Shown in pieces: positions 1-31,687 of a stretch of 31,687 nucleotides of DNA. The notes under the pieces were generated by a model. The model saw only the letters and a list, made by a program, of their open reading frames with translations. It was not told the origin of the DNA and made no database searches. The DNA is taken from the IMG/VR virus record IMGVR_UViG_3300021085_000125, positions 1-31,687 of that record, one strand, 5' to 3'. How positions within the stretch are numbered: the stretch's first letter is position 1; each line of letters begins with the position of its first letter. Made by a program: the position numbers and the translations under genes. The stretch is from a virus.

Positions 1-111
1 TACACATTGTAGTACATGGACCGCATGTACCAAATTATCATCTCCACCTTTAATCTTACCCAACGCATTCGCTGAGTTCGCCAATGCTGTTTCCATTCTT
101 TCAATGTTCAT
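1..111 (-). CDS. Partial small protein, runs off left edge
   Basis: An open frame begins at the ATG at 111 and stays open for 37 codons to base 1, so the C-terminus is missing. It overlaps the stop of the exonuclease gene by 11 nt, and an AAGGAG-type ribosome site lies about 11 nt upstream of the ATG. The visible part starts MNIERMETALANSANALG and is a short amphipathic stretch with no recognised domain. It is the last visible member of the ssb / DnaA-domain / exonuclease cluster. Function unknown. Confidence 0.55.
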   Translation of the reverse strand, partial: MNIERMETALANSANALGKIKGGDDNLVHAVHVLQCV

Positions 112-1132
112 TCTTTGCCAATCTCCTTTTCTTAGTTTTTTCGTTATGTTCTTTAACTTTCTTTGTGTTGTACTGCTTCATCGCTTTCGCCATGTCTGCA
201 ATGTCGTACATGCGCCTGTTCCCAACAAACTGACAATCCACCTTGTACGAATTTAGAATCGAGTAGATGAAGGCACGGCTGACACCAAAGTGTTCAGCAC
301 ACCCCTTTATGGTTAATCGATTACTCTTTATGTTAATCTTGTACTCGGTGTCTATCTGTGTGACTTCGTCCGAATACCCTGGATAGACTCCACTATCGAC
401 ACATCTCTTCCAAAGCTTACAAGCCTTGTACATATCATAGGTTTGCCTCTCGATCTCAGCAGTACTCACCTTGTAGGCGGCAGTCACATAGGGTGCTTTC
501 TTCTCAACAGCTAGGAAGATAAAGGTATTAGGTTTCTCACCCGCTAACTTCAATCCTTCCAAGTAATAAGCTACTTGGAAATGGTAACCGTACTGCCTTA
601 CACTCTTAGCAAATCCACGCTCACTTGCATCCAGCGTACTCTTTAAGTCAATCACCACACCCGCGCCGGGCGAATAAATGTCAGGACGAACCTTGCACTT
701 TACTCCCTCGCACTCGAAGTATCCCGTACCCTCGATGATCGTGTCCGTTCTGCTCAAATGCTCTTTGAGTATTGGATGTTCTAAGGCCGAGGCCGCCATC
801 TCGGTAACCATCTGATAATCAGAATGCGTCAACCAAGTCACATGGGGTTCCTCATCTTGCATCTCTGCGAAGATCTCCTTGTAGTGATTAGTTAGCGGAG
901 ACTTACCATCGATCTGCTCAGGCTTCACATCAAAATCTGTCTCAAACCTCGCGGGTTCGAGTGTAGCAGTATGAAACGCATCACCTAGAATTAACGCTGG
1001 TGTAGGTTCACCTGGATTCTCGCGGTTGTACTTAACCTTTTGCGGGCATTCTTTAAGAAGGGACCACGCGGTCGAACGAGATAACTCGTCCGACCCGTGG
1101 TATTGATTATTCGGTATGTCTTTAATTAACAT
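101..1132 (-). CDS. RecE/Cas4-like PD-(D/E)XK exonuclease with C-terminal HTH
   Basis: Probable 343-residue 5'-3' exonuclease of the RecE/exodeoxyribonuclease VIII type, expected to resect double-stranded ends for recombination or replication. The start at 1132 (MLIKDIPNNQ) is preferred to the ATG at 1207, because the longer form only adds 25 residues read through the neighbouring gene. The N-terminal SRSTAWSLLKECP (18-30) is the helix usual in this family. GDAFH (50-54) gives the conserved His, and RPD (149-151) with DLK (162-164) give the acidic and Lys residues of the PD-(D/E)XK core, followed by QVAYY (186-190). Residues about 272-320 form an extra helix-turn-helix (TIKGCAEHFGVSRAFIYSIL), and the tail is Lys-rich. 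It overlaps the DnaA-domain gene by 7 nt and is co-transcribed with the ssDNA-binding protein, its natural partner. The nuclease fold is secure; the exact processive activity is inferred. Confidence 0.8.
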   Translation of the reverse strand: MLIKDIPNNQYHGSDELSRSTAWSLLKECPQKVKYNRENPGEPTPALILGDAFHTATLEPARFETDFDVKPEQIDGKSPLTNHYKEIFAEMQDEEPHVTWLTHSDYQMVTEMAASALEHPILKEHLSRTDTIIEGTGYFECEGVKCKVRPDIYSPGAGVVIDLKSTLDASERGFAKSVRQYGYHFQVAYYLEGLKLAGEKPNTFIFLAVEKKAPYVTAAYKVSTAEIERQTYDMYKACKLWKRCVDSGVYPGYSDEVTQIDTEYKINIKSNRLTIKGCAEHFGVSRAFIYSILNSYKVDCQFVGNRRMYDIADMAKAMKQYNTKKVKEHNEKTKKRRLAKNEH

Positions 1133-1428
1133 ACGACTGTCTCCTTCTTTAGAACCGGGTACTCGTCCTCGATACCTTCGAGCATCGCACGGATTTCTGG
1201 ATCGCATTCACGCCACTCCTTGATTTTCCGTACCGCATGAGTGACATTCGAGTGGTCACGCTTGAATCGCCTACCTACCTCTTGGTGGGTATTACCCACG
1301 CAATAGCTATAGAACATCGCAATCTGCCGAGCTAACGCGATCCGCTTCAAACGGCATCGCGAGTTTAACTGATACAGACTTACGCCCATATACTCAGAGA
1401 CAACCTTCTTAATTGTTCCAACGGTCAT
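1126..1428 (-). CDS. Stand-alone DnaA domain IV (DNA-binding) protein
   Basis: A 100-residue protein that corresponds almost entirely to the C-terminal, DnaA-box-binding domain of bacterial DnaA. ARQIAMFYSY (33-42) matches the conserved helix before the signature, and RDHSNVTHAVRKI (57-69) matches the DnaA signature (RDHTTVLHACRKI in enterics). The ATPase domain III and domains I-II are absent. It would be able to bind double-stranded DnaA-box-like sites but not oligomerise into an initiation complex. The start overlaps the ssb stop as TGATG, so translation is coupled, and its own stop overlaps the exonuclease start. Possible roles are a phage origin-binding protein, a competitor for host oriC, or a repressor; nothing in the sequence decides between them. 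I saw no cluster of perfect TTATCCACA boxes in the window. Confidence 0.8.
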   Translation of the reverse strand: MTVGTIKKVVSEYMGVSLYQLNSRCRLKRIALARQIAMFYSYCVGNTHQEVGRRFKRDHSNVTHAVRKIKEWRECDPEIRAMLEGIEDEYPVLKKETVVC

Positions 1429-2027
1429 CAGAATGGCTCCTCCTCGTTTCCAGCTTCTTCTTGTACGGGTTCTTGTACAGGTGCTTGTTCTTGTACAGGT
1501 GCGGGTGCGTCACCAAAGGGATCTCCACCATCGAATAATGCAGATAGGTTTATCTTTGTCGCTTTGACCGCATTGTTGATTTCATCCGATCTTTTCTTCG
1601 GTGGCTTAGGTGTCATCGCATAACGAGTGTCCAACTTCTCACCACTCTTTGTGATAGTAAGGTCGAACTTCCGTGGGTCACCCCAATCTTCCGTATCGTT
1701 GGCCAATGACATAAGTTCGCCCTTCAGGCCAGCCTGTGTGAGTTCCAAGATTTGAATCTTCGACTCTCTGTAGTTCCATACCAACATAGCAAAGAACTCC
1801 TTCGGCCTATCCTCGAAGGGCATAGGTGCATCTGCCCCAATCTTCCAACGATGTGGCTGGCGTTTACCCTCTGCGTTTTCAGACCAACCAAGCATACCTT
1901 GGATGAATCCTCCATCGTCACCACTCCCGACAATTCGGAACTGATTAGCTCCAGGTTGTAGCTTCATGTAAGCCCCACCCGAATCTGCGCTTGATTTAAT
2001 TTCTGTAATTCCGTCTAAGAATCCCAT
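1428..2027 (-). CDS. Single-stranded DNA-binding protein
   Basis: A 199-residue protein with the layout of phage ssDNA-binding proteins. It has an N-terminal region starting MGFLDGITEIKSSADSG, a beta-rich core containing aromatic residues (FRIVGSG, WKIGADAPMPFEDR, FFAMLVWNYR), and a long acidic tail ending EEAGNEEEPF, the usual protein-interaction tip. The tail contains a short repeated PVQE(Q/P) unit (about 176-190) that is also visible as repeated DNA at 1460-1505. It has a strong AAGGAG ribosome site and is the first gene of the recombination cluster. It would coat ssDNA made by the exonuclease encoded two genes downstream. The family call rests on composition, tail and context rather than on a specific motif. 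Confidence 0.65.
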   Translation of the reverse strand: MGFLDGITEIKSSADSGGAYMKLQPGANQFRIVGSGDDGGFIQGMLGWSENAEGKRQPHRWKIGADAPMPFEDRPKEFFAMLVWNYRESKIQILELTQAGLKGELMSLANDTEDWGDPRKFDLTITKSGEKLDTRYAMTPKPPKKRSDEINNAVKATKINLSALFDGGDPFGDAPAPVQEQAPVQEPVQEEAGNEEEPF

Positions 2028-2035
2028 TGTATTTT

Positions 2036-2041
2036 CTCCTT
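2036..2041 (-). promoter_or_regulatory. Ribosome binding site of the ssDNA-binding protein
   Basis: AAGGAG on the minus strand lies 8 nt before the ATG at 2027. It is one of the few consensus Shine-Dalgarno sites in the window and fixes the start of the ssDNA-binding protein. Confidence 0.7.
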
Positions 2042-2072
2042 GTGTTTGTGTTGTTTGTGTTGTTTTGTGTTG
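2041..2072. repeat. Low-complexity TGTGTT tract
   Basis: Plus-strand sequence is almost pure T/G, made of TGTGTT and TGTTTGTG units. On the minus strand it is an A/C-rich, unstructured leader in front of the ssDNA-binding protein. It occupies most of the space between two divergent starts. No sigma-70 promoter can be read in it with confidence. Confidence 0.6.
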
Positions 2073-2077
2073 GCACT

Positions 2078-2275
2078 ATGCCAAAGAAAGAAGGATTAAC
2101 CCAACCTGTGAACATTAGATATTCCAAGTATGTCCGTGAACGAGTGAAAGAGATCGCTGGTGATACAGGACTCATGCAAGCACAGGTATTTGATTATGTA
2201 CTCCAAGGTGCGTTGAAAGCGCTGGAAGGCGAAGAAGGACTTCAGTTGCCTGTTCGCTTGAAAGTAGACCGATAA
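2078..2275 (+). CDS. Ribbon-helix-helix (CopG/Arc-like) DNA-binding protein
   Basis: A 65-residue protein beginning MPKKEGLTQ. A beta-strand-like VNIRYSKYV (11-19) is followed by two predicted helices (RERVKEIAGDTG and QAQVFDYVLQGALKALEG), the classic ribbon-helix-helix order for a dimeric repressor. The longer start at 2027 is rejected because it only translates the TG-rich tract. No Shine-Dalgarno site precedes 2078. It is divergent from the recombination genes and is one of only three plus-strand genes I accept, a common position for a phage regulator. Its 3' end would overlap a doubtful minus-strand gene by about 100 nt. Possible targets are the nearby TAGCTT/AAGCTA dyads or the 10-bp spaced TGTAG repeats elsewhere; this is inference. 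Confidence 0.65.
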   Translation: MPKKEGLTQPVNIRYSKYVRERVKEIAGDTGLMQAQVFDYVLQGALKALEGEEGLQLPVRLKVDR

Positions 2276-2393
2276 GGTCCTCAACTACCTCGCTGATTGG
2301 TAGTACCACAGGTGCTACTGCGTAGATTTCTATGTCTGTACTCCCGTCCTTATGGATGAAAGTCGCGCCTTTATTGTTAATTGTTGTAGTCAT
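2172..2393 (-). CDS. Doubtful small protein overlapping the RHH gene
   Basis: A 73-codon frame starting MTTTINNKGATFIHKDGSTD. Its first 39 codons lie outside the RHH gene and look protein-like; the rest is antisense to the RHH helices. It has no ribosome site, but a CTACAAAAG sequence like that upstream of the HTH gene at 30491 lies just before it. It could be the first gene of a transcript leading into the ssDNA-binding protein, or simply chance. No domain recognised. Confidence 0.3.
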   Translation of the reverse strand: MTTTINNKGATFIHKDGSTDIEIYAVAPVVLPISEVVEDLIGLLSSEQATEVLLRLPALSTHLGVHNQIPVLA

Positions 2394-2406
2394 AAGTGTA
2401 CTTTTG

Positions 2407-2421
2407 TAGCTTTGTAAGCTA
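2407..2421. repeat. Dyad TAGCTT-TGT-AAGCTA (copy 1)
   Basis: Perfect 6-bp inverted repeat with a 3-bp spacer in the intergenic space downstream of the integrase. A near-identical dyad lies 46-47 bp away. Candidate operator, or integrase/excisionase site. Confidence 0.6.
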
Positions 2422-2453
2422 AACTAATTTGGTAAAGTTAGGAGGTTTGTTCT

Positions 2454-2467
2454 TAGCTTAGAAGCTA
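2454..2467. repeat. Dyad TAGCTT-AG-AAGCTA (copy 2)
   Basis: The same 6-bp inverted arms as copy 1 with a 2-bp spacer, overlapping the integrase stop codon. Placement at the 3' end of an integrase is where phage attachment cores are often found, but an operator is equally possible. Confidence 0.6.
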
Positions 2468-3456
2468 GGTGCGATAGTGGGATTCCCAGAGTATATCCTA
2501 CTCGTCATCTCCACACTTGAATGTCCAAGGACTCGCGATGCGGCAAATATATCATTACCTTGCATCACCCTATGGCCACAGAACTTACGGAGACGATGCA
2601 CCGGATTCTTATCCTTGATCCCACACTCACGCCTCAAGAACTGAGGGAAGTAGCGAGTGATGTTATCTTCCTGGACAGGGACGATTAAATCATCGTCCGA
2701 TGTTTTATAGGACATAATCTCATCCCACCACGCCGGATCGCTTGGGCGGTATTGTATCTTACCACCACTCTTAGGGTTATGTATCGCAATTACGCGATTA
2801 CCCACACCATCAAGCATCAAATCTTCCCACTTAGCACGCTTGATCTCCGAGCTACGGAGTCCAAGTCCGTAAGCCAATGCGTACATAAGGTACATATTAG
2901 TGTCAGTACCCTTGAGTAATTTGCAACGCACGTTAATGCGTTCCTCCTCCTTGAATCCAGGATTAAATTGCTCCGCCTTCGGTCCCGCCAAGGGAAGGTT
3001 CCAATTAGCGAACGGGCGGACATCAATATTCTGCGAACGATAGAACATAATCCATCGCTTGGAAAATATAGACCGAGCTAACCGTACATCATGCGTGTTA
3101 TAAGTGGTGCAGTACCACTCAGGAATGCATCGGTTTCCCACGCTCCCCGCAAAGTGCCGGATGTCGCACTTCTCGATGTCGATCCCCGAACGAATAAGAA
3201 TGCGTTGCATCGAGGTCCTATTTTTATGCTTCGTATCATCGCGAGGATTTGCGGAACTAAGACGCGATGTCTCGTAGGTCCAAAAGAAATCCTTAATGAT
3301 CGGCCACAAGGGCTTTGCGATCTCGGTCGAGATAGTACCAAACTCTCGCGTTATTAACTTATCGCCGTTGGGCAAGACGGCACGAATTGGGGATGTATTC
3401 GCAGAATGCATCCGTGGGTTGGTATCATAAGTAGTTGTTTCGGTCAATATGTTCAT
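2458..3456 (-). CDS. int: Tyrosine recombinase / phage integrase
   Basis: A 332-residue site-specific recombinase that would integrate and excise the phage genome. The full catalytic set is visible: Arg201 in GLGLRSSEI, a Lys in NPKSGGK (229 or 233) in the beta-hairpin, His287 and Arg290 in HRLR, His312 in LGHSS, and the nucleophile Tyr322 in SRIYSG. The first 180 residues are the arm- and core-binding region. It ends in TIAPSF. No Shine-Dalgarno site precedes the ATG. The gene is isolated: a terminator and palindromic DNA lie upstream and two dyads lie at its 3' end. An intact integrase means the phage is, or recently was, temperate. Confidence 0.93.
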   Translation of the reverse strand: MNILTETTTYDTNPRMHSANTSPIRAVLPNGDKLITREFGTISTEIAKPLWPIIKDFFWTYETSRLSSANPRDDTKHKNRTSMQRILIRSGIDIEKCDIRHFAGSVGNRCIPEWYCTTYNTHDVRLARSIFSKRWIMFYRSQNIDVRPFANWNLPLAGPKAEQFNPGFKEEERINVRCKLLKGTDTNMYLMYALAYGLGLRSSEIKRAKWEDLMLDGVGNRVIAIHNPKSGGKIQYRPSDPAWWDEIMSYKTSDDDLIVPVQEDNITRYFPQFLRRECGIKDKNPVHRLRKFCGHRVMQGNDIFAASRVLGHSSVEMTSRIYSGNPTIAPSF

Positions 3457-3537
3457 CGTAATTATGGGTTAATTTCTTCACGATTCCCAAAAGATTGATT
3501 GTCTACTGCTACCCCACCAAAGGCTTCTCGGTAATTA

Positions 3538-3570
3538 GTTGGCCAACCAACGATTAAAAATCGATAATCG
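3538..3570. promoter_or_regulatory. Palindromic control region upstream of integrase
   Basis: Contains the perfect 10-bp palindrome GTTGGCCAAC (3538-3547), then CGATTAAAAATCG and a further TCGATAATCG, so ATCG/CGAT half-sites repeat within 20 bp. It lies between the integrase start and a minus-strand TTGACA at 3595-3600. A repressor or integrase-accessory site is likely; the -10 box cannot be placed convincingly. Confidence 0.4.
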
Positions 3571-3610
3571 CACCAAAATAAAAATGTTTCTTTGTGTCAA
3601 GTATTAACAA

Positions 3611-3646
3611 AAAAAAGTGCAAAAAAAAGCGGGGTTGCCCCCGCTT
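3611..3646 (-). terminator. Intrinsic terminator of the late operon
   Basis: On the minus strand a perfect AAGCGGGG/CCCCGCTT stem with a 4-nt loop is followed by an uninterrupted run of eight T, a short break and another T run. It lies 40 nt after the stop of the large ejection protein, so it ends the structural transcript before the integrase. Confidence 0.9.
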
Positions 3647-3687
3647 AATAACAAAAGGTAGTCGATGAAAACTACACAGTCTTCACG

Positions 3688-6600
3688 CTACTTAGCTCGC
3701 TCAATTTTGTCAAGCCCGCCAAGGTACTTCCAATAAACCATATCAAGTGGAGTTCCTTGGAGCATCGCTCCTTTGTATTCCTTATCTCCAGCTATAGCAC
3801 TAATATCTTGCCACGCTCTATCGAAGATAGCTGTTGGTGGGAGTATCATTTCTGCCGCCGCTTTCATTGGTCCCTCACGCCTGGCTTTCTGAACGATGTA
3901 TCTATTGATGCCAAGTAATCTAAAAATATTATCTTCAAGTAATTCGTCCCGCTTGATAGGCCTTCCGTACATGGTGTCCTTAATCATATCAGTACTTGCA
4001 TTAGCCGCACCAAATACCAAACCTAGTCCTACTATTTTTGACATAGCATCTGCGGCGGCTTTTGCGGCTCCTTTGTTATCTCCTTTAGCTCTTAATGCAT
4101 TAGCCTTATCAATATCTTTTTGTGCGGTTTCCCTAAATACATCGAACTGCTTTATAGTAAAACTTTTAAGCATGTAAAGGATACGGGCGTTACCACTTTG
4201 GTTGTAGTACTTAGGCATTTCCCCAAGTGTAGCTGGATTCAAATCAAGGAACTTGTACCAAATTAATTCCTCCACTCCCTTGGGTAGATTCTTAGAACCC
4301 GGATTACTTTCGCGTAATTCCTTTACCATTAATCCAGCACGGTCCTTACCAAAGATTTCAGTCAATTCATCCTGTAAACCTTGCGAGTCCTTCATTGCTT
4401 GTGCCTTATACTTTTTCCACGATGCATTCATGGTGGTATTTTTTGCAAGCTGATCTAGTTTTTTTAGTCCTGTTACGGTAAACACTTTATCAAGAGTCTT
4501 GGATAAAGCATCTGAACTTGTTACCGCATCAATATTATGATCTTTAAGATTGAAGTACTTAACAAAATCGTAGTTTTCGCTTTGATTTAATAACGACTTA
4601 AAGGTATTACCAAACCCATTAAAGTGCATACTGTATGCTAGGTCACCTAGCTGAGTAATTGCAGAACCAAAGTTACCCATTACTTGGATATAGTTAAGAT
4701 TCTTCACCCCTTGGATAAATGGATCAACGGTCTTTCCGCTGAAGCGTGCTTGGATTATTTCTTTAAGCTTTTGTACATCCTCGGAACTCAAGTCCTTATT
4801 ATCCTTGAGTAATCTTTTTGCGACTTCACCAGCAAGGGAGTCATCAACTTCCATATCGATACCGAGATCCGCACCTACCCTATCTTTGCTACCATCAAAT
4901 CCTACTTTGTCACCCTTTGCATTTGGGTTCCTGTATAGGAACTTCCTACGCTCCACCGCTTGCACGGTACGCTCTATGTAATTCTTTAGTGCATCTGCTG
5001 GATCTGCATAACCATCCATCATTTGCTCGTTAGTTATGCGTCCAATCTTACGCTGTTTAAGATTACCTGGTAGTGATGCCCCAGGTTGCACGGGGAATCC
5101 TCGTAGGGTTCGACTTGTTATCTCGGCGGCCACACCTTGTGGAATAGCATCTACGCTGATACCTTCTTTTTGTGCGTACTCCTCTAGTGCTTTTGTAACA
5201 GTATTTGCGTCATCACCCTGGAGTGCAGACTTAAAGGTATCATAATTGCGTATTAATCTTGGGAAGTATCCTTGCTGATATCCAACATCAATACCACCCT
5301 CTTGCCTTGCGTAGCTACGAATTTCCTCAAAAGCATTTTGCATATCCTCAAACTCCTTACCAATAGAGTTAGGAATTTTAAGGTCATCCATCATGCCACG
5401 GATCTTGTCCATATCTCCATTAAGTAGGTGCAGTTTAAACTGCCTTTGCTTCTGCTCGTTATTAGCAAGACGCTTAGTCATTGATGCGATAAAAGGTGAA
5501 GCGCGGTCTAGGTACTCACGAGTTTTTACATTAATAACTCCTTCGTGATTTCTAAATATAGCTGTGAGTTTTGGATCTATATTTTTTAGCTTTCGAGACA
5601 ACGGCACAAAAGTATCACTCACCCATTGTTGTGCATACTTCATCGCAAGTTTGCCCTTACTCGGTGGCAAGAATGGATTAGTTGCGTCCTTCACCTTCTC
5701 TGCTTTTACAACATCAGGCGCAGTCTTTACGGGATTAGTTTTAAATTGTGATTGTACCTTTTTATACAAAGGTGTCTTACTGAATTTACGAAATGCTCCA
5801 GGCCCCATGCCAGCGGCTAGAAGAACTCCAATAAGTAACGGATCGAACCCAGCCTTTTTTATTTCGCTCTCTTCATCATCCGTAAACATAGGAGCAATAG
5901 ATGCACCAGCCGCTCCTGTGGTAAACAAACCTGAGTAAAACTTTTCGTAGTTCTGACCTAAATATTTCTCGGCAAGAATATCGTACTTACTAGGTGCATC
6001 AGCTTTTGTTGGCGGTCGATCTACTCCTGTGAGTTTAGGTGGTGTATTAGGTGCTAATTGTGATGCTCGCATGTCATCTTGTAGGTCAAATATATTTAAC
6101 CCATTGCGCTTGTGTAGCCTACGAATAGATGCGTTTATCCTAGCACGCTGATTACTTGCTCCTTTATTTTTACCTAACTTGTGGTCTAGTTTCGCAAGAC
6201 TATCCTTAAGTGAATTTAATTCATCAGTATCACCAATCTTTTGTATTTTTTTATTGGTCGCTGTATTAATGCCCTTAAATATTTGATTATCTACAAGATC
6301 CTTTCCTTCAAATATTTGCTGTATCGCGGCTATCTGTTCAGTCGCCTTCTCGCCTTTTAATCGTGCGGCTTTACTTACTACGCCTTCTGCTTCAAGAAGT
6401 ATTTGGTCCTCAAGTCCTCCAAGTAGTAGTTCTGCTGTACTCTCCGTAGCTTCGGGGCCTGTGAGTTCTTCCGGATTCCATACACGCAGTCTGCGTGGAC
6501 CCAGACTTGTAACAGGCTTAACACCCGTTACAGCAGTAAGCTCAGTAGTGTCAGGATCACGAAATGTAAAGTTACCATACGGGTCACGGAATGTGAAATT

Positions 6601-7248
6601 CTGTACTGCTGGCCTACCAACTCCAAAATTACTTAACCCGCCTTCTGCCTCGATTTTATTTTCAAGTAACTTAACTACCTCCGGGCGGGTCGCGCCTTCG
6701 GTTGCATCAAGATCGAGTGTTTTATTTATGTACTTTGCTTCAGCCGCACCAAGCGTACCACCAAACACGCCACCGAACAGAATAGTACTAGCTACTTCCT
6801 CTTGCGTAGGCGCGCGACCCTCATCAATAACAGTACGAGCAGTAAGTTCGGCAGTAGCTAAACCAGCACCCTGGCCAGCCCGAACTGCGGTTGTGCCTAC
6901 ACTACCTAGTTTATTTAGTGAACCAGCCTTTCCAAAAGGAACAGCACCTAACGCAGTTGCCGCACCAAGTTCACCAAGTCCGATGTCGTCTTGTAGTCCT
7001 CTAGAAATTCTATATTTTTGAGACAAATAATTACCCGCCGCAGACCCAGCTATAGTACCTTTAGGTCCAAATACAGAACCCAAGACAGGTCCTAATATCT
7101 CAAGCCCTACTATGGTTGCAGTTTCAGTAATTGTAGGTGGTGCTTCTCTATAAAGCTGTTGGGATGACCCGAAATCGTACTCTTTATCAGGATCAAGTGT
7201 ACTTGTTTGCTGACCCCCAAAAATATATTCTTTATTTGGATCAAGCAT
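3688..7248 (-). CDS. Large internal virion / DNA ejection protein
   Basis: A 1186-residue protein, the longest in the window and last of the late operon, matching the position and size of T7 gp16-type inner-core proteins that form the DNA ejection channel. The N-terminus has two copies of an LDP(N/D)KEY(I/D)FG unit (2-12 and 18-27). It is followed by Gly/Ala-rich hydrophobic stretches (about 45-75 and 88-130) that could enter a membrane, then long helical and coiled-coil-like regions. A second short duplication, NFTFRDP, appears twice near 220-235. Another hydrophobic block lies near 465-485 (FDPLLIGVLLAAGMGPG). I see no lysozyme or transglycosylase motif. No Shine-Dalgarno site; it starts 1 nt after the preceding gene's stop. 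Function is inferred from size, composition and order. Confidence 0.6.
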   Translation of the reverse strand: MLDPNKEYIFGGQQTSTLDPDKEYDFGSSQQLYREAPPTITETATIVGLEILGPVLGSVFGPKGTIAGSAAGNYLSQKYRISRGLQDDIGLGELGAATALGAVPFGKAGSLNKLGSVGTTAVRAGQGAGLATAELTARTVIDEGRAPTQEEVASTILFGGVFGGTLGAAEAKYINKTLDLDATEGATRPEVVKLLENKIEAEGGLSNFGVGRPAVQNFTFRDPYGNFTFRDPDTTELTAVTGVKPVTSLGPRRLRVWNPEELTGPEATESTAELLLGGLEDQILLEAEGVVSKAARLKGEKATEQIAAIQQIFEGKDLVDNQIFKGINTATNKKIQKIGDTDELNSLKDSLAKLDHKLGKNKGASNQRARINASIRRLHKRNGLNIFDLQDDMRASQLAPNTPPKLTGVDRPPTKADAPSKYDILAEKYLGQNYEKFYSGLFTTGAAGASIAPMFTDDEESEIKKAGFDPLLIGVLLAAGMGPGAFRKFSKTPLYKKVQSQFKTNPVKTAPDVVKAEKVKDATNPFLPPSKGKLAMKYAQQWVSDTFVPLSRKLKNIDPKLTAIFRNHEGVINVKTREYLDRASPFIASMTKRLANNEQKQRQFKLHLLNGDMDKIRGMMDDLKIPNSIGKEFEDMQNAFEEIRSYARQEGGIDVGYQQGYFPRLIRNYDTFKSALQGDDANTVTKALEEYAQKEGISVDAIPQGVAAEITSRTLRGFPVQPGASLPGNLKQRKIGRITNEQMMDGYADPADALKNYIERTVQAVERRKFLYRNPNAKGDKVGFDGSKDRVGADLGIDMEVDDSLAGEVAKRLLKDNKDLSSEDVQKLKEIIQARFSGKTVDPFIQGVKNLNYIQVMGNFGSAITQLGDLAYSMHFNGFGNTFKSLLNQSENYDFVKYFNLKDHNIDAVTSSDALSKTLDKVFTVTGLKKLDQLAKNTTMNASWKKYKAQAMKDSQGLQDELTEIFGKDRAGLMVKELRESNPGSKNLPKGVEELIWYKFLDLNPATLGEMPKYYNQSGNARILYMLKSFTIKQFDVFRETAQKDIDKANALRAKGDNKGAAKAAADAMSKIVGLGLVFGAANASTDMIKDTMYGRPIKRDELLEDNIFRLLGINRYIVQKARREGPMKAAAEMILPPTAIFDRAWQDISAIAGDKEYKGAMLQGTPLDMVYWKYLGGLDKIERAK

Positions 7249-7249
7249 A

Positions 7250-8452
7250 TCAATACCCCATTACAGGTGATGAAGGTATTCCGTAAAAAGCATTAGGTAA
7301 TCGAGCTTTGTTTTCTTCTATCTGTGCCTGGCGTTCATCTTGTATTTTTTTTGCACGAGCTTGATCGTAAGCTAACTTGTCAGCAACAGTAGTGTATTTT
7401 ATTTCTCCTGTCTCAGGGTCTGTGTATGGAATTTTAGCACCTAATGCCGCATTGGTTTGCTCTTCAATGAGAGCATCTTTTTTATTTGAAAGTGCTTTTA
7501 AACGATCACTAACTAAGGGTGCAAATTCATCCGGGTTTGATTGGTAATCTTTTAATGAAACCATTACCTCATCACCATCTTTATTACGCACTTTGATTTG
7601 ACTATCATCCACCTTACTTATCTGTGACGCGATATCGCTAAATCTTTTTTCTAAATCTTGAGGAACCGATCCACCAATATTCATTGATTTATATAGTTGT
7701 GCGGCAGAAGTAATTTCCCTGGATTGGATTTGGCTCTCGATATTGTCCCTATTTAACTCTCTATCTATCTTAAGTTCTTTAGCCACGCCAACCGGGCCGC
7801 CTCTACTCATCGCGTCCGCAACGATTATATCACCCTTCATTGCCGTTGCGTTATTGTTGGATATAGTTGCGTCTGTTTGGCTAGGTAAAGTTTCTAATGT
7901 AGATTTGTCTGTCGCTAACTTTACCGCAGTTCCACTTGGAATAGTCTTTTTCTGAGAAGCCCGATTAACCTTATTTAACTCATACTTACCAATAGCATCG
8001 CTAACCATTGGGTCTTGAAGCATTTCAGTCATCTCAAGATTCAACTCGTTCATCCTTTGTTGCGTCTCCGCGTTTTGCTTTTTGAGCATCGCGTTCTCCT
8101 GTGTTGTCTTGCCCGAAAGTAATCCATTTGCGCGTTCCAGGTCAGCAATACTCGCATCTCCGCTTTGTACCTTATCGAAGAGTTTCATATTCTTCTTATC
8201 GTACTGCTCGTCTCCTGTCATTGTGAGTTGCTGAACTATACTTGGATCTGCGGATAACTGCCCCTCTAGTGTTGACTGAAGTTTATTGCGCTTCTCCTTA
8301 TTAAGGCCGTACTGCTTTATCGCCCCGCCGATCTTATCGCCAAAGTCCTTGCCCATCTGAGCGTAGGCACGCCCCGGCGCGGTGGCGGCTTGCATATTCA
8401 TCTTTGCGATGGGGATCGCTCCCCCTTGTCCGTAAAAAGGTCGTCTTGCCAT
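7250..8452 (-). CDS. Middle internal virion protein (gp15-like position)
   Basis: A 400-residue, largely helical, charged protein starting MARRPFYGQGGAIPIAK. It is rich in Gln, Asn, Lys and Glu with heptad-like stretches (about 110-150 and 330-385), and ends in a short aromatic tail (YGIPSSPVMGY). It sits between a 272- and a 1186-residue protein in the order small-medium-large seen for T7 gp14, gp15 and gp16, so it is probably the middle ejection protein. An AGGA sequence lies 9 nt before the ATG. No domain is recognised. Confidence 0.5.
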   Translation of the reverse strand: MARRPFYGQGGAIPIAKMNMQAATAPGRAYAQMGKDFGDKIGGAIKQYGLNKEKRNKLQSTLEGQLSADPSIVQQLTMTGDEQYDKKNMKLFDKVQSGDASIADLERANGLLSGKTTQENAMLKKQNAETQQRMNELNLEMTEMLQDPMVSDAIGKYELNKVNRASQKKTIPSGTAVKLATDKSTLETLPSQTDATISNNNATAMKGDIIVADAMSRGGPVGVAKELKIDRELNRDNIESQIQSREITSAAQLYKSMNIGGSVPQDLEKRFSDIASQISKVDDSQIKVRNKDGDEVMVSLKDYQSNPDEFAPLVSDRLKALSNKKDALIEEQTNAALGAKIPYTDPETGEIKYTTVADKLAYDQARAKKIQDERQAQIEENKARLPNAFYGIPSSPVMGY

Positions 8453-8464
8453 AATGTTTATTTC

Positions 8465-9283
8465 CTAGCTTTTAAGCAATCCACCCCCAAGCGATCCTAG
8501 TCCGCTCATTAATCCGCCAAACATACCAGCACGATTTGCGGCAGTTGCGGTACGCGCATCCATCTCGCCTTGGTAGTTCTGAGTATTGAGCGAACCAGCA
8601 TACGCGGATTCGGGGTTAAATATTGCGGGTGATGATTCGAGTGAAAATCCAGCACCTCCAAATCCTTGTTGTGCCATCATTGGTGAGTTGCCCGTTCTTC
8701 CTGTAAGTGCGAGTAGCGGGTCAAAGTTGCCCATACCATACGCGACTCCGGCATTTTGTAATCGTTGTTGATCTACCGCTCGGTCGCCCTGGAGTTGCCC
8801 CCTCATTTGTGCGAGTAGTGTGGATTTTTGATCACCCATACCACGGCTTGTGGCTCCCTCTAAAACTCGTTGGTCAACCATTCTTGACTCATCCTCAGTC
8901 ATTCCGCCTTCTGCTTCCATACCCTCGATGGCATCTGCCATGATTGCTTGGCGAAGTGCATCTGCTTCGGGATCAGCGGCTCGTTGAGCGGCGGCAAGTT
9001 CGGGACCCAGCTCCCGGATCATGTCTATATCTGCACCCGTTGAGTCGTATTGAATATCCTTCTGTGCGGCACTAATTTGTCGGAATGCATCGAGCAGACC
9101 CATGTTTGGATCAAGCCCAAGTTGCTCTAGCTGTATGCCTCTCTCAAGGTTTGCGTATTGTGGACGGAACTGTGCCTCGCTCGCATAAAGCTGGGGAGCT
9201 AGTGCGATTTGCGATTCTAAAGTGTCTCTTGTTTCTTCCCCGTAATCTCTTTCGGGGGGTGCTTCAACTGTTGTACTTCCCAT
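8465..9283 (-). CDS. Small internal virion protein (gp14-like position)
   Basis: A 272-residue protein starting MGSTTVEAPPERDYGEETRD. The first 180 residues are helical and Ala/Glu/Gln-rich; the C-terminus (about 195-272) is Gly/Ala/Met-rich and ends with a hydrophobic segment (AGMFGGLMSGLGSLGGGLLKS) able to insert into a membrane. This matches the smallest ejection proteins of short-tailed phages. An AGGAG site precedes the start. It is the first of three consecutive ejection-type genes. Function by position and composition only. Confidence 0.5.
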   Translation of the reverse strand: MGSTTVEAPPERDYGEETRDTLESQIALAPQLYASEAQFRPQYANLERGIQLEQLGLDPNMGLLDAFRQISAAQKDIQYDSTGADIDMIRELGPELAAAQRAADPEADALRQAIMADAIEGMEAEGGMTEDESRMVDQRVLEGATSRGMGDQKSTLLAQMRGQLQGDRAVDQQRLQNAGVAYGMGNFDPLLALTGRTGNSPMMAQQGFGGAGFSLESSPAIFNPESAYAGSLNTQNYQGEMDARTATAANRAGMFGGLMSGLGSLGGGLLKS

Positions 9284-9285
9284 AG

Positions 9286-9672
9286 TTATTTTCTCCTGTT
9301 TAGTAAGCTATAAAGTCTATTCCATTTGTAGGTGCGTAGGTCGCTTTCTCCCCGCTCCTTTACTCGTTTAAACATCACCTTCTCAAGCGGTTGTACGCTA
9401 TCCATAATTGCTTGTAATGCACCCTCCCCCGCAAACCATCGAACATACCAAGCATCGGGATTCTTAGCGTACCATTGCCCAACAGGGGTTACGCTAGAGT
9501 CTACGGGTTTCGCCATGACGAACATAGTCGGTGTGCTGATGACTAAGCCTCCGACTAGGTAGTTATTCATCTCTGCACTAAAGTCCGCGTGGTCTTCATA
9601 GAGTCCCATGATTTGCTCGAAGGGAGCGAGTCCCTTGAGTTTACGGATTAGGTCTGTGCGGAGTTTTCCCAT
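9286..9672 (-). CDS. Conserved-looking phage protein of unknown function
   Basis: A 128-residue protein starting MGKLRTDLIRKLKGLAPFEQ. It has a hydrophobic central segment (NNYLVGGLVISTPTMFVMAKP, about 37-57), a Trp-rich stretch (GQWYAKNPDAWYVRWFAGEG), and a basic C-terminus ending RLYSLLNRRK. The pattern resembles small proteins between fibre and internal-virion genes in marine podoviruses, which may help assembly. It begins 1 nt after the collar-fibre stop and ends 2 nt before the next start. No function can be given. Confidence 0.55.
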   Translation of the reverse strand: MGKLRTDLIRKLKGLAPFEQIMGLYEDHADFSAEMNNYLVGGLVISTPTMFVMAKPVDSSVTPVGQWYAKNPDAWYVRWFAGEGALQAIMDSVQPLEKVMFKRVKERGESDLRTYKWNRLYSLLNRRK

Positions 9673-9673
9673 C

Positions 9674-10522
9674 TTAGTACTTTATAATGTAGTTAAGGAT
9701 GATGGTGGGCTGAACATTGTTGTGGGCGGAGGATGCGGGTTGTGCGCCACCTGTTACTCCCTGTGTTTGTGTAACATAAGTAAAAGCCGGATCACCCGCC
9801 GCACCATTAGTATTAGAGCTACTACTCCCCCCTCCGTGCGTATGTTCGGGCAGTCCCGATTGTGCGGCTGTGAGGAGGTGTGATTGTGAACCACCTGTTC
9901 CTCCTAATGTACTTCCAATCACGCCACCCGAAAGTCCTGTCAGATGATTAGCGGCAGTTCCGCCCATGTCGTCTTTACCCGCAACTACTCGTCCTCGAAG
10001 GTCAGGCAGAGATACTGTATCACCATTGGCAAAAACTTCCGTACCCGTATTTCCATAAAGTGTTTTAATTAGATCAAATAAGGTTTGGTAGTCTGCACTT
10101 TCACTACCCGCTCCTGAGCTTGCATCTCCAATCGTACTTCCATCGCAGAGCAACCATCCACTTGGTGCAAGGATGCCAGCATAAGGAATTAATCCACCGG
10201 GTGGCATAATAGCAGAAGCCGCACTCGGTGCGATCTTCGATGCTATGATTGCTCCGTCTGCAATCTTACCGCTCGTTACCGCACTATCTGCAATCTTCTG
10301 CTCGCTTACCGCACCATCTGCAAGTTTGGAGGTGGTTATACCTAAGTCTTTTACACGAAGGGAACCATCCCCACCCACACCATCATTTACCTCCAGGGTT
10401 GAGCCGTCAGTTGCTTCACCAGCACCACCTAAGAAAGTAGCACCATCTACCAAGTTGTTAAGCTTCGCGGCAGTTACATTCTCGCCTGATACAAAGTCTT
10501 CGGGATTATTTAATATAGCCAT
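9674..10522 (-). CDS. Tail fibre with phage tail-collar domain
   Basis: A 282-residue fibre. The start at 10522 (MAILNNPEDFVSGENVTAAK) is chosen over 10627 because the extra 35 residues only read through the 3' end of the nozzle gene. Residues about 60-105 hold repeats of the (S)KIADGAV type, common in fibre shafts. From about 107 comes the collar domain: GGLIPYAGILAPSGWLLCDG, then LPDLRGRVVAGKD, a His-rich HTHGG stretch, and the standard C-terminus NNVQPTIILNYIIKY. It probably mediates host recognition or caps the tail. It starts 5 nt after the nozzle stop. Confidence 0.85.
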   Translation of the reverse strand: MAILNNPEDFVSGENVTAAKLNNLVDGATFLGGAGEATDGSTLEVNDGVGGDGSLRVKDLGITTSKLADGAVSEQKIADSAVTSGKIADGAIIASKIAPSAASAIMPPGGLIPYAGILAPSGWLLCDGSTIGDASSGAGSESADYQTLFDLIKTLYGNTGTEVFANGDTVSLPDLRGRVVAGKDDMGGTAANHLTGLSGGVIGSTLGGTGGSQSHLLTAAQSGLPEHTHGGGSSSSNTNGAAGDPAFTYVTQTQGVTGGAQPASSAHNNVQPTIILNYIIKY

Positions 10523-10527
10523 GTTAT

Positions 10528-12978
10528 TTAAGTTGTTGAAGTGGTTGATCGATCCGTAACCCGCGCATCGAGTTTGATGGCTCGTACAATTGGTCGTCCC
10601 TCTGTGGGTGTTACAGTTGTAGTACACCCAAATCCGCGTAGTCGTATGCGAGTCCTTAGACTCGCATCCTCACCCGCTGGTAGGTCGGCATTAGGGGTAA
10701 GTAATTCGCGTATACTTGTACTACCCCTAGACCCATCGGGATCGGTAGTGACAAATGATATATCTGCATTACTTACTAATCCATCTGCGGATTTAATGTG
10801 CAACTCAGCACGGGCAAAGTTTTTGCGGTCAATGGTATCGGCATCGTACTCACGGGAGACGAGTTTGCTATTTACATCAAGTGTCTCAGGAATACTTACG
10901 CCAGCAGATACGGATATTTGATCACCACCATCAAAGCCATCAATCTCATGGACTCCGCCCTCTGCGGTAGTGATATAGATTTTATTCTTTACACCCTCCT
11001 GGGCCACAATCATGTCTCGAATATTAAAGTCTGAGCTATCCACTTGATCTACGCTTTCCCAACCTTGGTTAAGTAGGTTGTAAACAAGAATCATATTATT
11101 CTCCCGCGCTCCATCCACAGGTACTGCGAACCATAAGCGATTATCATGGTAGCGACCAACTGCTTTATCGATTGAATTGGTATTGATCCGAGAGATGATT
11201 GGATTAATCGCTTCCGATAATGGAAGTTCTAGGCCCCGCAAGTTGTACTCATCTAAATATTCTAATCCGTAAATCCCATTGTCGCTAAGAAAGTAAACCT
11301 TATTACCCACCTGGTTGATAGTCCTACGAGCGGCACATCCTAACTCAGAAGTTACAACACTTAGGTTGCAATCTGCGAGCGATCCACTCGTTCCGCCCAA
11401 CCGGTAAATACTTTTCCGACAGAACACTAAAATCGTATCTTCTGAAAATGGTTCGATACCTACGATAAAATCATCACCACCCGAAGCTATACGGAAATTC
11501 TGCCCAATTGGGTCCACAGTATTGTAGTCCAAAATGTCTGTTGCGATTAACTCGTCTGTAAACTTCCGGCGTGTGGGAGTAGTGTCGCTGGTAAAGAAGT
11601 AAGGCATCCATAATCGTTGCTGGTTTAATACAGCAAATGGAGATGCGGGCATATGAATGAGGTGACTAATTACCCGCTTCTTTGCTAATCTTATTAACTT
11701 ATTATCGGTACTTAGTACTTCAGTTATTGATAGTACGAATTGAAAATTATCTACATCGACTACCGAAGAAACTCGTATCTTCTTTCCAATATGTAGATCA
11801 ATTGGTGTAGTCGCATTAACTAACTCCAACTCATCCCCAACGACCAAGCCGTGGGCAGTTTGGTTAAAAGTTACAACCCCACCCGCATCTACAACTACTT
11901 GATTATCCTGGATATGGTCAGGATACGAGTAGTCCCCTGAGTCAACCAACTGAAAGTCGTTAAAGTATTCGATGCGAGCGGCACTCGTTGAATAGGTGTG
12001 AGATGCCCCACCTGTGTTAACAAAGGTAACCGTGAGTGTATCTGCATCAGGAACTGACTTTACTTCATAAATGCCATTGGGGTCACCCTGTCCATCTGCG
12101 GACCAACTACTCAACCCCGCAATGGTTACATAATCATCAACGACCCGTCCGTGTGCAACTGCGGTAATTGTAATCGTTTGCACGGACCTGGATGCGCCTG
12201 TCACATCTATCGTGGTCAAGCTTGGTTCCATGAACATGGTAGTCTTGTCCCCACGAAAAATGAATATCTTGTCGAATGCTTGTACCAATTCGCATCGAGC
12301 ATTTATCTCGTTACTTGCGGGGTAGCGAACCTTGTACTCAGTTCTATCCCGCAGTCGGATTATTTGGCAGACATTATTAGTCGCTGTAAAAATATAAGAC
12401 TCGATCTGCTTATCACCCACAAGAGTGTATGCAGTTGCCCCGTAAACCTCATTAGCTCCTTCGTCATTGATTGTAAAATCAAGTACTGTAACAATCGAAT
12501 TACCGGGGGAAACGAGAGGCTCATCACTCGCAGTAATAGTAAACACTTCGTCCGCTCCACTCGATGGATAAGTTACCAGCTTGTTTGCGTAATTAACTGT
12601 TGCTAGTGCGATTGTTCCATTCGGTGTGTCTCCTGTAAATGGTATACCATCTATCGTAATATTCTCGCCCGGAAGGAAAGCATTATTTGGAGTATCCGCT
12701 AAAACAAGGGTTACTATATTACTCGCCCTTTCCGCAGAAAGAATAGGAAATGGCAATCGTACTGCATCCGCATTAATAGTGATTGCACCCGCAAATGTCT
12801 TTAAACCCTTGCGTGGTTGCCAACCTCCATCCTTGTCCATCCGTCCATTTTGCGACAACGCAACCTCACCAGCCTGTAGCTGGTTCGGACGCAATCGACT
12901 GTTCATTCGCTGGAAAAATACATCCCCTTCCGATACGAATGGATCGTCTAGTTTGCCATATGATCGGTATCTACTCAT
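10528..12978 (-). CDS. Tail nozzle-like beta-propeller protein
   Basis: An 816-residue protein, mostly beta. The centre and C-terminal half carry repeated propeller-like strands (LVFCRKSIYRLGG, KVYFLSDNGIYGLEY, RLWFAVPVDG, KIYITTAEGGVHEIDG). Two related beta inserts begin with AHG(R/L)VVxD (near 275 and 385). Size and position next to the fibres match the distal nozzle of short-tailed phages (T7 gp12, P22 gp10 type). The ATG overlaps the stop of the upstream esterase spike as ATGA. The fold is inferred from strand pattern; sequence similarity to a named nozzle cannot be confirmed by eye. Confidence 0.6.
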   Translation of the reverse strand: MSRYRSYGKLDDPFVSEGDVFFQRMNSRLRPNQLQAGEVALSQNGRMDKDGGWQPRKGLKTFAGAITINADAVRLPFPILSAERASNIVTLVLADTPNNAFLPGENITIDGIPFTGDTPNGTIALATVNYANKLVTYPSSGADEVFTITASDEPLVSPGNSIVTVLDFTINDEGANEVYGATAYTLVGDKQIESYIFTATNNVCQIIRLRDRTEYKVRYPASNEINARCELVQAFDKIFIFRGDKTTMFMEPSLTTIDVTGASRSVQTITITAVAHGRVVDDYVTIAGLSSWSADGQGDPNGIYEVKSVPDADTLTVTFVNTGGASHTYSTSAARIEYFNDFQLVDSGDYSYPDHIQDNQVVVDAGGVVTFNQTAHGLVVGDELELVNATTPIDLHIGKKIRVSSVVDVDNFQFVLSITEVLSTDNKLIRLAKKRVISHLIHMPASPFAVLNQQRLWMPYFFTSDTTPTRRKFTDELIATDILDYNTVDPIGQNFRIASGGDDFIVGIEPFSEDTILVFCRKSIYRLGGTSGSLADCNLSVVTSELGCAARRTINQVGNKVYFLSDNGIYGLEYLDEYNLRGLELPLSEAINPIISRINTNSIDKAVGRYHDNRLWFAVPVDGARENNMILVYNLLNQGWESVDQVDSSDFNIRDMIVAQEGVKNKIYITTAEGGVHEIDGFDGGDQISVSAGVSIPETLDVNSKLVSREYDADTIDRKNFARAELHIKSADGLVSNADISFVTTDPDGSRGSTSIRELLTPNADLPAGEDASLRTRIRLRGFGCTTTVTPTEGRPIVRAIKLDARVTDRSTTSTT

Positions 12979-14927
12979 GGTGCGGTTGTTTTATACGGAT
13001 GCGAAGTTGGTAGGTCTGATGTTAGTCCCCACTTATGAGCGAGGTAACCTTCGATCTTATCTGAGTTTGACTGCGTTGCATCTTCTGTAAATATCGCTTC
13101 TCCCCAATCGGAGTCTGCGTTATTTTGATAGTCGTTAAGCTTAACAGATGCTGTACCGAAAGTTGATAGTCCAGACTGTGCGGAATTAGTGTTGTAAGGT
13201 GTGCCGTTTAAAGATGTGGTTGCCCTAGTATTAGGTACATCAAGTTCAATAGATAGCATTACCCATTGGTTAAGTAAGTTTGATGAGTTGCTTGTTATGT
13301 GCGTCCCTGGACTCATGTACCAATCGCCAGAGAATACTCCGTTACCACTAAGGTTGAACATAATCATCTGATGGGTGGGGTTTGACTTATGAACAGTCAC
13401 CAAAGCGTCATGGCTATCAGACACAGTTACCTTAACCACGAAGTACCATTTGTGAACCGCCGTGGAACTGAAAGCTATGCTCCTAAACGAAGTTGCATCC
13501 GAGTTATTATCGAATCTTAAAATATTCTTATTATTCTGCGAAGTATTAACTGCGGTTAGTGTGCTTCCTCCAGCCGCATTAAAGGTATAGTTGTTGCCCG
13601 ATTTGTCCGCTATAGCTGTAACATTACCACCAGACGAAGTGAAGGTTGTTTGGTCGTCCATATCGAGCCATAGACGGGTAGTAATAGATGAGGGATTCCA
13701 AGCGGCGTTTGTAGATCCTGATATAGCTAGTTGCATTTTATCCGCATACGCCTCTCCGATATCGAACATATCGTTCACGCCGTTACCTGTGGTATCAGAA
13801 CTACCTTCAGCTGTTCTGCCTATATGATTCTGCGAAGCACTATGTCCGTAGGTTGCGGCATCTACAATTCCTATGTACGCATCTGCATTAGCTACAGGAG
13901 TTAGGTCTGTACCGTATCCAATCTTCGTGATGACGACAGGAAACTGAGAGGTATTAGAAACATTGTACGAGTTACCAAGAACTGTTCGTACTGCGGTAAT
14001 TAAAGTATTTAACCCACTAACTGATGAGCCACTCTCGCCCTGCCACCAAATCATACCTTTAAAATTCCAAGAATAACCAGCGTTTGTTAGCTTGGTAGTG
14101 GCATCCGATAGAGCGGCGAGAAATCCACGATAGCAGTCACCTTCTCGGTTACCTGTTGCTGTAGTATCCCAATCGGAAAATGATGTACCAGCGTTCAAGG
14201 TGGACGCACCTACTGCGTATTTAATAATACCGATAGGTTGACTGGTTAAATTGATTGCATTAGCTCGACTTACGAATCCAAGTTCAGGGCCGAAGCTACC
14301 GCTACCCCCTAGGCTCGAACTACCGTCATCACCTCTTGTACTTCCCGATACTAACGAGGTTGCCCACGGCGAGTAATATTGAGTAGTCTCGGCATTGCCT
14401 GTGCTGTTGTGCCATGATGTATAAAAGAGTCCGTCCTGTGTCGCCTGTGCAGACGATAGATCAGAAGCATCAGCGTGACCATGTGCATTCGATTGACCAG
14501 CTAATATAAATAAGTCGATGGTCTGATTAGTGATTACTGAATTATCAAACGTACGATACCAAACCCCGTTGTAAAAGTAAGACATCGTAGGAGTTCCGCC
14601 AATCGTACCGTCTGTGACTAAAGCGTTTGTTCCAGCGGAAGCATTTAATGGAAGGTTTGCTTTAGCGTAGGTACTAATCTGTACGCCATCCTGTCCGTCT
14701 TGTCCGTCTGCTCCATCCGCTCCATCAGCACCATCAGTACCATTATTTCCCGCCACGCCTTGTGGCCCTTGAAACTGTGCTAATACACTCCATTGATCCA
14801 CGCCATTTCCGATCTTGAGTATCTCATTGGTGGTATCAAAGCCTGGTTCCCCAAGGCTCAGGATCGGATTTTCGGAGGCCCACTCACTAGCACTCGATCG
14901 CCGTAGGAATATGCGTCTAATACTCAT
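12975..14927 (-). CDS. Tail spike with collagen-like stalk and SASA esterase domain
   Basis: A 650-residue modular spike. Residues 1-50 (RRIFLRRSSASEW..., LSLGEPGFDTTNEILKIGNG) resemble the Mtd N-terminal attachment domain. A collagen-like GXY run (GPQGVAGNNGTDGADG, about 53-82) forms a stalk. From about 138 there is a sialate O-acetylesterase/SGNH-type domain: LFILAGQSNAHGH contains the nucleophile Ser block and MIWWQGES the second signature; the third-block Asp/His is not certain, with a candidate His in SASQNHIG. The C-terminal 230 residues are a LamG/concanavalin-like sandwich ending YLAHKWGLTSDLPTSHPYK. It would bind and deacetylate a surface glycan. The start overlaps the preceding gene as ATGA. 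Confidence 0.8.
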   Translation of the reverse strand: MSIRRIFLRRSSASEWASENPILSLGEPGFDTTNEILKIGNGVDQWSVLAQFQGPQGVAGNNGTDGADGADGADGQDGQDGVQISTYAKANLPLNASAGTNALVTDGTIGGTPTMSYFYNGVWYRTFDNSVITNQTIDLFILAGQSNAHGHADASDLSSAQATQDGLFYTSWHNSTGNAETTQYYSPWATSLVSGSTRGDDGSSSLGGSGSFGPELGFVSRANAINLTSQPIGIIKYAVGASTLNAGTSFSDWDTTATGNREGDCYRGFLAALSDATTKLTNAGYSWNFKGMIWWQGESGSSVSGLNTLITAVRTVLGNSYNVSNTSQFPVVITKIGYGTDLTPVANADAYIGIVDAATYGHSASQNHIGRTAEGSSDTTGNGVNDMFDIGEAYADKMQLAISGSTNAAWNPSSITTRLWLDMDDQTTFTSSGGNVTAIADKSGNNYTFNAAGGSTLTAVNTSQNNKNILRFDNNSDATSFRSIAFSSTAVHKWYFVVKVTVSDSHDALVTVHKSNPTHQMIMFNLSGNGVFSGDWYMSPGTHITSNSSNLLNQWVMLSIELDVPNTRATTSLNGTPYNTNSAQSGLSTFGTASVKLNDYQNNADSDWGEAIFTEDATQSNSDKIEGYLAHKWGLTSDLPTSHPYKTTAP

Positions 14928-15235
14928 AGGGATGCGCTACCTCCGTTTATATCTGTGGCCTCTACATATTGCAGAGCCGCTCGGCCACCATCCACGATGC
15001 CAACCGATGTATCCTCCAGCGTATCGAGCCGTGTATCGTGCAGACTTACGCTCGATTGAATATTACCGAGACTTACCTTAGTTCCGAATGTATCGCTTGC
15101 GGTTACCTGGTAATTAGTAAAATCCGAGTCCCTTGTGTACTGCGAACGATCATCCGCAGATATCGACCCAAAGCCTGTCAACTGCATCATCGTAAATTCA
15201 CCCGTGCCTGGGTTCTTTAACGCAACAGTCTTCAC
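14924..15235 (-). CDS. Small tail-associated protein, GTG start
   Basis: A 103-residue protein that begins with GTG overlapping the stop of the small membrane protein as GTGA. Its stop overlaps the esterase spike start as ATGA, so it is translationally locked between them. The sequence starts MKTVALKNPGTGEFTMMQLT and has a short heptad-like SLHDTRLDTLEDTS (64-77) of the kind that trimerises fibre proteins. A chaperone or connector for the spike is possible; unproven. Confidence 0.6.
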   Translation of the reverse strand: MKTVALKNPGTGEFTMMQLTGFGSISADDRSQYTRDSDFTNYQVTASDTFGTKVSLGNIQSSVSLHDTRLDTLEDTSVGIVDGGRAALQYVEATDINGGSASL

Positions 15236-15388
15236 TTTCTGCGGATTTCTTGTACGATCTTGATCGCCATGAACGCAATGGTCGCCAAGCCAGCAATAAT
15301 GCCGACTAGTTCATTCATCGCTCCGAGGCCAAATGTAGCACCCGTGCCTACCATTCCCGCTACGGAAATTCTATCCATTGCAAGCATC
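15232..15388 (-). CDS. Tiny membrane protein, holin candidate (51 aa)
   Basis: A 51-codon frame: MLAMDRISVAGMVGTG, then a hydrophobic segment (about 26-44, MNELVGIIAGLATIAFMAI) and a basic tail KIVQEIRRK. A Gly-rich, mildly hydrophobic segment (8-24) might be a second membrane span. Its TGA overlaps the next gene's GTG (GTGA). The start overlaps the end of the 39-residue membrane gene by 18 nt; an ATG at 15379 is an alternative. Small size, membrane span, charged tail and place beside a spanin-like lipoprotein suggest a holin or anti-holin. Confidence 0.6.
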
Positions 15389-15490
15389 TAGTAAAATTAT
15401 TATGGCAATCAAACCTACGAATATCGTTATCATTTTTCCTCTTTTGGAGAGCGTGTGAAACTTGTCCTTTAATAGATAGAAGTTTTTCAT
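15371..15490 (-). CDS. Tiny single-span membrane protein, holin/anti-holin candidate (39 aa)
   Basis: A 39-codon frame starting MKNFYLLKDKFHTLSKRGK, a basic cytoplasmic-type end, followed by one strongly hydrophobic span (MITIFVGLIAIIILLDAC). Its ATG overlaps the lipoprotein's TGA as ATGA, which argues that it is real although very short. The sequence LLDAC is not a good lipobox, because Asp occupies -2. It lies between a u-spanin candidate and another tiny membrane protein, so a lysis role is the best guess. Confidence 0.6.
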   Translation of the reverse strand: MKNFYLLKDKFHTLSKRGKMITIFVGLIAIIILLDACNG

Positions 15491-15909
15491 TTAATTGGAA
15501 ATGGTGGTCGGGTTTGATTCTTAATCGCTTCGGTCTTACTGCACTTTCGGGCAACAAAGATTGGGATCGCTAGGTAGCATCCAAGCCCAACTGCCGCCCA
15601 GCCTAACCACTTTTTAATATTTGATGTAAACTGATCGAAGCCCGATTGATGCTCTGCCATTCCTTGGGCGACTAGTGCGGAAACATCCCCGTGAGTCAGG
15701 GCCTCTAATTTCTCCTCTGCCTCGACTAAGGCATCGGCATTTTTCAATGCCTCGCCAGCCAAGGCTCCTGTACCCGCACCAAGTGCGGCTCCTCCAGGTC
15801 CACCCAAGCTACCTACCCCACCACCAGCGATTGCGCCAAGTGTTGGATAGGTGGATCGAAATGAGCAACCAGCGAGCAGAAGGGTCAAAATGGAGAGGAC
15901 ATAGAGCAT
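15487..15909 (-). CDS. Lipoprotein with C-terminal membrane span, u-spanin candidate
   Basis: A 140-residue protein with an N-terminal lipoprotein signal (MLYVLSILTLLLAGC; lipobox LAGC, Cys15) and a C-terminal transmembrane segment (about 101-121, WLGWAAVGLGCYLAIPIFVA) followed by a basic tail. A lipid anchor in the outer membrane and a helix in the inner membrane in one chain is the defining layout of unimolecular spanins (phage T1 gp11 type), which fuse the two membranes at lysis. The linker has a glycine-zipper-like stretch (25-52) and a helical part (56-100). The stop overlaps a tiny membrane gene as ATGA. It implies a Gram-negative (diderm) host. A glycine-zipper outer-membrane lipoprotein is the alternative. 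Confidence 0.65.
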   Translation of the reverse strand: MLYVLSILTLLLAGCSFRSTYPTLGAIAGGGVGSLGGPGGAALGAGTGALAGEALKNADALVEAEEKLEALTHGDVSALVAQGMAEHQSGFDQFTSNIKKWLGWAAVGLGCYLAIPIFVARKCSKTEAIKNQTRPPFPIK

Positions 15910-16139
15910 CAGATACCCTCGTCACTCGTCCACTCGTCAGTCGCTAGGATCGCAAGTATCTCAGAGTGCGTGTATTCGGTCTTGCCGCTAAGGAAGGATG
16001 GTTGGTCGCCTTCGTATTTAACGAATGTCTTAGTGCCGTCTAATGAGTAGCGAAGTGTATCGGCAGAAGTTTCAGCTACTTGGTCAAAGTCTACACTTCC
16101 CACTTCGTCAGAGTTTATTATGCAGTATGTTTTGCTCAT
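15909..16139 (-). CDS. Small acidic protein of unknown function
   Basis: A 76-residue acidic protein starting MSKTYCIINSDEVGSVDFDQ. The pattern (short strands, TSADTLRYSLDGTKTFVKYEG, then EILAILATDEW) resembles small proteins that accompany fibre genes in marine phages. It overlaps its neighbours as TGATG downstream and ATGA upstream, so it is coupled to the LamG-like fibre and the spanin candidate. No domain recognised. Confidence 0.6.
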   Translation of the reverse strand: MSKTYCIINSDEVGSVDFDQVAETSADTLRYSLDGTKTFVKYEGDQPSFLSGKTEYTHSEILAILATDEWTSDEGI

Positions 16140-16990
16140 GATGGTACTGTTGATGAAAAGGTTGGGCCGTTTGTTAGAGTAGCATTATTTCCGTAACCAG
16201 CCATGTCATAAACAGTTGTACCACTACCTCCTTCGATGCCATCACCCATTCTCCACCATGCTATAGGACTTAGGGATGTAAGGTCACTAGGTACTCCACT
16301 GTTGTAGATTGCCGTGACATTGGAGGCTGAAAGCTCGCTATTAAAAAAAGCTACTTCATCCACAAGTCCGTCAGAATAATTAGAACCATTTCTTCCTATA
16401 TATAAAGGAGCTGCACTACTACTCATACCACTATAACTACCCGAAGAAGATCTGCTTAAAGTAGCAGGACTCCCATTTAAATAACCTAAAATTCCGTCTT
16501 TAGCTGAAGTACCCCCTCGACCATCGTAAGTAAAAACAAAATTATACCATTGTCCTGTGCTTAATGCTTGGTTGATAAAGCAACTTTGAAAAGCCGCTCC
16601 GTCATACAAAACAAGTTGCATCTTTTGACCACCTGTCATTCTAACATGGTATTCACCTGTTGAGCTATAAACTCCTTTTGTTAAAATAGTAAAATTACTT
16701 AATGTGTCTATATAAACCCACGAACTAATACTAAATGCTAAGTCGCTACCATCACCGAAAACTAATTCTGAAGCTGAATTTATTGACAAATAGTCATCAG
16801 TACCATCAAGGGCTACGCTTGATATATTATTTCCTGAGTAGGGGTAAATAGCACGATCACTATTATACGCTCGCCAAGCCGCACCGTCATAGATGATGTA
16901 GTTATTAGTATCTGTTTCAAAGTAAGCATCACCCGCAAACGGCGAGCCTGGACGAGTTGATGATGTGACTGTTGGTATTGTTGTTGGCAT
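16136..16990 (-). CDS. LamG/concanavalin-like fibre protein
   Basis: A 284-residue protein. The first 45 residues (GDAYFETDTNNYIIYDGAAW) are an attachment-like module shared with its neighbours. The rest is a LamG-type lectin sandwich: FSISSWVYID near 85-95, a WYNFVFTYDG strand, GYLNGSPATL, PLYIGRNG, and the family-typical VDEVAFFNSELSASNVTAIYNSG near the end, then WWRMGDG. Such domains bind carbohydrate. Very likely a receptor-binding protein. It starts 5 nt after the neighbouring stop. Confidence 0.75.
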   Translation of the reverse strand: MPTTIPTVTSSTRPGSPFAGDAYFETDTNNYIIYDGAAWRAYNSDRAIYPYSGNNISSVALDGTDDYLSINSASELVFGDGSDLAFSISSWVYIDTLSNFTILTKGVYSSTGEYHVRMTGGQKMQLVLYDGAAFQSCFINQALSTGQWYNFVFTYDGRGGTSAKDGILGYLNGSPATLSRSSSGSYSGMSSSAAPLYIGRNGSNYSDGLVDEVAFFNSELSASNVTAIYNSGVPSDLTSLSPIAWWRMGDGIEGGSGTTVYDMAGYGNNATLTNGPTFSSTVPS

Positions 16991-16995
16991 GGCTA

Positions 16996-17340
16996 TTAAG
17001 AATCGTTGTTAAAAATGTACCAAGCACTACCATCGTAGATGTAGAAGTCATTGGTATCTGTGCCGAATGCGATACCCGCTTCTCCCGCAGATAATGGAGG
17101 TGTGCTTGCTAAAATGTTCGCTTCGGTGTCGCGTATGGTTACATTGAATATTTCGGGGCCGATAAACTGACTCAAGGTCGCATTACTCAAACCCGCAGTC
17201 GTCTCCGCCACATACAAGTTCTTGGAGTCCGTAGCGAAATACATCTCGCCTTGTACAGCCTCCTTCTTGAACTTCGATTTGTTCGCATCTGTGCCTGTCT
17301 TAAAGGCAATGCTAAAATCTTTCTTGTGAAGTTTATTCAT
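16996..17340 (-). CDS. Two-module fibre attachment protein (paralogue A)
   Basis: A 114-residue protein made of two related beta modules. The first (KKDFSIAFKTGTDANKSKF ... GEMYFATDSKNLYVAE) is about 70% identical to the whole of the next gene upstream. The second (AGEAGIAFGTDTNDFYIYDG, ending AWYIFN) resembles the N-terminus of the LamG-like fibre downstream. The G-(E/D)-x-(Y/A)-F-x-TD-T core resembles Mtd-like N-terminal domains that fix fibres to the tail. The start overlaps the paralogue's stop as ATGA. Confidence 0.65.
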   Translation of the reverse strand: MNKLHKKDFSIAFKTGTDANKSKFKKEAVQGEMYFATDSKNLYVAETTAGLSNATLSQFIGPEIFNVTIRDTEANILASTPPLSAGEAGIAFGTDTNDFYIYDGSAWYIFNNDS

Positions 17341-17543
17341 ACACCCGTATTGGCGGGATTAAACTGCACGAGGGTTGCGTCCAATGCTCCAGCGGTAGTC
17401 TCTGCCATGTACAACTTCTTCGTATCCGTAGCAAAGTACCACTCGCCTTGCACACACTCCTTAGCAAACTTCGTCTTGTTCGCGTCTGTTCCCGTCTTCA
17501 CCGCAATGGAGAAGTCCTTCTTTTGCAACTTATTGAGTGCCAT
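17337..17543 (-). CDS. Single-module fibre attachment protein (paralogue B)
   Basis: A 68-residue protein: MALNKLQKKDFSIAVKTGTD, then GEWYFATDTKKLYMAETTAG. It aligns along its first 60 residues with the adjacent 114-residue gene, a clear tandem duplication, and lacks the second module. Probably a small trimeric tail component or fibre base. Confidence 0.65.
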   Translation of the reverse strand: MALNKLQKKDFSIAVKTGTDANKTKFAKECVQGEWYFATDTKKLYMAETTAGALDATLVQFNPANTGV

Positions 17544-17546
17544 GAC

Positions 17547-18314
17547 TTAGCTTGCGGTTCCAGCGTTGATGCAAGGACTGCTTGGGCGGAGGCGTAGGTC
17601 GCCATTTGCGGAGTCTACGAATTGGGGGTCTGATGTAATTGTTGCACCTGTAGTGTTAACATTAAAAGAAGCACAGTTTGTCATTACACCGCTACCAAAA
17701 GGCCCCGCACTCCTACTGCCTGTTGCATAAAAAATACAATTTTTTGCCGTACCTCCATTAAAGAAATAACCCGCTGAATATGTTGATGCATAATTATTGC
17801 GGTCAATGCACGTGCAGTTTGTTAAAGTATTAGCGTTATTGGTTACGATTCTCATCCCTGTAGCACTCGTGTCTCCTAACTCAGGTTCAAAGATAGTACC
17901 TGTGGCAGTAAGCGAAATAAATGTACTATATTTTTTTGAAATGTAATGGCATGAATTAAGAATAAAATGATTTTTATAACCATTGTATCCCGCCCAATGA
18001 TCGACTGTTACAACCTTTACACTATCCCACTTTAAAGTCGGTTCGCCTGTAATTCCTGTCAGCCCACTAGTGTGCGTGAATATTGCATCATGTAAATTCT
18101 CAGCTTTATGCGTAATCTGATTGCTCACATCTCCTACATTTGAGTCACTCGCTATAGCGTTTGTCCAAGTGTAAGTACCATCCTTGTAAATCAGTAATTT
18201 AGAAGAGTCTGCTACTGCCGCCGAAAATGCGGTTGAATACTGATCCTCAAAAAAATAAGGACTAGCTTCTGTCCCCGCTCCTGTTCCTGTTCCTGGTTGT
18301 ATATAAATTGCCAT
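17547..18314 (-). CDS. Right-handed beta-helix tail spike-like protein
   Basis: A 255-residue protein with the pattern of parallel beta-helix proteins: recurring short strands with Asn/Cys/Ser ladders (HFILNSCHYISKKYSTFISL, NTLTNCTCIDRNN, GGTAKNCIFYAT, GVMTNCASFNV). The C-terminal capping motif DPQFVDSANGDLRLRPSSPC is typical of secreted beta-helix proteins of Verrucomicrobiota/Planctomycetota. It would bind or degrade a surface polysaccharide; no catalytic residues can be named. An AGAGG ribosome site is present. Confidence 0.7.
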   Translation of the reverse strand: MAIYIQPGTGTGAGTEASPYFFEDQYSTAFSAAVADSSKLLIYKDGTYTWTNAIASDSNVGDVSNQITHKAENLHDAIFTHTSGLTGITGEPTLKWDSVKVVTVDHWAGYNGYKNHFILNSCHYISKKYSTFISLTATGTIFEPELGDTSATGMRIVTNNANTLTNCTCIDRNNYASTYSAGYFFNGGTAKNCIFYATGSRSAGPFGSGVMTNCASFNVNTTGATITSDPQFVDSANGDLRLRPSSPCINAGTAS

Positions 18315-18342
18315 AATATGTGCCTCTAAGTTAGAATATTGG

Positions 18343-19134
18343 TTAAGCGATTAAACCGCCTGAGATTAAGATTGGTGCTGGATTTGCCCCTATGTCAGGG
18401 TTTTGAAAGCCTTGGCGAATAGGTAATCCATTCGCACCTAACGAGTCTGAGTCCCCGCTGATTACCGAGTAGTTTTCCCCGGCACTCTCTACCTCAATGT
18501 CAGGCTCGGTCGAATCCTCGACTACACTAAATCCAAATCCCGGTGCTAAGCGCCCTCCTGTTGGGGTGTTAAGATAGATGGAACCGCCGTCGGGCAATAA
18601 AAAGTCAAGGTCGCCTGAGTCATTAGCGATAACCATCACTAACTTCTTCGGATTATCGATTACCTTAAAACTCTGATTAGAAAACGCTCCGATGTGCGGG
18701 TTGTCCGTTCCACGAAGGGCGGTGGTGAGTGGGCCGTCTACATCTGCGGTAGGTTCTGCTGGAACCCAATTTGACCCACCCCATTTAAGAAAGTCAGTAG
18801 TGGTTGGTGCAACTGTGCTGGTGTCTACATCGGCTAATACATCAATGCTATCGGTAGGTTGTACCGCACTACCCGCTAATGTTCCTTGTGCCGCAGTTGC
18901 GTAAGCAGATGCATCAGTAGTTGCCGCTGTGCCTAGTCCGCTCACATCGGTGTTAGCAATACTTACTGCACCCGTTCGTCCAGCAACGCTTTGCACGGGT
19001 GATGCACCCATGAGGTTGGCGACTGTGACGCTCTTTGTAGTGGGCGTTCCACTTATATCGGTAATGGGTAAAATATCCCCAACGGCTGGCGTTACTCCGA
19101 GTGCATCTAATGCTGAAATTTTCTTATTTGCCAT
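18343..19134 (-). CDS. Tail fibre protein (KISALDAL / AGRTGAV type)
   Basis: A 263-residue protein starting MANKKISALDALGVTPAVGD, with ITDISGTPTTKSVTVANL, an N-terminal pattern common on phage fibres, then VQSVAGRTGAV (about 48-58), a shaft motif usual in tail fibres, and an Ala/Thr-rich shaft. The C-terminal 100 residues are a beta domain (LDFLLPDGGSIYLN ... SVISGDSDSLGANG) of unknown specificity. A good AGAGGAA site precedes the ATG. Confidence 0.65.
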   Translation of the reverse strand: MANKKISALDALGVTPAVGDILPITDISGTPTTKSVTVANLMGASPVQSVAGRTGAVSIANTDVSGLGTAATTDASAYATAAQGTLAGSAVQPTDSIDVLADVDTSTVAPTTTDFLKWGGSNWVPAEPTADVDGPLTTALRGTDNPHIGAFSNQSFKVIDNPKKLVMVIANDSGDLDFLLPDGGSIYLNTPTGGRLAPGFGFSVVEDSTEPDIEVESAGENYSVISGDSDSLGANGLPIRQGFQNPDIGANPAPILISGGLIA

Positions 19135-19149
19135 AGTTTATTTCCTCTC

Positions 19150-19299
19150 TTAATCGAATGCTAAAAATTGACCCGCTTCTACTTGCAAGAAGTCTTCCGC
19201 CTCGGTTTGGATTACGCCATCGGGGCCAAGGTCGCCTTCGGGAATACCACTTGCAGTATGTGGTCGCCCGGCTGTGACATTTAGATCATGCGTGAGCAT
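19150..19299 (-). CDS. 49-residue acidic tail-cluster protein
   Basis: A short frame whose ATG at 19299 directly abuts the stop of the preceding gene (TAGATG), giving zero spacing and likely reinitiation. The product MLTHDLNVTAGRPHTASGIP continues with an acidic, non-repetitive C-terminus ending QVEAGQFLAFD. Its TAA falls 15 nt before the next start. No homology is recognised, but it fills the gap exactly and its composition matches its neighbours. Confidence 0.55.
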   Translation of the reverse strand: MLTHDLNVTAGRPHTASGIPEGDLGPDGVIQTEAEDFLQVEAGQFLAFD

Positions 19300-19557
19300 C
19301 TATCGATTGTACGCAATGACGCTGCCGGTCGCTAAAGTGATTTCATCGAACGCGCCATAAAGTGCGGTGTTCGCTCCAAGGGTAAGTGGGGATGATCCAC
19401 CCGCAGTAAGATCAGATATACCTTCGATATTTCCGCTGATGCTTGTAATGGTGGTGTCTTCCATAGCCACGATACTAAACCATCTGCCTGTGTTGGATGC
19501 TGTATCGGATATAAACTTTCCTCCGTTTAACCCTACTCCTCTGTATTCGTTTGCCAT
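19300..19557 (-). CDS. Small beta-rich tail protein
   Basis: An 85-residue protein starting MANEYRGVGLNGGKFISD and ending GSVIAYNR, composed of short strands with Gly/Thr/Ser and an ITSISGNIEGISDL segment. Such small proteins next to fibre genes may be fibre-tip or decoration proteins. It starts 2 nt after the adaptor stop. No named family. Confidence 0.55.
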   Translation of the reverse strand: MANEYRGVGLNGGKFISDTASNTGRWFSIVAMEDTTITSISGNIEGISDLTAGGSSPLTLGANTALYGAFDEITLATGSVIAYNR

Positions 19558-19559
19558 AA

Positions 19560-20378
19560 TTAGTAATGTGTTTGGATCGTTGATCCGTAGGTTGTAAATT
19601 GTATGTGTTGTTGTTGGCCTTGCTGGCGTTCGAGTTTATCGAGTTCAGCTAGTAAAATACCTTCGGATTGTTGTTGAATAGCCATTGCTTTATCCAATTG
19701 TCCGTCTGCGGTGAGGTAGTCGGAATAGGCTCCCGTAACGACATATTCTGAAAATATGTACGGAAAATCCGTATCGCTCGACACATAGTCCACGAAGGGG
19801 GCGCGATATAATATATAAACGGGTGCTGTACTTGCACGATTTATGAATACAACATTTCCGTAACTTACAGATGAATATTCTATACGATAAGGAACCTCAC
19901 TCGGACTACCCGATGCGTATGGGTCTTTCTCTGTAACTCGGAGGATCTCTCCAATATTTGATCCGTATTCAAGTACACCCATGACTATGGCTTTTGCTTC
20001 TGCCCCGGTACCTCCACCACCACTAAAGGTAATGGTTGGTGCTTCCAGGTATCCTGTACCGTTGTTCGTTACCGCAACTCCGTTTACCTGTCCATTAGCA
20101 TTGATGGTGGCGGTTGCTGTGGCACTTCCACTAACCGATACGGTTGGTGCGCTTGTGTACCCACTCCCCCCATTGGTTACATTAATTGATCGTACCTGGA
20201 TATCGGGTAACTTTGGTTCGAGGCGTATAGTGTCGGGCCATCTTGCCCGTTCCCACGCTAGTCTGCCAAAGCGATTGAAACTCCGTACTGCCGCACCTTC
20301 CTCTTGTGTAAGAAGACTATCAACTCCAACCATGTGTTTAAGGTTGGTGAGTAGCGTGCTTACGGGTACTTGCCTCAT
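19560..20378 (-). CDS. Head-tail adaptor-like protein (T7 gp11 type) with beta-repeat insertion
   Basis: A 272-residue protein. The helical N-terminus (STLLTNLKHMVGVDSLLTQE, FNRFGRLAWERARWPDTI) and C-terminus (YSDYLTADGQLDKAMAIQQQ, LAELDKLERQQGQQQ) follow the pattern of podoviral adaptor / tail tubular A proteins below the portal. Between them (about 65-130) lie two copies of a GG(S/T)GY(T/L)xAPTxxxSG unit, an inserted beta domain that could face outwards as a decoration or glycan binder. The gene is coupled to the upstream small gene by ATGA. The adaptor role is inferred from terminal helices and synteny. Confidence 0.55.
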   Translation of the reverse strand: MRQVPVSTLLTNLKHMVGVDSLLTQEEGAAVRSFNRFGRLAWERARWPDTIRLEPKLPDIQVRSINVTNGGSGYTSAPTVSVSGSATATATINANGQVNGVAVTNNGTGYLEAPTITFSGGGGTGAEAKAIVMGVLEYGSNIGEILRVTEKDPYASGSPSEVPYRIEYSSVSYGNVVFINRASTAPVYILYRAPFVDYVSSDTDFPYIFSEYVVTGAYSDYLTADGQLDKAMAIQQQSEGILLAELDKLERQQGQQQHIQFTTYGSTIQTHY

Positions 20379-20716
20379 GCGAAACTCTTAGAGTTAAAAC
20401 TAGGTGTGGTAAGTGTCTTTGATTTAAATGATGGGTTTTTAGATAAGAACCCTTTGATAAATGATTTATCTCCCCAGCATCCTCGTTCTTTTTGATGCCA
20501 CCGGAAGTATTCGCGTGCGGGGATACTTGCCTTGAGTTGTCCAAGTCCATCTGTCTTGGCTACACCCATTGCTTCGTTTTCTCTCATAGCCATTTTTTCC
20601 CGCATGACTGATTCGTGTTCTTCGAGGTCAACCTCGTAACGCAAGTAACGATCCAAGTTTTTCATAAACTGAGATCCGTTTCCTTCCTTCCACTTTGGTA
20701 TGAGTAAATTTGCCAT
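20375..20716 (-). CDS. Conserved-looking head-completion-region protein
   Basis: A 113-residue basic protein starting MANLLIPKWKEGNGSQFMKN. A helical middle (YEVDLEEHESVMREKMAMRE) is followed by AREYFRWHQKERGCWGDKSF and a Lys/Ser-rich tail. It lies between the capsid hairpin and the adaptor. No Shine-Dalgarno site. Function unknown; a virion or head-completion role fits the position. Confidence 0.55.
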   Translation of the reverse strand: MANLLIPKWKEGNGSQFMKNLDRYLRYEVDLEEHESVMREKMAMRENEAMGVAKTDGLGQLKASIPAREYFRWHQKERGCWGDKSFIKGFLSKNPSFKSKTLTTPSFNSKSFA

Positions 20717-20737
20717 GCTTAATATTTAAAGAGATTA

Positions 20738-20766
20738 GGGAGAGGCCCGCTACGCAGACCTCTCCC
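20738..20766 (-). terminator. Hairpin after the capsid gene (partial terminator)
   Basis: Stem GGGAGAGG/CCTCTCCC (8 bp, perfect) with a 13-nt loop, in the 68-nt gap after the major capsid stop. On the minus strand it is followed by CTAATCTCTTTAAAT, only weakly T-rich, so partial termination or mRNA 3' stabilisation is more likely than full stop. Confidence 0.6.
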
Positions 20767-20784
20767 CGAATAATGAACAAACAA

Positions 20785-21768
20785 TTAGTTTATTTTGCCG
20801 TGTGCTTTAGGAGCAAGACATGCAAGTCCAGCAATCGTCTCACAGAAACCTCTGCGTCCGCCGCCTTTGTTCTCAAGCTCAGAAGAAGACTCAGCTTTGA
20901 GCATATTTACAGCGATGTACTCAGGGTCGATAAGTAAACCAGCATTGGTGTCTACGGTGTCCGAGCCACTAGTCCTATTTAAAAACAAGGATGGTACAAT
21001 GGCCACACTTCCGAAATCTCCGTCATATAAATTTACTACGAGGGAGATGGACTTGGACTCAGCGGGTTGTGTTACCTGGAAGTTCAACGCTGTGGTTGTA
21101 CCTTCTTGACGAGCGAAGTTAGAGATATCGCGCTTCAAGGTAGGACCAGCAATCAAGGTAAGTTGTCCACCGGGCATTCCGTTTGCTTCGTACAAGTCTT
21201 GAAGCAATCCATTCATGTTAGCTTCAGTAAAAGAACTACTACCAAGGGAAACACTTGCGACTGATTGATAAGCGGCGGGAACATCACTTGGTTGTCCACC
21301 TTCACCTAACCATTTAAATAATCCGCGTGTCTTGTATGGGTTAGTTCCATCATCTTGATCACGGTCTTGTGACGAACAAAGTGCGGCTTCAATATCGCGC
21401 TTCATTTGCCGTACAGCTTTTCCTTCGGCGTTTGCAAATTCAGAATCCACGCCAGCAACATCGACTAATTCCTGGATGTTTGAGACTTGGTAGTTCTGAC
21501 GAAATACTTGTACATGATTTCCAAGTTTAGCACGGTTGGCTACTTGGTTAGTAAAGCTAGTCTCGTCAGCACCTTCGAGTACTCCCGCAAATGCTGGGGT
21601 ACTGAGTTCATCTGTTTGCCACTCAAAGAATGTACCGTTTGCTTTTCCCTTTTTAGCGAGTGAAAGCAGAGGTGTGCGCTCTGGTTCTAGAATGGTTAAA
21701 ATATCGGATAAGTCTTCGCGGTTAGATGCGAGCGAAGTTCCGCTAATGTGTGATTTGGTCATTGCCAT
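20785..21768 (-). CDS. Major capsid protein (SU10/DUF5309-like)
   Basis: A 327-residue protein starting MAMTKSHISGTSLASNREDL. The N-terminal stretch DILTILEPERTPLLSLAKKG and FFEWQTDEL, followed by ANRAKLGNHVQVFRQNYQVS, is the pattern of DUF5309/SU10-type HK97-fold major heads. It has the strongest ribosome site in the window (AAGGAGG, 9 nt before ATG), fitting the highest-expressed gene. It lies immediately after the scaffold and is followed by an attenuating hairpin. Family identity is from memory of the N-terminal pattern, supported by synteny. Confidence 0.8.
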   Translation of the reverse strand: MAMTKSHISGTSLASNREDLSDILTILEPERTPLLSLAKKGKANGTFFEWQTDELSTPAFAGVLEGADETSFTNQVANRAKLGNHVQVFRQNYQVSNIQELVDVAGVDSEFANAEGKAVRQMKRDIEAALCSSQDRDQDDGTNPYKTRGLFKWLGEGGQPSDVPAAYQSVASVSLGSSSFTEANMNGLLQDLYEANGMPGGQLTLIAGPTLKRDISNFARQEGTTTALNFQVTQPAESKSISLVVNLYDGDFGSVAIVPSLFLNRTSGSDTVDTNAGLLIDPEYIAVNMLKAESSSELENKGGGRRGFCETIAGLACLAPKAHGKIN

Positions 21769-21789
21769 GATTTATTTCCTCCTTGGAGT

Positions 21790-22899
21790 TTAAGTTTTAT
21801 TTCTAAGTTTAAGATATACTTGGTAGTCTGTCATTGAGCCTGATCGGTCGAATTTAGCCTTCGCCGCTTGCAGAGCTTTCGTTTTATTCGCCTGGGGAGT
21901 CTTGGGCCTAGCTGTACCAGCTTCCGTACTTGCCATTGGGGCTTTCGGTTTTGCGGCTGGTTTAGCCTTCTGACCTTGCCTTTCAGATACTGCGTTAATT
22001 CCTTCGACAATTAAACCTAACGCAAAGTTAGAGTTTGGCATGTAGTTTAGGATTGGTTGCAATGAAGGGTCACCCTTTAGTTGCATGAACTGCTGGTACC
22101 ATGCGCTACTCTCATCACCCAAGTATGCGAATGTATCCTTGGCTTGCTGATTCGCGTTTTCGCGCTGTTGTAGCCATTGTTGCCTAGCTGGTGCATCCTT
22201 ACGCAGAGTCTTATTCGCGTTTGCTTTTATGCGGCGCAATTCAGACTTAGTGTAAGTCGTATCCCCATCCTTTACCACATACTCGTTGCCGTTATCATCG
22301 TACTCCACTTCGTTGTCGATATGCTCATCTACCCAATCTAAGAGCGTGGTGAGTTGCTCGACTTCTTTTTGTAGCGACTGAGCATCATTGATACTGTGAA
22401 AGGCATTATCCTTGAGGAACTCAGGTAATTCGGCACTAGTGGGTGCTTGCTGGGCTTCTTCGGCCTTAGCTTGCAGTTCCGCATTCTCTGCGAGTAGTGC
22501 TTTCTTCTGAGCGGTAAGTCTTCCAAATCGCTTGACGGCAGATGCGTTCAGCGCCTTTGCGAGATCTCGTGACTCATCCTCGGATAAGTTATCCAGGTCG
22601 ATGTTAAACTTTGAAAGAACATTTTCTGAAGGTTCTGCGGGCGGCGAAGATTCTTCTTCCTCCACTTGCTCCTCTTCGACAGACTGTGAATTTTCCTCTA
22701 AGACATCTGTAGGCTCCGCAGTTTCTTCAGCGGGTTCATCCGTCTCTTCGGTAAGTTCGGGTAATTCTTCCTGTGGTTGCTTGCCTTTCAGTAACTGATC
22801 TGCAAATTCTGCCATCGAAAGGTTGCCCTCACTTGCGTTTGTATTTTCCACGGAATTTTCAGAGGACTCCGAGACAACCTCTTTGGTTAATGTTTCCAT
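21790..22899 (-). CDS. Scaffolding protein
   Basis: A 369-residue protein. The first 110 residues are extremely acidic and Ser/Pro-rich (ETDEPAEETAEPTDVLEENS). A helical, coiled-coil-like region follows (RLTAQKKALLAENAELQAKA), then a mixed middle (FLKDNAFHSINDAQSLQKEV), and a basic C-terminus (RPKTPQANKTKALQAAKAKF) of the type that binds the capsid inner face. Position directly before the major capsid gene is standard. No Shine-Dalgarno site. A promoter and phased repeats lie just upstream, so it starts a new transcript after a terminator. Confidence 0.8.
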   Translation of the reverse strand: METLTKEVVSESSENSVENTNASEGNLSMAEFADQLLKGKQPQEELPELTEETDEPAEETAEPTDVLEENSQSVEEEQVEEEESSPPAEPSENVLSKFNIDLDNLSEDESRDLAKALNASAVKRFGRLTAQKKALLAENAELQAKAEEAQQAPTSAELPEFLKDNAFHSINDAQSLQKEVEQLTTLLDWVDEHIDNEVEYDDNGNEYVVKDGDTTYTKSELRRIKANANKTLRKDAPARQQWLQQRENANQQAKDTFAYLGDESSAWYQQFMQLKGDPSLQPILNYMPNSNFALGLIVEGINAVSERQGQKAKPAAKPKAPMASTEAGTARPKTPQANKTKALQAAKAKFDRSGSMTDYQVYLKLRNKT

Positions 22900-22923
22900 A
22901 AGTCAACAAGGCTAAAAGCCTAG

Positions 22924-22948
22924 TGTAGCAAAATGTAGCTACTTGTAG
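22924..22948 (-). repeat. Three TGTAG repeats at exact 10-bp spacing
   Basis: TGTAG (CTACA on the minus strand) occurs at 22924, 22934 and 22944, one helical turn apart, directly upstream of the scaffold gene. The middle copy overlaps the predicted -10 box. A similar 10-bp pair occurs at 30502/30512, and GTAG repeats at 25572/25582. Confidence 0.7.
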
Positions 22949-22960
22949 AGCAAATGGCAA
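22932..22960 (-). promoter_or_regulatory. Promoter of the scaffold/capsid transcript
   Basis: Minus-strand TTGCCA (22955-22960), 17-bp spacer, TACATT (22932-22937). It lies just after a terminator and 30 nt before the scaffold ATG. The same arrangement with the same -10 occurs before the portal gene. Confidence 0.6.
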
Positions 22961-22999
22961 CAAAAAGCCCCCACGGCTAACCCATAACCGTGAGGGCTT
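22961..22999 (-). terminator. Intrinsic terminator between portal unit and scaffold unit
   Basis: Stem of 11 base pairs with one mismatch (AAGCCC-C-CACGG with CCGTG-A-GGGCTT) and an 11-nt loop. On the minus strand it is followed by TTTTTG. It ends the portal transcript 15 nt after the last stop. Confidence 0.85.
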
Positions 23000-23013
23000 A
23001 ATAGTATGAACAA

Positions 23014-23250
23014 TTACAAGCTATAGAAATTATCTAACTCTTCATCGATTGCTTCGAGCTTTCCTGTGAAGTGAAAGTGTAAATTTTGGTTCTCGATATT
23101 CTTGCGATTCTGTAGCTCGCGGATGGTTTCCTCCCGCATTGCTTCGCGTACCTCGATATACTTTTTGAAGTGTGGTTCGTTCTTAAGGAAGGTAAGTGCG
23201 TTAATTGCTTCTTCGGCATTTACTTCGTGGTATTTTTTCCGTTTGATCAT
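23014..23250 (-). CDS. Small helical protein between portal and scaffold
   Basis: A 78-residue charged, helical protein starting MIKRKKYHEVNAEEAINALT, with a coiled-coil-like centre (YIEVREAMREETIRELQNRK) and ending LEAIDEELDNFYSL. It is the last gene before the terminator. It starts 1 nt after its neighbour's stop. The location suggests a capsid-assembly helper; no function can be assigned. Confidence 0.6.
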   Translation of the reverse strand: MIKRKKYHEVNAEEAINALTFLKNEPHFKKYIEVREAMREETIRELQNRKNIENQNLHFHFTGKLEAIDEELDNFYSL

Positions 23251-23251
23251 A

Positions 23252-23500
23252 TTACCATTTTTTGCATGACCAATAGCCAGCGGTTAATTTAGACTTCTTT
23301 TCATCGCACTTATGTCGCGCTCGGAAGGATTTACGCCGTGCGGGTATGTTCTTCTTGATGGACATGTTTGGGTCTCCAAAGCGTACAAGACGAACCGTAT
23401 CCTTTTCCTTAGCGAGTACGGCAAACTTTTTAGACTTACCAGGAGTTCGCTTAGGTTTATTATATCCTGAGAATCTTTCTCCACGATGAGTTATGCTCAT
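23252..23500 (-). CDS. Small basic conserved phage protein (FGDPNMSIKK / YWSCKKW type)
   Basis: An 82-residue, very basic protein. The segment VRLVRFGDPNMSIKKNIP followed by RRKSFRARHKCDEKKSKLT and the C-terminus YWSCKKW is a pattern I recognise from small proteins beside portal genes in many marine phages; its role is not known to me. Two Cys are conserved-looking (CDEKK and WSCKKW). The start overlaps the portal stop as ATGA. Basic charge would suit contact with DNA or the acidic scaffold. Confidence 0.7.
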   Translation of the reverse strand: MSITHRGERFSGYNKPKRTPGKSKKFAVLAKEKDTVRLVRFGDPNMSIKKNIPARRKSFRARHKCDEKKSKLTAGYWSCKKW

Positions 23501-25569
23501 GCGGCACTAGATGTTTGTCCAAATTGTGTGGGGGCGGCTCCTAGTCTGCCAATCGTAGCGTTTTGTTTTTGCTGAATCTGCATTTGGCGCTGTTGCATAT
23601 ATGTCTTAATACGCTCTTGCATTGCCGGGTCTTGTTGGGCTTTTTGCTGGATGTCAGGTTGTTGTAACCATTGTTGGAATACTTGGAGTTTCATTTCGTG
23701 TGCATCGTTCTCACGCACATTGGGTGGTACTCCAGCCGCAAGTTCGGCTATGGTTTGACGCTCTTCCTCGACTGCTTTCTGTGTGGCAGTTTCCTTAGGT
23801 AAAACAATCTGCTCTGCCGCACCGGGCATGATTTGTCCGATTGCAAGCGATAGGAGTCGTTCGGTATCCACCACTCCATTCTTATCCATTGTGGATGATA
23901 TTTGACCAATCGTCTTTACCCGTTCGAGCATTTGCTCAGGGTCTTGGGTGGCCACATCGTACTGCATATAAAAATCAAAGCGTTCTCCCGCCCTACCCTT
24001 TGCGTACTTCTGCATATCCTGTACACCTGTAACGCGAAAGTATTCTTCGTTCGGTCCATACTGTTGGTACAGGCTATAGACTTGATCCATTACATACTTC
24101 ATATGGTGAAGTACTTTATTGATAAAATGTTGTTGCTTGATTTGCGACTCCACGGGATCGACACCGGGTGCATTGTTACCCATGTAACGATCAAACATTT
24201 CCTGTACTAATCTACGAACTTCCACGGAACCAGCATCGTAGCGTGGGGTATCCGCAAAACGAATCTCTCCAGGTGTACGATAAGGAATACGAACTCCCGG
24301 ACCCCACTTTGATGGGGATCTTCCAAGGGGATGTTCTATTGGTGGGATTGTACTTAGGCTTTGACGGTCAATCGATGCATCGTACTCAACCTTGGTTACC
24401 TGTTGAAATGGTTCACCAACTTCGGGAATTGAGCGGGAGGAGTACAATCGTTTAGATGTCTTTTCGTAAGTACTTACAATAAAGGGATATCCACCATGAC
24501 CATAATCCATAAGGGTATGCTTGGCATAGAGGTCGGCTACTTCGTTACAAAATACCGTGCAGTAAATACCAGGCACATCATCCTCATCGAGTAAACGCTG
24601 GTAACAATATACGACACGGATGGTCTCGTCATCATCGCGAAGTATCTCGTCTTGTAAACTAAGGTTGTGGGTATACACATCATTCTCGCCCACATTCGCA
24701 GACTCGATTGCTTTTTCCACAAACTCCTCGTCCCAATTCTCGGTATGTATCTTTGCACGCAGTTGTTCTGGTGTCATGTTTAACACATGAAATACATAGG
24801 GAGCTTCTTGTGGATCGATGGTATAGTTAGGCCAAAAAACATCCTCGTCAGGTGCAAGTGCCTTGATGCGCGGACGACTTACAACCCTACGGAGGACAGG
24901 GACTGTGGTTTCTCCCTCCTTGCGCAACTCTTTAAGCATTGCTCGTGCCTTTGTTTTTGAGACATCGAACTGCTCGGCCATAGCCGCAGATAACTCCTCA
25001 TCCATACTGCCATCGCCAATAGCTTCTGCAATTTGTGGAAGAGCCATTGCAATCTCATCTAGTTTGATGGACTGCTGTTGCTTTAGGTCTTGTTGCTCGT
25101 AGTACACATAATGAACCATCATTCCTTTTTCAAAGAAGTGATTAAGTCCGAGTTCTACTTGCTCATAAAAATCATCCATCTTGGAGTTAACCAACCAACG
25201 AACAAACATAGATATTACATTTGCCCGCGCGATATCGTTAGACTCTACAGGAGTTGCGACCAAATGTGCTTGGCGGATCGCGTTTAAAGACATTGCCACG
25301 CATTTGTTTACCTGGTTATCCACCATGCGAATCTCTTGATCGCTGGCTCCATCCCAAGGAAATACCTCGCCTGTCTGACTATCAGCGGAGTGCTTCTTAA
25401 AATCATTGGACTTTCCCGCCCATATACAATTACGGACATCGTAGTCGCGTTGTCTACGATCTATCCACTCACCAAGGTCCGACTGTGTTTCACGGTAAGT
25501 ATCCCGCAGATAATTGATATCGGGTTCCTTGGAGACAAATAAAAGCTCCGGGTCTGAGGAATTATGCAT
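23497..25569 (-). CDS. Portal protein
   Basis: A 690-residue dodecameric portal of the large, P22-like kind. The N-terminus includes GEVFPWDGASDQEIRMVDNQ, a typical portal wing entry. The middle has PDEDVFWPNYTIDPQEAPYV, YPFIVSTYEKTSKRLYSSRS and IPEVGEPFQQVTKVEYDASI. The C-terminus is a long Gln-rich helical barrel (QQWLQQPDIQQKAQQDPAMQ). It would form the DNA entry vertex and dock TerL, encoded upstream. A promoter overlapping the TerL 3' end could give a nearly leaderless mRNA. Its stop overlaps the next gene as ATGA. Confidence 0.88.
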   Translation of the reverse strand: MHNSSDPELLFVSKEPDINYLRDTYRETQSDLGEWIDRRQRDYDVRNCIWAGKSNDFKKHSADSQTGEVFPWDGASDQEIRMVDNQVNKCVAMSLNAIRQAHLVATPVESNDIARANVISMFVRWLVNSKMDDFYEQVELGLNHFFEKGMMVHYVYYEQQDLKQQQSIKLDEIAMALPQIAEAIGDGSMDEELSAAMAEQFDVSKTKARAMLKELRKEGETTVPVLRRVVSRPRIKALAPDEDVFWPNYTIDPQEAPYVFHVLNMTPEQLRAKIHTENWDEEFVEKAIESANVGENDVYTHNLSLQDEILRDDDETIRVVYCYQRLLDEDDVPGIYCTVFCNEVADLYAKHTLMDYGHGGYPFIVSTYEKTSKRLYSSRSIPEVGEPFQQVTKVEYDASIDRQSLSTIPPIEHPLGRSPSKWGPGVRIPYRTPGEIRFADTPRYDAGSVEVRRLVQEMFDRYMGNNAPGVDPVESQIKQQHFINKVLHHMKYVMDQVYSLYQQYGPNEEYFRVTGVQDMQKYAKGRAGERFDFYMQYDVATQDPEQMLERVKTIGQISSTMDKNGVVDTERLLSLAIGQIMPGAAEQIVLPKETATQKAVEEERQTIAELAAGVPPNVRENDAHEMKLQVFQQWLQQPDIQQKAQQDPAMQERIKTYMQQRQMQIQQKQNATIGRLGAAPTQFGQTSSAA

Positions 25570-25578
25570 GCGTAGCTT

Positions 25579-25607
25579 AATGTAGTTCTTTGTGCTTGAC
25601 TCGTCAA
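25579..25607 (-). promoter_or_regulatory. Promoter of the portal transcript
   Basis: Minus-strand TTGACG (25602-25607), 17-bp spacer, TACATT (25579-25584). A start point about 7 nt downstream would lie only 3-4 nt before the portal ATG, so the mRNA would be leaderless or nearly so; no ribosome site is present, which fits. Confidence 0.6.
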
Positions 25608-25608
25608 T

Positions 25609-27285
25609 CTAATATCCACCACCACCGGTACACCGTAGGCTGGATTGTGATATATGATCTGCTCCACTAATCAATAAATAGCGGATACAATCGATCTGAT
25701 CCTTGAAGTGTTCGGTACGAGATTGCCCGCTATACTCAAGTAGCGAAGTAATAGTATTGTCACATCTATCTGATACATAGAGCTTTGGGCAATTACCCGA
25801 AGTCATAGGCTCGGTATCATCCCATGATAACGCATCATTTATCTTAGCAATACCAGCCTCGATATCCACACCAGGTGCGGGACGAAATACAAAGTTAAGG
25901 TTAGCCATTTGGTTGATGATGTTACTCTCCCCCTCTTTTGTCCGTACCGTGGCCGCACCCATGCGGGGATCGACAATGCGTTCAAAGATATCCTCACCAT
26001 CCTCTAAATCCTCGAAGTGGTTTCGGTAATCTTCGTAACCCCACCCAAGTGGACGCTGTGCGGGTCCAGGCTTACCCACACTCTTACCCAATGCATTTGT
26101 ATGCGGTAACGCCCATTGCCCCATCGTACTATCGGGGAACTCGCGGTAAATGTATATCCGTCCATCCGGCATAACTCCCGCCCATATTGCCACCCACGGC
26201 TTGCTCCCGCCAGGGTCGCATACGAAATAGCGGGTGCAAGCCAAAGAAGGATCGGCAATGAAGGGGATCTTCTCATGTGGGACAATGTTCGTTTCGCGAT
26301 TGAACTTCGGAAAACGCCCCTCCATTGCCTTGGACGGTATGCCATAGAGACGGGCCAACTTCACCTCTAATGGTTGTTTGGAGTATGTGCGAATCAACTC
26401 CTGTCCATCTATAAAAGGGGATTGATCTGTATGGAAATAATATATCCTACAGTTCGGCCAATTCGCACAAATTTGTTCGGTTGGAACTTCGCGATCTAGT
26501 AGCTTTGAATACCTCGTACTAACCGTCTCTGCACCCTTGAGTAAACTATTGATCAACGGTGTCCAGCCTTGAAGGGTCGTAAAGGTAAGGATTAATCGTC
26601 CGTGGTAATCCACCGTTCTTCCGAGCAATGTATTAAATATACTTTCGGGAACCTCTTCATCCAGGTGAATTGCGTGTGCAGACCAGCCCTCGAATATCTG
26701 AGGGTCTGCCATATACTGCCTATAATTATTAAAATATATCGTACTTCCACGCTCCGCACCCGGAGCAGTTGGTGGAAGGATTGCCTTAGCCGAGTTAAAT
26801 CCATTCTTCTGATTGTATTGCAAGCTATGGTTCTCACTCTTCTTCTTTGCACGCTTGTATCGGGCTGGTAAGTTCTGCCAAATATACTTCTGTGCATCTG
26901 AGATCGAACGCTCCTCAGTAACATGCATTGAACGAATCTCAGCTTCGGGAATAGATTGAGCTAAGTGTACTAACATCCGAGAAGCGAACATGGTTTTGGA
27001 ACTCCGGTTTCCGCCGAGGCAGACATGAATCTTTGTATCCTTCCAATTATCCATCACCCTACGCCAACCAGGTAGTGTCCAACCCCATTGGATCGGGTCT
27101 TCAATCTCACTATTAGGCTGATCGATAAGTAAGCGACTAAGCATCTCTGCACGATCCTGTGGTAACGCATCAACCTCCTCATTGGATAATGCACACTCTA
27201 ACTCGCCCTTGTTAAACCGCAGATCATCTGTCCACGGAATACCAAAGTTTGCGTCTATCTCATCTGCGTAGGTGAACTTAGGCAT
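25609..27285 (-). CDS. terL: Terminase large subunit
   Basis: A 558-residue packaging motor. The ATPase half has a Walker A variant GGNRSSKT (91-98), Walker B with catalytic Glu in AIHLDEE (205-211) and a coupling motif LTFTTLQG (233-240). The RNase-H-like nuclease half has an acidic residue in FVCDPGGSKPW (Asp357) and another in ERIVDPRMGA (Asp439). It cleaves concatemers and pumps DNA into the head through the portal. It overlaps the upstream small nuclease by 8 nt. Length is slightly above the 450-550 usual for short-tailed phages. Confidence 0.92.
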   Translation of the reverse strand: MPKFTYADEIDANFGIPWTDDLRFNKGELECALSNEEVDALPQDRAEMLSRLLIDQPNSEIEDPIQWGWTLPGWRRVMDNWKDTKIHVCLGGNRSSKTMFASRMLVHLAQSIPEAEIRSMHVTEERSISDAQKYIWQNLPARYKRAKKKSENHSLQYNQKNGFNSAKAILPPTAPGAERGSTIYFNNYRQYMADPQIFEGWSAHAIHLDEEVPESIFNTLLGRTVDYHGRLILTFTTLQGWTPLINSLLKGAETVSTRYSKLLDREVPTEQICANWPNCRIYYFHTDQSPFIDGQELIRTYSKQPLEVKLARLYGIPSKAMEGRFPKFNRETNIVPHEKIPFIADPSLACTRYFVCDPGGSKPWVAIWAGVMPDGRIYIYREFPDSTMGQWALPHTNALGKSVGKPGPAQRPLGWGYEDYRNHFEDLEDGEDIFERIVDPRMGAATVRTKEGESNIINQMANLNFVFRPAPGVDIEAGIAKINDALSWDDTEPMTSGNCPKLYVSDRCDNTITSLLEYSGQSRTEHFKDQIDCIRYLLISGADHISQSSLRCTGGGGY

Positions 27286-27745
27286 TGAACCTCCTTAACT
27301 TATCCTGGTCCAACGCATAGCCCACGCCATGCCCCAAGTTCTTCTTATTCTCATCCTTGATTAAATCCTTCTTCCATGCCCATCCCTTGAAGTCCAAGGA
27401 GTTCCCATCCACCACGCATAGTACATATACATCCACATCGGGGTTTACCTTGAGCGTACTAAGTAACCTCGCACCCTTGTGCTTGGACGCTTTGACATCA
27501 TAACGCTTCCCGCTTGCCATCACCCCATCCGCAGACCCGCTCCTCGGTGTAAGTCCAAGGTCGGGAAATGTATTCATCTGCTTGGCAAATCCATACTCTG
27601 CCATCATTCCCATCACATCCGCTTCCGCACCATCGTGGTTTCCCATCTTCGCATCACGCACCCCGTTACCACGGGCAATGAGACTACGCATCCGTCCAAC
27701 TAATTGGCAGACCTGTACCTCATCGGGCTGGAGATTAATTACCAT
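27278..27745 (-). CDS. Small PD-(D/E)XK nuclease
   Basis: A 155-residue protein. Catalytic candidates are Glu50 in GMMAEYGFAKQ, Asp73 in SGSADGV, and Asp83/Lys85 in KRYDVKAS, spaced as in the PD-(D/E)XK core, followed by a hydrophobic strand (DVDVYVLCVVDG) and a C-terminal WAWKKDLIK segment. Related small nucleases occur near terminases or in replication modules; possible roles are junction resolution, concatemer processing or host DNA degradation. It overlaps TerL by 8 nt and the MazG-like gene by 11 nt. Confidence 0.65.
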   Translation of the reverse strand: MVINLQPDEVQVCQLVGRMRSLIARGNGVRDAKMGNHDGAEADVMGMMAEYGFAKQMNTFPDLGLTPRSGSADGVMASGKRYDVKASKHKGARLLSTLKVNPDVDVYVLCVVDGNSLDFKGWAWKKDLIKDENKKNLGHGVGYALDQDKLRRFNA

Positions 27746-28028
27746 CTTTCACGAACACACCATCAACCATCTTGCCTTTTCTGTCCTTAATATCCCGGTA
27801 TGCGGTAAGCAAACAGTCCTCTAGTGTGACATTATTTCGCGTACATATATTAATCAATATGACCAATATATCCCCAATATCATCAAGCATACATTCATCC
27901 TTACAAACAGAGTCACTCAGTTCGCCAAGTTCTTGCATTAATTTCAATACCTGTGACTTATCTGTGGAACCCTTAATGAGATTCCGATCTATATGCCACC
28001 GCTCAACTTTACCTATTAATTCTTCCAT
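27735..28028 (-). CDS. MazG-like nucleotide pyrophosphohydrolase
   Basis: A 97-residue all-helical protein. Metal-binding acidic motifs QELGELSD (32-39, E33 and E36) and DDIGDILVILI (49-59, D50 and D53) match the ExxE ... (E/D)xxD pattern of MazG-type enzymes, which hydrolyse (d)NTPs or related nucleotides to monophosphates. Phage versions may alter nucleotide pools or alarmone levels. It is preceded by an AGGGG ribosome site. The length is that of a single MazG domain. Confidence 0.82.
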   Translation of the reverse strand: MEELIGKVERWHIDRNLIKGSTDKSQVLKLMQELGELSDSVCKDECMLDDIGDILVILINICTRNNVTLEDCLLTAYRDIKDRKGKMVDGVFVKDGN

Positions 28029-28060
28029 AAATACTTATCCCCTCGCTTGTATTTCCATTC

Positions 28061-28279
28061 CTATGATGATCGCGTCTTCGAGCGTTTGGCACGGGATTTC
28101 TTCTTTACCAATTGCCCATCCCTCTTGATCCGTTCCAATACCTCTTGGGATAATTTCGAGCATGGGGGACCCAACTTTCTCAAGTCGCACCGTGGTAATT
28201 CTTGTACTGATTCGGGAATGGCTCTTCCGTACTTTTTCCAAAAGATCGGATTCCAACCCGCTGGTACTCGCTGGCTCAC
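28061..28279 (-). CDS. Small basic protein, GTG start
   Basis: A 72-residue frame starting with GTG that overlaps the previous gene's TGA (GTGA), the same junction type as at 15232-15235. Product MSQRVPAGWNPIFWKKYGRA, then ELPRCDLRKLGPPCSKLSQE and a Lys/Arg-rich tail. Two Cys and a basic tail suggest nucleic-acid contact, no more. A competing frame (28035-28301) is less well placed. Unknown function. Confidence 0.5.
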   Translation of the reverse strand: MSQRVPAGWNPIFWKKYGRAIPESVQELPRCDLRKLGPPCSKLSQEVLERIKRDGQLVKKKSRAKRSKTRSS

Positions 28280-28416
28280 TTGTCATCCTTGAGTTTCTCA
28301 ATCTCCGCTTTTAAATCTGCGATCTCTTCGCGAAGCTCCTGGTTTACCTTGATTAAACGACTGACCCATTGTGGCCAACTCTCCATAGATTTACCTGTGG
28401 ACTTGTATATATTCAT
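28276..28416 (-). CDS. 46-residue coiled-coil protein
   Basis: Short frame starting MNIYKSTGKSMESWPQWVSR, followed by a clear leucine/isoleucine heptad coil (LIKVNQELREEIADLKAEIE). ATGA joins it to the upstream gene and GTGA to the downstream one. Likely a small dimer or trimer that bridges other proteins. Confidence 0.6.
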   Translation of the reverse strand: MNIYKSTGKSMESWPQWVSRLIKVNQELREEIADLKAEIEKLKDDK

Positions 28417-28598
28417 TCTTCCTCCTCCTCCTCTAGTTCAAACTCCCATCCAATTTCAAAAACTTCTTCCTCTAACCATTCATTAATTCCCTCCATGACT
28501 GATTTTGAAATAGTGATTTCATCAAGATCGCACTCCGCGTCCCATCGATTTAAAAGCACCTTAGCTTCGTGCCTAATTTGATCTGTTGGGTCTTGCAT
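28413..28598 (-). CDS. Small, extremely acidic protein
   Basis: A 61-residue protein starting MQDPTDQIRHEAKVLLNRWD and ending in an almost pure Glu tail (FELEEEEEE). Helical middle (SVMEGINEWLEEEVFEIGWE). Such acidic small phage proteins often mimic DNA or bind host enzymes, which is only a possibility here. It overlaps its neighbours on both sides. Confidence 0.55.
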   Translation of the reverse strand: MQDPTDQIRHEAKVLLNRWDAECDLDEITISKSVMEGINEWLEEEVFEIGWEFELEEEEEE

Positions 28599-28836
28599 AA
28601 TTCATAAAGTCCGAAACCGTGTTACCGATGGGCATTTGTCGCGGAGTGGTTGAGCGAGTAATCAAAATGTTTCCATTCCTATCCTTGAGGTTCTTACCCG
28701 ATTTATCCCTATAAGTTCTGAGTAATTGATTATTCCCCCAAAACTGATGCCATCCATCATTGACCTCTTCCCTAGTTGGCCAATTAGCAAAGAAGTGATC
28801 CCAATCAGATACCTCGAATGTATCATCGTTTTGCAT
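28573..28836 (-). CDS. Small Trp/Asn-rich protein
   Basis: An 87-residue protein starting MQNDDTFEVSDWDHFFANWP, then EEVNDGWHQFWGNNQLLRTY and a basic strand-like part (GKNLKDRNGNILITRSTTPR). No family recognised. Its ATG overlaps the stop of a 35-codon frame (TAATG), and its end overlaps the acidic gene by 26 nt. Confidence 0.55.
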   Translation of the reverse strand: MQNDDTFEVSDWDHFFANWPTREEVNDGWHQFWGNNQLLRTYRDKSGKNLKDRNGNILITRSTTPRQMPIGNTVSDFMNYARPNRSN

Positions 28837-28943
28837 TATAAAAAAGAGCTACTCTCCCGACCGAGTGTCGCCGAGGTGTCCTGTCTCTGTTTTCCTGACG
28901 CGGTAATACCGCCCATCGGAAAGTAGCCCTTAAAGTTGTTCAT
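28836..28943 (-). CDS. 35-residue peptide gene
   Basis: A frame of 35 codons (MNNFKGYFPMGGITASGKQR ...) starting inside the last codons of the methyltransferase. It has a good GGAGG site 7 nt before the ATG and ends TAATG on the next start. It fills the only gap in this part of the operon. The Gly/Ser/Gln-rich product has no recognised motif. Confidence 0.5.
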   Translation of the reverse strand: MNNFKGYFPMGGITASGKQRQDTSATLGRESSSFL

Positions 28944-30078
28944 TCATCTTCCTCCAAAGTGATTTCCACGCTATTTCTGCGGTTTGTGGGACGACTCCAT
29001 TGCCCAAGAGCCTAAGTCTGTCCACCCGATGGGTAAGCCCATCAACTGCTCCACCCAATTCGGATTGAGCTTCGCTTGAGCTTTCTTTGCTTTTGGAAAC
29101 TCCTTCATGTGGGCTTGAGTCGGAAGTCCCACAGAAAACTTCTGTCCCGTCTTTCTCACATTCTCGCCCGACTTCAGTATGTGATTTTCCACATCCCTGT
29201 AATCCCGACTCTTTGGAGTCAACCAAGACTCGTGGTTCTTCCCACTCGTACTGCTCTTCTCCGGGGCGGGCGGGCCAGCGTGTATCTTCGCTTCCTCCGC
29301 TAGTATCTTGCCCCCCGTTCCGGGCTTGCGACTGCCGGGGTTCCCGGCTCGCGGTGTGGGCCAATTCTTCGGGTTGTGTACCACTTCTCCTAGATTGCAC
29401 TTCCCCCTGTCGTGTGTCGCGTCTCTGCTCATCGTTTCCCTCGGAGTCGGCCAATTGGGGTTCTGATAGATCATCCTTGGTAGACTCACATCCCCTATTT
29501 TGCTCGGTGCGCAACCTGGGGTATCCTTCCAATCCCTCGATCTTGGTGTCGGGTAGTTTCGCCAAGATGAAGCATCGGATGCGTTGGTGAGGCGCGCCTG
29601 TTTCCTCCGCTGAGTACAAGCCCCACTCCGTTCGGTAACCATCTTCTTCCAAATCGGACAGGACTCGCCATAGCCCCATCGTGGTGTGACCTCGGACATT
29701 TTCAAAGAAGCACCAAACAGGTCTAATTGCCCGGACATGCTTTCGGATGTATGGCCATAAGTGCCTTGGGTCTTCTTCTCCTTTTCGCTTTCCCGCACTA
29801 CTGAAGGGCTGACATGGATATCCTCCAATGAGTCCGTGAATTTTTCCTCGAAATATTTCTGCTGGGAAGGTTTTGAGATCCGAGTAGATAGCTGCGTTAT
29901 CCATCCTCCCTTCTTCAATCTTCGCAACCAGGTTTGCTTGGACGAAGGCTTCGATCTCCACATTGCAGACTGTTCTAACATCCACGCCCGCTCGTCTAAT
30001 CCCAGATTCAATCCCTCCGTATCCGGTACAAAAGCTGATAATGTTTTGGGTACTATCCACATCTATGCGATCTCCCAT
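28930..30078 (-). CDS. DNA cytosine-5 methyltransferase
   Basis: A 382-residue C5-methyltransferase. Motif I SFCTGYGG (15-22) binds S-adenosylmethionine. Motif IV GGYPCQPFS (85-93) holds the catalytic Cys89, motif VI is ENV (126-128) and motif VIII is QRIR (165-168). Motifs IX-X (RVDRLRLLGNGVVPQTAEI) lie near the C-terminus. Between VIII and IX, where target recognition sits, is a hydrophilic 170-residue region with four LADS-like repeats (LPDTK, LADSE, LAHTA, LVDSK). It probably protects phage DNA from host restriction. No cognate restriction gene is visible. A second long frame is embedded in the gene. It overlaps the HTH gene by 16 nt. Confidence 0.9.
   Translation of the reverse strand: MGDRIDVDSTQNIISFCTGYGGIESGIRRAGVDVRTVCNVEIEAFVQANLVAKIEEGRMDNAAIYSDLKTFPAEIFRGKIHGLIGGYPCQPFSSAGKRKGEEDPRHLWPYIRKHVRAIRPVWCFFENVRGHTTMGLWRVLSDLEEDGYRTEWGLYSAEETGAPHQRIRCFILAKLPDTKIEGLEGYPRLRTEQNRGCESTKDDLSEPQLADSEGNDEQRRDTRQGEVQSRRSGTQPEELAHTASREPRQSQARNGGQDTSGGSEDTRWPARPGEEQYEWEEPRVLVDSKESGLQGCGKSHTEVGRECEKDGTEVFCGTSDSSPHEGVSKSKESSSEAQSELGGAVDGLTHRVDRLRLLGNGVVPQTAEIAWKSLWRKMNEQL
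28971..30062 (-). CDS. Candidate overprinted gene inside the methyltransferase (363 codons)
   Basis: An uninterrupted 363-codon frame wholly within the methyltransferase, in its +1 frame. The ATG directly follows the TAG of the HTH gene (TAGATG) and has a GGGAG ribosome site 9 nt upstream. The product is basic and has its own architecture: KKGGWITQLS near 51-60, QLDLFGASLKMSEV near 112-125, and four (W/Y)(P/L)TP(R/K) repeats (170, 204, 234, 280). Near the end is LNPNWVEQLMGLPIGWTDL (332-350). I recall this last motif and the WPTPR repeats from proteins annotated at phage methyltransferase loci, but cannot check. It may be an independent protein, a frameshift-fusion C-terminus of the methyltransferase, or a by-product of nucleotide conservation in the main frame. 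Confidence 0.45.
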   Translation of the reverse strand: MWIVPKTLSAFVPDTEGLNLGLDERAWMLEQSAMWRSKPSSKQTWLRRLKKGGWITQLSTRISKPSQQKYFEEKFTDSLEDIHVSPSVVRESEKEKKTQGTYGHTSESMSGQLDLFGASLKMSEVTPRWGYGESCPIWKKMVTERSGACTQRRKQARLTNASDASSWRNYPTPRSRDWKDTPGCAPSKIGDVSLPRMIYQNPNWPTPRETMSRDATHDRGKCNLGEVVHNPKNWPTPRAGNPGSRKPGTGGKILAEEAKIHAGPPAPEKSSTSGKNHESWLTPKSRDYRDVENHILKSGENVRKTGQKFSVGLPTQAHMKEFPKAKKAQAKLNPNWVEQLMGLPIGWTDLGSWAMESSHKPQK

Positions 30079-30491
30079 ACCCCGTGATCCTCACCTTTTA
30101 CTCTTATCTCATCCCCGACATAATACTTACCAGGTTTGCAACGAACCTTACCATGTGTCCCATCACGGAACTCTATTAACCGTAAAAATTTATTCTGTGG
30201 AATAGCATAGACCTTAGCCATACGAGCCTCTCCAACCTCTTCCCTGACCACAACCCTGGGCTTCTTCGCCTCCTCGATCATAGCGTCAACCTCAGCAATC
30301 TCTTCCTCTACAACCTTCTCGCCATTCAATTCACGCAACTTGCGCTCCATCTTGTACGATATTCGGTTTCCATGAACACATGTACGCATAGTACTACGCT
30401 TAATTCCCATCATCTTGGAAAATTCATCCCGACTAATTCCAACCTTTCTCAAGATTGCCATGCACTCCTTACCACCCATTCGTTCCGCCAT
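30063..30491 (-). CDS. HTH regulator with C-terminal beta domain
   Basis: A 142-residue protein. Residues 10-56 form a helix-turn-helix (CMAILRKVGISRDEFSKMMG, then STMRTCVHGNRISYKMERKL) like XRE/Cro-type domains that bind operators. An acidic helical linker (58-85) leads to a small beta domain (86-142, VYAIPQNKFLRLIEFRDGTH ... GKYYVGDEIRVKG). It is the first minus-strand gene of the right-hand operon and faces a divergent gene across 58 bp holding two TGTAG repeats 10 bp apart, so it is a good candidate for the regulator of those sites. GGGAG lies just before the ATG. It overlaps the methyltransferase start by 16 nt. Confidence 0.65.
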   Translation of the reverse strand: MAERMGGKECMAILRKVGISRDEFSKMMGIKRSTMRTCVHGNRISYKMERKLRELNGEKVVEEEIAEVDAMIEEAKKPRVVVREEVGEARMAKVYAIPQNKFLRLIEFRDGTHGKVRCKPGKYYVGDEIRVKGEDHGVWEIA

Positions 30492-30549
30492 AACTCCCTT
30501 TTGTAGTTTTTTGTAGCCTAGTCAAATAAAATAATATAAAAACTGCTAC
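30492..30549. promoter_or_regulatory. Divergent promoter/operator region
   Basis: 58 bp between divergent genes. TGTAG at 30502 and 30512 are exactly one helical turn apart. A plus-strand TATAAA (30535-30540) is 18 bp after TTGTAG (30511-30516) and would give a nearly leaderless transcript for the gene at 30550. On the minus strand only a TTGACT is seen, with no well-placed -10. CTACA recurs at 30546. A likely control point. Confidence 0.5.
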
Positions 30550-31092
30550 ATGCCGAAAGGAATGCCCAAGAAACTCAAACCCTTTAACGATAAATTAAAG
30601 GATAAAGTATTAACTTCCGCCGCCCGTATCGCGGCCCGTCAATCTAGTGCAAAGGAGGAAGCAAAGAATATGGAACTAACCACACGCCAGGAAGAAGATA
30701 GATTACGAGTACACAACGCTCTGAGGTTCGGCATGAAAATGACAGAGCAGCAATTCCTCACAGAAGTACAAAAGAAGCTCCAGCACATGGTCGCAGACTC
30801 ACTAAACGATCTACACGATTCAATAGATCAAATACCTCCACAGAATAAAGCCTATGCCGTGGGTATGCTCTTCGACAAACTTATGACCATATCAGGTAGA
30901 CCCACAAACATTACCGCATCTGCCAATGTAAAACTAGGATCTTCCGATATGTCACCCAATCAAGTACGAGATATCCTTAAAAAAGGAGTCAAGAATCTAC
31001 CAAAGGATGCATCCACAGAAAAAGTAATCGATATAGAAGACGCACAAACCACAGAAGTACATGAGGAAGTCGATACTCGGACCGAAGATTAA
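30550..31092 (+). CDS. TerS-like or DNA-binding protein
   Basis: A 180-residue protein. Basic N-terminus (MPKGMPKKLKPFNDKLKDKV), a charged helical part, then MTEQQFLTEVQKKLQHMVAD, NKAYAVGMLFDKLMTISGRP and an acidic tail (EDAQTTEVHEEVDTRTED). The segment with a helix ending DKLMTISGRPT followed by short strands resembles small terminase or phage DNA-binding proteins whose helix ends 'DK..LLSG.PT'. No small terminase is found elsewhere in the window. However, it is on the opposite strand to TerL. No ribosome site; ATG is close to the predicted transcript start. Confidence 0.4.
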   Translation: MPKGMPKKLKPFNDKLKDKVLTSAARIAARQSSAKEEAKNMELTTRQEEDRLRVHNALRFGMKMTEQQFLTEVQKKLQHMVADSLNDLHDSIDQIPPQNKAYAVGMLFDKLMTISGRPTNITASANVKLGSSDMSPNQVRDILKKGVKNLPKDASTEKVIDIEDAQTTEVHEEVDTRTED

Positions 31093-31672
31093 TGCCCTAC
31101 GACTCCAGGGACTATCCTATAAAGATATACAAAACACTCTAGGATGTTCACTAGGTACGATCTCGTACTACCTCGGAAAAGGACAGAAGGAAAAAACTAA
31201 GAAGCGTAGAGCAAATATATCCCCCTCAACCTATATCCATGTAAAACGAGTAAACTACTTCCAGAATCCAACCATTCGGAAACAAAAGAAGTTAAATCCA
31301 AAAACCTCATTCACTAAAAGGGAAATGACTAAATCAATCTCAGATAAATCATCACGGTTCCAACGCTCTTCCGCATTTAATTACAAAGATGTATATGCGA
31401 AGTATGGTGACCACTTCCAATGCGGACTAACAGGAAGACCATTAACCTGGAATGAACCACATACCTATGAATACGACCATATACTCCCCGTAGCTCGTGG
31501 AGGGAACTCGTGCATAGAGAATTTACAAATCGTCTGTACGGACGCAAATAGAGCAAAGAATGATATGACCGAGGACGAGTTCCTAGACCTTTGCAAAGAA
31601 ATAGTACTACATGCCGGATATAAGGTCTATAAGCCTTCCGGTTCACACCACTCGAATAAACACACCAAGTAG
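31061..31672 (+). CDS. HNH endonuclease with N-terminal HTH
   Basis: A 203-residue nuclease. Residues 8-40 are a helix-turn-helix (LRLQGLSYKDIQNTLGCSLG), a basic linker follows (44-100), and the HNH domain occupies about 115-185: Cys121, the metal/catalytic core EYDHILPVARGG (His140), Asn154 in NLQIV, Cys159 and Asn163 in DANRAKND. HTH-HNH fusions are typical of phage-borne homing or packaging-associated nucleases. It overlaps the TerS-like gene by 32 nt and ends 15 nt before the window edge. It may cut at a packaging site or be a selfish intronless homing gene. Confidence 0.85.
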   Translation: MRKSILGPKINALRLQGLSYKDIQNTLGCSLGTISYYLGKGQKEKTKKRRANISPSTYIHVKRVNYFQNPTIRKQKKLNPKTSFTKREMTKSISDKSSRFQRSSAFNYKDVYAKYGDHFQCGLTGRPLTWNEPHTYEYDHILPVARGGNSCIENLQIVCTDANRAKNDMTEDEFLDLCKEIVLHAGYKVYKPSGSHHSNKHTK

Positions 31673-31687
31673 ACCACACAAGGCTAC

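Follow-up and report, generated by a model that had tools for sequence, protein, structure and literature searches.

The C5-cytosine DNA methyltransferase gene described here is open in two co-extensive reading frames, and sequence comparison leaves no doubt that dual coding at this methylase locus is under selection. We consider it very likely (probability about 0.86) that the two frames encode one two-subunit enzyme. The methylase frame would specify the chain termed alpha, the +1 frame would specify the chain termed beta, which holds motif IX and probable recognition cassettes, and the two chains would assemble. Judged by its motif content, beta is very likely a methylase subunit supplying motif IX.

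The DNA analysed is a 31.7-kb IMG/VR virus record, and the window is its whole 31,687 nt. Window genes include terminase-like, SU10-type capsid, tail, integrase, recombination and MazG genes. Since no restriction gene was recognised among the window genes searched, the methylase looks like an orphan phage methylase. Elsewhere in the window, an HNH endonuclease with an N-terminal helix-turn-helix (31061-31672, plus strand; phrog_6050, E 2.1e-23; Pfam HNH) is encoded about 1 kb from the methylase start, and a tail protein (12975-14927, minus strand) features an Mtd N-terminal domain, a collagen repeat and a sialic-acid acetylesterase-type domain.

The original prediction of a 363-codon +1 ORF inside the methyltransferase gene was exact, as the ORF spans 28971-30062 on the minus strand, within a 382-codon ORF at 28930-30078. 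The four (W/Y)(P/L)TP motifs announced for the +1 frame were located at beta residues 170, 204, 234 and 280, and the C-terminal signature, KLNPNWVEQLMGLPIGWTDL, at residues 331-350. The main frame is repetitive too, as had been noticed: identical nucleotides read as LPDT/LADS/LAHT/LVDS in the methylase frame. The features of the locus are as follows.

30063-30491, minus strand: upstream gene, 142 aa, HTH-regulator-like; its TAG (30065-30063) abuts the beta ATG, and the gene end overlaps the alpha ATG
28930-30078, minus strand: alpha ORF, C5-cytosine methyltransferase with motifs I-VIII and X, 382 aa; ATG at 30078, second possible start GTG at 30060-30058; PF00145, E 8.5e-33
28971-30062, minus strand: beta ORF (+1 frame), 363 aa, ATG start; overlap region, WPTP cassettes and motif IX; based on the ORF call, the PHROG phrog_1008 match and the selection tests
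30058-30062, minus strand: overlapping starts ATGTG, with the beta ATG at 30062-30060 and the in-frame alpha GTG at 30060-30058; alpha GTG kept across loci
30013-30033, minus strand: alpha motif I (FCTGYGG); invariant C17, G19 and G22
29800-29826, minus strand: alpha motif IV (GGYPCQPFS) with the catalytic Cys; invariant P88, C89 and Q90
29695-29709, minus strand: alpha motif VI (FFENV); invariant E126, N127 and V128
29563-29586, minus strand: alpha motif VIII (QRIRCFIL); invariant R166 and R168
29454-29555, minus strand: beta cassette 1 (YPTPRSRDWKD...), probable target-recognition module, from module comparison
29364-29453, minus strand: beta cassette 2 (WPTPRETMSRD...); the same cassette in 7 loci, at many different positions
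29226-29363, minus strand: beta cassette 3 (WPTPRAGNPGSRKPGTGG...); the same cassette in 45 loci, positions differing
29227-29277, minus strand: conserved alpha block WPARPGEEQYEWEEPRV in the interval from the repeats to motif X; moves into beta together with motif X in split relatives
29073-29225, minus strand: beta cassette 4 (WLTPKSRDYRDVENH...), from module comparison
29013-29072, minus strand: beta motif IX (KLNPNWVEQLMGLPIGWTDL); profile match to the pre-motif-X segment of single-frame relatives (98.1%, E 9.3e-14)
28984-29019, minus strand: alpha motif X (RLRLLGNGVVPQ); invariant R356-V362

The probability of so long an open run had been put at 10^-8 to 10^-7. The formula (61/64)^363 gives 2.7e-8, but a model with equal codons is too simple. 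Synonymous-codon shuffles, in which the methylase protein and its codon usage are fixed, predict 6.9 +1 stops in the window gene, and none of 20,000 shuffles was open. Using both proteins as search queries, we collected 72 complete distinct viral loci. In 71 of these, no stop interrupts the +1 frame until 35 codons before the methylase end; the same fixed-end count gives a total of one stop in the +1 frame and 1,097 in the +2 frame. The single exception (L130, 1228-2089) has its stop at codon 131, which may reflect decay or a sequencing error. In shuffles of 48 non-redundant loci, 0 stops were observed versus 283 expected in the +1 frame, and 816 versus 816 in the +2 frame; the stretch tested here ends at the +1 stop, and the fixed-end count over 72 loci is the fairer measure.

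The deficit varies with the type of gene. Between motif IV and the first module, generic PF00145 C5 methylases have 240 +1 stops versus 244 expected and single-frame mycobacteriophage-like genes 36 versus 42, while two dual-coding sets have 8 versus 58 and 4 versus 41. The constraint on the +1 frame thus follows need: it is there when the frame is needed and gone when it is not.

Substitutions were classed by their effect in both frames, with the flanking genes of the same loci as controls. The ratio of +1 non-synonymous to +1 synonymous change among methylase-silent substitutions (SN/SS) is 0.37 in the catalytic region and 0.30 in the variable region, compared with 1.22 in flanking genes; the pairs counted are phylogenetically non-independent, which makes the confidence intervals too narrow, and the contrast with the controls is large. 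Methylase-silent changes creating a +1 stop are absent from 4,754 weighted sites of the catalytic region, compared with 0.168 per site in flanking control genes. By codon position, the slowest rate in the repeat region (0.062, versus 0.18 and 0.17) is found at the position that is non-synonymous in both frames, as expected if both frames count. The alpha frame is also constrained there (NN/SN 0.14). The +1 frame is under purifying selection.

The alignment of homologous loci and the constraint check in each frame, both proposed with the original prediction, thus found the +1 frame open beyond expectation and selected. Repeated +1 stops in homologues and unconstrained +1 non-synonymous change, either of which was to count against dual coding, do not occur: one stop was found over the 72 complete loci, and both SN/SS values lie far below that of the controls. 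Dual coding is strongly supported, and the comparative evidence, with 71 of 72 loci open and no stops where 283 are expected, is decisive.

Alpha matches PF00145, and the catalytic-domain motifs I, IV (PCQ), VI (ENV) and VIII are present as invariant columns, as is motif X. When the alpha family profile was compared with solved C5 methyltransferases, the match was confined to columns 9-179, i.e., motifs I-VIII. Alpha does not combine the catalytic motifs with motif IX and a recognition domain; motif IX is in the +1 frame. By this motif inventory, alpha is incomplete as a lone C5-methylase chain and complete together with beta. Motif IX in the +1 frame and motif X in frame 0 were seen across many bacterial loci. 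That beta also overlaps motifs I-VIII of alpha is a conserved feature.

Beta matches PHROG family phrog_1008, "DNA methyltransferase" (E 1.6e-20), at profile positions 36-281, which comprise the WPTP and motif IX region; positions 286-320 of the same profile are matched by the motif X tail of the window alpha. Neither Pfam nor NCBIfam contained a match to beta, its profile had no meaningful match in the PDB, and the AlphaFold2 model of the isolated beta chain was of low confidence (pLDDT 49.6). Beta very likely carries the motif IX missing from alpha, in the form KLNPNWVEQLMGLPIGW, because the +1 segment is homologous to the in-frame motif IX segment of single-frame relatives (hhalign, 98.1%, E 9.3e-14), and the model of a single-frame protein aligns with M.HhaI (Z 22.9 over 235 residues, residues 1-367 against M.HhaI 12-325). 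This model has pLDDT > 80 from about residue 280 to 360, and its WPTP region is unstructured as well. The link to M.HhaI rests on the single-frame model, since profiles of the motif IX segments found no C5 methyltransferase in the PDB. The M.HhaI motif IX, KLHPRECARVMGYPDSY, aligns gap-free with KLNPNWVEQLMGLPIGW.

The original prediction had a second protein overprinted on a methyltransferase recognition region. The ORF does not have the look of an unrelated protein; it appears to hold the parts that alpha lacks, namely motif IX and, probably, modules for target recognition. As for the alpha LADS-like repeats, they seem to be mostly what the WPTP modules spell when read in the other frame, together with a linker to motif X: in split relatives, whose alpha ends after motif VIII, the LADS frame is filled with stops.

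Tandem exchangeable modules lie between motifs VIII and IX. The 218 WPTP modules identified, 1 to 7 per gene, fall into 55 clusters, and the same cassette occurs at differing positions in different genes, indicating that positions are shuffled. WPTP cassettes are likely target-recognition modules that set specificity; by analogy, one cassette may read one sequence. No cassette can carry a stop in either frame, a requirement that would constrain recombination.

The start regions are conserved. The beta start is an ATG or GTG with TGG as the next codon (xTG-TGG) in 67 of the 72 loci, and all 67 feature an in-frame alpha GTG at +2 of the beta start (ATGTG). This GTG is the sole upstream alpha start in 32 of them; the window alpha has its own ATG at 30078 in addition. 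Relative to the beta start, the stop of the upstream gene is at -3, -2 or +7 in 63 of the 67 loci, and where it is at +7, three frames meet within ten bases. RNA folding of the start region is mildly stable (z -2.0). In about a dozen mostly clostridial relatives, beta begins further inside alpha, just behind a Shine-Dalgarno-type AAAGGAGG. Coupled reinitiation or a shared ribosome site may make both chains.

Relatives partition the same parts differently. In the nested form, as in the window, alpha has motifs I-VIII and X, and beta has the WPTP modules and motif IX. In the split form (Firmicutes loci L326-L329 and L338), alpha ends directly after motif VIII; PF00145 covers only positions 1-181 and 2-166 of the two split alphas checked. 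Split-form beta consists of WPTP modules, motif IX, the WPAG block and motif X, and the former LADS frame is full of stops. In the single-frame form, found at mycobacteriophage-like loci, the later modules and motifs IX and X are within the methylase frame. For instance, Estave1/JoeyJr-like phages have LLPTP modules, FPEWMMGWPAGWVT and motif X after motif VIII, all in one frame.

At least six bacterial phyla have phages or prophages with the same double coding. An open +1 frame with an IX-like motif, along with motif X in frame 0, was found in contigs labelled Bacteroidota, Verrucomicrobia, Alphaproteobacteria, Planctomycetes, Firmicutes, Clostridia and Actinobacteria, and also in the classic phages N15 (gene 58) and K1ind3. 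In four sampled classes, PHROG 1008 matches were found in 11/151, 6/148, 9/148 and 6/149 genomes, each count including the genome used to choose the class. Annotators usually call one frame only. For instance, the deposited "cytosine-specific methyltransferase" CDS of Acidovorax phage Alfacinha1 (L142, 1502-2635) is the beta frame, and the catalytic frame is unannotated. Both nested ORFs are annotated in the K1ind3 and PhiXhv-28 records.

It is probable, at a level of confidence below that for the window enzyme, that these loci form a phage and prophage C5-methylase family spanning at least six phyla, in which catalytic and sequence-reading chains are encoded in two frames with overlapping starts (ATGTG, often with the upstream stop) and cassettes are shuffled if open in both. 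Double coding would be the ancestral or default state, and split and single-frame enzymes would be derived.

In the mechanism that we propose, alpha would make the AdoMet-binding and catalytic domain (motifs I-VIII), followed by a hydrophilic linker and motif X. Beta would be initiated at its own ATG, adjoining the stop of the upstream gene and overlapping the in-frame alpha GTG. It would supply motif IX, the core of the small domain, and add a row of exchangeable WPTP cassettes of 25-50 residues, which most likely read target sequences. Assembly of alpha and beta would yield the active enzyme. Because no restriction gene was recognised nearby, the enzyme probably shields phage DNA from host restriction, and swapping or adding a cassette would change or widen specificity.

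Several other explanations were weighed. Some codon bias favours an open +1 frame, and two ordinary methylases (L399 and L400) are open in it across 100 codons, as might be expected if the +1 ORF were an untranslated by-product of methylase codon usage. However, the stops missing from the 48 loci are missing with the methylase protein and codon usage fixed, ordinary and single-frame methylases show no +1 stop deficit, silent changes creating a +1 stop are absent from the catalytic region, and the beta start is conserved. The stop deficit and the selection tests refute this idea statistically, and we give it virtually no credence. Programmed frameshifting from alpha into the +1 frame, and back again for motif X, would produce a single chain with the motifs in the order I-VIII (frame 0), IX (+1) and X (frame 0). 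Such a chain requires two shifts, and stretches left unread need not stay open, yet both frames are open nearly throughout. Moreover, beta has a conserved start beside the upstream stop and, in clostridial loci, a AAAGGAGG of its own, and split loci carry motif X in beta past a separate alpha stop. Frameshifting was rejected as highly improbable.

Two further alternatives accept that beta is made. Beta could be a real, translated but independent protein (e.g., a regulator or an anti-restriction factor) and no methylase subunit, which would agree with the lack of a recognisable fold for beta alone and of a Pfam or NCBIfam match. This is quite unlikely: alpha is without motif IX and a recognisable recognition domain, whereas beta carries motif IX and probably the recognition part, and split relatives place motif X itself in beta. 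In single-frame relatives, a single chain holds the methylase, the WPTP modules and motifs IX and X, and PHROG 1008 spans the WPTP and motif IX regions of the window beta together with motif X of the window alpha. It is also unlikely, if less so, that a two-subunit enzyme takes motif IX only from beta, with recognition residing in the LADS region of alpha and the WPTP modules having a different role. The recognition domain of M.EcoHK31I has been predicted in the large subunit (PMC3404938), and the constraint on the alpha frame in the repeat region points the same way. In split relatives, however, many stops break up the LADS frame although beta retains its WPTP modules, mycobacteriophage modules change frame together with motifs IX and X, and cassette swapping is typical of recognition modules. 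A two-subunit enzyme in which beta provides both motif IX and probable recognition cassettes is thus the reading that we prefer.

In motif layout, M.EcoHK31I (YGGCCR), a two-polypeptide C5-methylase, is the nearest functional precedent. Its small-subunit gene was reportedly located by Lee et al. in 1995 within the large-subunit gene, in another frame. The large subunit contains motifs I-VIII and X and the small subunit motif IX, with the recognition domain predicted in the large one (PMC3404938). The window locus has the same partition, with motifs I-VIII and X in the large chain and IX in the small. M.EcoHK31I is one restriction-modification enzyme, whereas the window system is phage-borne with no restriction gene recognised nearby. 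Unlike M.EcoHK31I as described, the window beta has arrays of exchangeable cassettes and the two genes share a start region. M.AquI also consists of two polypeptides, one with motifs I-VIII, the other with the distal variable region and motifs IX and X (PMC3404938). This layout resembles that of the split relatives L326-L329. In contrast, the window keeps motif X in alpha, and beta is nested entirely within alpha.

In multispecific phage C5-methylases of the SPbeta, phi3T and rho11 type, a tandem series of recognition modules separates motif VIII from motif IX, and the modules are shuffled among relatives. Those modules are in the methylase frame, whereas in the window they are in the overlapping +1 frame. 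PHROG 1008 and the phage records annotating both nested ORFs share the window architecture: in Escherichia phage K1ind3 (ORF30, methylase; ORF29, "Mte8-like") and Xanthomonas phage PhiXhv-28, a second CDS lies in the +1 frame inside the methylase. These records state no function or mechanism for the nested ORF; the window locus is a more remote relative that has four cassettes and whose beta begins at the alpha N-terminus. The Estave1/JoeyJr methylases belong to the same family, and their WPTP, IX and X regions are homologous to those of the window, with the recognition part mostly in the methylase frame. An out-of-frame HNH insertion, "ShiLan", has been published for a mycobacteriophage methylase in 2025 (PMC11855218). 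In the available part of that paper, the hidden ORF is a homing endonuclease, not a subunit, and a second subunit is not described (PMC11855218); the hidden ORF of the window is a proposed subunit. The open-access literature searched contained passing mentions of M.EcoHK31I only, and no paper on this overlap. The breadth of the family, the cassette shuffling and the dual start seem not to have been described there.

Beyond the smallest viruses, long overlaps on one strand are considered rare, and gene callers discard them. At this locus, about 1.1 kb would be double-coding for two halves of one enzyme, an arrangement recurring in phages and prophages of distant phyla. If true, this explains why databases contain two unrelated-looking "DNA methyltransferase" families and why annotations choose either frame. 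For research on overlapping genes, the enzyme would offer a product that can be measured, namely methylated sites, and its dual, split and single-frame relatives would serve as natural controls. A phage methylome predicted from the methylase frame only would miss the chain that probably sets specificity.

Further variants were also observed. Mycobacteriophage-like loci L365-L396 often retain one or two initial WPTP modules in the +1 frame (codons ~155-213) and have later ones in frame 0, so that the two coding states form a mosaic. In Streptomyces/Actinomadura loci L205, L206, L208 and L211, the +1 ORF holding the WPTP modules ends immediately ahead of motif IX, and motifs IX and X are in frame 0. 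At L212, the stretch from the beta stop to motif X has an HNH-endonuclease-like +1 reading (CPVCG...HHIDQNPKNNTSGN...CAGCHTRLHW) with the methylase frame open, resembling the ShiLan insertion. On the Paenibacillus plasmid pAP1 (L464), one +1 ORF end with motif IX (LNPTWVECLMGFPLDWT) is followed by another (LNPAWVECLMGFPLGWT), which would fit a duplicated C-terminal part.
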